64,000 nt of DNA, taken from NCBI RefSeq assembly GCF_018599185.1, contig NZ_JAHFVL010000001.1, forward strand, positions 620,001 through 684,000. The letters are read 5' to 3'. Of this stretch, positions 1 through 64,000 are shown piece after piece. The stretch's first letter is position 1. Each line of letters opens with the position of its first letter. Below the pieces are notes generated by a model, which saw only the letters and a program-made list of their open reading frames with translations, searched no databases and was not told where the DNA came from. The position numbers and the translations under genes were made by a program. This stretch comes from Rhodanobacter sp. LX-99 (GTDB lineage Bacteria; Pseudomonadota; Gammaproteobacteria; Xanthomonadales; Rhodanobacteraceae).

Positions 1-1152
1 AGTCCGGGCGAATTCTTCTTCATGGAGATGAACACGCGGCTGCAGGTCGAGCATCCGGTCACCGAGATGACGCTCGGCCTGGACCTGGTCGAGTGGCAGC
101 TGCGCGTCGCCGCCGGCGAGCCGCTGCCGCTGACGCAGGATCAGGTGCACGCGCACGGCCATGCCATCGAGGTGCGCCTGTACGCGGAAGACCCGGACCA
201 GAACTTCCTGCCCGGCTCCGGCAAGCTGCAAACCCTGCGCCTACCCGCGCCATCGCGCCACGTGCGCCTCGACGGCGGCGTGATCGAAGGCGACAGCGTG
301 ACGATCTTCTACGACCCGATGATCGCCAAGCTGATCGTGTGGGACGAGGACCGGCCGCAGGCCCTGCAGCGGCTTCGCGAGGCGCTGGCGGCCAGCGAGA
401 TCGTCGGCCCGAAATCGAACATCGGTTTCCTCGAACGGCTGGCGCGGCACCCGGCGGTGGTCGAGGGGCGCATCGACACCGGCTACCTGGATCGCCATCT
501 GGGCGAGTTCCTGGTCGGCGATGCCACGCCTTCCGACGGCACGCTGTTTGCCGCCGCCACCGCCGCGCTGCTGCACGACGAGCTGCACGTCCGGGGCGCT
601 CCGGTGGATCCGCACTCGCCCTGGGCGCGCGCCGACGCCTGGCGCATCGGCCATGCCGGCAAGCGCATCGTGGCACTGACCTCTCGCGAACGGCGTTTCG
701 AAGTCGAAGCGCACGGCCACGGCGGCGACTACCGGCTGCGCCACGGCGAGACCCACTGCGAAGTGCGCGGCGCGCGCGTGGCCGACAACAGCCTCAGCGC
801 CCGCTTCGACGGCGAATCCCTGCGCGTGCCGCTGCGCGCCGACGCGCAACGCGTGCTGCTGCACGACGCACATGGCCAGCGCCACCACTTCAGCCGCGCC
901 GCCGCGTTCGCCTGGGAACCGAAGGACGCGGCCGGCGGCAACCAGGTCATCGCGCCGATGCCCGGCCGCATCGTGCTGGTGAAGGCGCAGGCCGGCGATG
1001 TGGTGGAACACGGCCAGGAACTGCTGGTGATGGAGGCGATGAAGATGGAACTGGCCTTGAAGGCGCCACGTACCGGCACCATCGAAAGCGTGAACGCCAC
1101 GCAAGGCGAGTTCGTCGAGGCGGACGCCGTACTGGTGCGTTTCGCCGACTGA
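1..1152 (+). CDS. mccA: Methylcrotonyl-CoA carboxylase alpha (biotin-carboxylase/BCCP) subunit, 5' partial
   Basis: The reading frame is open from base 1, so the N-terminal part lies outside the window; 383 residues are visible. They start in the biotin carboxylase domain (MNTRLQVEHPVTE is the conserved ATP-grasp/biotin carboxylase motif) and continue through the carboxylase C-terminal domain. The last ~75 residues are a biotin carboxyl carrier domain with VMEAMKMEL; Lys348 of the visible part is the expected biotinylation site. Such subunits carboxylate biotin and pass it to an acyl-CoA carboxyltransferase. The HMG-CoA lyase gene directly downstream points to 3-methylcrotonyl-CoA as substrate (leucine/isovalerate, liu, pathway) rather than acetyl- or propionyl-CoA. 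The family assignment is firm; substrate is inferred from context. Confidence 0.9.
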   Translation, partial: SPGEFFFMEMNTRLQVEHPVTEMTLGLDLVEWQLRVAAGEPLPLTQDQVHAHGHAIEVRLYAEDPDQNFLPGSGKLQTLRLPAPSRHVRLDGGVIEGDSVTIFYDPMIAKLIVWDEDRPQALQRLREALAASEIVGPKSNIGFLERLARHPAVVEGRIDTGYLDRHLGEFLVGDATPSDGTLFAAATAALLHDELHVRGAPVDPHSPWARADAWRIGHAGKRIVALTSRERRFEVEAHGHGGDYRLRHGETHCEVRGARVADNSLSARFDGESLRVPLRADAQRVLLHDAHGQRHHFSRAAAFAWEPKDAAGGNQVIAPMPGRIVLVKAQAGDVVEHGQELLVMEAMKMELALKAPRTGTIESVNATQGEFVEADAVLVRFAD

Positions 1153-1164
1153 GCTTTTTTGAAC

Positions 1165-1276
1165 CCCTCTCCCCTGGGAGAGGGCTGGGGTGAGGGTACG
1201 GGCTTCGTACAGACATCCATGCAAGCCCCGAACCCTCATCCGCCCCTTCGGGGCACCTTCTCCCGGTGGGAGAAGG
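1165..1276. repeat. Intergenic palindromic repeat (two hairpins)
   Basis: The gap between mccA and the HMG-CoA lyase gene holds two perfect hairpins. One has CCCTCTCCC/GGGAGAGGG arms at 1165-1184 and the other CCTTCTCCC/GGGAGAAGG arms at 1256-1276, with a GCCCCTTCGGGGC hairpin between them. A related CCCTCTCCC/GGGAGAGGG pair occurs at 59167-59223. The gap may attenuate or stabilise the mRNA between the two genes. Confidence 0.6.
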
Positions 1277-1301
1277 ACATCATGTCCTCCGGAGTTTTCC
1301 C

Positions 1302-2204
1302 ATGAACGCTTCCAATCACGTCCGCATCGTCGAAGTCGGCGCCCGCGACGGCCTGCAGAACGAGAAGACCCTGCTGCCGGCCGAGGTGAAGATCGCGCTG
1401 ATCGACCGGCTGTCTTCCACCGGCCTCAAGACGATCGAGGCGACCAGCTTCGTCAGCCCGAAGTGGGTGCCGCAGCTGGCCGATGCGGCCGAGGTGTTCC
1501 GCGGCATCCGCAAGGTACCGGGCGTGAGCTACCCGGTGCTGGTGCCGAACCTGCAGGGCTACCAGCGCGCGCGCGAAGTCGGCGCCACGGACATCGCGGT
1601 GTTCACCGCCGCGTCGGAAGCGTTCAACCGCAGGAACATCAACGCATCGATCGACGAGTCGATCGAGCGCTTCATCCCGGTGATGGACCAGGCCCGGGCT
1701 GACGGCGTGCGGGTGCGCGGCTACGTCTCCACCGTGCTCGGCTGCCCGTACCAGGGCGAGGTGCCGGTGGCCGACGTGGTGCGCGTGGCGCGCCGGATGC
1801 ACGAGCTGGGCTGCCACGAGATCTCGCTGGGCGACACCATCGGCGTGGGCACGCCGGCGAAAGCGCGCGCGATGCTGCACGCGGTGGCGCAGGAAGTGCC
1901 GATGGCGGCGCTGGCCGTGCACTTCCACGACACCTACGGACAGGCGCTGGCGAACATCCTGGCCTGTCTGGAGGAAGGCGTGCGCGTGGTCGACAGCGCC
2001 GTCTCCGGCACCGGCGGCTGTCCCTACGCGAAGGGCGCCACCGGCAACGTGGCCAGCGAGGACGTGGTCTACATGCTGCACGGCATGGGCATCGAGACCG
2101 GCATCGACCTCGATCTGCTGATCGCCACCGGCGCCTGGCTGGCCGCGCAGCTGCACAAGGAAACCGCCAGCCGGGTCACCCGCGCGCGTACCGCCGCGGG
2201 CTGA
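1302..2204 (+). CDS. mvaB: Hydroxymethylglutaryl-CoA lyase
   Basis: A 300-residue TIM-barrel protein of the HMG-CoA lyase family, which cleaves HMG-CoA to acetyl-CoA and acetoacetate at the end of leucine degradation. The N-terminal EVGARDGLQNE motif, the metal-binding VHFHDTYGQ (His207 and His209) and the cysteine loop GTGGCPYAKGATGN (Cys240 is the expected catalytic residue) are all present. ATG 1302 is chosen because GGAG lies 7 bases upstream; an upstream in-frame ATG at 1266 falls in the repeat and lacks a site. It follows mccA as in liu operons. Confidence 0.95.
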   Translation: MNASNHVRIVEVGARDGLQNEKTLLPAEVKIALIDRLSSTGLKTIEATSFVSPKWVPQLADAAEVFRGIRKVPGVSYPVLVPNLQGYQRAREVGATDIAVFTAASEAFNRRNINASIDESIERFIPVMDQARADGVRVRGYVSTVLGCPYQGEVPVADVVRVARRMHELGCHEISLGDTIGVGTPAKARAMLHAVAQEVPMAALAVHFHDTYGQALANILACLEEGVRVVDSAVSGTGGCPYAKGATGNVASEDVVYMLHGMGIETGIDLDLLIATGAWLAAQLHKETASRVTRARTAAG

Positions 2205-2245
2205 AAGCTCGCTATCATCGACGCTTCGGCTGACCGGACGAAGCG

Positions 2246-3565
2246 ATGCGCGCAAGCCTGACGACCTGGTGGCAAACGGCGGCGGTCCTGCTGCTCCTGC
2301 TGTGCTCCCTGCCCGTGGGCGCGACCACGCCCAAGGGCGACTGGCTGTTGCTGCCCGAGCGCGTGTGGACCGGCAGCGGCGACGCCGCGCACGGCGGCTG
2401 GGCGGTGCTGGTGCACGACGGCGCGATCGCCGCGGTGGGCCCGGCCTCGTCGATCCAGGCACCGCCCGGCGCGCAACGCGTCGAACTGCCCGGCGCCACG
2501 CTCACCCCCGGCCTGATCGACCTGCACTCGCACCTGTTCCTGCATCCGTACAACGAAACGTTGTGGAACGACCAGGTGCTGACCGAACCGCAGGATTACC
2601 GCACGCTGGAAGCCGCCGCCCACGCCAGAGCCACGCTGATGGCCGGCTTCACCGCCCTGCGCGACCTCGGCACCGAGGGCGCGGGCTTTGCCGACGTGTC
2701 GATCCAGCGCGCGATCAACGAAGGGCTGATCCCGGGGCCGCGGATGTTCGTCGCCACGCGCGCCATCGTCGCCACCGCCAGCTATGGACCGGGGCCGCGC
2801 GGCTTCCGCCCGGATCTCGACCTGCCGCAAGGCGCGCAGCCGGTCAGCGGCGTGGATGCGGCCATCGCCGCCGTGCGCGAGCAGGCCGCCCGCGGCGCCG
2901 ACTGGATCAAGCTGTACGCGGACTATCGGGTGGGGCCGGGCGGTGAAACCGCGCCCACCCTCAACCCGGCGGAACTGAAGGCGATCGTCGACACGGCGCA
3001 CCAGATCGGCCGCCCGGTCGCAGCGCACGCGGCCAGCGATGCCGGCGTGCGGATGGCGGTCGAAGCCGGCGTGGACACCATCGAACACGGCTACGGCGCC
3101 AGCGAGGCGACCTTCCGCCTGCTCAAGCAGAAGGGCGTGGCCTATGAACCCACGCTCACCGCCGTCGACGCCACCTCGGAGTATTTCCAGCACTACGTGC
3201 CGGGCAAGTCCGAACCCACGCCTGCCATGAAGGAAGCCGAGCGCGCGTTCCGCACCGCGCTGAAAGTCGGCGTCACCATCGGCAACGGCAGCGACGTGGG
3301 CGTGTTCGCGCACGGCACCAACTGGCGCGAACCCGCGGCGATGGTACGCGACGGCATGACTCCGGCGCAGGCGCTGCACGCGGCCACCGACGTGGCGGCG
3401 AAGATCCTGCGCCAGTCGCAGCACTTCGGCCGCATCGCACCCGGCCTGGCAGCCGACCTCGCCGCGTTCAGCGGCGATCCCAGCACGCAGATCGACGCCC
3501 TGAAGAAACCGGTCTTCGTGATGAAGGCCGGCGTTCCCTACCGCACCCCCGACATGACCCCATGA
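2246..3565 (+). CDS. Exported metal-dependent amidohydrolase
   Basis: 439 residues. An N-terminal hydrophobic segment (residues ~8-28, ending near VGATT) looks like a signal peptide, so the enzyme probably acts in the periplasm. The rest is an imidazolonepropionase-like amidohydrolase with the HSH metal motif in GLIDLHSHLF, then AAHAAS, DTIEHGY and the NGSDVG segment that supplies the last metal-binding Asp. The C-terminal GLAADLAAFSGDP stretch is typical of the family. Members act on cyclic amides or Xaa-Pro/lysine dipeptides; the substrate cannot be read from the sequence. Its stop overlaps the next start (ATGA). Confidence 0.85.
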   Translation: MRASLTTWWQTAAVLLLLLCSLPVGATTPKGDWLLLPERVWTGSGDAAHGGWAVLVHDGAIAAVGPASSIQAPPGAQRVELPGATLTPGLIDLHSHLFLHPYNETLWNDQVLTEPQDYRTLEAAAHARATLMAGFTALRDLGTEGAGFADVSIQRAINEGLIPGPRMFVATRAIVATASYGPGPRGFRPDLDLPQGAQPVSGVDAAIAAVREQAARGADWIKLYADYRVGPGGETAPTLNPAELKAIVDTAHQIGRPVAAHAASDAGVRMAVEAGVDTIEHGYGASEATFRLLKQKGVAYEPTLTAVDATSEYFQHYVPGKSEPTPAMKEAERAFRTALKVGVTIGNGSDVGVFAHGTNWREPAAMVRDGMTPAQALHAATDVAAKILRQSQHFGRIAPGLAADLAAFSGDPSTQIDALKKPVFVMKAGVPYRTPDMTP

Positions 3566-4050
3566 CCGACACGTTCCTTGTCCGCCCGATCGAACCGTCC
3601 GACAACGCGGCCATGGCCGCGATCATCCGCAGCGTGATGCCCGAGTTCGGCGCCGACGGTCCCGGCTTCGCGATCCACGACATCGAAGTCGACACGATGT
3701 ACCAGGCCTACGCGCAACCGCGTTGCAGCTATTTCGTGGTCGAGCGCGACGGTGTGGTGATCGGCGGCGGCGGCATCGCACCGCTGGAAGGCGGCGAGCC
3801 GGACGTGTGCGAGCTGCGCAAGATGTACTTCCTGCCCACGGCGCGCGGCATCGGCGCGGGCACGGCGATGATGCAGCGCTGCCTCGACGCGGCGCGCGCG
3901 CACGGCTTCAAGCGCTGCTACCTGGAAACGCTGACCGGCATGGATGCGGCGCAGGCGCTGTACAAGCGCAGCGGTTTTACCGCCCTGTGCAGCGCGATGG
4001 GCGGCACCGGCCACCACGGCTGCGACCGCTACTTCATCCGCGAGCTGTGA
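3562..4050 (+). CDS. GNAT-family N-acetyltransferase
   Basis: 162 residues, translationally coupled to the amidohydrolase by an ATGA overlap. It shows the GNAT fold order: an N-terminal beta strand (FLVRPIEPSD), a core ELRKMYFLP strand, the acetyl-CoA-binding ARGIGAGTAMM (equivalent to the R/Q-x-x-G-x-G/A motif) and a C-terminal CYLETLTGM-AQALYKRSGF segment. The YLETL/LYKRSGF part resembles the putative acetyltransferases of the amino-acid or small-molecule type. The substrate is unknown. Confidence 0.85.
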   Translation: MTDTFLVRPIEPSDNAAMAAIIRSVMPEFGADGPGFAIHDIEVDTMYQAYAQPRCSYFVVERDGVVIGGGGIAPLEGGEPDVCELRKMYFLPTARGIGAGTAMMQRCLDAARAHGFKRCYLETLTGMDAAQALYKRSGFTALCSAMGGTGHHGCDRYFIREL

Positions 4051-4059
4051 GGTGAGGTG

Positions 4060-4662
4060 ATGGCGAACCACGATCCCCGCATCGACGCCTACATCGCGAA
4101 ATCCGCCGGCTTCGCCCGGCCGATCCTGGAACACCTGCGCGCGCGGGTGCACGAGGCCTGCCCCGAGGTGGAGGAAAGCCTGAAGTGGAGCATGCCGTTC
4201 TTCAGCTACAAGGACGCGCCGATGTGCATGATGGCCGCGTTCAAGCAGCACTGCAGCTTCGGTTTCTGGTTGTCGAAGGAAGTCACCGGCGGCAGCGACG
4301 AGGAAGGCATGGGCCAGTTCGGCAAACTCGCCACGCTGAAGGACCTGCCCTCGGACAGGCAGCTCGCCGCCCACCTGAAGAAGGCAATGGCGCTGAACGA
4401 GGCCGGCGTGAAGAAGGCGCGCCCGAAGGCCGCCGCGAAACCCGCACCGGCGCTGCCGGACGACCTGTCCGTCCTGCTCGCCAAGCGGCAGCACGCCGCC
4501 GCGCGCCAGGCATGGGCAAGCTTCCCGCCCGGCGCGCAGCGCGAGTACGTCGACTGGATCGCCGAGGCGAAAACCGACGCCACCCGCCAGAAGCGCCTCG
4601 CCACCACCCTGGAGTGGCTGGCCGAAGGCAAGCGGCGCCACTGGAAATACGAGAAATGCTGA
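4060..4662 (+). CDS. YdeI/OmpD-associated family protein (DUF1801 domain)
   Basis: 200 residues. The N-terminal half (residues ~15-110, with VEESLKWSMPFFSYKDAPMC) matches the DUF1801/YdhG fold, and the C-terminal half (DDLSVLLAKRQHAAARQAW to the end) is the YdeI/OmpD-associated helical domain. The biochemical function of the family is not established. A GTG and an ATG lie next to each other at 4057 and 4060; the ATG is chosen, with AGGTG 5-7 bases upstream. It sits 9 bases after the GNAT gene and 13 bases before another acetyltransferase gene, so the four genes may share a transcript. Confidence 0.8.
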   Translation: MANHDPRIDAYIAKSAGFARPILEHLRARVHEACPEVEESLKWSMPFFSYKDAPMCMMAAFKQHCSFGFWLSKEVTGGSDEEGMGQFGKLATLKDLPSDRQLAAHLKKAMALNEAGVKKARPKAAAKPAPALPDDLSVLLAKRQHAAARQAWASFPPGAQREYVDWIAEAKTDATRQKRLATTLEWLAEGKRRHWKYEKC

Positions 4663-4675
4663 AGGCCACCGCCCG

Positions 4676-5239
4676 ATGATCCGCACCGCCCGCGACGAAG
4701 ACGCCGCCGCCATCCACGCGATCTACGCCCCCTCGGTCAGCGCCGGCGTGGCCACCTTCGAGACCGAACTGCCCGGCGTGGATGCGATGCGCGAACGTCT
4801 CCGCGCACGCCTGCAGCACTATCCGTGGCTGGTGTGGGACGAAGCTGGCGAGGTGCTCGCGTACGCCTATGCCGGGCGCTTCCGCGAGCGCGCCGCTTAC
4901 GACTGGATCGCCGAGACCTCGATCTACGTGCATGCCGACGCGCAGCGCCGCGGCATCGCGCGCCGCCTCTATGGCGTGCTGCTGGACGTGATGCGGCTGC
5001 AGGGCATCACCCAGGCGGTCGGCGTGATCACCCTGCCCGGCACGGCCAGCGTGGCGATGCACCAGGCGATGGGCTTCGCTTCCGCCGGCGTATGGCGCCA
5101 GTGCGGCTACAAACTGGGGCAATGGTGGGACGTGGGGGTATGGCAGAAGGAACTGCAGCCAGCCGCGACTCCCCCGCCGGCGGTGACGCCGTTTCCGGCA
5201 CTCGCCGACACGCCGGCGCTGCGCGCCCTGCTGGGCTGA
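4676..5239 (+). CDS. Phosphinothricin acetyltransferase-like GNAT enzyme
   Basis: 187 residues. The whole length fits the Pat/Bar/YwnH group: IRTARDEDAAAIHAIYAP at the start, the YAGRFRERAAYDWIAETSIYV segment diagnostic for this group, the acetyl-CoA loop QRRGIARRLY, and GFASAGVWRQCGYKLGQWWDV near the end. Enzymes of the group N-acetylate phosphinothricin, methionine sulfoximine/sulfone or related amino acids. The natural substrate here is unknown. A proline/alanine-rich tail of ~30 residues follows the domain. Confidence 0.85.
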   Translation: MIRTARDEDAAAIHAIYAPSVSAGVATFETELPGVDAMRERLRARLQHYPWLVWDEAGEVLAYAYAGRFRERAAYDWIAETSIYVHADAQRRGIARRLYGVLLDVMRLQGITQAVGVITLPGTASVAMHQAMGFASAGVWRQCGYKLGQWWDVGVWQKELQPAATPPPAVTPFPALADTPALRALLG

Positions 5240-5252
5240 ACCGCGCGCATGA

Positions 5253-5281
5253 AAACGGCGCGCCCGCGGTGCGGACGCGCC
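5253..5281. terminator. Convergent hairpin terminator
   Basis: Arms ACGGCGCG (5253-5260) and CGCGCCGT (5274-5281) lie between the convergent pat-like and rcnB-like genes. An AAAA run precedes it on the plus strand, giving a short T run for minus-strand transcripts. Confidence 0.5.
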
Positions 5282-5300
5282 GTCGTGCCGACGAAGCGGC

Positions 5301-5756
5301 TTACTGGTTGAGCAGCAGGTCGACGATCACGCCGGTGGCAATCGCCACCAGCAGGAAGTCGCCGTTGTCGCTGCGCACCCAGTGATAGCCGCGTGGCGGT
5401 TCGCGCAGGCGGTCGCGGCGCCAGTCGGTCACCACGTAGCGGGTGCGGTATTCCACCGGCAGGTAACCGCCGCGCTTGTACCAGCCCTCGTGGCGGCCGC
5501 GATCGTGCCAGCTCTTGTAGTGGCCGTAGGCGTGGCCGCGGCCATGACCCTGGTCATCATCATTGTCGTACCGCACATAGCGGCCACGATCGTCATCGCG
5601 CCCATGGCCGCGATCGCCATCGTCCTGGTCGTAGCGATCGTTTCCGTTCCCGTTCCCGTGACCCCGGCCATGGCCGTGCCCCTGCGCCAGCACGGAGCCG
5701 CTGGCCAGCATCAGCATCGCACCCAATACGGCAGACAGACTCAGCAGCTTCTTCAT
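5301..5756 (-). CDS. RcnB-family periplasmic protein
   Basis: 151 residues. A signal peptide (MKKLLSLSAVLGAMLML..VLAQ) precedes a low-complexity region rich in Gly, His, Asp and Arg (residues ~25-85), which could bind metal. The C-terminal ~50 residues carry the RcnB-type domain (LPVEYRTRYVVTDWRRDRL, then PPRGYHWVRSDNGDFLLVAIATGVI). E. coli RcnB helps with nickel/cobalt homeostasis, but most members of the wider family are uncharacterised. ATG 5756 is chosen for its signal peptide and the upstream GGGGAAC; a longer frame to 5885 has no signal. Confidence 0.8.
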   Translation of the reverse strand: MKKLLSLSAVLGAMLMLASGSVLAQGHGHGRGHGNGNGNDRYDQDDGDRGHGRDDDRGRYVRYDNDDDQGHGRGHAYGHYKSWHDRGRHEGWYKRGGYLPVEYRTRYVVTDWRRDRLREPPRGYHWVRSDNGDFLLVAIATGVIVDLLLNQ

Positions 5757-5966
5757 ACGTTGTTCCCCCACACTCGATGGAATTGGAACCGCCCGGCCGC
5801 TCCCGGCACTGACCGGTTCGTTCCGGCGGTTCGAGGCCACGATGGCCAGCGCTACCCCAACGCGGCGTGAATCCGCCGCCACCACAAGTTTCGCGTTCAG
5901 CCTGCAGCCGCATGTGCCGGTCGGCTACCATGGCGGCTTTTCGGCACCGGCCATCAAGGATTCCCC

Positions 5967-6734
5967 ATGCAGCTCGATCAGGTCAAGGCAATCATCACCG
6001 GCGGCGCCTCCGGTCTCGGCCACGCGGTGGCGCAGCACCTCGTCGCCCACGGCGGCCAGGTCGCGCTGTTCGACGTCAACGACGACAAAGGCCAGGCCGC
6101 CGCGAAGGAGCTGGGCGACGCGGCGCGCTTCTTCCGCACCGACGTCACCTCCGAAGACGGCGTGGCCACCAACGCGGCCGCCGCGCACCACGCGATGGGC
6201 GGCCTGAACGTGGTGATGAACTGCGCCGGCATCCTCGGCGCCGGCCGCGTGCTGGGCAAGGAAGGCCCGATGCCGCTGGGCAACTTCGCCACCACGGTGA
6301 TGGTGAACCTGGTCGGCAGCTTCAACGTGGCCAAGGCCGGCGCGGCGCTGATGCAGGGCAACGAGGCGGGCGAGGACGGCGAGCGCGGCGTGATCATCAA
6401 CACCGCCAGCGTCGCCGCCTACGAAGGCCAGATCGGCCAGGCCGCGTACTCCGCCTCCAAGGGCGGCGTGGTCGGCATGACCCTGCCGATGGCGCGCGAG
6501 CTGGCGCGCTTCGGCATCCGCGTGGCGACCATCGCGCCGGGCATCTTCTGGACCCCGATGGTCGACAGCATGTCCGAGGCCGTGCAGCAGTCGCTCGGCG
6601 CCTCGATCCCGTTCCCCTCGCGGCTGGGCCAGCCGGCGGAGTTCGCCTCCACGGTCGCCTTCATCCTCGGCAACCGCTACATCAACGGCGAGACGATCCG
6701 CCTCGACGGCGCGGTGCGGCTGGCGGCGAAGTAG
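5967..6734 (+). CDS. SDR-family 3-hydroxyacyl-CoA dehydrogenase (HSD10-like)
   Basis: 255 residues. Classical short-chain dehydrogenase with the NAD-binding TGGASGLG motif (residues ~11-18), a DVN acidic loop end that favours NAD(H), NCAG, the catalytic Ser in NTASVAAYEG, and YSASK as the Tyr/Lys pair. Inserts such as LGKEGPMPLGNFATTVMVNL are typical of the 3-hydroxyacyl-CoA dehydrogenase type 2/17beta-HSD10 branch, which acts in branched-chain acyl-CoA and fatty acid oxidation. That would suit the nearby leucine catabolic genes, but the substrate is inferred. Confidence 0.9.
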   Translation: MQLDQVKAIITGGASGLGHAVAQHLVAHGGQVALFDVNDDKGQAAAKELGDAARFFRTDVTSEDGVATNAAAAHHAMGGLNVVMNCAGILGAGRVLGKEGPMPLGNFATTVMVNLVGSFNVAKAGAALMQGNEAGEDGERGVIINTASVAAYEGQIGQAAYSASKGGVVGMTLPMARELARFGIRVATIAPGIFWTPMVDSMSEAVQQSLGASIPFPSRLGQPAEFASTVAFILGNRYINGETIRLDGAVRLAAK

Positions 6735-6808
6735 CCCGGGATTCGAAAAGCCCGCATCCCGCACTCCTCGCTCTTTCCGAATCCCGAATCCCCAATCACG
6801 AATCCCGG
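6735..6808. repeat. GGGATTCG/CGAATCCC intergenic repeat
   Basis: The gap between the SDR and efpL contains GGGATTCG and, in the opposite sense, several CGAATCCC copies. The same words recur at 47845-47940 between rplI and rpsR. No gene is visible. Confidence 0.5.
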
Positions 6809-6818
6809 TTCTACACCC

Positions 6819-7382
6819 ATGAAAGCTTCCGACGTCAAGAAAGGCAACGTGGTCGAACACGACGGCACCGTCTACCAGGTGCGCGACATCGAGCGCAGCG
6901 CACCCACCGCGCGTGGCGGCAACGTGACCTTCCGCTTCACCATGTACTCGATCCCCGGCGGCCGCAAGTACGACCTCAGCCTGCGTGCCGACGACGACCT
7001 GCGCGAAATGGACCTGGTGCGCCGCGCCGCCAATTTTTCCTACATGGACGACGGCGCGTTCGTGTTCATGGATGCCGAGGATTACACCCAGTACCCGCTG
7101 TCGCCGGAACTGGTGGGCGACAACGCCGGCTACATCGTCGAAGGCGTCGAGGGCTACTACGTGCAGCTGATCGACGACGCGCCGGTTGGCCTGCAGGTGC
7201 CGACCAGCGTGGTGCTGACCGTGGTCGACACCGCCCCGGAAATGAAGGGCTCCAGCGCCACCAAGCGCACCAAGCCGGCCAAGCTCGACACCGGCATCGA
7301 AATCCAGGTGCCCGAGTACATCAGCAACGACGAGAAGGTGTGGGTGAACACGCTCACCGGCGAGTTCGCCGGCAGGGCCTGA
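6819..7382 (+). CDS. efpL: Elongation factor P-like protein EfpL (YeiP)
   Basis: 187 residues in three beta-barrel domains like EF-P. The tip loop of domain I reads [10 protein letters not shown], with Arg32 where EF-P has the modified lysine; this arginine loop defines the YeiP/EfpL branch. Domain II has [21 protein letters not shown] and domain III ends in the conserved [21 protein letters not shown]. EfpL helps the ribosome through difficult XP(P)X-type motifs without needing post-translational modification. A true EF-P gene is also in the window (35647-36225). Confidence 0.95.
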
Positions 7383-7406
7383 GCTTCGAGTTCCGGTTAC
7401 CGTTCA

Positions 7407-7475
7407 TCCTGAGCATGGGTCCGCAGGACCCTAGTCGAAGGACCTTCCTTCGACTCCGCTGCGCTACGCTCAGGA
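7407..7475. repeat. Nested palindromic repeat
   Basis: An outer inverted repeat TCCTGAGC (7407-7414)/GCTCAGGA (7468-7475) surrounds a perfect hairpin with AGTCGAAGGA (7433-7442)/TCCTTCGACT (7446-7455) arms and a 3-base loop. It lies between efpL and the FUSC gene and may also end efpL transcription. It resembles the REP-like elements common in Xanthomonadales; no gene is visible. Confidence 0.6.
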
Positions 7476-7551
7476 CCTGCCCTGGACCTGATCCGGGTGC
7501 GAACGGAAGTTGCGTTCTGCACTGAACTCACAAGTGCGACCAGGAACCTCG

Positions 7552-9648
7552 ATGCCCCCCACCGGTTATTCGCTGCGCGCCCATGCGATCGAGAGCCTGA
7601 CCGACATCAAGCGGCCGGACGTGCCGCTGCGGGTGGTGCTGCGCAATACCGCCGCGGTGATCCTGCCGCTGGCCGTGGGCATGGCCACCGGCCATCCGCA
7701 GATCGGCCTGGGCGTGGCCGCCGGCGCGCTGGACACGATGTTCTCCGACCAGCCCGGACCGTATCGCCAGCGCATGCGGCAACTGTTGCTGGCGTCGCTG
7801 GCGGCCGGCCTCGCCGCGCTGGTGGGTTTCCTGATCGGCGGCCAGTTGCTGCCGATCCTTCTCGCCACTGCCGCCTGCGGTTTCTTCGGCGGCATGCTGG
7901 TGGTGTTCGGCGCGGATACCGCGCGGGTCGGCATGACCAGCATGATCCTGCTGGTGATCACCGCATCGACGCCGGCCTCGCTGAGCCACGCGCTCGGCGG
8001 CGCCGCGCTGATCTTCGCCGGCGGCATGCTGCTCACCGCGTTCTCGCTGGCGGCGTGGCCGTTGCAGCGCTACTGGCCGGAGCGCATCGAGCTGGCGCGG
8101 GTATACGCCGGGCTGGCCGCACTGGCCCGCGAGCAGGCGCATGACGATGCCGAGGTGCCGGCGCTGACCGAGGCGATGACCAGCCTGCAGCGCACCCTGC
8201 TGGGCCGTCATCGCGCGCACGGCCGCGCCATGGAAGCCTTCGGCGTGCTGCTGGAGCTGGCCGAGCGGATCCGGCTGGAGCTCACCGCGATGAACGAGCT
8301 GCACGCCAACCCGGCCATCCACGCGATGTTCCGCGACGACGCCGCGCGCGTGCTGGCGGCGATCGCCGAGGCACTGCAGCAGGGCGACCCGCCCGAGCGG
8401 GCCGACCGCGCGCTGCAGACCCTGCGCGCCAGCGAGCGCGCCCTGCTCGACGGCGGCGGCGACGCCGACGGCCTGGCCGCGCACATCCATGCGCTGGCCG
8501 GCCAGTTGGCCGCCGCGGTGCGCAACGCCGACTGGGCCGGCAGCCGCGGCGAACTGCGCGCCAGCGCAGCGGAAACCCGGCTGCCCGATTCGCTTCGCAG
8601 CAGTTCCACCTGGGCCACCCTGCGCGCCAACCTCACGCCGCGTTCGGTGGCGTTCCGCCACGCCGTGCGCATGGCGGTCTGCCTCAGCGCGGCGCTGTGG
8701 ATCTCGCGCCTGCTGCACCTGCCGCACGGCTACTGGCTGCCGATGACCGCGGCGATCGTGCTGCGCCCGGACTTCGCCGCCACCTTCAACTTCGGCCTGC
8801 TGCGCGTGTTCGGCACGGTGCTGGGGCTGGTGCTCACCACGGTGCTGCTGCACATCACGCCGGACGAACCATGGGCGCACCTGGCGCTGATGGCGGTGCT
8901 GTGCATGGCGTTCCGCTACCTGGCCGGCGCGCATTACGGCATCGCGGTGGCGACGCTGACCGGCACCGTGGTGATCCTGCTGTCGTTCGAAGGCGTCAGT
9001 CCCGGCCTGGCGGTGTCGGACCGGGTGCTCAACACCGCGCTCGGCTGCGGCATGGCCCTGCTCGCCTACGTGGCCTGGCCGACCTGGGAGCGCGGCCGCG
9101 CCCGCGCCGCGCTGGCGGTGATGCTGGACGCCTACGCCAGTTACCTGCGCGCCCTGGCGCAACCCGACCGCGGCGGCAACCGCAACGACACCCGCACCGC
9201 GGCGCGCACCGCCCGCACCAACGCGCAGGCCTCGATCGACCGCATGCGCACCGAGCCGGCCACACCGCCGGAACTGCTGGCGCTGGCCCGCGCGCTGTTC
9301 GCCAACGGCAACCGCCTGGCGCGCACCGCGATGGCGCTGGAAGCCACCCTCGACGATCTCGCCACGCTGCCGGCGGCAGACGCCATCGGCCGTTTCGTCC
9401 AGCACAACGCCGACGCCGTGCAGGCCATCGCCACGGCGCTGCGCGAACAGCAGCCGCTGGGCGCCCTGCCCGAGCTGCGCGCCATGCAGCGCGAACTAGT
9501 CACCTCGATGCAGGGCGTCGGCGACCGCGCCGCGTTCGAGCTGCTGGCGCGCATCAGCGACCGCCTGGTCGACAACGTCGATACGCTGGCCCACGTGACG
9601 AAGCGCGGCCTGTCGGAGCCCGCCGCCGCGGAACCGCCGCCGGTGTAA
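7552..9648 (+). CDS. FUSC-family (fusaric acid resistance/YccS-like) inner membrane protein
   Basis: 698 residues. Two blocks of transmembrane helices (residues ~30-185 and ~380-530) are separated by a soluble, helix-rich region, the architecture of the YccS/YhfK/FUSC family. Residues such as GYWLPMTAAIVLRPDFAATFNFGLLRVFGTVLG are the hallmark of the second FUSC block. Family members are linked to export of aromatic acids or to tolerance of them, but many are uncharacterised. ATG 7552 is chosen because AGGA lies 6 bases upstream. The gene precedes the ACMS decarboxylase gene; a link to aromatic compounds is possible but not shown. Confidence 0.85.
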   Translation: MPPTGYSLRAHAIESLTDIKRPDVPLRVVLRNTAAVILPLAVGMATGHPQIGLGVAAGALDTMFSDQPGPYRQRMRQLLLASLAAGLAALVGFLIGGQLLPILLATAACGFFGGMLVVFGADTARVGMTSMILLVITASTPASLSHALGGAALIFAGGMLLTAFSLAAWPLQRYWPERIELARVYAGLAALAREQAHDDAEVPALTEAMTSLQRTLLGRHRAHGRAMEAFGVLLELAERIRLELTAMNELHANPAIHAMFRDDAARVLAAIAEALQQGDPPERADRALQTLRASERALLDGGGDADGLAAHIHALAGQLAAAVRNADWAGSRGELRASAAETRLPDSLRSSSTWATLRANLTPRSVAFRHAVRMAVCLSAALWISRLLHLPHGYWLPMTAAIVLRPDFAATFNFGLLRVFGTVLGLVLTTVLLHITPDEPWAHLALMAVLCMAFRYLAGAHYGIAVATLTGTVVILLSFEGVSPGLAVSDRVLNTALGCGMALLAYVAWPTWERGRARAALAVMLDAYASYLRALAQPDRGGNRNDTRTAARTARTNAQASIDRMRTEPATPPELLALARALFANGNRLARTAMALEATLDDLATLPAADAIGRFVQHNADAVQAIATALREQQPLGALPELRAMQRELVTSMQGVGDRAAFELLARISDRLVDNVDTLAHVTKRGLSEPAAAEPPPV

Positions 9649-9711
9649 GCCGCGCCGCAGCATGTGCGGGCGCAACGCGACGCCATCGTGCGGAGGTTTT
9701 ACACTGCGCGG

Positions 9712-10746
9712 ATGCTCAAGATCGACACCCACGCGCACATCCTGCCCCGCGACTGGCCGAACCTGGCGGCCAAGTACGGCGACGACCGCTTCCCCGTGAT
9801 GACCCATACCGGCGGGCGCCACCGCATCTACAAGGACAGCCGGTTCTTCCGCGAAGTGTGGGACTCGGCGTTCGACCCGCAGACGCGCATCGACGACTAC
9901 GCCCGCTTCGGCGTCGACGTGCAGGTGATCTCCACCGTGCCGGTGCTGTTCTCGTACTGGGCGCCGGGCCACCAGGCGCTGGAGCTGCATCGCCATCTGA
10001 ACGACCACATGGCCGGCATCTGCCGCGACCACCCGCGCCACTACGCCGGCATCGGCACGGTGCCGCTGCAGGCGCCGCAGCTGGCCGTGCGCGAGCTGGA
10101 ACGCTGCATCGACGAACTGGGCCTGCAAGGCGTGCAGATCGGCTCGCACTGCGGCGACTGGAACCTGGATGCGCCGGAACTGTTCCCGTTCTTCGAGGCC
10201 GCCGCCGATCTCGGCGCCGCGGTGCTGGTGCACCCGTGGGACATGATGGGCATGGCCAGCATGCCGAAATACTGGATGCCGTGGCTGGTCGGCATGCCCG
10301 CCGAACAGTCGCGCGCCGCCTGCTGCCTGGTCTTCGGCGGCGTGATGGAGCGGCTGCCGAAGCTGCGCGTGATGCTGGCCCACGGCGGCGGCAGCTTCCC
10401 CTCGACGATCGGCCGCATCGAGCACGGCTTCCGGATGCGCCCGGACCTGGTCGCCACCGACAATCCGCGCAACCCGCGCGAGTACCTCAAGCGCTTCTAC
10501 TTCGACTCCTGCGTGCACGACGACCAGGCGCTGCGCTATCTGCTGGATGTGACGGGCGCCCGCCAGGTGATGCTCGGCACCGACTATCCTTTCCCGCTGG
10601 GGGAGCAGGAACCCGGCAGCGGCATCGAGGCGCTGGGCCTGGACGAAGCCGACCGCGCGCGGCTGTTCCACGGCACGGCGCTGGAATGGCTGGGCCTGCC
10701 CCGCCACCGCTTTGTCCCCGATCCCCTCCCGAAGGAATCCGCATGA
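9712..10746 (+). CDS. 2-amino-3-carboxymuconate-6-semialdehyde decarboxylase
   Basis: 344 residues of the amidohydrolase-2 family. The metal motif HAH is at residues 7-9 (KIDTHAHILPRDWP), with the further ligands in VLVHPWDMMG, the AHGGGSFP active-site loop and the Asp of GTDYPFPLG. The KIDTHAHILP start and FVDVQVISTVP-like segment match ACMSD (NbaD/AmnD). It decarboxylates ACMS, the ring-opened 3-hydroxyanthranilate, to 2-aminomuconate semialdehyde, diverting tryptophan carbon away from quinolinate/NAD. Kynureninase is encoded ~600 bases downstream; the next two enzymes lie at 52.8-55.4 kb. GGAGG sits 15 bases upstream of the ATG, rather far. Confidence 0.88.
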   Translation: MLKIDTHAHILPRDWPNLAAKYGDDRFPVMTHTGGRHRIYKDSRFFREVWDSAFDPQTRIDDYARFGVDVQVISTVPVLFSYWAPGHQALELHRHLNDHMAGICRDHPRHYAGIGTVPLQAPQLAVRELERCIDELGLQGVQIGSHCGDWNLDAPELFPFFEAAADLGAAVLVHPWDMMGMASMPKYWMPWLVGMPAEQSRAACCLVFGGVMERLPKLRVMLAHGGGSFPSTIGRIEHGFRMRPDLVATDNPRNPREYLKRFYFDSCVHDDQALRYLLDVTGARQVMLGTDYPFPLGEQEPGSGIEALGLDEADRARLFHGTALEWLGLPRHRFVPDPLPKESA

Positions 10747-11264
10747 GCTTCCTGCGCACCACCACCCTCGCGATCGCCTTCGCCACCGCCCTGCTGGCCG
10801 GTGGCGTCGTGCACGCCACCGACGTCAGCATGGCCAACGGCAGTGTCCACTTCAGCACGCCGGACAACTGGCTCGGCATCATGGAAACCCAGGGCGACCC
10901 CGAAGCCCGCGTGTTCCAGGTGCCCGACCCCTCGCCCACCGGCAGGAACAGCCTCGCCCGCGTCACCGTCACCGTGAAGCAGGTGGCCGACGTCAACGGC
11001 TTCAACCAGTACCGCAGCGAAGCCACCGCGAAGGCCATGGCGCTGCCCGGCTACAAGGCCGCCGCGGTGCCGCCGAGCCCGAACAGCAACGTCTATACCG
11101 CGCAGGAAAACGCCACCGGCTTCAGCTACACCGAGCACTACTGGTTCAAGAACGGCCACGCGATCCAGCTACGCTGCATGCGCCCCAGCCAGACCGAAGC
11201 CGGCGCCGACTGGAAGGCCGCCTTCGACAAGGGCTGCGACGCGATCGCCGCGCAACTGAAGTAA
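10743..11264 (+). CDS. Secreted hypothetical protein
   Basis: 173 residues starting with a clear signal peptide (FLRTTTLAIAFATALLAGGVVHA), so probably periplasmic. The mature part has a beta-rich pattern (SVHFSTPDNWLGIMETQGDPEARVFQVPDPS) with one Cys pair (Cys near CMRPSQ and GCDAIAA). No family is recognised. The start overlaps the stop of the decarboxylase gene (ATGA), and kynureninase follows 61 bases later, so it is probably co-expressed with tryptophan-degradation genes; its role there is unknown. Confidence 0.7.
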   Translation: MSFLRTTTLAIAFATALLAGGVVHATDVSMANGSVHFSTPDNWLGIMETQGDPEARVFQVPDPSPTGRNSLARVTVTVKQVADVNGFNQYRSEATAKAMALPGYKAAAVPPSPNSNVYTAQENATGFSYTEHYWFKNGHAIQLRCMRPSQTEAGADWKAAFDKGCDAIAAQLK

Positions 11265-11325
11265 GCCCGCGTCGATCCCGTCTCTGCTTCGCGGGGGAGG
11301 GATCAACACTGCAAAGAGATACCCG

Positions 11326-12618
11326 ATGCCCGCAAGTTTCGAAGCCACCCTCGACTGGGCCAACGCCCGGGACGCCGCCGATCCGCTGCGCGCGTTCCGC
11401 GACGAGTTCCTGATACCGCCGCACGAAGGCCGCGACAACCGGCTCTCTGACAGCGTGTACTTCTGCGGCAACTCGCTCGGCCTGCAGCCGCGCGCGGTGC
11501 GCGAAGCAGTCAACGCGGAACTGGACTACTGGGGCGAACTGGGCGTCGAAGGCCACTTCAAGGGCCGCCTGCCGTGGATGGACTACCACGAATTCGTGCG
11601 CGACGACCTCGCCGCGGTGGTCGGCGCCAGGCCCGCCGAAGTGGTGGCGATGAACACCCTGGGCGTGAACCTGCACCTGATGATGGTGAGCTTCTACCGC
11701 CCCACCGCCGAACGCCCGGCGATCCTGATCGAAGGCGGCGCCTTCCCCACCGACCGTTACGCGGTGGAATCGCAGATCCGCTTCCACGGCTTCGATCCCG
11801 CCACTACGCTGATCGAGTTGCAGCCCGACGAGCCGAACGGCACCACCTCGCTTGCCGCAATCGAACGCACACTGGCCGAGCACGGCTCGCGCATCGCGCT
11901 GGTGATGCTGCCCGGCGTGCAGTACCGCACCGGCCAGGCGTTCGACCTGAAGGCGACCACCGAACTGGGGCACCGGCACGGCTGCACGGTCGGTTTCGAC
12001 CTCGCCCACGCGGTCGGCAACCTGCCGCTGCAACTGCACGACAGCGGCGCCGACTTCGCCATCTGGTGCAGCTACAAGTACCTGAACAGCGGCCCCGGCG
12101 CGATCGGCGGCGCGTTCGTGCACGAGCGCCATGCCAAGGCAGTGCTGCCGCGCTTCGCCGGCTGGTGGGGCCACGACAAGACCACCCGCTTCCAGATGGG
12201 CCCCGAGTTCGTGCCCACCCCCGGCGCCGACGGCTGGCAACTGTCCAACCCACCGATCCTCGCGCTGGCGCCGCTGCGCGTGTCGCTGGAAATCTTCCGC
12301 CGCGCCGGCATGCAGCGCCTGCGCGAAAAATCGCTGCAGCTCACCGGCTACCTCGAATGGCTGGTGCAGACCCAACTGTCCGACGTGCTGCAGGTAGTAA
12401 CCCCCACCGAACCCGCACGCCGCGGCGCCCAGCTGTCGATCCGCGTCATCGGCGGCCGCGAACGCGGCCGCGCCTTGTTCGAATACCTGATGGCCCACGG
12501 CATCATCGGCGACTGGCGCGAACCCGACGTGATCCGCATCTCGCCGGCGCCGCTGTACAACCGGTTTGCGGATTGTCTGGCGTTTGCGGAGGCGGTGCGA
12601 GAGTGGAGTCAAGGCTGA
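11326..12618 (+). CDS. kynU: Kynureninase
   Basis: 430 residues, a fold-type I PLP enzyme that hydrolyses kynurenine or 3-hydroxykynurenine to anthranilate or 3-hydroxyanthranilate plus alanine. The FCGNSLGLQPR start, the PLP-binding Asp in GFDLAHAVGN (Asp225), and the Schiff-base lysine in CSYKYLNSGPG (Lys251) are in the expected positions. Length is normal for the family. It supplies the substrate for the 3-hydroxyanthranilate branch that feeds the decarboxylase encoded upstream. Confidence 0.95.
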   Translation: MPASFEATLDWANARDAADPLRAFRDEFLIPPHEGRDNRLSDSVYFCGNSLGLQPRAVREAVNAELDYWGELGVEGHFKGRLPWMDYHEFVRDDLAAVVGARPAEVVAMNTLGVNLHLMMVSFYRPTAERPAILIEGGAFPTDRYAVESQIRFHGFDPATTLIELQPDEPNGTTSLAAIERTLAEHGSRIALVMLPGVQYRTGQAFDLKATTELGHRHGCTVGFDLAHAVGNLPLQLHDSGADFAIWCSYKYLNSGPGAIGGAFVHERHAKAVLPRFAGWWGHDKTTRFQMGPEFVPTPGADGWQLSNPPILALAPLRVSLEIFRRAGMQRLREKSLQLTGYLEWLVQTQLSDVLQVVTPTEPARRGAQLSIRVIGGRERGRALFEYLMAHGIIGDWREPDVIRISPAPLYNRFADCLAFAEAVREWSQG

Positions 12619-12706
12619 TACACCCGGCACGTTGATTGCCTATGCCCGCTATCGACCTGAAATGGATATTACGGTCGAGACACCCAACGAAAGCATCGGA
12701 GTGGCT

Positions 12707-13111
12707 ATGCGCCCGATGATCTATGCGGCCGCGCTTTTCCTGTTACTTGTCACTTGCGCAACATCAGTGTTCGGAACTGAGCCTGTCCCAACGAGTGTTT
12801 GTGAGATCAACGCGAATCCGGGGAGGTTTGAAGGTGCCGAAGTATCGGTCCACGGATCCATCTACGTTGGCATGGATGTGACGAACATCAGTGATCCAGG
12901 CTGTCCGGGCGTTGCAATCCAGTTATCCGTGCGCGACGAAGCGCATCGTCGCAAGGACATTCGTGCATTCGAGCATAACGTCCGGAAGTACGGTATGCGG
13001 GCAACGGCAACTGTGGAGGGGTCATTTCACGCAAAGGCGCCTGTTCGTCCGTACCCCATGCCGGCCATTGATGTGCACGCGCTCAAGAACGTCGTCTTTG
13101 AGGCTAAATGA
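12707..13111 (+). CDS. Small secreted protein, possible OB-fold, in low-GC island
   Basis: 134 residues. A signal peptide (MRPMIYAAALFLLLVTCATSVFG) precedes a mature domain of ~110 residues beginning CEINANPGRFEGAEVSVHGSI. That layout (Cys, 'NPGRFEG', then alternating strands with V-x-V-x-G) resembles small OB-fold-like exported proteins often carried in integron cassettes of Xanthomonadales; this is inference. Two further Cys flank DPGCPGV. ATG 12707 is chosen because GGAG lies 5 bases upstream and it opens the signal peptide. Base composition is clearly AT-richer than in the neighbouring genes. Confidence 0.6.
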   Translation: MRPMIYAAALFLLLVTCATSVFGTEPVPTSVCEINANPGRFEGAEVSVHGSIYVGMDVTNISDPGCPGVAIQLSVRDEAHRRKDIRAFEHNVRKYGMRATATVEGSFHAKAPVRPYPMPAIDVHALKNVVFEAK

Positions 13112-13324
13112 CCACCTGAAAACGTCCGCTTCCGACTCAAAGCAGCCACTCGAGGGGCATAGCTCTCCGTCCGGTTATACATCTGGTTGTTGGCCGGACC
13201 CGGCAAAGATAAGCTCCCGCCAGAACAAGGAGTTGCGTCAGAGTTTCTTGGCGCGATCGGAGATCGTACAACCGGATCCTAGGGTCCGTCTAATCGGTAG
13301 TTATACCTACGGAGACTAATTCCC
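13112..13324. other. Non-coding gap within the low-GC island
   Basis: No convincing gene is seen. At 13124-13150 there is a GTCCGCT...AAAG motif that is loosely matched at 14369-14395, just after the next gene. GGAG at 13311-13314 is the probable ribosome binding site for the downstream GTG start. No second attC-like site could be drawn here. Confidence 0.4.
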
Positions 13325-14317
13325 GTGACCCGCGGCATGTTCGACTTTCTACAGCGCGAACCAACTTACACAGGATCGGACAAGGACTGGTATGTGGAGC
13401 TAAGTCACTCAACCTGTTTATGGTATGACCTGCTTCTTCATCCACCACAGGGTTTCGATACGAAGCAACAAATCACAGATTACTTAAAGCAATTGCAGGC
13501 AATGGTCGAGAGCCAACTGGACAAGCGCTTCATATACTTCCTCGCCGCAAGAAAGAAGCTCCGATTTTGCGTGTCGAAAAAGCCAAGGTACTCCTTCCTC
13601 AGCAACGACCTGGTCTTCTATGTTGAGATGGGACGCGAAAAAATACGGCGGAAGGTCACTACAAAAATATTCGATGCCCAGACGCTAAGGCCGATTAAAC
13701 CGCCCGTTGAAGTCTCCGACCGCTTCATAACATTTCGCTACAAGCCAAACCACAAAGTATCTATGTCGATTCACGACTTCCTGCAAAACAGTGGCATCGA
13801 AGTTGGAATCAACACGGAAGTTCATTACATCGGCTACACCAAGAACCCTTCGGATCGCCCAATTAATGGGGCTCATCGTGGCTTGTCTGACATGCTGTAC
13901 CGAGTATCCAACGAAGAGCATGACTTCTTTGTTTTCTACAACCTGTTCAAGGTGCTGTCCATCGGAATGAATCCAACTGCACCAATCAACTTTTGCGTCG
14001 CAAATTCAATGGTCGATGAGATAAAGGTGGATGATGAAGGCCGCATCATCGAGAAAGCACTAATCAAGTATTTCGGCACTGAAACGCAGGAGATAAACAA
14101 GAAGAACGAGGAATCTGAACTTGAAAACAGCCTGGAACGACTGTCTGCGAAGAACAAGATCAACTCCGTTGCCATTCACATTGAGATGGACGAGCCAAGT
14201 GAGCTACACAGGTTCTTCTCTCGATCGGTCAAGCCGTCCGACAAGCATGTCTTCACTTGTCGCATCGGAAATAATGGCGTTGAAATTGTCGAAGGTTCAA
14301 ACCTTGCCGTACCCTAA
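13325..14317 (+). CDS. GIY-YIG-like nuclease-superfamily protein of unknown role
   Basis: 330 residues. Residues ~165-260 carry the landmarks of a GIY-YIG nuclease in order: VHYIGYTKNPSDRP (Tyr168, Gly170, Arg178), GAH (His184), Glu243 in IIEKALIKYF and Asn258 in QEIN. The 15-residue Glu-Asn spacing equals that of I-TevI. The first GIY element is altered (EVH). The N-terminal ~160 residues and the Ser/Glu/Lys-rich C-terminal part have no recognised family. Start GTG 13325 is chosen because GGAG lies 10 bases upstream. The gene is much AT-richer than its surroundings and its stop codon lies inside an attC-like site, so it looks like a mobile cassette gene. Function, perhaps restriction or defence, is not established. 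Confidence 0.6.
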   Translation: MTRGMFDFLQREPTYTGSDKDWYVELSHSTCLWYDLLLHPPQGFDTKQQITDYLKQLQAMVESQLDKRFIYFLAARKKLRFCVSKKPRYSFLSNDLVFYVEMGREKIRRKVTTKIFDAQTLRPIKPPVEVSDRFITFRYKPNHKVSMSIHDFLQNSGIEVGINTEVHYIGYTKNPSDRPINGAHRGLSDMLYRVSNEEHDFFVFYNLFKVLSIGMNPTAPINFCVANSMVDEIKVDDEGRIIEKALIKYFGTETQEINKKNEESELENSLERLSAKNKINSVAIHIEMDEPSELHRFFSRSVKPSDKHVFTCRIGNNGVEIVEGSNLAVP

Positions 14318-14368
14318 CATCTTGTTCAAGGCGGACGGCTTCGCCACCGCTTAACTCCTGCGTTTACA
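14312..14368 (+). other. Integron attC-like recombination site (57 bp)
   Basis: The sequence has the layout of a minimal attC. A CCCTAAC box at 14312-14318 (AAC of R'') includes the TAA stop of the preceding gene. A TTCAAGGCGG arm (14325-14334) pairs with CCGCTTAA (14347-14354), leaving an extra unpaired C as in classical sites. A GGCTTCGCC hairpin (14337-14345) forms the tip, and GTTTACA (14362-14368) supplies the GTT of R'. R' departs from the GTTRRRY consensus after GTT, as expected if those bases come from the recipient DNA at a secondary insertion site. Confidence 0.55.
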
Positions 14369-14400
14369 GTCCGCTCTTGGCCGAAAGTGGACATCCGACA

Positions 14401-15663
14401 TCACGCCCGACTCTGCGGATGCCTCACCTGCCCTTCCCCGCGCACCACGAAGCGCTCCACCGTCAGCGCCTCGGCCCCCATCGGCCCGTAGGCATGCAGC
14501 CGGGTGGTGGAGATGCCGATTTCGGCGCCCAGACCAAGTTCGCCGCCGTCGCTGAAGCGGGAGGAGGCGTTGACCATCACCACCGCGGAGCGGATCGCCT
14601 GCACGAAGCGTTGCGCGGCGGCCTGGTCGGCGGTGGCGATCACTTCGGTGTGGTCGGAGCCGTAGCGGCGGATGTGGGCGATGGCGGCGTCGAAGTCGTC
14701 GACCACGCGCACGGCGAGGATCAAGTCGAGGAATTCGGCGGCGTAGTCGTCTTCCGTGGCGGTGTGCATATCGGGTACCAGGGCGCGGCTGCGTTCGTCG
14801 CCGCGCAGTTCGACGCCGCGTTCGCGCAAGGCAGCCACCGCGCGCGACAGGAAGGCGGCGGCCACGTCGCGATGCACCAGCAGCGTCTCCAGTGCGTTGC
14901 ACACGCCGGGGCGCGAGGTCTTGCCGTCGAGCAGCAGGTTCAGCGCAAGGTCGAGGTCGGCGGCGCGGTCCACGTACAGGTGGCAGACGCCCTTGTAGTG
15001 CTTGATCACCGGCACGCGCGCGTGCTCGGCGACGAAGCGGATCAGGCCTTCGCCGCCACGCGGGATAGCCAGGTCGACGAGGTCGCTGAGTTGCAGCAGT
15101 TCGACCATGGCCTCGCGGCTGAGGTCTTGCAACACCGTTACCGCCGCCTCGGGCACGCCGTGCGCGCGCAGCGCGGCGTGCAGCGCGGCAGCGATGGCGA
15201 GGTTGGAGTGGATCGCCTCGGAGCCGCCGCGCAGGATCACCGCGTTGCCGGCCATCAGGCACAACGCCGAGGCGTCGGCGGTGACGTTGGGGCGCGCCTC
15301 GTAGATCATCGCGACCACGCCGAGCGGGATGCGCACGCGCTCCACCGACAGGCCGTTCGGCCGCGTCTCGCGGCGGGTCGTCACGCCGACCGGATCGGGC
15401 AGTTCGGCCACCTCGCGCAACGCGCCGGCGATGCCGGCCACGCGTGCCTCGTCCAGCCGCAGGCGATCGAGCATGGCGCCCTGCACGCCCTTCGCCGCGG
15501 CCTGGCGCATGTCCTCGGCGTTGGCTGCCAGCACCGCGGCGGACTGCGCCTCCAGCGCCGTGGCCATGTCGCGCAGCAGCGCGCGCTTCGCCTCGCTGCC
15601 CAGCGCCGCCACGGCCTGGGCGGCGTCGCGGCAAGCCAGTGCCTGTTCGCGGATCGTGCTCAT
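14401..15663 (-). CDS. proA: Gamma-glutamyl phosphate reductase
   Basis: 420 residues, aldehyde dehydrogenase superfamily. It reduces gamma-glutamyl phosphate to glutamate semialdehyde in proline synthesis. The catalytic Cys is Cys255 in [31 protein letters not shown] and [11 protein letters not shown] are the conserved ProA segments. Its start overlaps the stop of proB (ATGA), so the two subunits of this labile-intermediate pathway are translationally coupled. It is the last gene of the arginine/proline block and ends only ~30 bases from the low-GC island. Confidence 0.97.
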
Positions 15664-16820
15664 GCGTTGATCTCCTGCCCGGACGCGACCGGGCGATTCA
15701 TGCTGACGAGGTCGTCGCGATGCACTACCTCGTCGCCGTAGCTGTAGCCGAGCACGCCGTCGATCTCGCGGCTGTGCCGGCCGGCCAGACGGCGTACCTC
15801 GGCGGCGCCGTACTGGCTGAGTCCGCGCGCGACGGCGGCACCGTCCGCGTCGACGATCTCCACCAGGTCGCCGCGGTGGAACTCGCCGTCGGCGCCAAGC
15901 ACGCCACCCGGCAGCAGCGAGACGCGCCCGCCGGCCAGCGCCTTCACCGCACCGGCGTCGATGCGGATGCGGCCCGGCGCGGCGGGTGCGTGGCGCAGCC
16001 AGTACTTGCGCGCCTGCAATCGTGTGGAAGCCGCGGCGATCAGCGTACCGCGCAGTCGCCCGCGCTGCAGCGCCTGCACGGTGGCCGCCTCGCGCCCGCT
16101 GAACAAGGCGGTGGGGATGCCGGCGGCTGCAGCCTTCGCCGCCGCCTGCAGCTTGGTGCGCATGCCGCCGGTGCCGGCCGCGCTGCCGCTGTCGCCGGCC
16201 ATCGCGACAATCTCGGGGGTCAGCGCGGCCACTTGCGCGATCGGCATGGCTGCGGGGTCGCGCCGCGGGTCGGCGCTGTACAGCGCATCGACGTCGGAGG
16301 CGATCAGCAGCAGGTCGGCGTCGACCAGCGCGGCCACGATGGCGGCGAGGTTGTCGTTGTCGCCGAGCTTCAACTCATCCACCGACACGGTGTCGTTCTC
16401 GTTGATCACCGGCAGCACGCCGAGCTGCAGCAGTTCGCGCAAGGTGGCGCGCGCGTTGAGGTAGCGGCGGCGGTTGCGCAGGTCGTCATGGGTCAGCAGC
16501 ACCTGCGCCACCGGCCGCGCGGACAGCGATTGCCAAAGCGCGATCATCCGCGCCTGGCCCAGCGCGGCCAGCGCCTGCCGCGCGGCGAGGCCGCCGCTGT
16601 CGCGCGCATGCTGGCGCAGCAGTGCGCGCCCGGCCGCCACCGCGCCGGAGGAGACCAGCACCACCTCGCGGCCTTCGGCATGGCTGGCTGCGACGAAGAC
16701 GGCCAATGCTTCGGCGTAGCGCGGTGTGAGGCCGCCGCCGTCGGCGGCGAGCAGGTTGCTGCCCACCTTGAGCACGGCACGGCGCCAGTGCGGCAGCACC
16801 TGTTCGGGCAGCGTGTTCAT
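15660..16820 (-). CDS. proB: Glutamate 5-kinase
   Basis: 386 residues: an amino acid kinase domain ([43 protein letters not shown]) followed by a C-terminal PUA domain (from about residue 280). It phosphorylates glutamate as the first step of proline synthesis and is normally feedback-inhibited by proline. It overlaps proA downstream and the cupin gene upstream by four bases each, indicating one transcript. Confidence 0.97.
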
Positions 16821-17179
16821 GCGACACCATCCACCGGCGGCGCGGGAGTGCGGTCGCCGTGGCTCTTCGGCGCGGAGACCGCGAGAAAGCGGACGTCCGC
16901 CGCGCTGTCGTTGCGCACCTGATGCGCCGCACCGGGCGGCACATGCAAGCCCTCACCGCACTGCAAACGGTGCATCACGCCTTCCAGTTCCAGCGTGACC
17001 ACGCCTTCCAGCACGTAGAAGAACTGGCGCGCCCGCGCATGTCGATGCCGCTGCTCGGCGGTACCCGGCGGCATGCGTTCCTCGATCACGCTGAGGTCGT
17101 CGCCGGCCAGCAGGTGCCAGCCGTCGCAGGCGTCACCCCAGTGGTAGTGCTGCGCGTTCGCCGTGCTGACCGCCGCCAT
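16817..17179 (-). CDS. Single-domain cupin protein
   Basis: 120 residues forming one beta-barrel cupin. Motif 1 contains the metal-ligand pattern (RHRHARARQFFYVLEG) and motif 2 GEGLHVPPGAAHQVRN. The protein is cytoplasmic by the absence of a signal sequence. Small cupins of this kind may be sugar-binding, dioxygenase-like or regulatory; none can be chosen here. It sits between argH and proB with a 12-base gap and a 4-base overlap, so it is expressed with the amino acid genes. Confidence 0.8.
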   Translation of the reverse strand: MAAVSTANAQHYHWGDACDGWHLLAGDDLSVIEERMPPGTAEQRHRHARARQFFYVLEGVVTLELEGVMHRLQCGEGLHVPPGAAHQVRNDSAADVRFLAVSAPKSHGDRTPAPPVDGVA

Positions 17180-17191
17180 GTCGTGCCCTCT

Positions 17192-18487
17192 TCAACGATC
17201 GAGTTGATCCAGCCGTGCCCGCAATTCGTCCAGCCGCAAGTCGTTGCCGGCGCCTGGCGAGACGCGGGCGGCGAGGCTGCCTTCGGGCGTGCGCCCCTGC
17301 CCCGCGGATGCCGCGGTTTCCGCCGCCGCGCGATAGGCATCGCGGAACGGTACGCCGGCGGCGGCCTGCTCGATCGCCACGTCGGTGGCGTACATCGCCG
17401 GTTCGATCGCGGCGCGCATGGCGCCCGCGTTCCACTCAAGTCGTGCCAGCAGGTCGGGCACCAGCTCCAGCGCGCCCAGGCCGTGGCGCACGCCGTGGAA
17501 CAGCGAGCCCTTGGAAAACTGCAGGTCGCGCTGGTAGCCGGACGGCAGCGACAGCAGCTGTTCGATCTCGGTGCGCGCGGCGGCCACGCTGGCGTAGCTG
17601 GCGCGCAGCAGTTCGATCACGTCGGGGTTGCGCTTGTTCGGCATGATCGAACTGCCGGTGGTGTACTCGGCCGGCAGCTTGACGAAGTCGAATTCGGCGG
17701 TGGTGAACAACGACAGGTCCCAGGCCAGCCGGCGCAGGTCGAGCAGCGCGCCGCCGATCGCCTCCAGCACGGCCATCTCGAACTTGCCGCGCGACAGCTG
17801 CGCGTAGATCGGGCTGAGCTGCATGCGCGCGAAGCCGAGCGTCCGGGTGGTGTGCGCGCGGTCCAGCTTGAGGTTCACGCCGTAGCCGGCGGCGGTGCCG
17901 AGCGGATTGGCGTCGATCAGCGTCATCGTCTGCCGCGCGCGCAGCGCATTGTCGATGAAGCCTTCGGCGAAGCCGGCGAACCACATCGCGGTGGACGAAA
18001 CCACCGCGCGCTGCAGGTGGGTGTAACCGGGCACCGGCACGGCTTCTTGCGACGCGCGCTCAAGGCAGACCTCGGCGATGGCACGGCAATGCGATTCCAG
18101 CGCAGCCAGCTTGTCCTTCAGCCACAGTCGGGTGGCGACCAGGATCTGGTCGTTGCGGCTGCGCCCGGTATGCACGCGGCGGCCGGCGTCGCCGAGGCGC
18201 TCGGTGAGCCGCGCCTCGATTGCCGAATGGCCGTCCTCATAGCGCTCGTCCAGCACGAACGCGCCGCTCGTGAAATCCTCGGCCAGCGCATCCAGTTCGC
18301 GCTTCAACGCGGCGGCTTCGCCGGCGCTGACCACGCCGATGTTGGCCAGCCCTTCCACGTGCGCCTTGCTGGCGGTGATGTCGTGCAGGAAGAACTCGCG
18401 ATCCAGCAGCACGTCGTCGCCGGCGAGGAACTGCATGATCTTCGCGTCGATCTGGATGCCGGATTTTTGCCAGAGGGGTTGGGTCAT
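17192..18487 (-). CDS. argH: Argininosuccinate lyase
   Basis: 431 residues of the fumarase/aspartase superfamily. It splits argininosuccinate into arginine and fumarate, the final arginine step. The signature [13 protein letters not shown] is at residues 278-289 with the catalytic Ser in the flexible loop; HTGRSRNDQ and GYTHLQRA are also conserved. Length is slightly shorter than the ~460 of E. coli but matches the Xanthomonas type. A 118-base gap with a palindromic repeat separates it from argC. Confidence 0.96.
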
Positions 18488-18530
18488 GGAGATGTCCTGC
18501 TTGCGGAAGATGGTTCAATCACCTGGCTCG

Positions 18531-18604
18531 CCATCCCAGCGCAAGCTGGGATCCAGTGTCTTGTCCAGCAGAGACACTGGATTCCGGCTCTCGCCGGAAT
18601 GACG
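18531..18604. repeat. Palindromic intergenic repeat in the argC-argH gap
   Basis: Three hairpins follow each other: ATCCCAGC/GCTGGGAT arms, CCAGTGTC/GACACTGG arms and ATTCCGGC/GCCGGAAT arms ending in GAATGACGG. The last resembles the termini of the elements at 35411-35608 and 41746-41850. It may weaken or process the transcript between argC and argH. Confidence 0.6.
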
Positions 18605-18605
18605 G

Positions 18606-19562
18606 TCAAGTCACCGGAACGGCAGTGTATTCGTCCACGCCGATCGCGCGGTTGATGTTCTGCATTGCCTGGGAGGCGGCGCCCTTCAGCAGGTTGTCCA
18701 GCGTGGCCACGATCACCACCCGCTTGCCGTCGGCCGACACCGCGAAGCCGCCGATCTCGGCGTGGTGGCGGTGCGCGATGCGGCTGACCCAGGGCGCCTC
18801 GTCGGTCACGACGGCCAGCTTTTCGCCGTCGTAGGCGGCATGGAAACGCTGCAGCACTTCCTCGCGCTTCAGCGGGCGGGTGAGGTACAGGTTGGTGGTG
18901 ACGGTGAGCCCGCGGAAATGCGGCGCCACGTGCGGCATGAACTCCACCGGCACGCCGAGCCGGAAACTCGCCTCCTTCTCGTGCATGTGCCCGGTGAGCG
19001 CATACGGCATCAGGTTGTCGCGCAGCTTGTCCGGATCGTTCTTGTCCGACGGCGTGGTGCCGGCGCCGGAGTAGCCGGAGACGCCGAAGCACACCGGCGG
19101 CGCGGCCAGCAGATCCTTCAGCGGTGCGATGGAAAGCTGCATCGCGGTGGCGTAGCAGCCGGGGTTGCTGATGCGCTTCTCGCCCCGCCACTGCCCGCGG
19201 GTGAGTTCCGGCAGGCCGTAGTACCACGACGGATCGAAGCGGTAGTCGGCGGAGAGGTCGAGGATCAGCGTGTCCGGCTTCGCCGCGTCGATCGCCGCCA
19301 CGTACGGAGCCGCCTTGCCGTTCGGCAGCGCCAGGATCACCACGTCGGCACCCTGCGCCGCCACGGCGGCCGGGTCCAGGCTGGCATAGCGCAGTTCGCC
19401 GGCGTAGCCGTCGACGTGATCGGCCACGCGTTGGCCATCCAGTTCGCGCGAGGAGACGAAGGCCAGCTGCAGCACGGGATGCGCCGCGATCAGGCGGATC
19501 AGCTCCATGCCGGTATGGCCGCGCGCGCCGACGATGCCTGCCGTTTTCCTGTTCGTGTCCAT
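18606..19562 (-). CDS. argC: N-acetyl-gamma-glutamyl-phosphate reductase
   Basis: 318 residues. An N-terminal NADP-binding domain ([15 protein letters not shown]) and a catalytic domain with Cys136 in [12 protein letters not shown]. It reduces N-acetylglutamyl phosphate to N-acetylglutamate semialdehyde. The start is only 3 bases after the stop of the NAGS-K gene, whose product makes its substrate. Confidence 0.96.
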
Positions 19563-19565
19563 GGC

Positions 19566-20897
19566 TCAATCCACCAGTGTCGGCTGGCGTTGCGCGCAAT
19601 GCGCCACGCAGCGGGAAATCGTGTCGAGCTCGCCGATGCCGTACCAGAACACCTTCCAGCGCGGCTGCTTGATGCAGCCGTCCGATTCGGCGTAGTAGAA
19701 GTGGTTGACGGGGTTGCCGTGGCGCGAGCGCCAGAACAGCTTCGGGTTTTCCTCGCGCATCACCTGCCACACCGCGCGGCCCAGGCCTTCGCCCTGCGCG
19801 TCGTCGAGCACGGCGAACTTGTCGAGATACGGCAAGCCCCGCTCGTTATCGACATGTTCCTCGACGAGGATCATCGCGGCGCGGTAGTTCTCGCTGACGT
19901 AGATGCGCATCGGCCTGGTGCGCTCGAAATAGTCCGGCACCAGGGTGCGGCCGAAGCTGGATTCGATCAGTCCGCGCATGCGCGCGCGGTCCACGCCTTC
20001 CCAGGAATCGAAGCGCAGTACCTTCTCGCCGCGCCGCACGAGGGTGCCGGAACCCTTGTGGGTGAACAGCTCCTTGGCCAGTTCGGACGGACGGGTGATC
20101 GACACCGACGAGGTCAGCGGCAGGTCGGCCAGCAGGTCGGCGATCTGCTCGATCTTCAACCGCATGCCGCCATTGATCCACGGCTGCGCCATCAGCTGCT
20201 CGAATTCGGTGCTGAGGTTGATCGAATCGATCAGCTTGCCGTTTTCGTCAAGCAGGCCGCCGGTGCCGGTGAGGAACACGATCTTGTACGGCTGCAGCAC
20301 GCGCACCAGTTCGTTCGCGGCGACGTCGGCGTTGATGTTGAGGATCTGCCCTTCGTCGGTTTCGCCCAGGCTGGCGATCACCGGGATGGAGTTGGCGCGC
20401 AGGCTGGCCTCGATCGGCGCCAGGTTGATGCTGCGGACCTTGCCGACCAGACCGTAAATATCGCGGTCCAGGTAGTCGGCCATGAACACGCCGGTCGCCA
20501 CCGACGTGGCGCGCGTATCCATCGACTGCAGCGCCTCGACCAGTTTCAGGTTCTGCTGCTGGAACACGCGGCGCACGATGCCGAGCGCCTTCGGCGAAGT
20601 CACGCGCAGGCCGTCGATGGTGCGCTTCTCGATGCCGGCGGCGGCCAGCTCCTCGTCCAGCTGCGGACCGGCGCCGTGCAGCACGATCGGGGTCAACCCC
20701 ACCTGCTGCAGGAAGGTCAGCGACGAGGCGAGGTCGGCCAGTTCGTCGCGCAGCACCGCGCCGCCGACCTTCACCACGGCGAAACGCTTGGCGTCCAGCT
20801 CGGAGAAGCGCTTGAGGTATTGCTGGATTTCCTTCGCGCTGCCCATGCTCGAAAGCAGGCGCACGATGGTCTTGCGAGTGTGCTTATGCGTTTCCAT
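19566..20897 (-). CDS. argB: Bifunctional N-acetylglutamate synthase/kinase (NAGS-K)
   Basis: 443 residues with two parts. Residues ~35-285 are an amino acid kinase domain ([44 protein letters not shown]). Residues ~290-440 are a GNAT acetyltransferase domain of the vertebrate-like NAGS type ([39 protein letters not shown]). One protein therefore makes N-acetylglutamate and phosphorylates it, as known for Xanthomonas and Maricaulis. No separate argA is seen in the window. It follows argE' by 15 bases and precedes argC by 3. Confidence 0.95.
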
Positions 20898-20905
20898 GTT
20901 TATTC

Positions 20906-20985
20906 CTTGCGTTCATCCGTGAACGCCAGAGTCAAAAACCGGCCGTCCCTCGCCGGACTTCTCAATGATTCGATAAACCGTTTGC
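20906..20985 (-). repeat. Intergenic repeat copy overlapping the 3' end of argE'
   Basis: Read on the minus strand, it follows the same order as the units at 33594-33728 and 25384-25432: an ATTGA(G)AAGT start, a CCGGC..GGACGGCCGG palindrome, TTTTTGA, then a GCGTTCACGGATGAACGC hairpin. Positions 20913-20976 also encode the last ~20 codons of argE'. Confidence 0.65.
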
Positions 20986-22046
20986 GCATAGCGTTCGAGC
21001 TGCTCCAGCGCGACCCACTCGTCGGCGCTGTGCGCCTGGGCGATGTCGCCGGGGCCGCAGACGAAGGCGGTGTAGCCGGCGGCGGAGAACAGCGCGGCCT
21101 CGGTCCAGAAATCCACCGCATTGCCGACCGGAATGCCCAGCTCGTCGGCGAGGTCGCGCGCGACCAAACGGTTCGCCTCGGCGTTCGCCGTGTCGCCGGC
21201 CGGCAGCGAGGCGCCGCGGAAGGTCTCGGCGAACTCCGCCGGCTGCGGCTCCACCAAGGTGCGGAAACGCGTCAGCAACTGATCCGGATCCATTGTCGGC
21301 AACGCGCGAAAGCCGAAGCGCACTTCCGCCGTGGGCGCGATCATGTTCGCCTTGATGCCGCCCTCGATGCGGCCGATGTTGAAGCGCAGGCCGGTCAGCC
21401 CGCCGAAGCGCTCGTGCGACTGCGCCGCCACGAAATCCAGCGCCGCGTTGCCCCAGCGCACCGCCTGATGCAGCGCGCTGTCGCTGGGCTTCTGTTCGCC
21501 CGAGGCATGTCCGGCGTGGCCGGCGAAGCGCATAAGCACCGACTGGATGCCGCGATGCGCCAGCACGGCTTCACCCTTCGTGGGTTCGGCCACGATCACC
21601 GCCTCATAGGCACGCGGCTCGCGCAGGAAGCCGGCGATGCAGCGCGCATCGTTGGCTTCCTCGTCGGTGGAGAACAGCAGCGCCAGATCGCCATCGCTGG
21701 CATTCGCCACCGCCAGCAACGCCGCCGCTGCACCCTTGATGTCGCACGCGCCCAGGCCGATCGCGCGATCGGCGGTGACCCGCAGCACGTGCGGGTCGGC
21801 GGTCCACGCCGGCGAATCCGGCACGGTGTCCAGGTGCACGTTGAACAGATACTTCGGCTCGCCGCGCACGGCGTGCAAGGCCACCGCGCCGGCGCCGAAA
21901 TCGGTCACCGTCATCTCGAAGCCGGGCAACTGCGCGCGCAGATAGTCGAAGATGCCGCCCGTATCGATCGCACGCGGCGGGTTGCGCGTGTCGAAACCGA
22001 CCAGCGCCTCCAAGTGTTTCAACGTGGCATCGAGCAGTGCGCTCAT
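20913..22046 (-). CDS. argE: N-acetylcitrulline deacetylase (ArgE-type M20 peptidase)
   Basis: 377 residues, M20 metallopeptidase fold. Metal-binding segments are [29 protein letters not shown] and the C-terminal [14 protein letters not shown]. In this gene order (after argF' and argG) the family member hydrolyses N-acetylcitrulline to citrulline rather than acetylornithine; that is established for Xanthomonas and inferred here. The start overlaps the argG stop (ATGA). The last ~16 residues ([16 protein letters not shown]) are encoded by a genomic repeat rather than by conserved family sequence. Confidence 0.9.
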
Positions 22047-23236
22047 CCGCGGTTGACCTCGGCCCACAGCGTGCTGCTCATGCCGAACAGCTTGATGAAG
22101 CCCTCGGCCTCTTCCACGCCCCAGTCGGCCGACTGCGCATAGGTGGCGCCCTTGGCATTGAGGATGTGCTTCGACTCGACGGCGACCGCACCGACGCTGC
22201 CGCCGCTCGTCTCCAGCGTCACCGTGCCGTTGACGGTGGACTGGCTGGAGGCCAGGAACGCTTCCAGGTCGGTCTTCAGCGGGTCGTGGAAGAAGCCCTC
22301 GTAGACCAGTTCCACCCACTTGCGCGCCACCTCGGGCTTGAAGCGGTTCTGCTGCTTGCTGAGCACCGCCTCTTCCAGCGCGCGGTGCGCGGCGAGCAGC
22401 GCGGTGAGGCCCGGTGCCTCGAAGATGATGCGGCCCTTGAGGCCGATCGTGGTGTCGCCGGTGTAGAGGCCGCGGCCCACGCCGTAGGGCGCGAACAGGC
22501 TGTTGAGCTTCGCCAGCATGGTGTGCCCGGCGATCGCCTCGCCGTCCAGCGTCACCGCCTCGCCGTTGACGAAGCCGATCTTCACCTGCAGCGGTTTGGA
22601 CGGCCATTCGGCGCGCGGCTTGCACCAACCCACCGCGCCGGCGCCGGGCGCCTGCCACTGGTCGATCTCGCCGCCGGACATGGTCAGTCCGAGCAGGTTC
22701 TCGTTGATGGTGTAGGCCTGCTGCTTGGCGCGCACGCCGAAGCCACGGTCTTCCAGATACTTCTGCTCGTAGGCGCGCGTCTGCGTGTGTTCCTTCTGGA
22801 TCTCGCGGATCGGCGCCACGATCTGGTAGTCGCCCAGCGCCTTCACCGCCAGGTCGAAGCGCACCTGGTCGTTGCCCATGCCGGTGCAGCCGTGTGCGAT
22901 GGCGCGCGTGCCCAGCTCCGCGGCGCGCTTCAGCGCGGCCTCGACGATCAGGTAGCGGTCGGACACCAGCAGCGGGTACTGGCCCTGGTAGCCCTCGCCG
23001 GCCCAGACGAACGGCTTGACGAAACCGTTCCAGATCGCCGGGCCGCCGTCCACGGTGACGTGACTGGCCACGCCCAGCTCCTTCGCGCGGTTCTCGATGA
23101 AGGCGCGCTCCGCGGCGTCCACGCCGCCAGTATCGGCAAACACGGTGTGCACGGCCCAGCCGCGCTCCTGCAGATAGGGTACGCAGAAGCTGGTGTCGAG
23201 GCCGCCGGAAAAGGCGAGGACGATGTCTTTGCTCAT
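22043..23236 (-). CDS. argG: Argininosuccinate synthase
   Basis: 397 residues. It joins citrulline and aspartate with ATP to give argininosuccinate. The N-terminal [15 protein letters not shown] is the PP-loop ATP site; [14 protein letters not shown] is the citrulline/aspartate-binding segment, and the C-terminal region from ~residue 180 gives the multimer domain. It overlaps argE' by four bases and follows the OsmC gene by 27 bases. Confidence 0.96.
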
Positions 23237-23263
23237 GGCTTGCAGATCCTGGAAAGAAGAGGG

Positions 23264-23737
23264 TCAGGCGGATTCGACGACGATGCGCGGCTCGCAGCGC
23301 ACCGGGAAATTCACGGAATTGGCGATGAAGCAGGCGTGATGCGCCGCCTCGTGTGCGGTCTCGGCCTTGGCCGGGTCGCTGGCGGCGCTGATCGTCACCG
23401 TGGGGCGCAGCACCACTTCGATGAAGCGGCCGCCATCGCCTTCGGTGGCCATCGTGCCTTCGGCGGCATCGCTATACGCCGTCACCACCACGCCGGCCAC
23501 GGTGGCCATATGCAGGTAGGACAGCATGTGGCAGGTCGACAGCGCAGCCACCAGCATGTCCTCGGGATTGTGCCTGGTGGCGTCGCCGTGGAACGTGGGA
23601 TCGGAGGAGCCGGCAATCGCCGTCTTGCCGTCGATGCGGATCACGTGCTCCCGGCTGTAGTTGCGATAACCGTCCGTGCCGCTGCCGAGGTTGCCGGTCC
23701 ATTCCACGCCGACGCGATAGTGATGCTGGTGGTTCAC
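23264..23737 (-). CDS. OsmC/Ohr-family protein
   Basis: 157 residues with the OsmC fold: SREHVIRIDGKTAIAGSSDP, HNPEDMLVAALSTCHMLSYL (first redox Cys) and HHACFIANSV (second Cys). Members reduce organic hydroperoxides using the two cysteines; this YhfA/OsmC-like form may have that role. The start is a GTG overlapping the upstream stop (GTGA), supported by AGGAGG 10 bases upstream. Its presence inside the arginine block is not explained by the pathway. Confidence 0.85.
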   Translation of the reverse strand: MNHQHHYRVGVEWTGNLGSGTDGYRNYSREHVIRIDGKTAIAGSSDPTFHGDATRHNPEDMLVAALSTCHMLSYLHMATVAGVVVTAYSDAAEGTMATEGDGGRFIEVVLRPTVTISAASDPAKAETAHEAAHHACFIANSVNFPVRCEPRIVVESA

Positions 23738-24357
23738 GGTATCGATTCCTCCTGTTGCGTCATCAGCGCGGCCAGTTCCGCGTCGCCATCGCCGCCGCGC
23801 TCGCGCAGCCCGGCGATCACGCCCGCGCGGTTGCGCGCAGGATGGTTCTGGCTCAGCTTGAACTTGCCTTCGATGCGATCGACCGCGACTTCCAGGCCGA
23901 CGATCGCGCGCAGCGACTTCTCGATGTGGTCGTCCGGCGCATCCGTGATCTTCCACGGCTGCGGCTGGCCGGCCTCATGGTGATCGGTCAAGGTTTCCAG
24001 CAGGCGACGCAGCCACGCTGCGTCGTCGATCACCCGCAGCCGGCCGTGCACGTGCACCACCGCGTAGTTCCAGGTCGGCACCTCGCGCCCGGTCTCGTGC
24101 TTGCTCGGGTACCAGTTCGGGCTGATGTAGCCGTCCGGCCCCTGGAACACCAGCAGTACTTCGGCGCCGTCCAGTCGCGCCAGTTCGTTGCCCCGGGCGA
24201 CATGGCCGTGCAGCACCTCGCCGACCAGTTCGAACGGCAGGTGATTGGCCGCCAGCCCATCGGCCGCGCGGGTCACCAGCGTGGCGAACGGGTACGCGCG
24301 GATCAGCCCGTGCAGGGCTTCGACGCGGGTTTCCGCGAAATGCTTCGGCGTGTACAT
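23734..24357 (-). CDS. PaiB-family FMN-binding protein
   Basis: 207 residues with the flavin-reductase-like split-barrel fold of the PaiB ('FMN-binding negative transcriptional regulator') family. Diagnostic segments are MYTPKHF at the start, YPFATLVT, ANHLPFEL, VFQGPDGYISPNWYPSK, TWNYAVVHVHG and GKFKLSQNHP. B. subtilis PaiB affects sporulation and protease genes, but for most members only a flavin- or heme-related role is suspected. It starts 6 bases after argF', so is part of the arg transcript. Confidence 0.85.
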   Translation of the reverse strand: MYTPKHFAETRVEALHGLIRAYPFATLVTRAADGLAANHLPFELVGEVLHGHVARGNELARLDGAEVLLVFQGPDGYISPNWYPSKHETGREVPTWNYAVVHVHGRLRVIDDAAWLRRLLETLTDHHEAGQPQPWKITDAPDDHIEKSLRAIVGLEVAVDRIEGKFKLSQNHPARNRAGVIAGLRERGGDGDAELAALMTQQEESIP

Positions 24358-24363
24358 GACGGC

Positions 24364-25371
24364 TCAGCCCTGCCCGATCAGCGAAGCCATTACCGCCTTC
24401 TGCACGTGCAGGCGATTCTCGGCCTCGTCGATGGTGATGCAGTACGGCGCATCCATCACCGCGTCGGTGGCCTTGATGTTCCGGCGCAGCGGCAGGCAGT
24501 GGCTGAACAGTCCGTGGTTGGTGAGCGCCATCTTCGCCTCGTCGACGATGAAGTGCCTGCTCGCTTCGCGGACAGGCTTTTCCTGCTCCCACCGGCCGAA
24601 GAACGGCAACGCGCCCCAGCTCTTGGCGTAGACCACGTCGGCGCCGGCGTAGGCTTCCTCGATGTCGTGGCTGACCTTCAGCGAGCCGCCGTTCTGTTCG
24701 GCGTTCAGACGGCCAAACGCCATGTAGCGCTCGTCCAGCACGTAATCGGGCGTGGGGCACAGCAAGGTCACGTCCATGCCCAGCTTGGTCGCGATCAGCA
24801 GCGCGGAGTTCGCCACCGCGGTGTTCAGCGGTTTCGGGTGGTAGGTCCAGGTCAGCACGTACTTCTTGTTCTGCAGGTCGCCCAGGTGCTCCTTCAGCGC
24901 CAGCGCGTGGGCCAGCTCCTGGCAGGGATGGGTAATCGTCTCCATGTTGATCACCGGCACCGTGGCGTATTGCGCGAACGCCTTGATCACCTTGTCCTGC
25001 CGGTCCACCGTCCAATCCTGGAACTTCGGGAACGCGCGCACCGCGATCAGGTCGACGTAACGCGACAGCACCCGTGCCACCTCGGCAATGTGCTCCTCGG
25101 TATCGCCGTCCATCACGCTGCCCACCTCGAACTCGATCGGCCACGCGTCCTTGCCAGGCGCCAGCACGATGGCGTGGCCGCCCAACTGGAACGCACCCAG
25201 CTCGAAACTGGTGCGGGTGCGCATCGAGGGATTGAAGAACAGCAATGCGATCGACTTGCCGGCGAGCTGCTGGCCGCGCGGCGAACGCTTGAACGCGGCA
25301 GCCTGCTCCAGCAGCGCGTCGATCTCGGCGCGGCTGTAATCCTGGGTGGTCAAGAAATGCCGAATGGTCAT
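24364..25371 (-). CDS. argF': N-acetylornithine carbamoyltransferase
   Basis: 335 residues, aspartate/ornithine carbamoyltransferase superfamily. The carbamoyl phosphate motif FFNPSMRTRTSFE, the THPCQELAHALAL segment and the HCLPLRRN loop are present. The surrounding residues (PGKDAWPIEFEVGSVMDG, RAFPKFQDW, LTWTYHPKPLNTAVANS) closely follow the Xanthomonas N-acetylornithine enzyme rather than ordinary OTCase. It converts N-acetylornithine and carbamoyl phosphate to N-acetylcitrulline, the reason argE' works late in this pathway. It is the first gene of the minus-strand arginine block. Confidence 0.95.
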   Translation of the reverse strand: MTIRHFLTTQDYSRAEIDALLEQAAAFKRSPRGQQLAGKSIALLFFNPSMRTRTSFELGAFQLGGHAIVLAPGKDAWPIEFEVGSVMDGDTEEHIAEVARVLSRYVDLIAVRAFPKFQDWTVDRQDKVIKAFAQYATVPVINMETITHPCQELAHALALKEHLGDLQNKKYVLTWTYHPKPLNTAVANSALLIATKLGMDVTLLCPTPDYVLDERYMAFGRLNAEQNGGSLKVSHDIEEAYAGADVVYAKSWGALPFFGRWEQEKPVREASRHFIVDEAKMALTNHGLFSHCLPLRRNIKATDAVMDAPYCITIDEAENRLHVQKAVMASLIGQG

Positions 25372-25383
25372 GAAGTCGATGCC

Positions 25384-25480
25384 TTATTGAAGAGTCCGGC
25401 CATGGATGGCCGGGGTGTTGCGAACGGATTCGCGCCAGATTGTGTGGTCCGGCCATGGACGACCGGGGTGTTGCGGATGG
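25384..25480 (+). repeat. Two-unit intergenic repeat upstream of argF'
   Basis: Unit 1 (25384-25432) starts TTATTGAAGAGT, has the palindrome CCGGCCATGGATGGCCGG, then GGTGTTGCG; unit 2 (from ~25448) repeats TCCGGCCATGGACGACCGG and GGTGTTGCGGA. Related units lie at 33594-33728 and 20906-20985. They occupy the gap between the leader region and the argF' start. Confidence 0.65.
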
Positions 25481-25508
25481 ACCCACGTGAAACGAACCAG
25501 CAAAAAAC

Positions 25509-25524
25509 CCGGCACGCAGGCCGG
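25509..25524 (-). terminator. Second, weaker hairpin with T-run ahead of argF'
   Basis: On the minus strand, CCGGC (25524-25520) and GCCGG (25513-25509) form a 5-bp stem followed by GTTTTTT. It sits just downstream of the stronger hairpin at 25547-25570 and repeats its GCCGGGTTTTTT ending. Confidence 0.4.
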
Positions 25525-25546
25525 CCAGCCTTTAATCAAAACAAAA

Positions 25547-25570
25547 AAACCCGGCTCAAGAGCCGGGTTT
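25547..25570 (-). terminator. Strong intrinsic terminator, candidate attenuator of the arg operon
   Basis: Perfect 10-bp arms (AAACCCGGCT/AGCCGGGTTT, 4-base loop), followed on the minus strand by an uninterrupted run of T. It lies 33 bases after the stop of a 34-codon reading frame (25604-25708) and ~175 bases before argF'. The segment ACCCGGC of its first arm is exactly complementary to GCCGGGT at the leader's stop codon (25606-25612), which would allow an alternative antiterminator. Confidence 0.7.
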
Positions 25571-25603
25571 TATCGTCGATGCACATGAAACGCGTGCGAC
25601 TGC

Positions 25604-25708
25604 CTACCCGGCCGAGTGTCCATACAACGGTCGGCGCGCACGCGACGTCATACCAGCAGCCGCGCGGGCGCTGGTCAGTACGGTGGCGGTATAGACGGCT
25701 GTGGACAT
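25604..25708 (-). CDS. Candidate 34-residue leader peptide with clustered Arg codons
   Basis: A short frame starts at ATG 25708 and ends with TAG at 25604. It encodes 34 residues with Arg at 15, 23, 25 and 26 (SRARRP near the end). CGGA about 7 bases before the ATG is a weak ribosome site. The frame lies upstream of the arginine genes and is followed by a strong terminator, as in amino acid attenuators. Minus-strand TTGCAT and CATCAT 17 bases apart, ~60-30 bases upstream of the ATG, could be a weak promoter. Arg is common in GC-rich DNA, so chance cannot be excluded; there is no proof of translation. Confidence 0.35.
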   Translation of the reverse strand: MSTAVYTATVLTSARAAAGMTSRARRPLYGHSAG

Positions 25709-25785
25709 GCGGATTCCGAGTGACGAGTGCGCATGATGGCGGCAATTTCGCTGCCATGCAACAAAAAAATCGAACCCCTGAACGA

Positions 25786-25812
25786 CAGCGCCGCCAACAG
25801 GTGGCGGCGCTG
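25786..25812 (-). terminator. Terminator of the glycine-zipper protein gene
   Basis: Perfect arms CAGCGCCGCC (25786-25795) and GGCGGCGCTG (25803-25812), 22 bases downstream of the gene's stop. A T7 run follows about 14 bases further on the minus strand, so the T tract is not immediately adjacent. Confidence 0.5.
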
Positions 25813-25833
25813 CATCTGGCTGGCAAGGGAAGA

Positions 25834-26361
25834 TCAGTCGGCCGGATCGACCCGCACGCGCACGCGCAGGCGCTCGCCCGGGTCGTAGCTCAAGCGCGAC
25901 GTGTAGACCTCGCCGCGATAGCGGTATTCCACGTCGTAACCGATGATCCGGCGCTGCTCGCTGACCGAGCTGACCTGGCGGCATTCGGTCTGGGTGCTCT
26001 CATACTCGCCTCCGCGGCTGGACACCCGGTTGCCTACCGCGCCGCCGGCCACGGCACCGGCGACGGTGGCGGCCTTGCGCCCGTCACCTTTGCCCACGGT
26101 GTTGCCCAGCACGCCGCCGATCACGGCGCCCAGCACCGTGCCGGCCGTGCTGTTGCCGCCTTCGCGGCGGACCACCGGCTGCTCGTAGCACTCCTGTCGC
26201 GGCACTTCGGTGCGGGTAACCCCCTGCACCGGGTCCGCGCGCAGCACGTCGGCCCAGCCGTAGTGGGCGTTGTCATCGGCATTGGCGTAGCGCGCGTCCT
26301 GCGCATGGACGCCGGCAGCCATCACGGCAAGCACCAGTGCGGAAAGCCACAATTTGGTCAT
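25834..26361 (-). CDS. Glycine-zipper 2TM-domain exported protein
   Basis: 175 residues. Signal peptide (TKLWLSALVLAVMAAGVHAQ), then a linker, and the glycine zipper at ~residues 70-110 (TAGTVLGAVIGGVLGNTVGKG, then AATVAGAVAGGAVGNRV). The C-terminal domain has CRQVSSVSEQRRIIGYDVEYRYRGEVY. This layout matches 17-kDa-antigen/SlyB-like outer membrane or periplasmic proteins that affect envelope stability. Start ATG 26361 is preceded by GGGAGG at 5 bases. Confidence 0.85.
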   Translation of the reverse strand: MTKLWLSALVLAVMAAGVHAQDARYANADDNAHYGWADVLRADPVQGVTRTEVPRQECYEQPVVRREGGNSTAGTVLGAVIGGVLGNTVGKGDGRKAATVAGAVAGGAVGNRVSSRGGEYESTQTECRQVSSVSEQRRIIGYDVEYRYRGEVYTSRLSYDPGERLRVRVRVDPAD

Positions 26362-26551
26362 CACGACCTCCCAATCTCGGAACCACAGGCGCGTTTGCAC
26401 GCGTACTGGCAGCATTCCAGCAAATTCACGCTGAATACACGCTTAGAACCCGCTCCCGGCGGGACTTGCGCGACTCGGCCGCTTACACCTTGTTAAGATG
26501 CCGGGCTGGCCGCGCCACGCTCTGCACGGCTCCATGTTGCGGATTCCACCG

Positions 26552-27922
26552 ATGCCGATATCGCTCTACAACAGCCTGACCCGCCGCACCGAACCGTTCG
26601 CCCCGCTCGATCCCGAGCGCGTGACGATGTACCTGTGCGGCCCCACCGTCTACAACTACGTGCACATCGGCAATGCGCGCGGGCCGGTGGTGTTCGACGT
26701 GCTGGTGCGCCTGCTGCGCCGGCACTACCCGCAGGTGCTGTACGCCCGCAACATCACCGACGTCGACGACAAGATCAATGCCGCCGCGCAGCAGCAGGGC
26801 GTGCCGATCGGCGCGATCACCGGCCGCTTCGCGCAGGCGTATCGCGAGGACATGGCCGGGCTCGGCGTGGCGCCGCCGGACGTGGAGCCGCACGCCACCA
26901 CCCACATCGGCCTGATCATCGCGATGATCGAAAGCCTGCTGGACAGCGGCCACGCCTATGCCGCCGAAGGCCATGTGCTGTTCGACGTCGGCTCGTTCCC
27001 CGCCTACGGCGCGCTGTCCGGCCGCGATCCCGAGGAACTGATCGCCGGCGCCCGCGTCGAGGTGGCACCGTACAAGCGCAACGCCGGCGATTTCGTGCTG
27101 TGGAAACCGTCCACGCCGGAGCTGCCCGGCTGGGACAGCCCGTGGGGCCTCGGCCGCCCGGGCTGGCACATCGAATGCTCGGCGATGAGCGCAGCGCACC
27201 TGGGCGACACCATCGACATCCACGCCGGCGGCGTCGACCTGCTGTTCCCGCATCACGAGAACGAAATCGCCCAGTCCACCTGCGCGCACGGCGGCAAGGT
27301 GTTCGCGCGCTGGTGGATGCACAACGGCATGCTCACTTTCGACGGCCGCAAGATGTCCAAGTCGCTGGGCAACGTGCTGCTGGTGCACGAGCTGCTGCAG
27401 CTGCATCCGCCGGAGGCATTGCGCCTGCGCCTGCTGAGCGGCCACTACCGGCAGCCGCTGGACTGGTCCGAGGCGGCCATCGCCCAGGCGACCAGCACGC
27501 TGGACGGCTGGTATCGCGTGCTGCGCGACCTGGCCGGGGTCGACCTGCCGGCCGGCGAACTGCCGGTACCGGAACGCGTCGAGGCCGCCTTGTGCGACGA
27601 CCTCAACACGCCGCAGGCGCTGGCCGAGCTGTCCGTGCTGGCCGATGCCGCGCGCCAGTCCGGCAGCGCCGAGGCGAAAGCCGCCCTGCTCGGCGGCGGC
27701 GCCCTGCTCGGCCTGCTGCAGCAGGACGCGGAAGCCTGGTTCAGGCGCGGCGAGAGCACGGTCGACGCGGCGCACATCGAGGATCTGCTGCAACAGCGCC
27801 AGGCTGCCCGCGCCGCCCGCGATTTCGCGCGCGCCGACGCGATCCGCGACGAGCTGGCGGCCATGCACATCGCGATCGAGGACAGTGCCCAGGGCACGCG
27901 CTGGAGTGTGGCGAAGGGCTGA
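26552..27922 (+). CDS. cysS: Cysteinyl-tRNA synthetase
   Basis: 456 residues, class I synthetase. HIGH motif is HIGN (in [10 protein letters not shown]), with the zinc-site Cys of [18 protein letters not shown] and HHENE, and the KMSKS loop in [18 protein letters not shown]-like anticodon-binding tail ends the protein. ATG 26552 ([11 protein letters not shown]) is chosen because it matches the usual start; longer in-frame starts upstream have no ribosome site. Confidence 0.97.
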
Positions 27923-27974
27923 GCGACGCCTGCGTGCATTCGTGAATTCAGCTTGTCCGCGCGATAATGTCCGC

Positions 27975-28406
27975 ATGAACGCCATTGCCACCATCAGCGC
28001 CGAGCAGGCCCAGCAGGACATCGCCGAGGAATTCGCGTTCTTCGGCGACTGGACCGAGCGCTACCAGTACCTGATCGATCTCGGCAAGCAGCTGCCTGCT
28101 TTCCCCGAGGCGTGGAAGACGGAGGAACATCGCGTGCACGGCTGCCAGTCGATGGTCTGGCTGGTGCCCAGCGGCAATGCGTCGAAGATGCACTTCGAGG
28201 CGGTCAGCGACTCGGCGATCGTGTCCGGCCTGATCGCCTTGGTGCTGCGCGTCTATTCCGACCGCCCGGCCGCGGAGATCGTCGCCACCGAACCCACCTT
28301 CATCGGCATGATCGGCCTGGCCAAGCATCTCTCGCCCACGCGCTCGAACGGGCTGGCGGCGATGCTGGCGAAGTTGAAAGGCTACGCCGCGGCGGCCGCA
28401 AGCTGA
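27975..28406 (+). CDS. sufE: SufE-family cysteine desulfuration protein
   Basis: 143 residues. SufE accepts sulfur from the SufS cysteine desulfurase through a conserved Cys; here Cys57 in EHRVHGCQSMVWL. The rest (FEAVSDSAIVSGLIALVLRVYS, EPTFIGMIGLAKHLSPTRSNGL) is the standard SufE fold. No other suf gene is next to it. A strong bidirectional terminator follows. Confidence 0.93.
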   Translation: MNAIATISAEQAQQDIAEEFAFFGDWTERYQYLIDLGKQLPAFPEAWKTEEHRVHGCQSMVWLVPSGNASKMHFEAVSDSAIVSGLIALVLRVYSDRPAAEIVATEPTFIGMIGLAKHLSPTRSNGLAAMLAKLKGYAAAAAS

Positions 28407-28444
28407 GGAGTGAGCAAGCGACGCGGCACGCCTTTCGCTTCGCT

Positions 28445-28483
28445 CCATGCAAAAGCCCCGCTCGAAGCGGGGCTTTTGCATGG
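28445..28483. terminator. Bidirectional terminator between sufE and dksA
   Basis: Perfect 18-bp inverted repeat (28445-28462 and 28466-28483) with a 3-base loop. GC-rich core AGCCCCGCT/AGCGGGGCT followed by TTTT in both directions serves the convergent sufE and dksA genes. Confidence 0.85.
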
Positions 28484-28524
28484 ATGCCGGGCTTGATCCT
28501 TGCGCTCGCGGAGGAGCGCAGAAA

Positions 28525-29748
28525 TCAATCCCCCATCTGCTTCTGCAGATGCTCGCGGCGCTCCTGCGCATCCAGCGACAGCGTCGCGATCGGGCGCGCG
28601 TCGAGGCGGTCGATGCCGATCTCCTCGTCGGTCTCCTCGCAGAAACCGTAGCTGCCTTCCTCGATCCGGCGCAGCGCCTTGTCGATCTTCGAGATCAGCT
28701 TGCGGTAACGGTCGCGGGTGCGAAGCTCCAGCGAATTTTCGGTCTCGCGGGTGGCGCGTTCGGCTTCGTCGCCGACGTCACGCACCTCCTCGCGCAGGTT
28801 GTCCATGGTCTGGCGCGACTCTTCCACCAGCTGGTCGCGCCAGTCGCGCAGCTTGTTGCGGAAGTAGGCCAGATGCATCGGGTTCATGTACTCCTCGTTC
28901 GGCGAGGGGTGATAACCCTTGGGCAACGTGATGTTGCTGGTGGAAGGTAACGCGTACCGCCCGTCTTCGCGGGTGATGCCGTTATCGAGTTTTTTTGAAG
29001 CAAGTCTATTCATTGAGGACGACGAGTTTTTCTGATTTTTGTGGGAAGAGGCATGATGCGCGGCGGCCGGGGCTGCACGCGGTGTCACCATGGCGGTTGC
29101 ACTCGCCACCTTGCCCTTGAACAGGGTGCTGGCGGGTGCCGGGGATGCGCTTTTGACAACCACTGCTGCCGGTGCCGGCTTGGCAACGGGTTTCGCGGCC
29201 GGCCTGGTCGCCGGCTTGGCCACCGGTTTCGCGGCATGCCTGGCCACGGGTTTGGCCGGCGGCGATTTCCTGGCGACCACCTTTGCCACCGGTTTCGCTG
29301 CCGGTTTCCGGGCTGCGGCAGCCTTTGGCCTGGTGTTCTTGACGACGACCTTCTTGACGGCGGCCTTCTTGACGGCGGCCTTTTTCGGCGCCGGCTTCTT
29401 CGCAACGGCCTTCTTGACCGCCACTTTCTTCACGGCCACTTTCTTCACGGCCGCCTTCTTCGCGACAGGCTTCTTCGCCGGGCTGGCCTTCTTCGCTGGC
29501 GATTTGGCGGCGGCTTTCTTGACCGCGGACTTGGCGACCGGTTTCCTGGCAGCGGCCGACTTGGCCGCGACTTTCTTCGCCGCAGTCTTGCTGGCCGCGC
29601 TACGGCCGGTCTTTGCGGGCACCTTGCCGGCGTTCTTCGCGGTCCGCGCCTTGCCTCCAGCTGCCTTCGACTTGCCGGCCTTGACGTCAGCCGAAGTCTT
29701 GCCCTTCTGCGCCTTGGCAGCGGTCGAATTACGCGTTGTTTTCGCCAT
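28525..29748 (-). CDS. dksA: DksA-family RNA polymerase-binding protein with histone-H1-like N-terminal tail
   Basis: 407 residues in two parts. Residues 1-~245 are Lys/Ala/Pro-rich repeats (KKAAVKK, AAKPVAKP), like histone H1 or AlgP. Residues ~265-407 are DksA: a coiled coil with the tip motif DVGDEA (the D-x-x-D-x-A pattern needed for action in the secondary channel), SLELRTRDRYRKLISKI, and a zinc-finger-like end. Of the four zinc Cys only Cys370 remains; the others are Thr373, Ser391 and Ala394. DksA works with ppGpp on RNA polymerase. The tail may add nonspecific DNA/RNA binding (inference). Confidence 0.9.
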   Translation of the reverse strand: MAKTTRNSTAAKAQKGKTSADVKAGKSKAAGGKARTAKNAGKVPAKTGRSAASKTAAKKVAAKSAAARKPVAKSAVKKAAAKSPAKKASPAKKPVAKKAAVKKVAVKKVAVKKAVAKKPAPKKAAVKKAAVKKVVVKNTRPKAAAARKPAAKPVAKVVARKSPPAKPVARHAAKPVAKPATRPAAKPVAKPAPAAVVVKSASPAPASTLFKGKVASATAMVTPRAAPAAAHHASSHKNQKNSSSSMNRLASKKLDNGITREDGRYALPSTSNITLPKGYHPSPNEEYMNPMHLAYFRNKLRDWRDQLVEESRQTMDNLREEVRDVGDEAERATRETENSLELRTRDRYRKLISKIDKALRRIEEGSYGFCEETDEEIGIDRLDARPIATLSLDAQERREHLQKQMGD

Positions 29749-29863
29749 ATCCCTTCACCGTTTTTGGCCTTGGCGGCCGGGTGTTATAGCCCAAGTGCCC
29801 TACACCAGCAAGCTTGCTTCTGGAATACTTGTACCACTACCTGTCGCAAGCCGCTCCGGCACC

Positions 29864-30136
29864 GTGAATGTCCTGACCCGATTGATACTGTGGATGCTGC
29901 GTTTGTACAAGCGCTGGCTCAGTCCCCTGCTTGGCCCGCGTTGCCGCTTCCACCCCACTTGTTCCGATTATGCACGGATTGCGGTCACCCGCTTCGGCCC
30001 GTGGCGCGGCAGCCTGCTGACCGGTTGGCGGCTGCTACGCTGCCAGCCATTGTGCACGGGCGGCCACGACCCGGTGCCCGAGCACTTCCATTTTTCCCGC
30101 TGCCGCTCCCAGGAAGATTCCCCCGAGGTCCACTGA
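29864..30136 (+). CDS. yidD: Membrane protein insertion efficiency factor YidD
   Basis: 90 residues. The YidD core LYKRWLSPLLGPRCRFHPTCSDYA is near the N-terminus, with an amphipathic helix before it and a third and fourth Cys in RCQPLCTGGHDPVP. YidD helps YidC-dependent insertion at the inner membrane. It is away from the usual rnpA-yidC locus. The start is set at GTG 29864 by length; the only in-frame ATG (29894) would trim the amphipathic helix. Confidence 0.88.
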   Translation: MNVLTRLILWMLRLYKRWLSPLLGPRCRFHPTCSDYARIAVTRFGPWRGSLLTGWRLLRCQPLCTGGHDPVPEHFHFSRCRSQEDSPEVH

Positions 30137-30277
30137 CTGTTCGGGAATGCCGAACTCGTCGACGCAAGGTCCTCGCCTCCACGCCAACCTCGCGTGAAGC
30201 ACGACTGCATCGAGGCGATCGCCGGCTTTCGGCAGACGGCAGCGGCGGACGGTGGTATCCACCCTACGAAGCGGGCG

Positions 30278-31225
30278 TCACGGCGTGGAGCCGTAACCGC
30301 CTTCCACGCCCTTGCTCGCGTACGCCACCGCATCATGCGGATGCAGGCTTTCCTGGTGTTCGACGCGGATGTGGAAGTCGCTCAGCGCGGCGTCGGTATC
30401 GAGCGCTTTCTGGATGCGCCGGGCGGCATCCTCGCAGAACATCAGGTTGCCGCCGTTGGCCAGCGCGAAGGCCTGCTCGTCCTCGCGCTTCACCGCGGTC
30501 TGCACCGGCGTGCCGAGCGCGTGCTCGACGCGATCGATCAGGCCAATGAGGTGGAAGCCCGCGCCGATCGCGGTGCGGATGCGCAGGCGCGCCACGCTGC
30601 GCTGGGCGTGCGGGGTGGCGACGATGCCATGCTCGCTGCCGAGCCAGGCCAGCACCGCGGCGTGGTCGAGCGGCTTGCCGGCATCGAAATCGCTGGCGAA
30701 CTGGTCCTGGATCAACTGGCGCGACAGCGCGGCCGAGGCCGGGCAGGTCGAGGAGTAGACCACCTCGGTGCCGAACTCGAGCAGGAACTCGTCGCCGGTG
30801 AGGCTGGCCTCGATGCACACCGGGTACGCGCGCCAGCCGCTGTTGGCGCTTTTCAGGGCCGGGCGGCGCACTAGGTGCTCGAAATGGATGCTGAGGCAGG
30901 CGCGGTCGGACAGGTCCTTGTGCGAGTCGAGGAAACCGCGCAGCAGCGCGTGCAGCATGTCGGCACTCAGCGTCTGCGTGCTCAGCGCCTGCTCGACCTG
31001 CAGGTACAGGCGCGACATGTGGATGCCGCGCTTGTCCGGCCGGTTCAGGTTGACGAAGGCACCGACCCGGGCACTGGCGCGCTGCGCCTGGCCGTCGCCG
31101 GCATCGAACAGCACCGGCACCTGGATGTCGGCCATGCCGACCCAGTCCAGCGCGCCGGCAAGATGCGGCTGCGCGTGCACGGCGACGTCGGGCAGCAGGC
31201 GGGCGGTATTTTCCTGGTTCGGCAT
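30278..31225 (-). CDS. folE2: GTP cyclohydrolase FolE2 (type IB)
   Basis: 315 residues. Makes 7,8-dihydroneopterin triphosphate from GTP, the first folate/queuosine precursor step, using a metal site different from zinc-dependent FolE. Recognised by DWVGMADIQVPVLF, VNLNRPDKRGIHMSRLY, CPASAALSRQL (active-site Cys) and the C-terminal CEDAARRIQ-RVEHQESLHPHDA segment. ATG 31225 follows AGGA by 8 bases. It sits two genes from a Cys-poor DksA; both are types used in other bacteria when zinc is scarce. Confidence 0.94.
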   Translation of the reverse strand: MPNQENTARLLPDVAVHAQPHLAGALDWVGMADIQVPVLFDAGDGQAQRASARVGAFVNLNRPDKRGIHMSRLYLQVEQALSTQTLSADMLHALLRGFLDSHKDLSDRACLSIHFEHLVRRPALKSANSGWRAYPVCIEASLTGDEFLLEFGTEVVYSSTCPASAALSRQLIQDQFASDFDAGKPLDHAAVLAWLGSEHGIVATPHAQRSVARLRIRTAIGAGFHLIGLIDRVEHALGTPVQTAVKREDEQAFALANGGNLMFCEDAARRIQKALDTDAALSDFHIRVEHQESLHPHDAVAYASKGVEGGYGSTP

Positions 31226-31334
31226 GATAGGAGTCCTGACATCGGCGAACAGGTCGCCGCGAAGCAGACAATCTTGGGGCAAGCAGGCCGCCGCGCAATA
31301 GTGATGTGACGGAAACACTGCGTCCTGGGTCGTT

Positions 31335-32189
31335 TTACGCCACGTACCGGCGCCACGCACGTGCGGCCTGCCACGCCTGCAGCGAGGTCGCCAGCCCGGT
31401 GCGCGACTGGCCGGCCTGCAACACCGCCAGCGCATCGCCGGCCCGCACCGCGCGCTGCGCCAGCGTGCTCGCGTGGCGCGATTCCAGCGCGCGGAACACG
31501 CTGAGCGGCCCGGCCAGCGTGGCCGACTCCGCCCAGCTGGCCAGCAGGTCGTCCAGCTGCGCCTTGACCGCCTGCTGCCGCGCCGTGCCGTGGCTGCGCA
31601 ATTGCGCGCGGCTCAGGCCATGTCGCGCCAGCCGCGCCATCGGCAGCGGCAGGCGGTCGCGTTCGGCATCCTGCTCCAGTCGCAGCAGCGCATGCAGCAG
31701 GTGATTCAGCACGGCGACCCGCGACGCCCGTATCGGCGACGCCTCGGCGCCGTACCACCAGGCGGTTTCCAGCGCGGCCAGCGCGCCATGCAGCGGCATC
31801 GCCGCATCGATCTGCGCGGCAAAATCCGCGGCGGTGCCCTGCTCCAGCTGCGCCATGGCCGCCAGCACGGGGGCCAGCCACAGGTTGCTGGCGATGGCAT
31901 GCGCGCGCTCGTCGTCGAACAATACCTGGGTCAGCGGGTGGCGGCCACCGCTGGCCGGCGCACCGGCCAGCTCCTCGGCCCACCAGTTGAGCTTGGCCGC
32001 GGCCACCTGCGGCTCGCGGATGCCGTAGGCGGCGCCGAGCAGTTCCTGCTCCAGTGCAGCCAGCGCGATGTGGCCGGGATAGCGCCGGCCATCGACGAAT
32101 ACCAGCGCGACGCGCTGCTGCGGCTGCACCGCCAGCCACTTGTCGATGAAGCCCTGCAGCACGGCATTTTGTTCGATCAGCTCGATCAT
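31335..32189 (-). CDS. Squalene/phytoene synthase-like protein
   Basis: 284 residues, mostly helical. The N-terminal half (YGIREPQVAAAKLNWWAEEL, then LAPVLAAMAQLEQG and ALAALETAWWYGAE) follows squalene/phytoene synthase family proteins of Xanthomonadales, but the two Asp-rich DxxxD motifs of true synthases are not evident. Catalytic activity is doubtful; eukaryotic NDUFAF6-like and bacterial relatives lack it too. It overlaps the phosphatase gene by four bases and ends the ubiG transcript. Confidence 0.65.
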   Translation of the reverse strand: MIELIEQNAVLQGFIDKWLAVQPQQRVALVFVDGRRYPGHIALAALEQELLGAAYGIREPQVAAAKLNWWAEELAGAPASGGRHPLTQVLFDDERAHAIASNLWLAPVLAAMAQLEQGTAADFAAQIDAAMPLHGALAALETAWWYGAEASPIRASRVAVLNHLLHALLRLEQDAERDRLPLPMARLARHGLSRAQLRSHGTARQQAVKAQLDDLLASWAESATLAGPLSVFRALESRHASTLAQRAVRAGDALAVLQAGQSRTGLATSLQAWQAARAWRRYVA

Positions 32190-32866
32190 GCCGTGACCGG
32201 CTGCAGCTGCAGCAGTTCGGCCAGTTCGGCCGGATGGTCCAGTACCTTGTCGGCGCCCCACGCATGCGGATCGCCGCCATCGAGATAGCCCCAGCTCACT
32301 GCCACCGTGTACAGGCCGGCGGCGGCGCCGGCCAGGACGTCGCGGCGGTCGTCGCCGACGAACAGGCTTTGCGCAGGCGCCACGCCGGCGCGTTCGCAGG
32401 CCAGCAGCACCGGTGCCGGGTCGGGTTTCTTCACCGCCAGGGTATCGCCGGAAACCACCGCGCTGGCGCGCTGTGCCCAACCGATGCGGGCGACCAGTTC
32501 GTCGGTGAGAAAAGCGGCCTTGTTGGTGACGATGCCCCAGCGCAGTCCATGCGCCTCGATCCGCGCCAGCAGCTCGTCGACGCCGTCGAACGAGCGTGTC
32601 TGCTGCGCCATCACGTCCTGGTACAGCTGCAGGTAGCGCGGCACCAGCGCTTCCAGCGCCGGCTCGCCGCGATCGGCAAACGCGCAGCGCAGCACGGCAC
32701 GCGCGCCGCGCGAGACCACCTCGCGCACCGGCGCGTACGGCGGTGGCGGCGTGCCCTGTTCCGCGCACTGCGCCAGCAAGGCGGCGTACAGATCGGGAGC
32801 GCTGTCGAGCAAGGTGCCGTCCAGGTCGAACAGCACGCCCTGGATGTTTTCGGGTAGCGACTTCAT
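32186..32866 (-). CDS. HAD-family phosphatase (Gph/MupP type)
   Basis: 226 residues, haloacid dehalogenase fold. Motif I FDLDGTLLDSAPDL, motif II WGIVTNKA, motif III Lys in VKKPDPAPVL, motif IV FVGDDRRD. By similarity it could be phosphoglycolate phosphatase; in pseudomonads the gene directly after ubiG is mupP, which acts on N-acetylmuramate 6-phosphate in peptidoglycan recycling. The same position here favours MupP but does not prove it. Overlaps ubiG and the following gene by four bases each. Confidence 0.88.
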   Translation of the reverse strand: MKSLPENIQGVLFDLDGTLLDSAPDLYAALLAQCAEQGTPPPPYAPVREVVSRGARAVLRCAFADRGEPALEALVPRYLQLYQDVMAQQTRSFDGVDELLARIEAHGLRWGIVTNKAAFLTDELVARIGWAQRASAVVSGDTLAVKKPDPAPVLLACERAGVAPAQSLFVGDDRRDVLAGAAAGLYTVAVSWGYLDGGDPHAWGADKVLDHPAELAELLQLQPVTA

Positions 32867-33567
32867 GCGGGTTTTCGTGCGCTGAGCACGTAATTGACCG
32901 CGGTGATCCGGCTCAGCCAGGCCTTGCGGTTGAGCGGGTTGTAGGCGAGCCCGGAGACGTCCTCCAGCTCCAGCCCGGCGTGGCGCAGCAGTCGGCTCAG
33001 CTCGGACGGCTTCAGGAACTGCGCATAGTGATGGGTGCCGCGCGGCAGCATGCGCATCACGTATTCGGCGCCCACGATCGCCGCGCCGAACGCGGCCGGC
33101 GTGCGGTTGATGGTGGACATGAACAGCCGCGCTCCCGGCTTCAGCATCGCGGCCAGGTCGTTCACCAGCGCGGCCGGGTCGGGCACGTGCTCGATCAGTT
33201 CCATGCAGCACACCGCGTCGAAACTTTCCGGCTCGGCGGCGGCCAACCCGGCCGAGGACTGCACGCGGTAGTCGACGCCGAGGCCGGACTCATGCAGGTG
33301 CAGCTTCGCGACGTCGATCACCTTGGCGCCCAGGTCGATGCCGGTAACCTTCGCGCCGGCGCGTGCCAGCGTCTCGCTGAGCAGACCGCCGCCGCAGCCG
33401 ACGTCGGCGACCTTCGCCCCGCGCAGGTCGACGCGCGCGGCGATATAGGCGGCGCGCACGGGGTTGAGGTCGTGCAGCGGGCGCGATTCGCCGTCGGGAT
33501 CCCACCAGCGCGCCGCCAGGCTATCGAAGCGGGCGATTTCCTCGGGGCTGACGTTGGCGGCGATCAT
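32863..33567 (-). CDS. ubiG: Ubiquinone biosynthesis O-methyltransferase
   Basis: 234 residues. SAM-binding motif VADVGCGGGLLSE, then the UbiG-specific N-terminus (FDSLAARWWDPDGESRPLHDLNPVRAAYI) and FMSTINRTPAAFG, GTHHYAQFLKPSEL. It carries out both O-methylations in ubiquinone synthesis at the membrane surface. Overlaps the phosphatase gene by four bases. Two repeat units lie upstream and may separate it from the YciI and deaminase genes. Confidence 0.96.
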   Translation of the reverse strand: MIAANVSPEEIARFDSLAARWWDPDGESRPLHDLNPVRAAYIAARVDLRGAKVADVGCGGGLLSETLARAGAKVTGIDLGAKVIDVAKLHLHESGLGVDYRVQSSAGLAAAEPESFDAVCCMELIEHVPDPAALVNDLAAMLKPGARLFMSTINRTPAAFGAAIVGAEYVMRMLPRGTHHYAQFLKPSELSRLLRHAGLELEDVSGLAYNPLNRKAWLSRITAVNYVLSARKPA

Positions 33568-33593
33568 GTTCGAGTCCAGGGTGAGTACACGAG

Positions 33594-33728
33594 TTTATTG
33601 AAAAGTGCGGCCACGGATGGCCGCTCCCTGATTTTCGCACTCATTGACGAGCACAAACCTCTTTGATTGAAGAGTGCGGCCAAGGATGGCCGCCTTTTGA
33701 TTTTTGCGCTCACGGATGAGCGCAAAAG
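33594..33728 (+). repeat. Tandem pair of ~65-bp intergenic repeats
   Basis: Unit 1 (33594-33658) and unit 2 (33664-33728) both read TT(T/G)ATTGAA..AGTGCGGCCA, a GCGGCC..GGCCGC palindrome, TTGATTTTTGC, and a GCGCTCA..GGATGAGCGC hairpin. Unit 2 stops one base before the stop codon of the YciI gene. Same family as 20906-20985 and 25384-25480. Confidence 0.7.
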
Positions 33729-33729
33729 T

Positions 33730-33981
33730 TCAGACCTGCCACTCGTACACCGTGATATCCCAGCCTCCGCTGACATGGGCCGGGTCGTCGTGCACGATCG
33801 CGGTCGCCTCGGCCAGGTCGGCTGCATGCAGCAGGTAGGCACCGCCGGACTTGTCGCTGAATCCGCCGGACAGTTCCACCCGGCCTTCCTCGCGCAAACC
33901 CTCCAGGAACGCCAGGTGCAGCGGCACCACGGCCGGGTCGAGGTGCGGCCGGCGGATCAGCAGGACCAGGTAACGGTTCAT
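33730..33981 (-). CDS. YciI-family protein
   Basis: 83 residues with the YciI/ferredoxin-like fold (NRYLVLLIRRP at the start, LRVELSGGFSDKSGGAYLLHAADL-like core, HDDPAHVSGGWDITVYEWQV end). Catalytic His/Asp of the family would be in the HDDP stretch. Function is uncertain; relatives may be dehydrochlorinase-like. ATG 33981 is preceded by GGAG at 6 bases; it follows the deaminase gene by 13 bases. Confidence 0.85.
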   Translation of the reverse strand: MNRYLVLLIRRPHLDPAVVPLHLAFLEGLREEGRVELSGGFSDKSGGAYLLHAADLAEATAIVHDDPAHVSGGWDITVYEWQV

Positions 33982-33994
33982 CGAAAACTCCGGG

Positions 33995-35326
33995 TCAGGC
34001 CGAGGCAATGCGCTCGCGCCAGGCGCGCGTGCGCTCCAGGATCGCGGCGGTGTCCATGCCGACCAACTCGCGCCCGGCCAGCTTGCGTCGACCGGCGATC
34101 CACACGTCGCTGACCTGGTGGCGGCCGGTAGCGTAGACCAGCTGCGAGATGACGTGAAACATCGGCTGAGTCTCCAGCTCGTTCAGCCGCACGGCGGTGA
34201 AGTCGGCCTGCTTGCCGACCTCGATCGAGCCGATCTTCGCTTCCAGTCCGATCGCCTTCGCGCCGTTGAGCGTGGCCGCGCGCAGCGCGAACGCCGCGTC
34301 GAACGCCGCTGCGTCGCCGGCGACCGCCTTGGCCAGCAGCGCGGCGGTACGCATCTCGCCGAACATGTCCAGGTCGTTGTTCGAGGCGCAGCCGTCGGTG
34401 CCCAACGCCACGTTGACGCCGGCCAGGCGCAGCTTCTCCGCCGGGCAGAAGCCGGAGGCCAGCTTCAGGTTGGACTCCGGGCAATGCACCACCGACACGC
34501 CGGCGGCAGCGCAGGCGGCGATCTCGCCGTCAGTCAGCTGGGTCATGTGCACGGCGATCAGGCGGTCGTTGACCAGACCCAGCTTCTGCAAACGCTGGAA
34601 CGGGCGCAGGCCACTCCTGGCCTTTTCGTCCTCGACCTCGTGCGCGGTCTCGTGCGTGTGCAGGTGCACCGGAATGTCGAGCTGGTCGGACAGCATGCGG
34701 ATGCGCTCGAAGCTCTCGTCCGACACCGTGTACGGCGCGTGCGGCGCGAACGCGGTGCCGACCAGGTGGTCGCCGCGGAAGCTGTCGTGCACGTCACTGG
34801 CGCGCTCGAAATATTCGTCCTGGCTTTTCGCCCACGCGGTGGGGAACTCGATCACCGGCAAGCCGACCACCGCGCGGAAACCCAGCTTGCGGTAGGTGGC
34901 GCCGATCACGTCGGGGAAGAAGTAGTTCTCGTTGGCGCAGGTGGTGCCGCCGCGCAGCATCTCGGCCACCGCCAGCTCGACGCCGTCGCGCACGAACTCC
35001 GGCCCCATCACCTTCGCCTCGGCCGGCCAGATGTGCTGCTGCAGCCACACCATCAGCGGCAGATCGTCGGCGAGGCCGCGCAGCAGGGTCATCGGATTGT
35101 GCGTGTGGCTGTTGACCAGGCCGGGGATCAGCGCATGCTCGCCCAGCTCGACGCGCTCGCGCGGCGCATAGGCAAGCCGCGCGTCGGTGATCGGCAGCAG
35201 CGCCACGATGCGCTCGTCCTGCACCACCACCGCGTGGTTCTCCAGCACCACCGCGTGCGGCTCGACCGGCACGACCCAGCGTGCTTCGATCATCAGGTCG
35301 ACGGGCTGTGGGGCGGTCTGGCTCAT
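33995..35326 (-). CDS. mtaD: TRZ/ATZ-family hydrolase, 5-methylthioadenosine/S-adenosylhomocysteine deaminase
   Basis: 443 residues of the cytosine-deaminase-like amidohydrolases. Metal ligands are seen in NSHTHNPMTLLRG, PVHLHTHETAHE, VHMTQL and LGTDGCASNNDLDM. The sequence matches the MTA/SAH deaminase group; neighbouring ubiG makes SAH when it methylates, and this TRZ/ATZ-ubiG-phosphatase order is common in pseudomonads. That suggests recycling of SAH or methylthioadenosine, but the substrate is inferred. Confidence 0.88.
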   Translation of the reverse strand: MSQTAPQPVDLMIEARWVVPVEPHAVVLENHAVVVQDERIVALLPITDARLAYAPRERVELGEHALIPGLVNSHTHNPMTLLRGLADDLPLMVWLQQHIWPAEAKVMGPEFVRDGVELAVAEMLRGGTTCANENYFFPDVIGATYRKLGFRAVVGLPVIEFPTAWAKSQDEYFERASDVHDSFRGDHLVGTAFAPHAPYTVSDESFERIRMLSDQLDIPVHLHTHETAHEVEDEKARSGLRPFQRLQKLGLVNDRLIAVHMTQLTDGEIAACAAAGVSVVHCPESNLKLASGFCPAEKLRLAGVNVALGTDGCASNNDLDMFGEMRTAALLAKAVAGDAAAFDAAFALRAATLNGAKAIGLEAKIGSIEVGKQADFTAVRLNELETQPMFHVISQLVYATGRHQVSDVWIAGRRKLAGRELVGMDTAAILERTRAWRERIASA

Positions 35327-35410
35327 CGCTCACTCACTCTGCAAAGGATGGATACGACATGGGGCGGCACACCTTGCGGCGCCCGCCCCAGAATCGTCAT
35401 GTCTCAGCAT

Positions 35411-35608
35411 CGTCATTCCGGCGAAGGCCGGAGACGCTTTACAACAGCGAAGCTGGTCATCCAGTGCCTTTCCATTGCAACATTGCGAAAGGCATTTGTG
35501 TGCTGCGCACGAGTACTTCACTGGATGACTCGCTCCGCTCGCCCCTTCGGGGCCGTCCTTCGGACGTTCTTCGCGCTGCGCGCTCGTCCGGCTTTCGCCG
35601 GGATGACG
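35411..35608. repeat. ~198-bp element with terminal inverted repeats
   Basis: The ends (35411-35432 and 35587-35608) are inverted copies of a GTCATTCCGGCGAAGGCCGG-like sequence, matching at 20 of 22 positions. Inside, ACAACAGCGAAGCTGGTCAT is shared with the element at 41746-41850. It fills the 320-base gap between mtaD and efp; no gene is visible in the gap. Confidence 0.65.
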
Positions 35609-35646
35609 TATCGGCAAAGCCGCGCGCGAGCGCGCGGGCCGATACG

Positions 35647-36225
35647 TCACTTGACGCGGCTGTCGTACTCGCCAGTGCGGGTATCGACCTTGATGACTTC
35701 GTCCTGATTGACGAACAGCGGTACGCGCACCACCGCTCCCGTCTCCAGCGTGGCCGGCTTGCCGCCACCGCCGGAGGTGTCGCCACGTACGCCGGGATCG
35801 GTCTCGATGATCTTCAGCTCGACGAACTTCGGCGGCTGCACGGCGACCACCGCACCATTGAACAGCGTGACCACGCATTCTTCCTCGCCCTTGAGCCACT
35901 TCCATGCGTCACCCATCGCGGCCAGCGTTGCCGGCACCATCTCGAAGGTCTCCATGTTCATGAAGTGCCACAACCGATCCTTGCCGATGCCATCGATGAA
36001 CGAAAGCTGCATGTCGGTATCGGTGACATCCGCTTCCTCGAAGGAATCGCTGGACTTGAGCGTCTGCTCGGTGGTGCGGCCGTCCTTCAGGTTGCGGATG
36101 CGGATGCGGGTGAACGCCTGGCCCTTGCCCGGCTTGACGAAGTCCGCTTCGGTGATGACCCAGGGGTCACCGTTATGAAGGATCTTCTTGCCCATTTTGA
36201 CGTCATTGAGGCCAAGGGTCGCCAT
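35647..36225 (-). CDS. efp: Elongation factor P
   Basis: 192 residues in three beta-barrel domains. The domain I tip is KPGKGQA, with Lys34 as the expected site of beta-lysylation. Domain III ends [46 protein letters not shown] relieves ribosome stalling at polyproline. The modification enzyme gene epmB is divergently transcribed 87 bases away, consistent with a lysine rather than rhamnose modification. Confidence 0.97.
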
Positions 36226-36312
36226 GCGTTAGTGCTCCGGAGTCAATTTCGCCCGATGGGCGGCTAAAATAGGTGTCTGTCACGGGCTTCAGCGCCCGCT
36301 CCAAGGCCCGCC

Positions 36313-37323
36313 ATGATAACCGCAAGCCCCCACGCCCGCCTATCGTCGCCCACACCCGGCTGGCGCGAACTGTGGCGGGACGCCATCACCGATCCCGGGG
36401 AACTGCTGCGGGCCGTGGGTCTGGGCGGCCGTGCCGACCTGCTGCCGCCGGACGACGCCGGCTTCGCCCTGCGCGTTCCCCGCGGATTCGTGGCGCGGAT
36501 GCGCCACAACGACCCGCTCGACCCGCTGCTGCTGCAGGTACTCCCGCAGCGGGCCGAACACGACCGGGCCGAGGGCTTCACGCTCGACGCGGTCGGCGAC
36601 ATGGCCTCGAAGGCCGGACATGGCGTCCTGCACAAGTACGACGGCCGCGCGCTGCTGATCGCCAGCGGCAGCTGCGCGATCAACTGCCGCTACTGCTTCC
36701 GCCGGCACTTCCCCTATGGCGAGGAAATCGCCGCCGCATCGCAATGGCACGAGGCGCTGGCCCATGTGAAGGCGGACGCGTCGATCCGCGAACTGATCCT
36801 GTCCGGCGGTGACCCGCTGGCACTGGCCACGCACAAGCTGGAGGAATTGACCCGCGGCCTGGCCGAGCTGCCGCACGTCGTCCGCCTGCGCATCCACACC
36901 CGCCTGCCGGTGGTGCTGCCCGAACGGATCGACGATGCCTTCAGCAACTGGCTGGCCGGCCTGCCGCTGCAGAAGGTGGTGGTACTGCACGCGAACCACG
37001 CCAACGAGCTGGACGCCAGCGTCGATGCCGCCTGCGCCCGCCTGCGCGCGGCCGGCGCCACCGTGCTCAACCAGTCGGTACTGCTGCGCGGGATCAACGA
37101 CGACGCCGACACGCTGGCCGACCTGTCCGAGCGGCTGTTCGCCGCCGGCGTGCTGCCGTACTACCTGCACCAGCTCGACAGGGTGCAGGGCGCCGCGCAC
37201 TTCGAGGTCAACGACAACCGCGCACTGGCGTTGATGGAGGCGCTGCGCGCCCGCCTGCCGGGCTATCTGGTGCCCCGGCTGGTGCGTGAGGTGGGCGGCG
37301 ACGCCTCCAAACGGCCCCTGTAA
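36313..37323 (+). CDS. epmB: EF-P--(R)-beta-lysine modification enzyme: lysine 2,3-aminomutase EpmB
   Basis: 336 residues, radical SAM. The cluster motif is Cys121-x3-Cys125-x2-Cys128 in SCAINCRYCFRRHFPYG; IRELILSGGDPLAL and VVLHANHANELD are typical of lysine 2,3-aminomutases. The short form without the C-terminal extension is EpmB. It makes (R)-beta-lysine, which EpmA (not in the window) attaches to EF-P. It is divergent from efp. Confidence 0.95.
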   Translation: MITASPHARLSSPTPGWRELWRDAITDPGELLRAVGLGGRADLLPPDDAGFALRVPRGFVARMRHNDPLDPLLLQVLPQRAEHDRAEGFTLDAVGDMASKAGHGVLHKYDGRALLIASGSCAINCRYCFRRHFPYGEEIAAASQWHEALAHVKADASIRELILSGGDPLALATHKLEELTRGLAELPHVVRLRIHTRLPVVLPERIDDAFSNWLAGLPLQKVVVLHANHANELDASVDAACARLRAAGATVLNQSVLLRGINDDADTLADLSERLFAAGVLPYYLHQLDRVQGAAHFEVNDNRALALMEALRARLPGYLVPRLVREVGGDASKRPL

Positions 37324-37458
37324 TCCGGGCAGCGGTCGCTGTTTCATGGCTTTTCCGCTGGCGGCTGCTGGCGGAATCCGTTACAAACACTGATCGCGGC
37401 TGACCGCACAAGCCTCCCTCGTACCGCCTGCGATGATCAACGGACAGCATCACGCCCC

Positions 37459-39501
37459 ATGAAAAAAGATTACGTCATCAAGATCCTCTTCGTCGAAAGC
37501 TCGCTGGAAGAGGCCGAGCAGATCATCAGCCTGTTGCGCAATACCGGCATTGCCGTGCGGCCGGCCCGCGCCACCAATGTGGAACAGATGCAGGCTGCGG
37601 TGAACGAGCTGGAACCGGATGTGGTGATGTTCGACCCGGCGATCACCAGCATCAGCCTGGAAGAGGCGGTCAAGGTGCTCGACGCCTACGGCCGCGACTA
37701 CTCGCTGCTGGGCCTGGTCAACGCCATCGACAACCAGATCGTGGCGGACCTGTTCGTGCACGGCGCCCGCGGCGTCGCCTCACGCAGCCAGCCGAAGCAG
37801 CTGATCGCGGTGCTGCAGCGCGAATTCGAGTCGCTGCAGACGCGCCGCCAGGTGCGCCGCCTGGAGACCGCGCTGCGCGAATCGGAGCGACGCTGCGACG
37901 CGCTGCTCGACTCTTCCACCGATGCGATCGCCTACGTGCACGAGGGCATGCACGTGCGGGCCAACCACGCCTACCTGGAAACGTTCGGCTACGACAGCTT
38001 CGACGACCTGCTCGGGCTGCCGGTGCTGGACATGATCGACTCGACCCATGCCGACGAATTCAAGGCCCTGCTGCGCGGCCACGCACGGCAGGAGAAGACG
38101 CCGTCTCAGCTCACCCTGCATGCGCGCCGCGCCGACGGCAGCCAGTTCGACGCCACGGTGGAATTCGCACCCGCCACGTTCGAGGGCGAACCCTGCCTGC
38201 AGATCGTGTTCCGCCGGCAACTGGTCGACCAGGCCGTGCTGGAACAGCTGCAGCGCGACCCGGTCACCGGCCTGTTCAACCGCGCCCGCATGCTGGAATC
38301 GATCGACGACGCCGTCACCGCGGCGGCGAAGGGCAAGAAGGGCCAGTCGCTGCTGCTGATCGAACCCGACAACTGGGCATCGCTGGTAGGTGGCATCGGC
38401 CTGGGCAAGGCCGACGAACTGCTGTCCGGCTTCGCCGACCGCATCCGCATGCTGCTCGGCGCCGACGATGTGGCCGGCATGCTCGCCGAACACACGCTGG
38501 GCGTGGTGCTCGATTCGCGCCCGGACGAGGCGATCAAGGAGTGGATCGCCAAGCTGCAGCACAGCGTCAGCAACGAGATCTTCGACGCCGGCTCGCGCTC
38601 GATCACGGTCACCGCCAGCATCGGCGGCAGCCTGCTGGGCGAGAAAAACGCGAACACCGAGCTGCTGCTCAACCAGGCCAGCCAGGCCCTGCGCACCGCA
38701 CAGAGCCTCGGCGGCAGCCAGGTGGAGCTGCACGACCCCGCCGCGCGCGAGAAGGCCGACGAGGAACGCGAGCGCTACTGGCTGGAGCTGCTGCGCAAGG
38801 CGCTGACCGGGGAAGGCCTGGTGCTCTATCACCAGCAGACCATCAGCCTGCAGGACGCCGAAGGCGACTACTCGGAAATCCTGCTGCGCATGAACGGTCC
38901 GCAGGGCGAGGTGCTGCCCGGCTTCTTCATGCCGATCGCCGAGAAGCACAACCTCACCGGTGCGATCGACCGCTGGGTGCTCGACCAGGTCATCAAGGCG
39001 CTGCAGGAGCGCGAAGGCCAGGGCCAGCAGACCACATTCTTCGTCAAGCTCACCGCCGCCTCGCTGCAGGACGACACGCTGCTGGCATGGCTGGGCGATC
39101 GGCTCAAGCAGGCCGGGCTGAAGCGCGGCCAGCTGGTGCTCGAGATGACCGAGAGCAAGGTGATGACCCTGCTGCGTCCGGCCCAGGAGTTCGTCAACGG
39201 CTGGAAGAAAGCCGGCGGCCGCTTCGCTCTGGAGCAGTTCGGCTCGGGCCTGAACTCGTTCCAGTTGCTCAACCACATCGACGCGGACTACCTGAAGATC
39301 GATCGCAGCTACATGGCCGACCTGCCGCGGCACCCGGAAAGCCAGAAGAAAATTGCCGAGATCTGCCAGCAGGCACGCGAATTGAAGCGCCAGACCATCG
39401 CCGAATGGGTCGAGGATGCCACCAGCACCTCGCTGCTGTTCGCCTGCGGCGTGGATTTCGTGCAGGGCAACTTCCTGCAGCAGCCGCAACGTCTGGAGTA
39501 G
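37459..39501 (+). CDS. fimX: FimX-like REC-PAS-GGDEF-EAL protein with degenerate catalytic sites
   Basis: 680 residues. Domains: receiver-like (1-125), PAS (145-255), degenerate GGDEF (265-430, with LAEHTLGVVL where GGDEF would be) and EAL (440-680). The EAL motif reads EILLR (473-477), and LEQFGSG (591-597) replaces the DDFGxG loop of active phosphodiesterases. This pattern matches FimX of Pseudomonas and Xanthomonas, a c-di-GMP receptor for type IV pilus assembly that interacts with PilZ and PilB. Assignment rests on architecture; pilus genes are not in the window. Confidence 0.75.
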   Translation: MKKDYVIKILFVESSLEEAEQIISLLRNTGIAVRPARATNVEQMQAAVNELEPDVVMFDPAITSISLEEAVKVLDAYGRDYSLLGLVNAIDNQIVADLFVHGARGVASRSQPKQLIAVLQREFESLQTRRQVRRLETALRESERRCDALLDSSTDAIAYVHEGMHVRANHAYLETFGYDSFDDLLGLPVLDMIDSTHADEFKALLRGHARQEKTPSQLTLHARRADGSQFDATVEFAPATFEGEPCLQIVFRRQLVDQAVLEQLQRDPVTGLFNRARMLESIDDAVTAAAKGKKGQSLLLIEPDNWASLVGGIGLGKADELLSGFADRIRMLLGADDVAGMLAEHTLGVVLDSRPDEAIKEWIAKLQHSVSNEIFDAGSRSITVTASIGGSLLGEKNANTELLLNQASQALRTAQSLGGSQVELHDPAAREKADEERERYWLELLRKALTGEGLVLYHQQTISLQDAEGDYSEILLRMNGPQGEVLPGFFMPIAEKHNLTGAIDRWVLDQVIKALQEREGQGQQTTFFVKLTAASLQDDTLLAWLGDRLKQAGLKRGQLVLEMTESKVMTLLRPAQEFVNGWKKAGGRFALEQFGSGLNSFQLLNHIDADYLKIDRSYMADLPRHPESQKKIAEICQQARELKRQTIAEWVEDATSTSLLFACGVDFVQGNFLQQPQRLE

Positions 39502-39543
39502 CGCCTTCCGGCGAACCGCGACACGCCCCGTGCCAGAGACAAA

Positions 39544-39569
39544 AAACCCGCGGATCGCTCCGCGGGTTT
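39544..39569. terminator. Bidirectional terminator between fimX and rplS
   Basis: Perfect 11-bp arms AAACCCGCGGA (39544-39554) and TCCGCGGGTTT (39559-39569) with a TCGC loop. It serves the convergent fimX and rplS operon ends; the T run is best on the minus strand. Confidence 0.85.
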
Positions 39570-39600
39570 CTTCATGCGACGGCAGCAGCGACGGAGCGAA

Positions 39601-39993
39601 TCACTCGGCAGCGGCAGCCTTCGCGTTCGCCTTGACTGCGGCAGCGGCGGCGATGTCTTCCTTGATGCGGGCGGCCTTGCCTTCCAGGCCACGCAGGTAA
39701 TACAGCTTGGCGCCGCGCACCTTGCCCTTGCGCTTCACGGTCACCGAGTCGATGGCCGGGCTGTGCGCCTGGAACACACGCTCCACGCCGGTGCCGTGCG
39801 AGATCTTGCGCACGGTGAAGGCCGAATGCAGGCCGCGGCTGCGCTTGGCGATGACGATGCCCTCGAACGCCTGCACGCGTTCGCGGTTGCCTTCCTTCAC
39901 CTTGACGTTGACCACCACGGTGTCGCCGGGGCTGAATTCCGGCAGCTGGCGGGTGATCTGCTCGGATTCGAACTGTTCAATGATCTTGTTCAT
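39601..39993 (-). CDS. rplS: 50S ribosomal protein L19
   Basis: 130 residues. The N-terminal [25 protein letters not shown] and the core [27 protein letters not shown] are conserved L19 segments. The tail is alanine/lysine-rich. It is the last gene of the rpsP-rimM-trmD-rplS operon and lies at the 30S/50S interface. Confidence 0.98.
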
Positions 39994-40039
39994 GGCGCAC
40001 CTGTCGGTTCACGTAAATCGGTATCAAGGGCTGCGGCCG

Positions 40040-40813
40040 TCACCTGGCCGCATCGTCTTGCCGCGCTCGCCCTTGTGAGGCATGTTCGCGGCGGAATTCT
40101 TCCAGCAGTGCACGGGATGCAGCATCCAGCCCACGCTGTGACAACAAGTCCGGGCGGCGCAACCAGGTTCGTCCCAGCGATTGCTTGAGGCGCCAGCGGG
40201 CGATCGCCGCGTGGTCACCGGACAGCAACACCTCCGGTACATCACCCAGTGCATCGTGCACCGGTTTCGCATAGTGCGGACAATCCAGCAGGCCATCCGA
40301 GAATGAATCCTGCTCGGCCGACTGCGCGTCGTTCAACGCGCCGTCCTGCAAGCGCCCCACCGCGTCGATGATCACCGCGGCGGCGAGCTCGCCGCCGGAC
40401 AGCACATAATCGCCGATGGAGAGCTCCTCGTCGACCTCGTGCGCCAGCAGACGCTCGTCCACACCTTCGTAACGCCCGCAGAGCAGCGCGATGCGCGGCA
40501 GCCTCGCCAGCGCTTCCACCCTGCCCTGCGTCAGCCGCGCTCCCTGCGGACTGAGATAAACCACATGCACCGGTTCCGGTGCCGCCGCGCGCATGGCCGC
40601 CAGGGTCGTGCGCAACGGCTCGATCATCATCACCATGCCGGGACCGCCGCCATACGAGCCGCTGTCCACGCTGCGGTGCCTGTCGGTGGCGTAGTCGCGC
40701 GGGTTCCAGGTTTCCACCTGCAGCAGCTCGCGTTGCTGCGCGCGTCCCACCACACCGACGGCGGCGCACTGGCGCATGAAGTCGGGAAACAGGCTGACGA
40801 CATCGATGCGCAT
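40040..40813 (-). CDS. trmD: tRNA (guanine37-N1)-methyltransferase
   Basis: 257 residues, SPOUT fold. [12 protein letters not shown] start, [15 protein letters not shown] and the trefoil-knot SAM site [26 protein letters not shown]. It methylates G37 of tRNAs reading CNN codons to prevent frameshifting. ATG 40813 is chosen because it opens the typical N-terminus; an alternative start lies five codons upstream. Confidence 0.97.
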
Positions 40814-40847
40814 GATCCTTGTCCTCATGTCCCGCAACCCGGCGACG

Positions 40848-41363
40848 TCAGAATTCAGGATCCCAGTCCACCACCATGCGCCCTGCGGACAAGTCCACCG
40901 ACCGCACATACGAACCCTGGACGAAAGGAATCAGCCGCTCGCGCTCGCCGTCCCTCACCACCACGACATCGTTGGCACCGGTGGCGAACAGGTGACTGAC
41001 CCGCCCCAGCTTCACGTCTTCCGTGGTGACAACCTCGAATCCTTCGAGATCGACCCAGTAATACTCACCTTCCGCCGGAGGCGGCAGCTGCTCACGGGCG
41101 ACATGGATGTCGGCACCGATCAACGCCGCCGCCTGTTCCCGGTCGTCCACTCCGGGCAGTTGGGCCACCATGCCCTTGCCCTGCGTGCGACCCTTCACCC
41201 CGGTGACCTGCGTCTCCACACCCGGCGCTGCACTGAGCAGCCACGGCTGGTAGTCGAAGATCCGCATGCGCGGCTCGGCCCAGGATTCGATCTTGAGCCA
41301 GCCCTGCACGCCGTACAGCCCGACGATGCGTCCGATCAGGACGCGCCGACCGGCTGCAGCCAT
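40848..41363 (-). CDS. rimM: 16S rRNA processing protein RimM
   Basis: 171 residues: N-terminal beta-barrel ([20 protein letters not shown]) and C-terminal PRC barrel ([30 protein letters not shown]). It binds S19 and helps mature the 30S head. It starts 3 bases after rpsP and precedes trmD by 34 bases. Confidence 0.96.
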
Positions 41364-41366
41364 GAC

Positions 41367-41621
41367 TCAGGCAGCCTGCTGCTTGCCGGCTTCCTTGACC
41401 AGGGCGGCGACCTTGTCGGTCAGCTGCGCACCCTTGCCCACCCATTCCTTGACGCGCTCGACGTTCAGCTCAAGGCGCTTGTCCTTGCCCGACGCGACCG
41501 GGTTGTAATAGCCGATGTTCTCGATGTTGCGGCCGTCGCGCTTGCTGCGCTGGTCGGTCACGACGACGTGGTAGAACGGACGGCCCTTGGCGCCACCGCG
41601 CGAAAGACGAATCTTGACCAT
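41367..41621 (-). CDS. rpsP: 30S ribosomal protein S16
   Basis: 84 residues. [36 protein letters not shown] and [20 protein letters not shown] are the conserved S16 segments. First gene of the rpsP-rimM-trmD-rplS operon. ATG 41621 is the only start that fits the family length. Confidence 0.98.
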
Positions 41622-41745
41622 GGTAAAACTCCAGAATTGCCGAATGAGCGGCAGGCACACGAGAGACGTGCGCGGTAAACGGGGCATTTTAGCGGTTTTT
41701 CGGGAAAAGGGAAGAGCTGCGCGACCCGGCAGCCACGTCACCGGC

Positions 41746-41850
41746 GTCATTCCCGCGAAAGCGGGAAGAGCTTCACAACAGCGAAGCTGGTCATCCGTCT
41801 TGCTGCTGGCCGCGAAAGTCAAAATGGGTCCCCGCTTTCGCGGGAATGAC
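41746..41850. repeat. 105-bp element with perfect 20-bp terminal inverted repeats
   Basis: Positions 41746-41765 and 41831-41850 are exact reverse complements (each with a CCCGC/GCGGG hairpin and GTCAT at the outside). The inside shares ACAACAGCGAAGCTGGTCAT with 35411-35608. It lies in the 258-base gap between ffh and rpsP; the rest of that gap shows no gene. Confidence 0.7.
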
Positions 41851-41879
41851 GACCGGCTTCGGACGGCCTCCGACGATTT

Positions 41880-43259
41880 TCAACGCATCGGCGGCAGCCC
41901 GCCCATGCCGCCCATGCCCTTCATGGCGCCGCGCATCTGCCGCATCAGGCCCTTCGTGCCGCCCTTGGACAGCTTGGACATCATCTTTTCCATCTGCATG
42001 TACTGCTTGAGCAGCCGATTGACGTCGGCCGGCTGGGTGCCCGAGCCGCGCGCCACGCGGGCGCGGCGCGAGCCGTTCAGCAGGTCCGGGTGGCGGCGTT
42101 CCTTCTGGGTCATCGAGCAGATGATCGCGATCATCCTGTTCATCTCGCCGTCGTTGACCTTCGACTTGACGCTGTCCGGCAGGCCGGACATGCCCGGCAG
42201 CTTGTCCATCAGGCCGGCCAGGCCGCCCATGTTGCCCATCTGCTCCAGCTGGTCCTTCATGTCGTTCAGGTCGAAGCGCTTGCCCTTCATCACCTTCTGG
42301 GCCAGCTTCTGCGCCTTGTCCTGATCGACCTTGCGCTCGACTTCCTCGACCAGCGACAGCACGTCGCCCATGCCGAGAATGCGCTGGGCCAGGCGATCCG
42401 GATGGAACGGCTCCAGCGCGTCGCTCTTCTCACCGGCGCCGAGGAACTTGATCGGCTTGCCGGTGACGTAGCGCACCGACAGCGCCGCGCCACCACGGGC
42501 GTCGCCGTCGGTCTTGGTCAGGACCACGCCGGTCAGCGGCAGCGCCTCGTTGAACGCCTTGGCCGTGTTGGCGGCGTCCTGGCCGGTCATCGAGTCGACC
42601 ACGAACAAGGTTTCGATCGGCGTAATCGCGGCGTGCAGCGCCTTGATCTCGGCCATCATCGCCTCGTCCACGTGCAGGCGGCCGGCGGTATCGACGATCA
42701 GCACGTCGACCACTTCGCGACGGGCCGCCGCGACGGCGGCCCTGGCGATGGTGACCGGGTCCTGGCCCGCCTCGGACGGGAAGAACTTCACCCCGACCTG
42801 CTCGGCCAGCGTGCGCAATTGCTCGATCGCGGCCGGACGATAGACGTCGCAGCTGACCACCATCACCTTTTTCTTCTTGCGCTCGGTCAGCAATCGCGCC
42901 AGCTTGGCCACCGTGGTGGTCTTGCCGGCACCTTGCAGGCCGGCCATCAGCACCACGGCCGGCGGCTGCTGGGCCAGGTTCAGTTCGGTGTTGGCGGTGC
43001 CCATCACCACGGTCAGCTCGTCGCTGACCACCTTCACCAGCGCCTGGCCCGGCGACAGGCTCTTGATCACGTCCTGGCCGACCGCGCGCACCTTGATGCG
43101 CTGGATCAGCGCCTGCACCACCGGCAGCGCCACGTCTGCTTCCAGCAGCGCGATGCGCACCTCGCGCAAGGCCTCGCGGATGTTTTCCTCGGTCAGCCGG
43201 CCGCGACCGCGCAGGCGATTGACCGTGGTGGAAAGGCGTTGGCTTAGCGACTCGAACAT
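41880..43259 (-). CDS. ffh: Signal recognition particle protein Ffh
   Basis: 459 residues: N domain, GTPase G domain (G1 loop GLQGAGKTTT at ~107-116; DVYRPAA; DTAGRLHVD; TKTDGDARGG) and Met-rich M domain (MEKMMSKLSKGG, RQMRGAMKGMGGMGG), which binds signal sequences and 4.5S RNA. Part of SRP targeting to the inner membrane with FtsY. ATG 43259 opens the usual FESLSQRL start. Confidence 0.98.
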   Translation of the reverse strand: MFESLSQRLSTTVNRLRGRGRLTEENIREALREVRIALLEADVALPVVQALIQRIKVRAVGQDVIKSLSPGQALVKVVSDELTVVMGTANTELNLAQQPPAVVLMAGLQGAGKTTTVAKLARLLTERKKKKVMVVSCDVYRPAAIEQLRTLAEQVGVKFFPSEAGQDPVTIARAAVAAARREVVDVLIVDTAGRLHVDEAMMAEIKALHAAITPIETLFVVDSMTGQDAANTAKAFNEALPLTGVVLTKTDGDARGGAALSVRYVTGKPIKFLGAGEKSDALEPFHPDRLAQRILGMGDVLSLVEEVERKVDQDKAQKLAQKVMKGKRFDLNDMKDQLEQMGNMGGLAGLMDKLPGMSGLPDSVKSKVNDGEMNRMIAIICSMTQKERRHPDLLNGSRRARVARGSGTQPADVNRLLKQYMQMEKMMSKLSKGGTKGLMRQMRGAMKGMGGMGGLPPMR

Positions 43260-43356
43260 GACGGAACCGGCAAAACAGGAAAGTGCACGATTATAGCGGA
43301 CGGATCGCCCCGCTCCGCATACACGCCGGCACGGCCCTGTGCGACACTGCGCGGCT

Positions 43357-44154
43357 ATGACCATCCACGTCCTGGCCCTGATCGCCATCGCGCTCTACCT
43401 CGCCGCCGCGGGGGGGCTGGCCCGTCCGCTGCTGAGCGGCGGCAAACCGCTGAACCGGCTCGCGCTGGGGCTGGCTGGCGCCGCCGTGCTCGTCCACGCC
43501 GGGATCCTGCTGGGCATGCACCGCGGCGCGCTGGACCTGCACTTCTTCGCCGCGCTGTCGCTGGTAGCGTTCGTCGTCTCGGCGCTGACCCTGCTGGTGA
43601 ACGCTTCGCGCCCGGTCGCCGCACTCGGCGTGATCGTGTTCCCGCTGACCGCCGCGCTCATTGCGCTGGACAGCTTCCTGGCGCCGCCGACCCTGCCGCA
43701 ACCGATGGACTGGCAGATCAAGCTGCACGTCACGGTGGCCCTGGTCGCCTTCGGCGTGCTGTCGATCGCCGCCGCGCTGGCGATCCTGCTGGCGATCCAG
43801 GAACGCGCGTTGCGCCATCGCCAGTTCGGCCACTGGCTGCGCGCGCTGCCGCCGCTGACGCTGACCGAGACCCTGCTGTTCCGTCTGATCAGCGCCGGCT
43901 TCGTGCTGCTCACGCTGACCCTGCTCACCGGCGTGCTGTTCGTCGACGACCTGTTCGGCCAGCACCTGGCGCACAAGACCGTGCTGTCGATCGTGGCCTG
44001 GCTGATGTTCGGCGTGTTGCTGTACGGACGCTGGCGGCACGGCTGGCGCGGCGCGCGCGCGGTCAACCTGACCCTGATCGGGATGGCCGCGCTGGTGCTG
44101 GCGTTCTTCGGCAGCAAGGCGGTGCTGGAACTGGTCCTGCACCGCGGCATGTAG
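43357..44154 (+). CDS. Cytochrome c assembly (CcsA/YpjD-like) inner membrane protein
   Basis: 265 residues with about eight transmembrane helices. Conserved His residues of heme-handling CcsA/CcmC-like proteins appear in the DWQIKLHVTVALVAFG and GQHLAHKTVLSIVAWLMF segments. This short YpjD type next to ffh is widespread in Proteobacteria; a role in cytochrome c maturation is inferred from family only. It is divergent from ffh. Confidence 0.85.
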   Translation: MTIHVLALIAIALYLAAAGGLARPLLSGGKPLNRLALGLAGAAVLVHAGILLGMHRGALDLHFFAALSLVAFVVSALTLLVNASRPVAALGVIVFPLTAALIALDSFLAPPTLPQPMDWQIKLHVTVALVAFGVLSIAAALAILLAIQERALRHRQFGHWLRALPPLTLTETLLFRLISAGFVLLTLTLLTGVLFVDDLFGQHLAHKTVLSIVAWLMFGVLLYGRWRHGWRGARAVNLTLIGMAALVLAFFGSKAVLELVLHRGM

Positions 44155-44162
44155 CCGCGCGT

Positions 44163-45548
<1,386 letters not shown>

Positions 45549-45664
45549 GCGGGGTTGTCCGGCTGGATACGTGGAAGAAGCGAGCTTGGCACGCGGTCAT
45601 CGCAAACGGCGAGACGCATCGACACGAAAAAGCTGTCGGCCTTCGTCGCGCGATTTTCTTGCGC

Positions 45665-47059
45665 TCAATCGAACGATCCGACGAACGAATCCGAGGCGTA
45701 GTTCACGAACTGGGTGTAGTGGCCGAGGAAGGTCAGCTTGCAGGTATCGGTGGGGCCGTTGCGCTGCTTGCCGATGATGATCTCGGCGACGCCCTTGTCC
45801 GGCGATTCCTTGTTGTAGTACTCGTCGCGGTAGATGAACATGATCACGTCGGCGTCCTGCTCGATCGCGCCGGACTCGCGCAGGTCGGACATCATCGGAC
45901 GCTTGTCGGCGCGCTGCTCCAGCGAGCGGTTCAACTGCGACAGGGCGATCACCGGCACGTTCAGTTCCTTGGCCAGCCCCTTCAGCGAACGCGAGATCTC
46001 CGAGATCTCGGTGGCGCGGTTCTCCTTGTTGCCGGGCACCTGCATCAGCTGCAGGTAGTCGATCACGATCAGGCCCAGCCCGCCGTGCTCGCGGTGCAGC
46101 CGGCGTGCGCGCGAACGCAACTCCACCGGCGACAGGCTGGGCGTGTCGTCGATGAAGATCCTGGCGTCGGAAAGCAGCGCGATCGCGTTGGAGACGCGCG
46201 GCCAGTCCTCTTCTTCGAGAGTGCCGTTGCGCAGGTGCTGCTGGTGGATGCGGCCGACCGAGGAGATCAGGCGGAACGCCAGCTGCGAGGAGGACATTTC
46301 CATCGAGAACACCACCACCGCCTTCTTGCCGCCCAGCGCGGCGGCTTCGGCGATGTTCAGCGCGAAGGCGGTCTTGCCCATCGACGGGCGCGCCGCCACG
46401 ATGATCAGGTCCGACGGCTGCAGGCCGGAGGTGAGCGCATCCAGGTCGGTGAAGCCGGTGCTGACGCCGGTGAGCTGGCCGCGGTTCTCGTAGCGCTCGG
46501 TGAGCAGGCGGAACGCGTCCTTCACCGCCTCGCGCATCGAGACGGAATCCTTCTTGCCGCGCGCGCCGGATTCGGCGATGTGGAACACGCGCTGCTCGGC
46601 GCTTTCCAGCACCTCGTGCACGCTCTTGCCCTCGGGCCGATAACCGTCCTCGGTGATCGAGGTGCCGGCGTCGATCAGCTGGCGCAGCACCGATTTCTCG
46701 CGCACGATCTCGGCGTACGCGGCGATGTTGGCCGCGCTGGGCGTGCTGTTGGCCAGCTCGATCAGGTAGCCTGCGCCGCCGACCATCTCGGCCATGCCGT
46801 TGCTCTCGAACCAGTCGCCCAGGGTCACCGCGTCGCACGGCATGCCCTTGTTCGCCAGCTCGTTGATCGCGCGCCAGATAAGCCGGTGGTCCTTGCGGTA
46901 GAAGTCGTCCTCGGCGAGCCGGTCAGCCACTTTGTCCAGCGCATCCGGCGCCAGCATCAGGCCGCCCAGCACCGCCTGCTCGGCATCGATGGAGTGCGGC
47001 GGCACACGCAACGCCTCGATGGCAGAGGAGGAAGGTTTGCGCTCGGGCACGAAGGACAT
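45665..47059 (-). CDS. dnaB: Replicative DNA helicase DnaB
   Basis: 464 residues. The N-terminal domain starts VPPHSIDAEQAVLGGLML; the RecA-like motor has Walker A ARPSMGKTAFALN, FSMEMSSSQLAFRL and DYLQLMQ, and the C-terminal arginine finger region IIGKQRNGPTDT. Loaded at the origin by DnaC/DciA-type factors and hexameric. A perfect DnaA-box sequence lies ~115 bases upstream of the start. Confidence 0.98.
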   Translation of the reverse strand: MSFVPERKPSSSAIEALRVPPHSIDAEQAVLGGLMLAPDALDKVADRLAEDDFYRKDHRLIWRAINELANKGMPCDAVTLGDWFESNGMAEMVGGAGYLIELANSTPSAANIAAYAEIVREKSVLRQLIDAGTSITEDGYRPEGKSVHEVLESAEQRVFHIAESGARGKKDSVSMREAVKDAFRLLTERYENRGQLTGVSTGFTDLDALTSGLQPSDLIIVAARPSMGKTAFALNIAEAAALGGKKAVVVFSMEMSSSQLAFRLISSVGRIHQQHLRNGTLEEEDWPRVSNAIALLSDARIFIDDTPSLSPVELRSRARRLHREHGGLGLIVIDYLQLMQVPGNKENRATEISEISRSLKGLAKELNVPVIALSQLNRSLEQRADKRPMMSDLRESGAIEQDADVIMFIYRDEYYNKESPDKGVAEIIIGKQRNGPTDTCKLTFLGHYTQFVNYASDSFVGSFD

Positions 47060-47175
47060 CGACTTAACCTCAGGAGAATTGCCCCACGACCGGCGCGCGA
47101 CACGCCGACACCTCGCGGGTAGTCATACCGACACCATCATGCGCGGCGACGTCTCACCCGTCGAGACAATAAGTC

Positions 47176-47184
47176 TGTGGATAA
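47176..47184 (-). promoter_or_regulatory. Perfect DnaA-box consensus upstream of dnaB
   Basis: The minus strand reads TTATCCACA, identical to the E. coli R1 box, 117 bases upstream of the dnaB ATG and between dnaB and rplI. A regulatory or sequestration role is inferred; a single 9-mer may also be chance. Confidence 0.4.
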
Positions 47185-47285
47185 GCTGTGCGTTGCGGGG
47201 GGATAAAGCTGGGAATGGGAAATGGGAAATCGCTGAAAGCTGAACTGCAGTGCAGCTCTTGACCACTCCCCATTCCCTATTCCCC

Positions 47286-47321
47286 AAAGCAAACGGGCGC
47301 CGTGAGGCGCCCGTTTGCTTT
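47286..47321. terminator. Terminator after rplI
   Basis: Perfect 16-bp arms (47286-47301 and 47306-47321) with a GTGA loop; GC core ACGGGCGCC/GGCGCCCGT with T-rich flanks on both strands. It ends the rpsF-rpsR-rplI transcript ahead of dnaB. Confidence 0.85.
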
Positions 47322-47337
47322 GCTGCGAACAGCAGAA

Positions 47338-47787
47338 TTACTTGTCGCCGACCACGATCACCTTGACCGTGGTCTGCACGTCGGCGTGCAGGCTCACCAC
47401 CACGTCGTACTCGCCGGTGTTGCGAAGCGGGCCTTCGCCCAGGATCACTTCACCCTTGTGCACGGCCTGACCGGCAGCAGCCAGCGCCTCGGCGATATCG
47501 CGCGGGCCGACCGAACCGAACAGCTTGCCTTCCGCACTGGCGTGCGCGGAGATGGTCACCGAGGCATCGGCCAGCTTGGCCTTGCGTGCTTCGGCGTCGG
47601 CCAGTGCCGTGTTGGCCTTGGCCTCGTATTCGGCACGGCGCTGTTCGAACGCGGCCAGGTTGGCGGCGTTGACGCGCACCGCCTTGCCCTGCGGCAGCAG
47701 GTAGTTGCGGCCGTAACCGGGCTTCACGACGACCTTGTCGCCGAGCGTGCCGAGGTTGCGGACTTTCTGCAGAAGAATGAGTTCCAT
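47338..47787 (-). CDS. rplI: 50S ribosomal protein L9
   Basis: 149 residues. [30 protein letters not shown] is the conserved N-terminal domain (split here for length: it begins MELILLQKV), joined by a long helix to the C-terminal domain ([19 protein letters not shown]). It binds 23S rRNA near the L1 stalk. It lies 160 bases after rpsR, separated by a repeat. Confidence 0.97.
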
Positions 47788-47844
47788 GATGCTTTCCTGT
47801 TCGTTAGCACCGGCAGGTCCGGTGCAGCCAGAGGACGGTTGTCC

Positions 47845-47940
47845 GAAGTGTGGGGTTCGGGAGACGGGATTCGGGATTCAAGGCATGGAGGCCGCAGGGT
47901 GCGCGGCTCCCGAATCCCGAATCACCAATCCCGAATCCCG
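47845..47940. repeat. GGGATTCGGGATT / AATCCCGAATCCC repeat
   Basis: Direct GGGATTCGGGATT and inverted CCCGAATCCCGAATC and AATCCCGAATCCC words bracket a GCATGGAGGCCGC stretch, between rplI and rpsR. Related to the repeat at 6735-6808. It could fold into a long hairpin inside the ribosomal protein transcript. Confidence 0.6.
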
Positions 47941-47947
47941 GACGTCA

Positions 47948-48178
47948 TCAGACGTCGTGGTTGTCGGTGTACGGCAGCAGCGAGAGGAAGCGCGCGCGCT
48001 TGATCGCGGTCGCCAGCTGACGCTGGTAGCGGGCCTTGGTGCCGGTGATGCGGCTCGGCACGATCTTGCCGTTCTCGGTGACGTACTGGCGCAAGGTGTT
48101 GAGATCCTTGTAGTCGATCTCCTTCACGTCTTCGGCAGTGAAGCGGCAGAACTTGCGGCGGCGGAAAAACTTGGACAT
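47948..48178 (-). CDS. rpsR: 30S ribosomal protein S18
   Basis: 76 residues. [35 protein letters not shown] and [17 protein letters not shown] are the conserved S18 segments. Binds next to S6 on the 30S platform; encoded 14 bases after rpsF. Confidence 0.98.
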
Positions 48179-48192
48179 GTCTGTGCTCCTGA

Positions 48193-48624
48193 TCAGTCGT
48201 CGCTGTCGCGATCGTTGTCGTGGCCATCGCGGTCACGGCCGCGGCCTTCGCCATCACCCTCGTCGTCGCGGCGACGGGTGGACTTGGCGTCGTCCTTCTC
48301 CTTCGACTTCAGGATGAAGGACGGCTCGGTGTCGGCCTCGTCGCGACGGATCACCAGGTGGCGCAGCACGGCGTCGTTGAAGCGGAAGCCCGACTCCAGC
48401 TCGTTCAGCGCGTTCTGGCTCACTTCGATGTTGAGCAGCACGTAATGTGCCTTGGCCAGGTTCACGATCGGATACGCCAGCTGACGGCGGCCCCAGTCTT
48501 CAAGGCGGTGGATCTTGCCGCCGTCGGTCTCGATCAGCGCCTTGTAGCGCTCGAGCATCGCCGGAACCTGCTCGCTCTGGTCAGGGTGGACCATGAACAC
48601 AACTTCGTAATGACGCAGGGTCAT
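48193..48624 (-). CDS. rpsF: 30S ribosomal protein S6
   Basis: 143 residues. The S6 domain ([40 protein letters not shown]) is followed by a charged tail of ~40 residues rich in Asp, Arg and Gly ([19 protein letters not shown]). In enterobacteria the S6 tail receives glutamates through RimK; whether this acidic tail plays a similar part is unknown. ATG 48624 gives the typical MTLRHYE start. Confidence 0.97.
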
Positions 48625-48817
48625 TGTGGGTTGACTCCTTGTGGATGCGGCCTTGCGGCCTCGCAGCCTCCCGCTGGTGCGGTGAGGCAAGTGTCCTGCC
48701 GGCCCCGGTTTCGGGGCGGACAGAAGCGGAATTGTAAGGGTGCCAGGGGCATCCACGCAAGTCGTTGAATGAAAAGGCGCAAGAGACGAGGCAGTGGCGC
48801 TCGCCACGCCGCCTTGT

Positions 48818-49144
48818 TCAACTGACCGTGAAGCTCTCGCCGCAACCGCATTCGCCGGTGGCGTTCGGGTTGTGGAACACGAAGCTGGCGTTGAGGCCCT
48901 GCCGCTGGAAGTCGATCACGGTGCCCTCGACCAGGGCCAGGCTCTTGCCGTCGACGATCAGCGGCAGCCCGTCCACCTCGACCAGCTGGTCGTCCTTGCC
49001 GACCGCCTCGGCCAGATCCACCACGTAGGCGAAACCGGAACAGCCGGTGCGCTTGACCCCAAAACGCACGCCGGCCGCCGTCGGCGTGCCGGCCAGGAAG
49101 TGGCGCATGCGCTCGTTGGCAGCGGGGGTGATGGTGATGCTCAT
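48818..49144 (-). CDS. iscA: HesB/IscA-family iron-sulfur carrier
   Basis: 108 residues. The three conserved Cys are in [11 protein letters not shown] (one) and ECGCGESF (two). The [15 protein letters not shown] start and [25 protein letters not shown] core are closest to IscA/ErpA A-type carriers, which deliver Fe-S clusters to target proteins. No isc operon is adjacent, so the exact A-type class (IscA, SufA or ErpA) is uncertain. The 193-base gap after it shows no gene. Confidence 0.85.
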
Positions 49145-49296
49145 GACGGTGGATCAACCTCGATTCAAGTGGCCCGGAAAAGTCGCGGCGCGGGCAACAG
49201 CTACATTATCATGCCGGTTTGGCCTTGCGTGTCGCCGCGCACCGCCGTTCATCTACCACGCGCCGACATGTGGCGCTTCTGCAGGAGTTTCAATCG

Positions 49297-50712
<1,416 letters not shown>

Positions 50713-50727
50713 GCAACCCATCTCGCC

Positions 50728-51546
50728 ATGTCGCTTCGATTCTCCGCCATCGCCGCCGTACTGGCCTTCGCCGCCCTGCTGGGCGGCTGCCATAACGCCA
50801 AGGCCTTGCTGCCGCCGAACCTGCGTCCGCCGTCGGAAAATACCGGCGACGCGCTGAAGCTGGCCCAGTTGCAGCTGATGCAGGCCACGCCGTGCTGCAG
50901 CAGCTTCGCCGACTTCTCCTACCGCAGCATGCTGCCGTGGCAGCCGCAGAAGTTCGTGCTGGGCAGCGGCAGCATGGTCGCCAACCTCAACGGCACGCAG
51001 AGCTACTTCCTCGCCTTCCGCCTGCCGGTCGACGTGAAACTGCCGTACAAGGTCGCCCTGAAGTCGGAATTGAACGGCCGCTGGCTGCACGCCAGCTACC
51101 TGTTCGCGCCCACCGTCGTGCTGCTGGACGAGGGTTTCCAGCCGATCCGCTCCGAGGACATCGGGCTGTGCGAGCACATGGGCTGGAGCGACGAGACGAG
51201 CGGCGCCTTCGGCAGCCTGACGGTCGACAGCAAGCAGGCGCGCTACCTGCTGGTCTACAGCTCGGCCGAACAGCAGTCGGGCAAGACCTATTGGGAACAG
51301 TCGCCGGCCTCGTTCTCCAGTTCCACCGCCGCGTCGCTGCAGATGAACTCCGCCGGCAGCTTCAGCATCCCGCACGGCCCGGATGGCGCCCTGTGGGTCG
51401 GCATGATGAACAAGACGTACGAGAAGGCCCTGGCCAACGCGATCTGCAAGAAGGCGGCAAAGGGCGACGGCGTGCTCAACACCCTGCGCACCGCATTGCC
51501 GTTGCCCTGGAGCAATGACAGCAAGACCGGCCACAGCCCGCCATGA
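50728..51546 (+). CDS. Lipoprotein of unknown function (MalM-like)
   Basis: 272 residues. Lipobox LLGGC (Cys21) follows a short signal, so it is a membrane-anchored lipoprotein. The mature protein begins with a Cys pair (TPCCSSF) and strands such as WQPQKFVLGSGSMVANL and SYFLAFRLPV that resemble MalM (maltose operon periplasmic protein) family proteins. That likeness is weak and function unknown. It follows asnS by 15 bases and overlaps the next gene by four. Confidence 0.6.
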   Translation: MSLRFSAIAAVLAFAALLGGCHNAKALLPPNLRPPSENTGDALKLAQLQLMQATPCCSSFADFSYRSMLPWQPQKFVLGSGSMVANLNGTQSYFLAFRLPVDVKLPYKVALKSELNGRWLHASYLFAPTVVLLDEGFQPIRSEDIGLCEHMGWSDETSGAFGSLTVDSKQARYLLVYSSAEQQSGKTYWEQSPASFSSSTAASLQMNSAGSFSIPHGPDGALWVGMMNKTYEKALANAICKKAAKGDGVLNTLRTALPLPWSNDSKTGHSPP

Positions 51547-51857
51547 TCGTCCTCTATCTCGCGCTGCTGGCGAGCGGCGTCGGCCTGTTCGTGCTGTCGT
51601 ACGTGGCGCCGTTCCGGGTCGCCGCGCTGCTGCGCGGGCGTTATCCGCAGCACTGGCAGGTCATCGCCACCGCCGCGCAAGGCAGGCTTTCCGGGTTCCG
51701 CATCTGGGCCAGCATGCAGCAGGTGCTGCGCTCTCCGGCCCTGCCCGCGCTGGGCGATGCGGCGATCGACCGCTGGCGTCTGGTCTGGCGTTACAGTCAG
51801 TGGCTGGGCTGGCTATGCTGGCTTGCCGCGCTGGCGATGCGGCTGTGGCTGCACTGA
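51543..51857 (+). CDS. Small membrane protein of unknown function
   Basis: 104 residues with two hydrophobic segments (residues ~2-20 and ~85-102) around a basic linker (RGRYPQHWQVI, RIWASMQQVLRSP). No family recognised. Start overlaps the lipoprotein stop (ATGA), so the two are translationally coupled; the SDR gene follows 10 bases later. Confidence 0.65.
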   Translation: MIVLYLALLASGVGLFVLSYVAPFRVAALLRGRYPQHWQVIATAAQGRLSGFRIWASMQQVLRSPALPALGDAAIDRWRLVWRYSQWLGWLCWLAALAMRLWLH

Positions 51858-51867
51858 GGGAACAAGC

Positions 51868-52659
51868 ATGCAACTGGATCTGGGGGGACGTCACGCGCTG
51901 GTCTGCGGCGCCTCGCAAGGCATCGGCCAGGCCAGCGCGATCGAACTGGCCGAGCTCGGCGCCAGCGTCACCCTGCTGGCGCGCTCGGCCGACAAGCTCA
52001 AGCTGGTCGCCGAAAGCCTGCCGCGGACGCATGCCGGGCAACGGCACGACTGGCGCAGCGTGGACATGCTGGACACTGCCAGCCTGCGGGCGACGGCTAC
52101 CGAAATTGCCGCCGGCGCCGCGGTGCATATCCTGATCAACAACAGCGGCGGACCGCCCGGCGGTCCGGCGCACAGTGCGGAACCCGCGGCCTTCGAGACG
52201 GCATTCCGCCAGCACTTGCTGGCCGGCCAGACCCTGCTGCAGGCGTTGCTGCCCGGCATGCGCGCCAGTGGCTACGGGCGCATCGTCAACGTGATCTCCA
52301 CCTCGGTGAAGGAGCCGATCGCGGAGCTGGGCGTGTCCAACACCGTGCGCGCCGCCGTCGCCGGCTGGGCCAAGACCTTGTCCGCCGAACTGGCCGCCGA
52401 CGGCATCACGGTCAACAACGTGCTGCCCGGCTACACCCGCACCAGCCGCCTCGACAGCCTGCTCGCCGCGCAAGCGGCCGCAAGCGGCCGCAAGGAAGAC
52501 GTCATCGCCCAGGCCATGCTGACAACGGTACCCGCCCGCCGCTTCGGCGAAGCCAGCGAAGTGGCCGCCGTGATCGCGTTCCTGTGCACCCCCGCCGCCG
52601 CCTACGTCAACGGCGTCAGCATCGCGGTGGACGGCGGCCGCACGCGCGCGTTGAGTTGA
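51868..52659 (+). CDS. Atypical short-chain dehydrogenase/reductase
   Basis: 263 residues. The Rossmann motif GASQGIGQ and NNSGGP loop are normal, and VISTSVKEP supplies the Ser. Where classical SDRs have YxxxK it reads GVSNTVRAAVAGWAK, i.e. Ser and Arg in place of Tyr and Lys. This divergent branch exists in several bacteria and its activity is uncertain. GAGGGA lies 6 bases before the ATG. It is 98 bases upstream of an aldehyde dehydrogenase of the tryptophan route; a metabolic link is only inferred. Confidence 0.82.
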   Translation: MQLDLGGRHALVCGASQGIGQASAIELAELGASVTLLARSADKLKLVAESLPRTHAGQRHDWRSVDMLDTASLRATATEIAAGAAVHILINNSGGPPGGPAHSAEPAAFETAFRQHLLAGQTLLQALLPGMRASGYGRIVNVISTSVKEPIAELGVSNTVRAAVAGWAKTLSAELAADGITVNNVLPGYTRTSRLDSLLAAQAAASGRKEDVIAQAMLTTVPARRFGEASEVAAVIAFLCTPAAAYVNGVSIAVDGGRTRALS

Positions 52660-52757
52660 GCCCGGACCCGATCTTCGACGCACGCCGCCCGTTTCCCGCC
52701 CCACGCATACGCCGGCGTCCGGTGCAATTGCGGCACGCTGGTTTTAAGCTTGTGCCG

Positions 52758-54245
52758 ATGTCCATCCCGCACCTAGCCAATCTGATCGATGGTCGCCTGC
52801 AGGCGCCCCATCACGATGCATGGCTGGAAGTGCACGAGCCGGCCACCGGTGCGGTGTTTGCGCACTGCCCCGATTCCAGTGCGGCGGACGTCGCCGCCGC
52901 GGTCGCCGCCGCCGGCCGCGCCGCGCCTGGCTGGGCCGGCACGCCGATCGAACAGCGCGCGCGCCTGCTGCAGCGGCTGGCCGACCTGGTCGAGGCGCGG
53001 CTGGAGGAGTTCGCCACGCTGGAATCGCGCGACAACGGCAAGCCGCTGAGCCTCGCACGCCGGCTCGACATACCGCGCGCGGTCAGCAACCTGCGTTACT
53101 TTGCCGCCGCGATCATCGGCTGGGGCAGCGAATCGCACGCGATGGAAGCCGGCGCCATGGGCACCGGCGCGATCAACTACACCTTGCGCCAGCCGCTCGG
53201 CGTGGTCGGCTGCATCAGCCCGTGGAACCTGCCGCTGTACCTGTTCACCTGGAAGATCGCGCCGGCCCTGGCCGCAGGCAACACCGTGGTGGCCAAGCCG
53301 TCGGAAGTGACGCCGTGCACCGCCGCCCTGCTCGGCGAGCTGAGCATCCAGGCCGGCTTTCCGCCCGGCGTGCTGAACATCGTGCAGGGCCGCGGCCCCA
53401 GCGTGGGCCAGGCGATCGTGGAACATCCGGCGGTGAAGGCGATCTCCTTCACCGGCAGCACGGCCACCGGCGCACGCATCGCCAGCGCGGCGGCTGCACA
53501 GTTCAAGAAAGTCTCGCTGGAAATGGGCGGCAAGAATCCGGCGATCGTGTTCGCCGATGCCGATCTTTCCGACGCGAACCTGGACACCATCGTGCGCTCG
53601 GGCTTCGCCAACCAGGGCGAGATCTGCCTGTGCGGCTCGCGCCTGCTGGTGCAGCGCTCGATCCTCGAAGCCTTCCGCGAACGCTACCTGGCGCGCGTGC
53701 AGGCGCTGCGCGTGGGTGATCCGGGCGACGCCGGCAGCGACCTCGGCGCGATGGTCTCGCAGGCGCACTACGACAAGGTGCTCGGCTGCATCGAACAGGC
53801 CCGCGCCGAAGGCGGCCGCGTGTCGTGCGGCGGCGAGGCGATCACATTGCCCGGCCGCTGCGCCGACGGCTGGTTCATCGCGCCGACCGTGATCGAAGGC
53901 CTGTCGTCCGCGGCGCAGACCAACCAGCAGGAGATTTTCGGCCCGGTGGTCAGCCTGATCCCGTTCGAGGACGAAGCCGAGGCGCTGGCGATCGCCAACG
54001 ACAGCCGCTACGGCCTGGCCGCCTCGCTGTGGACGCAGGACCTGTCCCGCGCACACCGGCTCGCCGGCCAGCTCGAATTCGGCATCGTGTGGATCAACTG
54101 CTGGCTGCTGCGCGACCTGCGCACGCCGTTCGGCGGCGCCAAGCAATCCGGGCTCGGCCGCGAAGGCGGCAGCGAGGCGCTGCACTTCTTCACCGAGCCA
54201 AAAAACATCTGCATCGCCTACGGCGCGTCGTCCGTACAACCCTAG
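52758..54245 (+). CDS. 2-aminomuconate/2-hydroxymuconate semialdehyde dehydrogenase
   Basis: 495 residues, aldehyde dehydrogenase superfamily. PWNLPLYLFTWKIAPALAAG, the NAD-binding FTGSTATG, general base Glu255 in SLEMGGKNP and catalytic Cys290 in NQGEICLCGSR. The ILFTWKIAPAL and ESxDNGKP patterns suit the AMSDH/HMSDH group. With ACMS decarboxylase (9712-10746) and the RidA-type deaminase downstream it would oxidise 2-aminomuconate semialdehyde in tryptophan degradation. Confidence 0.85.
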   Translation: MSIPHLANLIDGRLQAPHHDAWLEVHEPATGAVFAHCPDSSAADVAAAVAAAGRAAPGWAGTPIEQRARLLQRLADLVEARLEEFATLESRDNGKPLSLARRLDIPRAVSNLRYFAAAIIGWGSESHAMEAGAMGTGAINYTLRQPLGVVGCISPWNLPLYLFTWKIAPALAAGNTVVAKPSEVTPCTAALLGELSIQAGFPPGVLNIVQGRGPSVGQAIVEHPAVKAISFTGSTATGARIASAAAAQFKKVSLEMGGKNPAIVFADADLSDANLDTIVRSGFANQGEICLCGSRLLVQRSILEAFRERYLARVQALRVGDPGDAGSDLGAMVSQAHYDKVLGCIEQARAEGGRVSCGGEAITLPGRCADGWFIAPTVIEGLSSAAQTNQQEIFGPVVSLIPFEDEAEALAIANDSRYGLAASLWTQDLSRAHRLAGQLEFGIVWINCWLLRDLRTPFGGAKQSGLGREGGSEALHFFTEPKNICIAYGASSVQP

Positions 54246-54285
54246 GGCGCACGCGCATGCGCGAGCCCGAATATTCGGAACCCCG

Positions 54286-54951
54286 ATGAATTCACTGAAA
54301 GACCTGCTTGCCAACAACCGTCGCTGGGCCGAACAGGTCACCGCGCAAGACCCGACCTTTTTCGAACAGCTCTCGCAGCAGCAGGCGCCGCGCTACCTGT
54401 GGATCGGCTGCTCGGACTCGCGCGTACCGGCCACCCAGATCGTCGACCTGCCGCCGGGCGAGATCTTCGTGCATCGCAACGTGGCCAACGTGGTGGTGCA
54501 TACCGACCTGAACGCGCTGAGCACCATCCAGTTCGCGGTCGACGTGCTGCAGGTAAAGCACATCCTGGTGGTGGGTCATTACGGTTGCGGTGGCGTCGGC
54601 GCGGTGCTGAAGGAAAGCCGCCTGGGCCTGATCGACAACTGGCTCAGGCACATCACCGACATTGCCATGAAGCATGCCGACAAGCTCGATCCGGCGCAGT
54701 CGTTCGCGATGCGCCATGCGCACCTGTGCGAACTGAATGCGCTCGAACAGGCGCTCAACGTGTGCCACACCACGGTGGTGCGCGAAGCGTGGGAGCGCGG
54801 CCAGCAACTGGCCGTGCATGCGTGGATTTACGGCCTGGACAATGGCCACATCCATGACCTGGGCCTCGACGTGCGCGGTCGCGAGCAGTTGCCCGAGGCC
54901 TACCAGCAGGCACTGACCCAGCTCACCCGGCGCTGGGCAGGCGCCGCATGA
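54286..54951 (+). CDS. can: Beta-class carbonic anhydrase
   Basis: 221 residues. Zinc ligands Cys42 (GCSDSRVPA, with Asp44 and Arg46 as catalytic dyad), His98 and Cys101 (HYGCGG). Interconverts CO2 and bicarbonate in the cytoplasm. It overlaps the RidA-type gene by four bases; CO2 released by ACMS decarboxylation may be the link, but this is speculation. Confidence 0.95.
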   Translation: MNSLKDLLANNRRWAEQVTAQDPTFFEQLSQQQAPRYLWIGCSDSRVPATQIVDLPPGEIFVHRNVANVVVHTDLNALSTIQFAVDVLQVKHILVVGHYGCGGVGAVLKESRLGLIDNWLRHITDIAMKHADKLDPAQSFAMRHAHLCELNALEQALNVCHTTVVREAWERGQQLAVHAWIYGLDNGHIHDLGLDVRGREQLPEAYQQALTQLTRRWAGAA

Positions 54952-55379
54952 ACGGCGACAGCATCCGCACCGACGCCGCTCCCGCGCCGATCGGCGCCTA
55001 CCCGCATGCCCGGCGCGTCGGCAACCTGCTGTTCCTGTCCGGCGTGGGTCCGCGCCAACCCGGCAGCAGCGCGATTCCCGGCAACGTCTGCGACGCGGAC
55101 GGCCGTTTGATCGCCTACGACATCGAGGCACAGTGCCGCCAGGTGTTCGCCAACGTGCGCGCCGTGCTCGAAGCCAGCGGCGCCGCCTGGACCGACCTGG
55201 TCGACGTCACCGTGTTCCTGACCGACATGCAGCGCGACTTCGCCGCCTACAACCGGCTGTACGCGGAATATTTCGCCGGCATCGACGCCTGCCGCACCAC
55301 CGTTGGCATCAGCGCGCTGCCGACGCCGATCGCGATCGAACTGAAGTGCGTCGCCGCCCTGCCGGCACAGTCACGCTGA
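54948..55379 (+). CDS. RidA-family deaminase, probable 2-aminomuconate deaminase
   Basis: 143 residues, YjgF/RidA fold. GAYPHARRVGNLLFLSGVGPR at the start and RTTVGISALPTPIAIELKCVA at the end; Arg of RTTV is the conserved substrate-binding residue. The GVGPRQPG loop and full length match AmnD/NbaF 2-aminomuconate deaminase more than generic RidA. The preceding aldehyde dehydrogenase makes 2-aminomuconate, supporting the assignment. Confidence 0.8.
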   Translation: MNGDSIRTDAAPAPIGAYPHARRVGNLLFLSGVGPRQPGSSAIPGNVCDADGRLIAYDIEAQCRQVFANVRAVLEASGAAWTDLVDVTVFLTDMQRDFAAYNRLYAEYFAGIDACRTTVGISALPTPIAIELKCVAALPAQSR

Positions 55380-55418
55380 TTTCCCCCGATCGGCGCGCGG
55401 GCAAGTCGCGCACATGAA

Positions 55419-55448
55419 AAACCCCGCCGGTCTGCACCGGCGGGGTTT
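55419..55448. terminator. Bidirectional terminator
   Basis: Perfect 13-bp arms AAACCCCGCCGGT (55419-55431) and ACCGGCGGGGTTT (55436-55448), CTGC loop, between the convergent RidA-type gene and the small secreted protein gene. Confidence 0.85.
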
Positions 55449-55466
55449 CGATTCACGACAACACGA

Positions 55467-55724
55467 TCAACCAGCCGACGTCGTCGCCGGAGCCGGGTTT
55501 GCGGCAGGAGCCGCGGCCTTGTGGCTCTTGTGATGGGACTTGTGGTGCGACTTGTGGTGCATGGCGGTCTTCGGCGCGGCGTCGGCCGCAGCAGCAGGAG
55601 CCGCCGCAGGAGTTTCCTGCGTCGCCGGAGCCGCCGCCTGCGGGGCAGCAGCCTGGGCCAGCACGGAACCGGAAAGCGCAACGCCCGCCACAAGCAGGGA
55701 AGCGATCAGAAGTTTACGCATCAT
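55467..55724 (-). CDS. Small secreted Ala/His/Lys-rich protein
   Basis: 85 residues. Signal peptide (RKLLIASLLVAGVALSGSVLAQ) then Ala/Pro-rich linker and a HHKSHHKSHHKSHK repeat. The repeat could bind metal or nucleic acid; function unknown, family not recognised. Two adjacent ATGs exist; 55724 is taken because GAGG lies 6 bases upstream. A strong terminator follows. Confidence 0.7.
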   Translation of the reverse strand: MMRKLLIASLLVAGVALSGSVLAQAAAPQAAAPATQETPAAAPAAAADAAPKTAMHHKSHHKSHHKSHKAAAPAANPAPATTSAG

Positions 55725-55914
55725 GATGTCGAGCCTCGGACGATTGGAAGGTATCGCGGACCCGGCCGGAACCCGGCGACTCGGGCGGCGCGACGAACCG
55801 ACGATGCGACGCCGATGGGATACCAAGGCTGAATGCAACACGCGGTTTCCTGCGCAATGCGCACACAGGATCTTGACTTTTGCCGCGTTCGATTACGCAC
55901 GTAATTATTTGCGC

Positions 55915-56694
55915 TCAGGCCAGGCAGGCCTGCAGCATCCGGCCGATCAAGTCCTGCACCGCCGGCGCCTTCGCCTCGTCGTACGCGAAGCTCTCCTCGT
56001 CCATGTAGTTGAGCTGCGCCAGTTCCAGCTGCACGGCCTGCACGCCAGTCGCCGGCGTGCCGTAATGGCGCGTGATGTAACCGCCCTTGAAGCGGCCGTT
56101 GACGGCAAAACTGAAACGCGACTGCGACTCCAGGCAAGCCTGCAAGCGCGCCTGCAGCGCCGGGTCGCAACTCGTGCCGGCTGCCGTACCGAGATTGAAA
56201 TCCGGCAGCTGCCCCTCGAACAGCATGGGTACCCGGCTGCGGATCGAATGCCCTTCCCACAGCACCGCCCGACCGTGCTCCGCGCACAGCCGCGCAAGTT
56301 CCTGCGCGACAGCTCGATGGTAAGGCCGCCAGTAATCGTTTATGCGCCGTTGAATTTCAGCGTCATCCGGCTCGCTGCCACCCTGGTACAGCGGCTCCCC
56401 ATCGAAGCCGATCACCGGTACCAGGCCGGTCTCGCGCTGCCCCGGATACAGCGCATGGCCATCGGCGGGGCGGTTCAGGTCGATCACGTAGCGCGAAGCC
56501 CCCGGTTTCAGCACGCTGGCGCCCAGCGCCTGGGCCAGCGGTTCGTACAACCGGCCGACATGCCAGTCGGTGTCCGGTGCACGACGCGCCGCCGGATGCA
56601 TCCGCGTGGCGATATCGTCGGGGATGAAGCTGCTGTCGTGCGGCAGGCTGACCAGCATCGGCACATGGCCGCGCTGCAAGGTGAATGTGCTCAT
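55915..56694 (-). CDS. hutG: N-formylglutamate deformylase
   Basis: 259 residues, N-formylglutamate amidohydrolase family. LVSLPHDSSFIPDDI start, DWHVGRLYEPLAQ, RYVIDLNRP, HSIRSRVPMLFEGQLPDFNLGTAAG and RFKGGYITRHYG. Hydrolyses N-formylglutamate to glutamate and formate, the last step of one histidine-degradation route. No other hut gene is in the window. Confidence 0.93.
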   Translation of the reverse strand: MSTFTLQRGHVPMLVSLPHDSSFIPDDIATRMHPAARRAPDTDWHVGRLYEPLAQALGASVLKPGASRYVIDLNRPADGHALYPGQRETGLVPVIGFDGEPLYQGGSEPDDAEIQRRINDYWRPYHRAVAQELARLCAEHGRAVLWEGHSIRSRVPMLFEGQLPDFNLGTAAGTSCDPALQARLQACLESQSRFSFAVNGRFKGGYITRHYGTPATGVQAVQLELAQLNYMDEESFAYDEAKAPAVQDLIGRMLQACLA

Positions 56695-56823
56695 CGGCGC
56701 ATTGTACTCAGTCCGTCAATGCTGTTTCCTTGCCACATTGGCTTCCATGCGATCCAGCCAGAGGGTTGCCTGTCGGAAAATACGCGAGCACGCTAGCCGT
56801 GGATCGTCCAGGGGGACCTGAAC

Positions 56824-58170
56824 ATGCCAGGCAAACTGCTGTTCCGAATGACTCCCATCGCGTTTTGTACGATCACGCCACTGGTTCTGACAGTGCACGC
56901 GCAGGATTACAGCCCGGACGCGGTCGGCATGTTCCACGAACTGAAGCAGCAGCCCAATGATCTGGCCCGCTACGCATACCTGCTCAGGGAGATACCGAAG
57001 CTTCCTGTTTCCGACCAGCAACTGGCGATGCAGATGTTCGCCTCGGTCGAGAACGAACTGGGGCTTTACAACGAGGCCGTCCACGACTTCCCGCTGAAGA
57101 CCCATATCGCGGTGGACGCCACCTTGCCGGCGCCGGCCGAGTGGAAGCCCGCCGATGCGACCGAGGTCATCACGCAGCTGGCTGCCGACCGCCGCATCGT
57201 GCTGATCAACGAGGCGCACCACGACGCCCATACCCGACAACTGACGCTGGCCCTGCTGCCCCGGCTGCGTGCACTCGGGTTCAACTATTTCGCCGTGGAA
57301 GCCCTCTCGGACAAAGATGACCAGCTGATGCAGCGCGGCTATCCGGTCAAGGACAGCGGCACCGAGTACCTGCACGAACCCGCCTACGGCGACATCGTGC
57401 GGACGGCGATCAAGTTGGGGTTCGCCCTGGTGGCCTACGACGCGGACACCGGCGCGATGCAGGATCGCGAAGCCGGACAAGCGAATAACCTGTACCGGAA
57501 GGTATTCGCAAGGGATCCCTGCGCCCGGCTCTTCGTGCATGCCGGTTACGCGCACATCGACAAGGCAAAGGGACGCCTGGGCAATACGGCGCCAATGGCC
57601 ATGCACCTGCAGCAGCTGACCGGCATCGAGCCGCTGTCGATCGACCAGACCCAGTTCCGCGAGCAGCTTCCCGGCAAGCCGGATGCCTATCAGAAACTGA
57701 TCAAGGATTTCCCCTCGGACGGCCCCATCGTACTGATCAACCGCACTACAGGCAGGCCCTGGAGCGCCCATCCCGACCGGTATGACCTCAACGTATTGCT
57801 GCCTCCCGCCGACACAGGCCGCGGCGAAAGTGGCTACGTCCAGCCTTTGACGACCGTGCGCGACACCGACCGCGACCATCTCATGCTGGCGAATCGCCTC
57901 AACAAGCAGCGTCCCGACTGGTTGACCCTGCGCAACGAGCGCATTCCGTACGCGATCAGGACGACACTGTGCAAGACACGCTTCCCTTGCGTCGTCGATG
58001 CGCATTACGTCAACGAACCCGATGAAGCCATCACCGCCGACCGCTACGCGTTCATGCAGGGCGACGCCGCAAGCAGGCTCTACCTGCGCCCCGGACGCTA
58101 TCGCCTGCGCGCCTGGGACATCCGCGGCAGAACCTTGTCCCAAAAGATCATCACGGTCGGAGAACACTAG
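56824..58170 (+). CDS. Exported ChaN/EreA-superfamily-like protein
   Basis: 448 residues. An N-terminal hydrophobic stretch (FRMTPIAFCTITPLVLTVHAQ) looks like a signal peptide. Residues ~115-260 (RRIVLINEAHHDAHTRQLTL, LGFNYFAVEAL, LGFALVAYDAD, RLFVHAGYAHID) follow the ChaN/erythromycin-esterase/TIKI fold, with the EAHHD and HAGYAH segments at the presumed active site. The C-terminal ~170 residues are not recognised. A hydrolase or heme/metal-binding role is possible; no substrate can be named. Confidence 0.6.
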   Translation: MPGKLLFRMTPIAFCTITPLVLTVHAQDYSPDAVGMFHELKQQPNDLARYAYLLREIPKLPVSDQQLAMQMFASVENELGLYNEAVHDFPLKTHIAVDATLPAPAEWKPADATEVITQLAADRRIVLINEAHHDAHTRQLTLALLPRLRALGFNYFAVEALSDKDDQLMQRGYPVKDSGTEYLHEPAYGDIVRTAIKLGFALVAYDADTGAMQDREAGQANNLYRKVFARDPCARLFVHAGYAHIDKAKGRLGNTAPMAMHLQQLTGIEPLSIDQTQFREQLPGKPDAYQKLIKDFPSDGPIVLINRTTGRPWSAHPDRYDLNVLLPPADTGRGESGYVQPLTTVRDTDRDHLMLANRLNKQRPDWLTLRNERIPYAIRTTLCKTRFPCVVDAHYVNEPDEAITADRYAFMQGDAASRLYLRPGRYRLRAWDIRGRTLSQKIITVGEH

Positions 58171-58190
58171 AGCCTCGGCAAGCATGCTTG

Positions 58191-58444
58191 CATGCCCGTG
58201 TCGACGCCACGGGCACGATGCCCGGCACCACGCGGGACGATACAAAGCCGCTTACCCGAAGCACAGCACCACCACGTCTGCCGACCTGGTCGCCGCCGCC
58301 AGTGATGCGGCAAGGCAATGGCACTTCAATCCGCAGATGAAGGACGGGAAGCCGATCGACGGCTACGCGCGCGTGCCGGTCAAATTCGACCTGGCGCCGC
58401 TTCCACACGGGACCAACAAGGATCAAGTTGAGAAATTGAATTGA
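58191..58444 (+). pseudogene. Frameshifted remnant of a TonB-like C-terminal domain
   Basis: From about 58255 to 58444 one frame reads ADLVAAASDAARQWHFNPQM then KDGKPIDGYARVPVKFDLA, the signature of TonB energy-transducer C-termini (W-x-F-x-P, DGKPV-G). The part expected just before it (ARVDATGTMPG, like a VD-x-x-G strand) lies in another frame from 58191. No start or upstream domain was found. It is probably a decayed fragment. Confidence 0.5.
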
Positions 58445-58522
58445 AAATGCAAAAAATCGCATTGATTTGCATGTGAATTATTGAATTGATAACCTCGGCA
58501 CGCCCCACGCCGAGGTTGTCTC

Positions 58523-59098
58523 GTGAGTCCGCAGCCCGTCGCCCGATTTCCCCTGTCATTACCGCTGCCGCAGGCCACGCGCTGGGTGCTGCTTTTCTCT
58601 GCGGTCATCTTGCTGGCTGCCTGCGCCAGCAGTCCGCAACGGCGCCAGCCCACCTACAAGACCTCGCACTCGGCGCTGGCCGACCTGCCGCCGCGCGCAC
58701 CTTCGGCCGCCAGCGCCGGGGAGGCAAACGACATCCTGTTCCGCGCGATCGGGCTGGTCGGCACGCCATATCGCTGGGGCGGCAATACCCCGGCCGGCGG
58801 CTTCGACTGCAGTGGCCTGATCGACTACATCTACCGTACCGCCACCGGCATCAAGCTGCCGCGTACCTCGCACGAGATGGCCTCGATGGACGCCCGCAAG
58901 GTGCGCAAGATGACCCAGCTGGCCAGCGGCGACCTGGTGTTCTTCGACATCGGCGGCGCGATCAGCCACGTCGGCGTGTACGTCGGCAAGGGCCGTTTCG
59001 TGCACGCGCCGAACAGCGGCGGCACGGTGCGCCTGGACGATATCGACGGGCCGTACTGGGGCGACCATTTCGCTTACGGGCGGCGCGTGCTGGATTGA
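58523..59098 (+). CDS. NlpC/P60-family lipoprotein (murein endopeptidase)
   Basis: 191 residues. A membrane-spanning signal ends in the lipobox LAAC (Cys34). The NlpC/P60 domain starts around residue 70 with catalytic Cys96 (FDCSGLIDY), His149 (ISHVGVYVG) and His161 (FVHAPNS). Such enzymes cleave peptidoglycan stem or cross-link peptides (Spr/MepS-like). The start is a GTG at 58523; no better start precedes the signal. Confidence 0.9.
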   Translation: MSPQPVARFPLSLPLPQATRWVLLFSAVILLAACASSPQRRQPTYKTSHSALADLPPRAPSAASAGEANDILFRAIGLVGTPYRWGGNTPAGGFDCSGLIDYIYRTATGIKLPRTSHEMASMDARKVRKMTQLASGDLVFFDIGGAISHVGVYVGKGRFVHAPNSGGTVRLDDIDGPYWGDHFAYGRRVLD

Positions 59099-59166
59099 GG
59101 GGCGATTACGGCTGCTCTACTTTGCATTGCGAGCAAAGGAGCGGGATTTGAGGCGAACCTCGGCTC

Positions 59167-59223
59167 CCCTCTCCCCCACAGGGATTCCCTACGGTCACAA
59201 CCCTCCCCCGCAAAGGGAGAGGG
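59167..59223. repeat. CCCTCTCCC/GGGAGAGGG repeat
   Basis: Arms at 59167-59175 and 59215-59223 enclose GATTCCCTACGGTCACAACC; related to the repeat at 1165-1276. It lies between two convergent genes. Confidence 0.55.
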
Positions 59224-59230
59224 CAAACGA

Positions 59231-59252
59231 AACGGCGCCCCAGGGCGCCGTT
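59231..59252 (-). terminator. Terminator after slyD
   Basis: Arms AACGGCGCC (59231-59239) and GGCGCCGTT (59244-59252), followed on the minus strand by TTCGTTT, 24 bases after the slyD stop. Confidence 0.6.
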
Positions 59253-59275
59253 GGTTCACTCAATGAAGCGGATTT

Positions 59276-59761
59276 TCAATGCGCTTCGGCGCCTGGCGCG
59301 TGGGCGTGGCCGTGGGCGATCTCTTCCTCGGTGGCGTCGCGCACTTCGCCGATGGCCACGTCGAAGTGCAGGGTCTTGCCGGCCATCGGGTGGTTCAGGT
59401 CCACGTCGATCGCGCTCATGCCGACCTTGTGCACGGTCACCGCGCGCTGGCCGCCCTGCTTCAGCTGCAGCACGGCGGTCATGCCCGGCTTGAGCCGGTT
59501 GGCCTGCGGGAAATACTTCTTCGACATGCGCTGGATCTGGCCTTCCTCGCGCTCGCCATAGCCATCGGCCGGCGCCACGTCCACGCTCAGCGCCTCGCCG
59601 GCCTCATGCCCTTCCAGCGCCGCGTCCAAGCCCGGGATCAGCTGGCCGTGGCCAAGCAGAATCCACAGCTGCTCGTCGCGATCGTGCGAGCTCTCGACCT
59701 TTTCGCCATCCACCGTCAGCGTGTAGTGGATCGCGATGACCTTGTCCTTGCCAGCCTTCAT
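59276..59761 (-). CDS. slyD: FKBP-type peptidyl-prolyl isomerase (SlyD type)
   Basis: 161 residues. FKBP domain interrupted by the insert-in-flap typical of SlyD (VIAIHYTLTVDGEKVESS, LLGHGQLIPGLDAALEGHEAG, EEGQIQRMSKKYFPQ, GKTLHFDVAIGEVRDAT). A short His-containing tail (HGHAHAPGAEAH) replaces the long metal-binding tail of E. coli SlyD. It catalyses prolyl isomerisation and acts as a chaperone. ATG 59761 is chosen (AGKDKVIAIHY start). Confidence 0.93.
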   Translation of the reverse strand: MKAGKDKVIAIHYTLTVDGEKVESSHDRDEQLWILLGHGQLIPGLDAALEGHEAGEALSVDVAPADGYGEREEGQIQRMSKKYFPQANRLKPGMTAVLQLKQGGQRAVTVHKVGMSAIDVDLNHPMAGKTLHFDVAIGEVRDATEEEIAHGHAHAPGAEAH

Positions 59762-59814
59762 TGCCTGTCTCGTCGATGGGATCAAACGGCGGATTCTAGC
59801 AGTAGCCCGACGGG

Positions 59815-61047
59815 CTAGGATTCATGATGGCCGAAGCCCACGCCGCGCGCCTCCGGACCCAGCCACAGCAACAACGCCAGCAGCAGCGCCACCAGCACCA
59901 TCCACAGCGCCATCGCGAACGCGAAATCCCCGCCATGCCGCTGCGCCAGCCAGGCTTGCGCGGTGGCGGTGACCGCCGCCAGCAGGTTGCCCATCTGGTA
60001 GGCGAAGCCCGGCAGGGTGCCGCGCACCGCTGCCGGCGACAACTCGTTCAGATGCGTCGGCACCACGCCCCAGGCGCCCTGCACCATCACCTGGATCAGG
60101 AACGCGCCCAGCCCCAGCAGGATCAGCGAACCGCCGTACATCCACAGCGGAATCACCGGTATCGCCAGCAGCGCGGCGATCATCATCGCCTTGCGCCGGC
60201 CGATCCGTTCCGACAGCGCCCCGAAATACAGGCCGCCCACCAGCGCGCCGAGATTCAGCAGCGCCACCAGCACGAAGGCCATGGCAGAGCCGGTGGGCAG
60301 GTGCAGGTTCACCTCCTCGAAGGTGTGGTACATGTCCTGCGAGCCGTGGCTGAACATGTTGAACGCCATCATCAGCAGCATCAGGTAGAGCGCCAGCTTC
60401 CAGTGCCCGCGCATGGCCTCGAACAGGCCGGGCCGCCTCGCCGCCTGCGCGCCTTCCTTCCAGACCGCCGACTCCGGCACCTTGCGGCGGATGTACAGCA
60501 CCAGCAAGGCCGGGATCGCGCCGACCACGAACAACCCACGCCAGCCGATATGGTCCACCAGCAACCAGTTCGCCAGCGCGGCGAGGAAGAAGCCGCACGG
60601 GTAGCCGCTTTGCAGCAGGCCTGACACCGCGCCGCGGGCTTTCGCCGGTATCGACTCCATCGCCAGCGACGCGCCGATGCCCCATTCGCCACCCATCGCG
60701 ACGCCGAACAGGAAACGCAGCACCAGCAAGGCGGTCAGCGACGAGGCGAATGCCGTGGCGAACTCGAACAGCGAGAACAGGATCACGTCGAGCATCAGGA
60801 TCGGCCGCCGCCCGAAGCGGTCGGCCAGCCGCCCGAACAGCAGCGCGCCCAGCGGCCGCGCCGCCAGGGTCAGGAACAGTGCGTAGGTGATCTGCGCCGT
60901 ACCCACGTCGAACTCCTTCGCCACCGTGACGATGACGAAGGTCAGCAGGAAGTAGTCGAACGCATCCAGTGTCCAGCCCAGGAAACTGGCCAGCACGGTG
61001 TGTCGCTGGATGATATCGAGTTCACGCAAGGGTGCCAGCAGCGACAT
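59815..61047 (-). CDS. MFS transporter, sialate/lactate (SHS)-type
   Basis: 410 residues, twelve predicted transmembrane helices. WTLDAFDYFLLTFVIV near the N-terminus, the MFS loop motif GRLADRFGRRPILM between helices 2 and 3, GGEWGIGASLAME and RKVPESAVWKE are typical of the lactate/sialate:H+ symporter branch of MFS. Substrate cannot be fixed. GAGGAG lies ~8 bases upstream of the ATG. Confidence 0.85.
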   Translation of the reverse strand: MSLLAPLRELDIIQRHTVLASFLGWTLDAFDYFLLTFVIVTVAKEFDVGTAQITYALFLTLAARPLGALLFGRLADRFGRRPILMLDVILFSLFEFATAFASSLTALLVLRFLFGVAMGGEWGIGASLAMESIPAKARGAVSGLLQSGYPCGFFLAALANWLLVDHIGWRGLFVVGAIPALLVLYIRRKVPESAVWKEGAQAARRPGLFEAMRGHWKLALYLMLLMMAFNMFSHGSQDMYHTFEEVNLHLPTGSAMAFVLVALLNLGALVGGLYFGALSERIGRRKAMMIAALLAIPVIPLWMYGGSLILLGLGAFLIQVMVQGAWGVVPTHLNELSPAAVRGTLPGFAYQMGNLLAAVTATAQAWLAQRHGGDFAFAMALWMVLVALLLALLLWLGPEARGVGFGHHES

Positions 61048-61152
61048 CGGTCTCTCCTCGAACGGGACCCCACGCACAAGGCGCGCGAGCGACGATGGTA
61101 CTCGCGCACCCGATGGCCTAGGCTGCCGCCATCGACGAAAACCGGGATCCGG

Positions 61153-61809
61153 ATGGACCGCCGCAGCCGCCAGCGCATCGCCCACCTGTACGACAACCAC
61201 CTGCAACGCGGCTACGTCCGGGGCAAGTTGGCCGGCGACCCGGTCTATGCGGCCACGGCCACGCTGGTCGCCGGCACCACGCTGCCCCTGCTCGACATCG
61301 GCTGCGGCATCGGCCTGCTCGGGCTGTACCTGCACGCGCTGGGCCATGCCCAGCCCTACCTCGGCGTGGATCACGATGCGCGCAAGATCGCCGCCGGGCA
61401 GCAGGCCGTGCAGCACGCCGGACTCGATGCGCTGATGAGCCTGCGTCATGCCGATGCGGCCGAGCTGCCACCGATGCATGGCCATGTCGCGCTGCTCGAC
61501 GTACTGCACTACCTGCCCGCCGCACGCCAGCCCCCCCTGCTGCAGGAGGCCGCCCGGCACTTGGCGCCCGATGGCTGCCTGATCATCCGCAACGTGCTGC
61601 GCGAGCCGAACTGGCGCTTCCACGCCACGCGCGTCGAGGAGTTTTTCCTGCGTACCTCCGGCTGGATTCCCGGCGGCGCGCAACACTATCCGAGCGCCGA
61701 CGAACTGCGCGCGCCGCTGCAGGATGCCGGGCTGCACGTGCACGTCGAACCGCTGCGCGGGCGCACGCCGTTCAACAGTTACCTGATCGTGGCGCGGCCG
61801 CATCGTTGA
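61153..61809 (+). CDS. Class I SAM-dependent methyltransferase
   Basis: 218 residues. SAM motif I LLDIGCGIGLLGLYL, acidic residue of motif II in YLGVDHDARKIAAG, and HVALLDVLHYLPA as motif IV. The C-terminal RVEEFFLRTSGWIPGGAQHY and FNSYLIVARPHR are common in small-molecule methyltransferases. The substrate is unknown. Starts 106 bases from the divergent MFS gene. Confidence 0.82.
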   Translation: MDRRSRQRIAHLYDNHLQRGYVRGKLAGDPVYAATATLVAGTTLPLLDIGCGIGLLGLYLHALGHAQPYLGVDHDARKIAAGQQAVQHAGLDALMSLRHADAAELPPMHGHVALLDVLHYLPAARQPPLLQEAARHLAPDGCLIIRNVLREPNWRFHATRVEEFFLRTSGWIPGGAQHYPSADELRAPLQDAGLHVHVEPLRGRTPFNSYLIVARPHR

Positions 61810-61947
61810 GGCGATCGCGGCACGCCGTTCAGCTTGATGCGGCGCAAATGCACGCGGCGGCGACGGATCGGCTATACTCGGCCACGCATTCGTCCCCACG
61901 AGTGCTGCGACACACCGTCGCCCCTTCCCCTTAGTCTGCAACACGGT

Positions 61948-61989
61948 ATGAACACTCCGGGTTGCTCAGGAGTGTTACATGTCTTTTGA
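61948..61989 (+). promoter_or_regulatory. Upstream mini-ORF and SD-sequestering hairpin before rhlE
   Basis: A 13-codon frame (ATG 61948 to TGA 61987-61989) overlaps the rhlE start at 61979. Within it AACACTCC (61951-61958) pairs perfectly with GGAGTGTT (61969-61976), which covers the AGGAG ribosome site of rhlE. Translation of the mini-ORF or warming would open it; whether either happens is unknown. A TATACT −10-like word lies at 61873-61878. Confidence 0.45.
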
Positions 61990-63304
61990 TTCGCTGGGCC
62001 TTGCGCCCGCGTTGCTGCGCGCGCTTGCCGATTACGGCTACACGCAGCCCACCCCGATCCAGTCCGCCGCCATTCCGCCCGCACTGGAAGGTCACGACCT
62101 GCTCGCCGCCGCCCAGACCGGCACCGGCAAGACCGCCGCGTTCGCGCTGCCGTTGCTGCAGAAGCTGTCGACCAGCGGCCAGACCATGACCCGCCGCCCG
62201 CGCGCACTGGTGCTGACCCCGACCCGCGAACTGGCCGCCCAGGTACACGAGAACCTGCGCGACTACGGCAAGCACGTCCATGTCAGCGCCACCACCATCT
62301 TCGGCGGCGTCAGCATGGGCCCGCAGATCAACGCACTGCGCCGCGGCGTGGACGTCGTCATCGCCACCCCCGGCCGGCTGATGGACCACATGCAGCAGCG
62401 CACGCTGGACCTGTCCGCGGTGGAAACGCTGGTGCTGGACGAAGCCGACCGCATGCTCGACATGGGCTTCCTGCCCGCGTTGAAGCGCATCCTGCAGGCC
62501 CTGCCGAAGAAGCGCCAGACCCTGCTGTTCTCGGCCACCTTCGCGCCGGCGATCAAGGCGCTGGCGATGGACTTCATGCACCACCCGCGCGAGATTTCGG
62601 TCTCCGCGCCGAACACCGTGACCACCCTGGTCAGCCACCAGGTGCATCCGGTCGACGCCTCGCGCAAGCGCGACCTGCTGCTGCACCTGCTGTCGGCCGA
62701 CAGCCGCCGGCAGTCGCTGGTATTCAGCCGCACCAAGCACGGCGCCGACAAGCTGGTTACCTACCTCAACGCGTCGGGCCTGCGCAGCGCCGCGATCCAC
62801 GGCAACAAGAGCCAGAACGCGCGCACCCGCGCCTTGAGCGATTTCAAGAGCGGCCGCGTCACCGTGCTGGTGGCCACCGACATCGCCGCCCGCGGCATCG
62901 ACATCGAACAGCTGCCGATCGTGATCAACTTCGACCTGCCGTCGGTAGCCGAAGACTACGTGCACCGCATCGGCCGCACCGGCCGTGCCGGCATGGAAGG
63001 TCTCGCGGTATCCCTGGTCAGCCATGACGAAAGCGGCCTGCTGTTCGACATCCGCAAGCTGCTGAAGCAGGACATCGCGATCACGCCGGTGAGCGGCTAC
63101 GAGCCGTCCGCCCCGCTGCGCGTGGATGCCGGTGCGCCGCGTCCGAAGCAAGGCGGCGGCGGTCAGCGTCAACCGCGTGCGCCGCGACAGGGCAAGACTG
63201 CCGGCGCGGCACGGCCGAACGGCTATGCGCCGCAGGGCCGCGGCGAGCATGCCGCCGGCAACCAGCGCCGCCGTTCGAGCCATCGTCCGGCCGCCAAGGC
63301 CTGA
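61979..63304 (+). CDS. rhlE: ATP-dependent RNA helicase RhlE
   Basis: 441 residues, DEAD-box. Q-motif and motif I ([27 protein letters not shown]), DEAD at 154-157, SAT, and [10 protein letters not shown] in the second RecA domain. A basic Gly/Gln/Arg-rich tail of ~70 residues ([19 protein letters not shown]) would bind RNA. RhlE acts in ribosome assembly and RNA decay. Ribosome site AGGAG lies within a hairpin with an overlapping mini-ORF. Confidence 0.95.
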
Positions 63305-63324
63305 GCGATTGCGTGAATGACACC

Positions 63325-63354
63325 GAATGTGGCGGCCTGATGGCCGCCACATTC
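63325..63354 (+). terminator. Hairpin after rhlE
   Basis: Perfect 13-bp arms GAATGTGGCGGCC (63325-63337) and GGCCGCCACATTC (63342-63354), TGAT loop, 21 bases downstream of the rhlE stop; no long T run follows, so termination may be factor-dependent. Confidence 0.6.
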
Positions 63355-63389
63355 GTATTGGGAAACCGGAATAACACGGTCCGGAACGC

Positions 63390-63944
63390 TCAGTCGGCGC
63401 GGTGGATTTTCGCCGTGAGCACATGGTCTTCCCACTGCCCGGCAATCCGCAAATACTCCCGCGCGTAGCCTTCACGCTCGAAGCCAAGCCGCTCCAGCAA
63501 CCGCGCGCTGCGCTCGTTGCGCGGCAGGTAATTCGCCATCACGCGATGCAGGCCCAGCTCACCGAACGTCCATGCCAACCCGGCTTCCAGTGCCTCGTGC
63601 ATCAGTCCCCGCCCCTGCTGACCGGCGCTGACGCCATAGCCGAGCAGGCATGCCTGGAACGGTCCGCGTACCACGTTGGACAGGGTGAAGCTGGCGAGGA
63701 CATCCTCACTGCCCAGGCTGAACACCACGAACGGATAGCCACGATCGAGACGCGCAGCCTCCTGCCCGTCCGCGATCGCTTGCGCGCAGTGTTCCAGCGT
63801 GTAGTAACTGTCCTCGCGCAAGGGCTCCCACGGCGCCAGATGGGCACGATTGTCCACGCGAAAGCGCAGCAATTTCGCCGCGTCGGAAAGTTCAGGCAAA
63901 CGGATGCGGGTACGCGCGGTTTGCAGCACGGCCGATACGCTCAT
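63390..63944 (-). CDS. rimJ: RimJ-type ribosomal protein N-acetyltransferase
   Basis: 184 residues, GNAT fold. RTRIRLPELSDAAKLLRFRVDNRAHLAPWEP start, LLGYGVSAGQQGRGLMHEAL (acetyl-CoA loop), HRVMANYLPRNERSARLLERLGFEREGYAREY end: this is the RimJ/RimL pattern. RimJ acetylates S5; close relatives modify other targets. Its start overlaps the stop of the next gene (ATGA). Confidence 0.88.
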   Translation of the reverse strand: MSVSAVLQTARTRIRLPELSDAAKLLRFRVDNRAHLAPWEPLREDSYYTLEHCAQAIADGQEAARLDRGYPFVVFSLGSEDVLASFTLSNVVRGPFQACLLGYGVSAGQQGRGLMHEALEAGLAWTFGELGLHRVMANYLPRNERSARLLERLGFEREGYAREYLRIAGQWEDHVLTAKIHRAD

Positions 63945-64000
63945 ATCAGCCCAAATGCCCCCGCGTGATGCCGCAGGTGATCGTCGATGAAGCTGGTGAT
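63941..64000 (-). CDS. C-terminal end of an unidentified gene (partial)
   Basis: A minus-strand frame runs from the window edge to TGA at 63941-63943 and codes for 19 residues ending HHAGAFGLI. Its stop overlaps the rimJ ATG by four bases, the same coupling seen elsewhere in the window, which supports a real upstream gene. Too short to identify. Confidence 0.5.
   Translation of the reverse strand: MTSFIDDHLRHHAGAFGLI

What the first reader, a model, noticed from the sequence alone, without database searches (positions are those of the whole stretch)
25547..25708. Candidate transcription attenuator with an Arg-rich leader peptide ahead of the arginine operon
Reading toward argF' there is a 34-codon frame (ATG 25708) with Arg codons at positions 15, 23, 25 and 26. 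It is followed 33 bases later by a perfect 10-bp terminator with a long T run (25547-25570), and a second T-run hairpin follows. ACCCGGC in the terminator's first arm is exactly complementary to GCCGGGT at the leader's stop codon. The Arg-Arg-Pro codons could pair with CGGCCGG just before it, except for one mismatch. This gives the 1:2/2:3/3:4 layout of classical amino acid attenuators. The upstream gene has its own terminator (25786-25812), so these hairpins are not needed there. Arginine attenuators of this kind are, to my knowledge, rarely described in Proteobacteria.
Basis: partly seen in the sequence, partly recalled or inferred. Interest (0 to 1): 0.75.

Follow-up and report, generated by a model that had tools for sequence, protein, structure and literature searches.

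The report
Arginine attenuator ahead of arginine operon
Ahead of its arginine-making genes this bacterium carries a short regulatory message that very probably lets a ribosome, by stalling at arginine codons when arginine is short, keep transcription going; the same layout recurs in many related bacterial families, and in one of them it coincides with an RNA previously filed as a small RNA of unknown role.

Summary
From codon 20 to the stop the leader frame has the same length in 80 of 80 family loci, a start codon sits 19 codons upstream in 78 of 80, and codons 17-27 vary only at third positions. An Arg-rich leader frame with terminator precedes argF' in 171 of 182 loci sampled from 11 families of the order. 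In distant families the peptides share little but Arg runs. The arm at the stop codon and both terminator arms change together (GCCGGG/CCCGGC/GCCGGG; GCTGGG/CCCAGC/GCTGGG; CCAGGT/ACCTGG/CCAGGT), as terminator/antiterminator competition demands. The arginine repressor ArgR was found in only 8 of 121 genomes, all of family f12, where six inspected argF loci lack the leader. Rfam's orphan sRNA Xoo5 (RF02242) is this leader in family f2, taken to be Xanthomonadaceae. Best reading: a classical ribosome-mediated attenuator with a new specificity, arginine, where ArgR is absent. The response to arginine is inferred, not shown. Unexplained: non-Arg residues (A, G, M-T-S) are conserved too.

The parts
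25756..25761 (-). -35-like TTGCAT
   Evidence: TTGYRN-16..18-YATNAT found upstream of 78 of 80 family leaders; coordinates
25733..25738 (-). -10-like CATCAT, 17-bp spacer
   Evidence: consensus only, start site not mapped in this organism
25713..25718 (-). Shine-Dalgarno-like CGGAAT before the leader ATG
   Evidence: SD-like motif in 62 of 80 family leaders
25604..25708 (-). 34-codon leader frame MSTAVYTATVLTSARAAAGMTSRARRPLYGHSAG plus TAG
   Evidence: same length from codon 20 to stop in 80 of 80 loci, ATG or GTG at position 1 in 78 of 80, codons 17-27 vary at third positions only in the family
25664..25666 (-). Arg codon 15 (CGC)
   Evidence: Arg in 80 of 80 family loci, 115 of 126 over f1-f4
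25631..25642 (-). Arg-Ala-Arg-Arg control codons 23-26 (CGT GCG CGC CGA), followed by Pro 27
   Evidence: 126 of 126 f1-f4 loci (rows were picked with a pattern that fixes ATG at codon 20 and the first two letters of codons 21-25, but no assessable f1-f4 locus failed it). CGA is rare: 5 of 229 Arg codons in nine window genes
25628..25634 (-). region 1 (CCGACCG), proposed 1:2 partner of CGGCCGG 25614-25608
   Evidence: RNAalifold on 81 family sequences; nearly invariant
25606..25612 (-). region 2, antiterminator arm GCCGGGT overlapping the stop codon
   Evidence: changes in step with the terminator arms across families
25561..25570 (-). region 3, terminator 5' arm AAACCCGGCT, shared by antiterminator (2:3) and terminator (3:4)
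25543..25556 (-). region 4, terminator 3' arm AGCCGGGTTT with T run
25509..25524 (-). second terminator-like hairpin, local extra
   Evidence: some second hairpin in 7 of 80 loci
24364..25371 (-). argF', N-acetylornithine carbamoyltransferase type, first gene of the operon
   Evidence: Pfam OTCace_N and OTCace; close relatives only in this order among 185 class genomes at E<=1e-100; the X. oryzae orthologue's name
17192..23236 (-). rest of the arginine genes: argG 23236-22043, argE-like deacylase, argB/argA fusion 20897-19566, argC 19562-18606, argH 18487-17192
   Evidence: Pfam for argG, argB/A, argC, argH; argE-like named from its sequence only, no search

Best explanation
A classical ribosome-mediated transcription attenuator that senses charged tRNA-Arg and controls the argF'-argH operon. 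RNA polymerase starts near 25730 (predicted) and a ribosome translates the 34-codon leader behind it. With enough arginine the ribosome runs to the TAG, covers GCCGGGT (25612-25606), and the free ACCCGGC pairs with GCCGGGT of the terminator, so transcription stops near 25543 and a short leader RNA is released. With too little charged tRNA-Arg the ribosome stalls at the CGT-GCG-CGC-CGA cluster, about 20 nt short of GCCGGGT; GCCGGGT then pairs with ACCCGGC, the terminator cannot form and the operon is read. In this order the device seems to take the place that ArgR has elsewhere. Shown by sequence: the frame, its codon-level conservation, the terminator, the coordinated alternative pairing, the spacing, and the lack of an ArgR match. 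Inferred: translation in the cell, stalling, the response to arginine, and the replacement of ArgR.
For: Coding conservation: 80/80 leaders of equal length from codon 20 to stop, start codon in place in 78/80; in f1-f4 codons 17-27 have summed heterozygosity 0.47/0.11/3.37 at codon positions 1/2/3 over 126 loci, and 0/0/2.55 in f1 alone. Arg clusters: with the longest ATG frame before the terminator, chosen blind to Arg, mean Arg per best 10 codons is 3.3 (f1), 3.1 (f2), 3.7 (f3), 3.3 (f4), 6.0 (f5), 5.0 (f7), 5.3 (f8), 5.0 (f9), 4.0 (f10), against 0.3-0.8 in shuffles; 30 scored loci of a second set agree. Unrelated peptides share little but the Arg run, e.g. f9 ...VVVRRRRPLRQMELFG* and f5 ...AALRRRRRLSQRRAG*. 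Codon 26 is the rare CGA (5 of 229 Arg codons) in 123 of 126 loci. Coordinated arms: of 136 leaders with a called terminator, 75 carry GCCGGG/CCCGGC/GCCGGG (all f1), 36 GCTGGG/CCCAGC/GCTGGG (30 f2, 2 f5, and one each of f1, f4, f7, f8), 1 CCAGGT/ACCTGG/CCAGGT; own-arm match 6.57 against at most 5.73 in 2000 permutations of 3' arms over 166 loci. Geometry: in 125 loci the last Arg codon at least 13 nt before the antiterminator arm begins 14-24 nt (median 20) before it, and the stop codon lies within 12 nt of the arm start in 122 of them. Folding: without the 3' arm the antiterminator is in the MFE of 83/84 f1 and 31/33 f2 loci; window states. ArgR (PF02863) in 8 of 121 genomes, all family f12; the control rings in 8 of 14 named genomes including E. 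coli. A short RNA from this position is mapped in Xanthomonas oryzae: sRNA-Xoo5, downstream gene PXO_00353 = N-acetylornithine carbamoyltransferase.
Against: No expression data for the window's organism. The window alone does not beat shuffles (16%), nor do most single f3 and f4 loci (2.5-20.5%), and in L196 (f10) the blind choice took another frame. In f1-f4 the Arg codons are interleaved with conserved non-Arg residues A17, G19, M20, T21, S22, which pure codon counting does not need. sRNA-Xoo5 was reported as 124 nt (5' end by RACE, 3' end by clone) with Northern bands of about 130 and 100 nt, whereas termination at the hairpin should give about 156 nt in L148; its deletion gave no growth phenotype in rich or minimal medium. 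Of 182 loci 11 show no leader or could not be judged (L049 truncated; f6 1 of 1; f10 9 of 15). In 24 of 136 loci the triple is not the plain concordant form, 16 of 166 loci have an own-arm match under 5, and for the three loci with a GTCGGG arm the own match (5.0) is no better than that of foreign arms (5.15). The antiterminator was not in the MFE of the segment used in f4 (0/4), f9 (0/2) and f10 (0/3). In the window's folds the terminator wins whenever its 3' arm is present and its 5' arm is free, so the switch must be kinetic, as is generally held for such devices. The permutation test does not correct for relatedness.
Confidence: 0.9

Rival explanations
1. Nascent-peptide control: the conserved AxGMTSRARRP stretch itself slows or arrests the ribosome (perhaps with arginine as ligand, as ornithine is recalled to do for SpeFL), so that the peptide, not just tRNA-Arg charging, sets the switch.
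For: In f1-f4 A17 and M20-T21-S22 are kept in 126 of 126 loci, and G19 in 124 of 126, although third positions of 17, 19 and 21 vary freely, while codons 28-32 drift. The motif is encoded once per genome.
Against: Families f5 and f7-f11 use the same layout with peptides that share little but Arg runs. The residues just before the stop codon (28-32) are not conserved. TCG at 22 and CGA at 26 are fixed at the silent base too, which points to an RNA or codon reason for part of the conservation.
Confidence: 0.15
2. An arginine-binding riboswitch or a protein-bound leader RNA: the RNA fold senses arginine directly and the small frame is incidental.
For: A conserved terminator/antiterminator pair is also what riboswitches use; codon 22 TCG and codon 26 CGA are silent-site conserved.
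Against: Core variation sits at third codon positions; the frame keeps its length from codon 20 to stop in 80/80 loci; across families the visible common features are Arg codons plus arms (no aptamer search was made beyond Rfam). The 12-locus permissive Rfam scan gave no riboswitch or T-box row; besides RF02242 it gave chance-level rows, among which Thr_leader (25.1 bits, E 0.32) and Leu_leader (23.6 bits, E 0.27) fall on the window's leader, both far below cutoff.
Confidence: 0.03
3. The hairpins are only a transcription terminator of the upstream gene or of an independent trans-acting sRNA (as Xoo5 was filed), without control of argF'.
For: Xoo5 was detected as a discrete RNA and deposited as an sRNA; its deletion was reported not to affect flanking genes.
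Against: The leader stays with argF' in 171 of 182 loci and has its own promoter-like site in the window's family; antiterminator arms and Arg codons are unexplained by this; the upstream gene has its own hairpin at 25812-25786 (by eye). A terminated leader could of course also act in trans.
Confidence: 0.04

Closest known systems
Classical amino-acid attenuators of proteobacterial his, thr, leu, ilv, trp and pheA operons (Yanofsky type; list recalled, partly in passages)
   Same: Short leader frame with control codons, 1:2/2:3/3:4 arms, intrinsic terminator, first gene of the matching biosynthetic operon
   Different: Control amino acid is arginine. A 2005 survey (PMC1262725, passages) names attenuators for His, Thr and Phe and T-boxes for Tyr and Arg; in the titles, abstract starts and passages that I saw no Arg attenuator of an arg operon appears
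Rfam RF02242, sRNA Xoo5
   Same: It is the f2 version of this leader: all 28 above-cutoff hits lie just upstream of the ArgF' match (compared by eye); the downstream gene in X. oryzae is argF'
   Different: Filed as an sRNA of unknown role; the model stops before the terminator and does not reach the window's version at its cutoff
speF leader orf34 of Salmonella (PMC6386406, passages)
   Same: A 34-codon leader in which Arg codons 12-13 sense arginine through ribosome pausing
   Different: Controls ornithine decarboxylase by Rho, RNase G and the RBS, not an arg biosynthetic operon by an intrinsic terminator; sequences were not compared
carAB leader of Pseudomonas (PMC4997734, passages)
   Same: Leader-peptide region ahead of an arginine/pyrimidine gene, gives a short RNA
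   Different: Attenuation there is by pyrimidines; arginine acts at the transcriptional level by another route
Fungal arginine attenuator peptide (recalled)
   Same: Short upstream frame tied to arginine
   Different: Peptide arrest on eukaryotic ribosomes, no transcription terminator

Membership tests
Classical ribosome-mediated amino-acid attenuator | Short leader frame rich in codons of the operon's product | tested here: met
   Arg clusters in 10 of 11 families (f11 by eye), with a frame choice blind to Arg in the others; the window alone is only marginal (16% of shuffles)
Classical ribosome-mediated amino-acid attenuator | Intrinsic terminator between leader frame and first structural gene | tested here: met
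   called by script in 136 of 138 leaders of the first set; the other two (L185, L190) have, by eye, a hairpin with an interrupted T run
Classical ribosome-mediated amino-acid attenuator | Mutually exclusive antiterminator sharing the terminator's 5' arm, with compensatory change | tested here: met
   24 of 136 rows not plainly concordant
Classical ribosome-mediated amino-acid attenuator | Geometry: ribosome at control codons frees, ribosome at stop covers, region 2 | tested here: met
   14-24 nt, stop within 12 nt of the arm start in 122 of 125
Classical ribosome-mediated amino-acid attenuator | 1:2 protector stem | tested here: inconclusive
   predicted but nearly invariant in f1, a different stem in f2
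Classical ribosome-mediated amino-acid attenuator | Promoter upstream of the leader | tested here: inconclusive
   consensus in 78 of 80; RNA 5' end mapped only in X. oryzae
Classical ribosome-mediated amino-acid attenuator | Readthrough rises when the charged tRNA falls | not testable with these tools
   needs experiment
Rfam RF02242 (Xoo5) | Model match at gathering score (50 bits) | tested here: not met
   window not matched at cutoff; the own genome's only hit at E<=0.01, 28.9 bits, lies opposite a trpA-like gene and not here; 28 f2 orthologues do match
ArgR regulon | An ArgR protein in the genome | tested here: not met
   no PF02863 match in the own genome nor in 112 of the 120 others searched
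T-box or other described RNA family | Rfam match at cutoff | tested here: not met
   0 matches in the window at gathering scores
speF orf34 | Leader ahead of speF | tested here: not met
   downstream gene is argF'; leader peptides have no Pfam or NCBIfam match

The most novel reading that the evidence does not exclude
In the window's family, in f2 and in two further families (f1-f4) an Arg-run attenuator has become a hybrid: the leader peptide AxGMTSRARRP acts as a tuned nascent-chain element in the exit tunnel (pause enhancer or arginine-responsive arrest) on top of tRNA-Arg sensing, in an order that mostly lacks ArgR; the terminated leader (Xoo5) accumulates as a stable RNA and may have a second life in trans.
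Probability: 0.17. Interest if true: 0.8.

Novelty: new member of a known kind. Interest (0 to 1): 0.66.

Why it matters
It fills a gap in the catalogue of classical attenuators (arginine), suggests how an order that includes Rhodanobacter, Dyella and Luteibacter and Xanthomonas (by way of Xoo5) can regulate arginine synthesis without ArgR, and turns an orphan Rfam sRNA into the likely by-product of a cis switch. It also gives a natural series, from plain RRRR leaders to a constrained AxGMTSRARRP peptide, in which to ask how leader peptides acquire sequence constraint.

Tried and rejected
Second copies: RF02242's only hit in the own genome at E<=0.01 (C1:457684-457824, 28.9 bits) lies opposite a trpA-like gene and was rejected as chance; the core pattern occurs once per genome. 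The other 11 DNA matches cover only query 400-454, a dispersed repeat in the intergenic region, not leader copies. First automatic terminator choice took wrong hairpins in 13 f1 loci; redone relative to the leader stop, but still uses the first choice. Automatic frame choice by maximum Arg gave out-of-frame artefacts in several GC-rich f1-f4 loci, so the longest frame chosen blind to Arg was used for statistics. Twelve leaders of f5 and f7-f10 entered through landmarks that I picked by eye; the blind choice gave the same frame in 11 of these 12 (not L196). Three more leaders (L219, L240, L256) are judged by eye alone. RNAalifold on the f1 antiterminator segment did not return the 2:3 stem as consensus (arms split by gaps in the alignment); single-sequence folds did. 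A hairpin made by the TCG...CGA codons themselves was considered for the silent-site conservation; its predicted energy is small (-1.2 to -2.4 kcal/mol) and in one of the two test strings the TCG:CGA pairs did not form; left open. The codon counts were wrong because one of ten frames was misplaced; one search recounts nine frames without internal stops. Papers: 9 completed searches (one search listed 20 of 76). Seen: PMC3039613 (abstract, section 8 part 1, passages); PMC2965389, PMC1262725, PMC5343134, PMC8632094, PMC4997734, PMC6386406 (passages); the rest as search listings. The 2004 survey of proteobacterial attenuators is not held, so priority cannot be excluded.

Full report
WHAT IS THERE. 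On the minus strand ahead of argF' (25371-24364) lie a promoter-like TTGCAT-17-CATCAT (25761-25733), an SD-like CGGAA, a 34-codon frame (25708-25604) with Arg codons 15, 23, 25 and 26, and 33 nt later a perfect 10-bp terminator with T7 (25570-25543). GCCGGGT at 25612-25606, overlapping the stop codon, is the exact complement of ACCCGGC in the terminator's first arm. The downstream genes are argF' (OTCace domains), an FMN-binding protein, an OsmC-like protein, argG, an argE-like gene (named from its sequence only), an argB/argA fusion, argC and argH.

IS IT MORE THAN CHANCE. Alone, hardly: 16% of dinucleotide shuffles of the same stretch reach its Arg score. Comparative evidence decides. The 462-base region matches 143 of 147 genomes of the family, 26 of 26 genera (some weak matches may be the dispersed repeat in the query). 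Of 81 family loci (window plus the 80) the core is present in 80; L049 ends 66 nt upstream of argF' and cannot be judged. From codon 20 to the stop all 80 have the same length; the position 19 codons upstream of codon 20 is ATG in 72 and GTG in 6, and neither in L043 (whose upstream DNA looks like sequencing adaptor) and L082. In 126 loci of families f1-f4, codons 17-27 vary almost only at third positions (summed heterozygosity 0.47, 0.11, 3.37 at positions 1, 2, 3; in f1 0, 0, 2.55). Rows were picked with a pattern that fixes ATG at codon 20 and the first two letters of codons 21-25, but no assessable f1-f4 locus failed the pattern, so the selection removed nothing.

SURVEY OF THE ORDER. f1 is the window's family (its named loci are mostly Rhodanobacter, Dyella, Frateuria and Luteibacter); f2 is taken to be Xanthomonadaceae because RF02242 matches it. 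I took the DNA upstream of ArgF' relatives from 182 loci in 11 families: window, 80 loci, 60, 40, and L219. A leader frame with an Arg cluster followed by a terminator is present in 171: f1 84 of 85, f2 33/33, f3 3/3, f4 6/6, f5 3/3, f7 2/2, f8 24/24, f9 9/9, f10 6/15, f11 1/1, f6 0/1 (L219, L240 with a GTG start, L256 and the terminators of L185 and L190 by eye; twelve others from landmarks picked by eye, 11 of them found in the same frame by the blind choice). In f5 and f7-f11 the peptides share little but Arg: VVVRRRRPLRQMELFG (f9), RRLRRPGFH (f8), AALRRRRRLSQRRAG (f5), NPRRRRVLQSTAG (f7), LLRRRSRRPMSARA (f10). With the longest ATG frame chosen blind to Arg, the score of each of the nine first-set loci of f5, f7, f8 and f9 was reached in at most 1.5% of shuffles; f10 gave 0, 0.5 and 29.5%, f3 2.5, 3.5 and 16%, f4 6.5-20.5%. 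In 29 of the 30 scored loci of the second set the longest frame scores as high as the best-Arg frame.

ALTERNATIVE PAIRING. Of 138 leaders of the first set, 136 have a script-called terminator. The arm at the stop codon, the terminator's 5' arm and its 3' arm are GCCGGG/CCCGGC/GCCGGG in 75 (all f1), GCTGGG/CCCAGC/GCTGGG in 36 (30 f2, 2 f5, one each of f1, f4, f7, f8) and CCAGGT/ACCTGG/CCAGGT in L207 (f9). The other 24 rows: 5 carry both leader motifs, 3 have a 3' arm that is not exact, 12 show no simple arm at the stop (among them L206, which can pair in another register, and three f10 rows), two f8 rows have one mismatch, and L178 and L200 can keep pairing by G-U (the readings of these rows are mine). 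The second set adds f9 loci with CCAGGT/ACCTGG (L259, L260, L264) and L245 with GGTCGG/CCGACC. Permuting 3' arms among 166 loci 2000 times never reached the observed match (6.57; permuted maximum 5.73); 16 of 166 loci have an own match under 5, and the three loci with a GTCGGG arm show no own-arm advantage. The test does not correct for relatedness, but the GCTGGG triple in L182, an f1 genome, is an independent switch within a family. When the 3' arm is left out, the antiterminator is part of the MFE in 83 of 84 f1, 31 of 33 f2, 3/3 f3, 2/2 f5, 1/1 f7 and 3/4 f8 loci, and in none of 4 f4, 2 f9 and 3 f10 with the fixed segment used.

GEOMETRY. In 125 loci with a 6-base or longer arm match and an Arg codon at least 13 nt before the arm, the last such codon begins 14-24 nt (median 20) before the arm, and the stop codon lies within 12 nt of the arm start in 122. 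That is what a switch needs if a ribosome paused at Arg must leave region 2 free and one at the stop must cover it. The ribosome footprint used (about 12-13 nt beyond the A-site codon's first base) is general knowledge. Folds of the window in these states agree: before the 3' arm is made, a ribosome at codon 23, 25 or 26 leaves the antiterminator, one at the stop does not.

WHO REGULATES ARGININE OTHERWISE. ArgR (PF02863) was found in 8 of 121 genomes of the order, all in family f12; the own genome has none; 8 of 14 control genomes ring, E. coli among them. In six f12 loci argF follows, by eye, the end of an argD-like gene directly, without such a leader, and the carbamoyltransferase is only 38-44% identical. 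The ArgF' type is confined to this order among 185 genomes of the class (3 hits at E<=1e-100, own genome included, all in the order). So the attenuator goes with absence of ArgR; the order of events is inference.

LINK TO A KNOWN RNA. A permissive Rfam scan of 12 loci returned RF02242, sRNA Xoo5, on three f2 leaders, two of them above its cutoff, with a weak partial row on L191. Across 200 genomes 28 pass the cutoff, all f2, and all 28 places lie just upstream of the ArgF' match (compared by eye). The original paper (PMC3039613; abstract, passages and part 1 of section 8 seen) places sRNA-Xoo5 of X. oryzae PXO99 between PXO_00354 and PXO_00353 and elsewhere names PXO_00353 as N-acetylornithine carbamoyltransferase; no word beginning with 'arginine', 'leader' or 'ornithine' occurs in its main text. 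Two transcripts were seen in early growth, only the short one later. The model's first base corresponds to 2 nt before the leader ATG in L148, i.e. an almost leaderless mRNA there if the RACE end holds. Against a simple identity with the terminated transcript: 124 nt by RACE and clone and bands of about 130 and 100 nt, whereas termination at the hairpin would give about 156 nt in L148; and deletion mutants grew normally in rich and minimal medium. Processing or size error may explain the first; the second is compatible with de-repression but proves nothing.

UNEXPLAINED. In f1-f4 A17, G19, M20, T21 and S22 are kept together with the Arg codons, while codons 28-32 are free; A17, G19 and T21 vary at third positions, so the amino acids are under selection, whereas TCG at 22 (126 of 126) and CGA at 26 (123 of 126) are fixed at the silent base too (a wider pattern search shows two genomes with TCC). 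CGA is a rare Arg codon here, 5 of 229 in nine window genes, which may sharpen the stall. Plain codon counting does not predict A17-G19-M20-T21-S22. Hence the rival and novel case of a nascent-peptide contribution.

NOVELTY. Searches of the open paper library showed, in listings and passages, no arginine attenuator of a biosynthetic operon in Proteobacteria; the key 2004 survey is not held. The nearest is speF orf34, where Arg codons sense arginine but act through Rho and RNA decay. Mechanistically this is a known kind with a new specificity and a wide, coherent distribution.

Noticed in passing
25388-25413 (and 25470-25380): Dispersed palindromic repeat (CCCCGGCCATCCATGGCCGGAC with a short hairpin before it) between terminator and argF', in two similar copies here and with 11 further matches in the genome; REP-like; number varies in relatives (by eye).
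   Followed up: partly
L148 351-474 and other f2 leaders: In f2 the leader frame starts about 2 nt after the Xoo5 model's first base (near-leaderless), while the window's family has a predicted 5' UTR of roughly 20 nt with an SD-like motif.
   Followed up: partly
24357-23734 and within 23956-23264: An FMN-binding (PF04299) and an OsmC-like (PF02566) gene lie between argF' and argG in the operon.
   Followed up: no
20897-19566: Fused amino-acid kinase and N-acetylglutamate synthase NAT domains, a fusion recalled as typical of this order.
   Followed up: no
f8 and f9 leaders (L200-L207, L227-L246, L258-L264): A Pro codon often follows the Arg pair (RRP), as in f1-f4; possible pause enhancer; not counted.
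   Followed up: no
L195 (f6), L199, L247, L248, L250-L255 (f10): ArgF' loci without the leader (L247 still has a terminator-like hairpin); all ArgR matches were in f12, so arginine control there is open.
   Followed up: no
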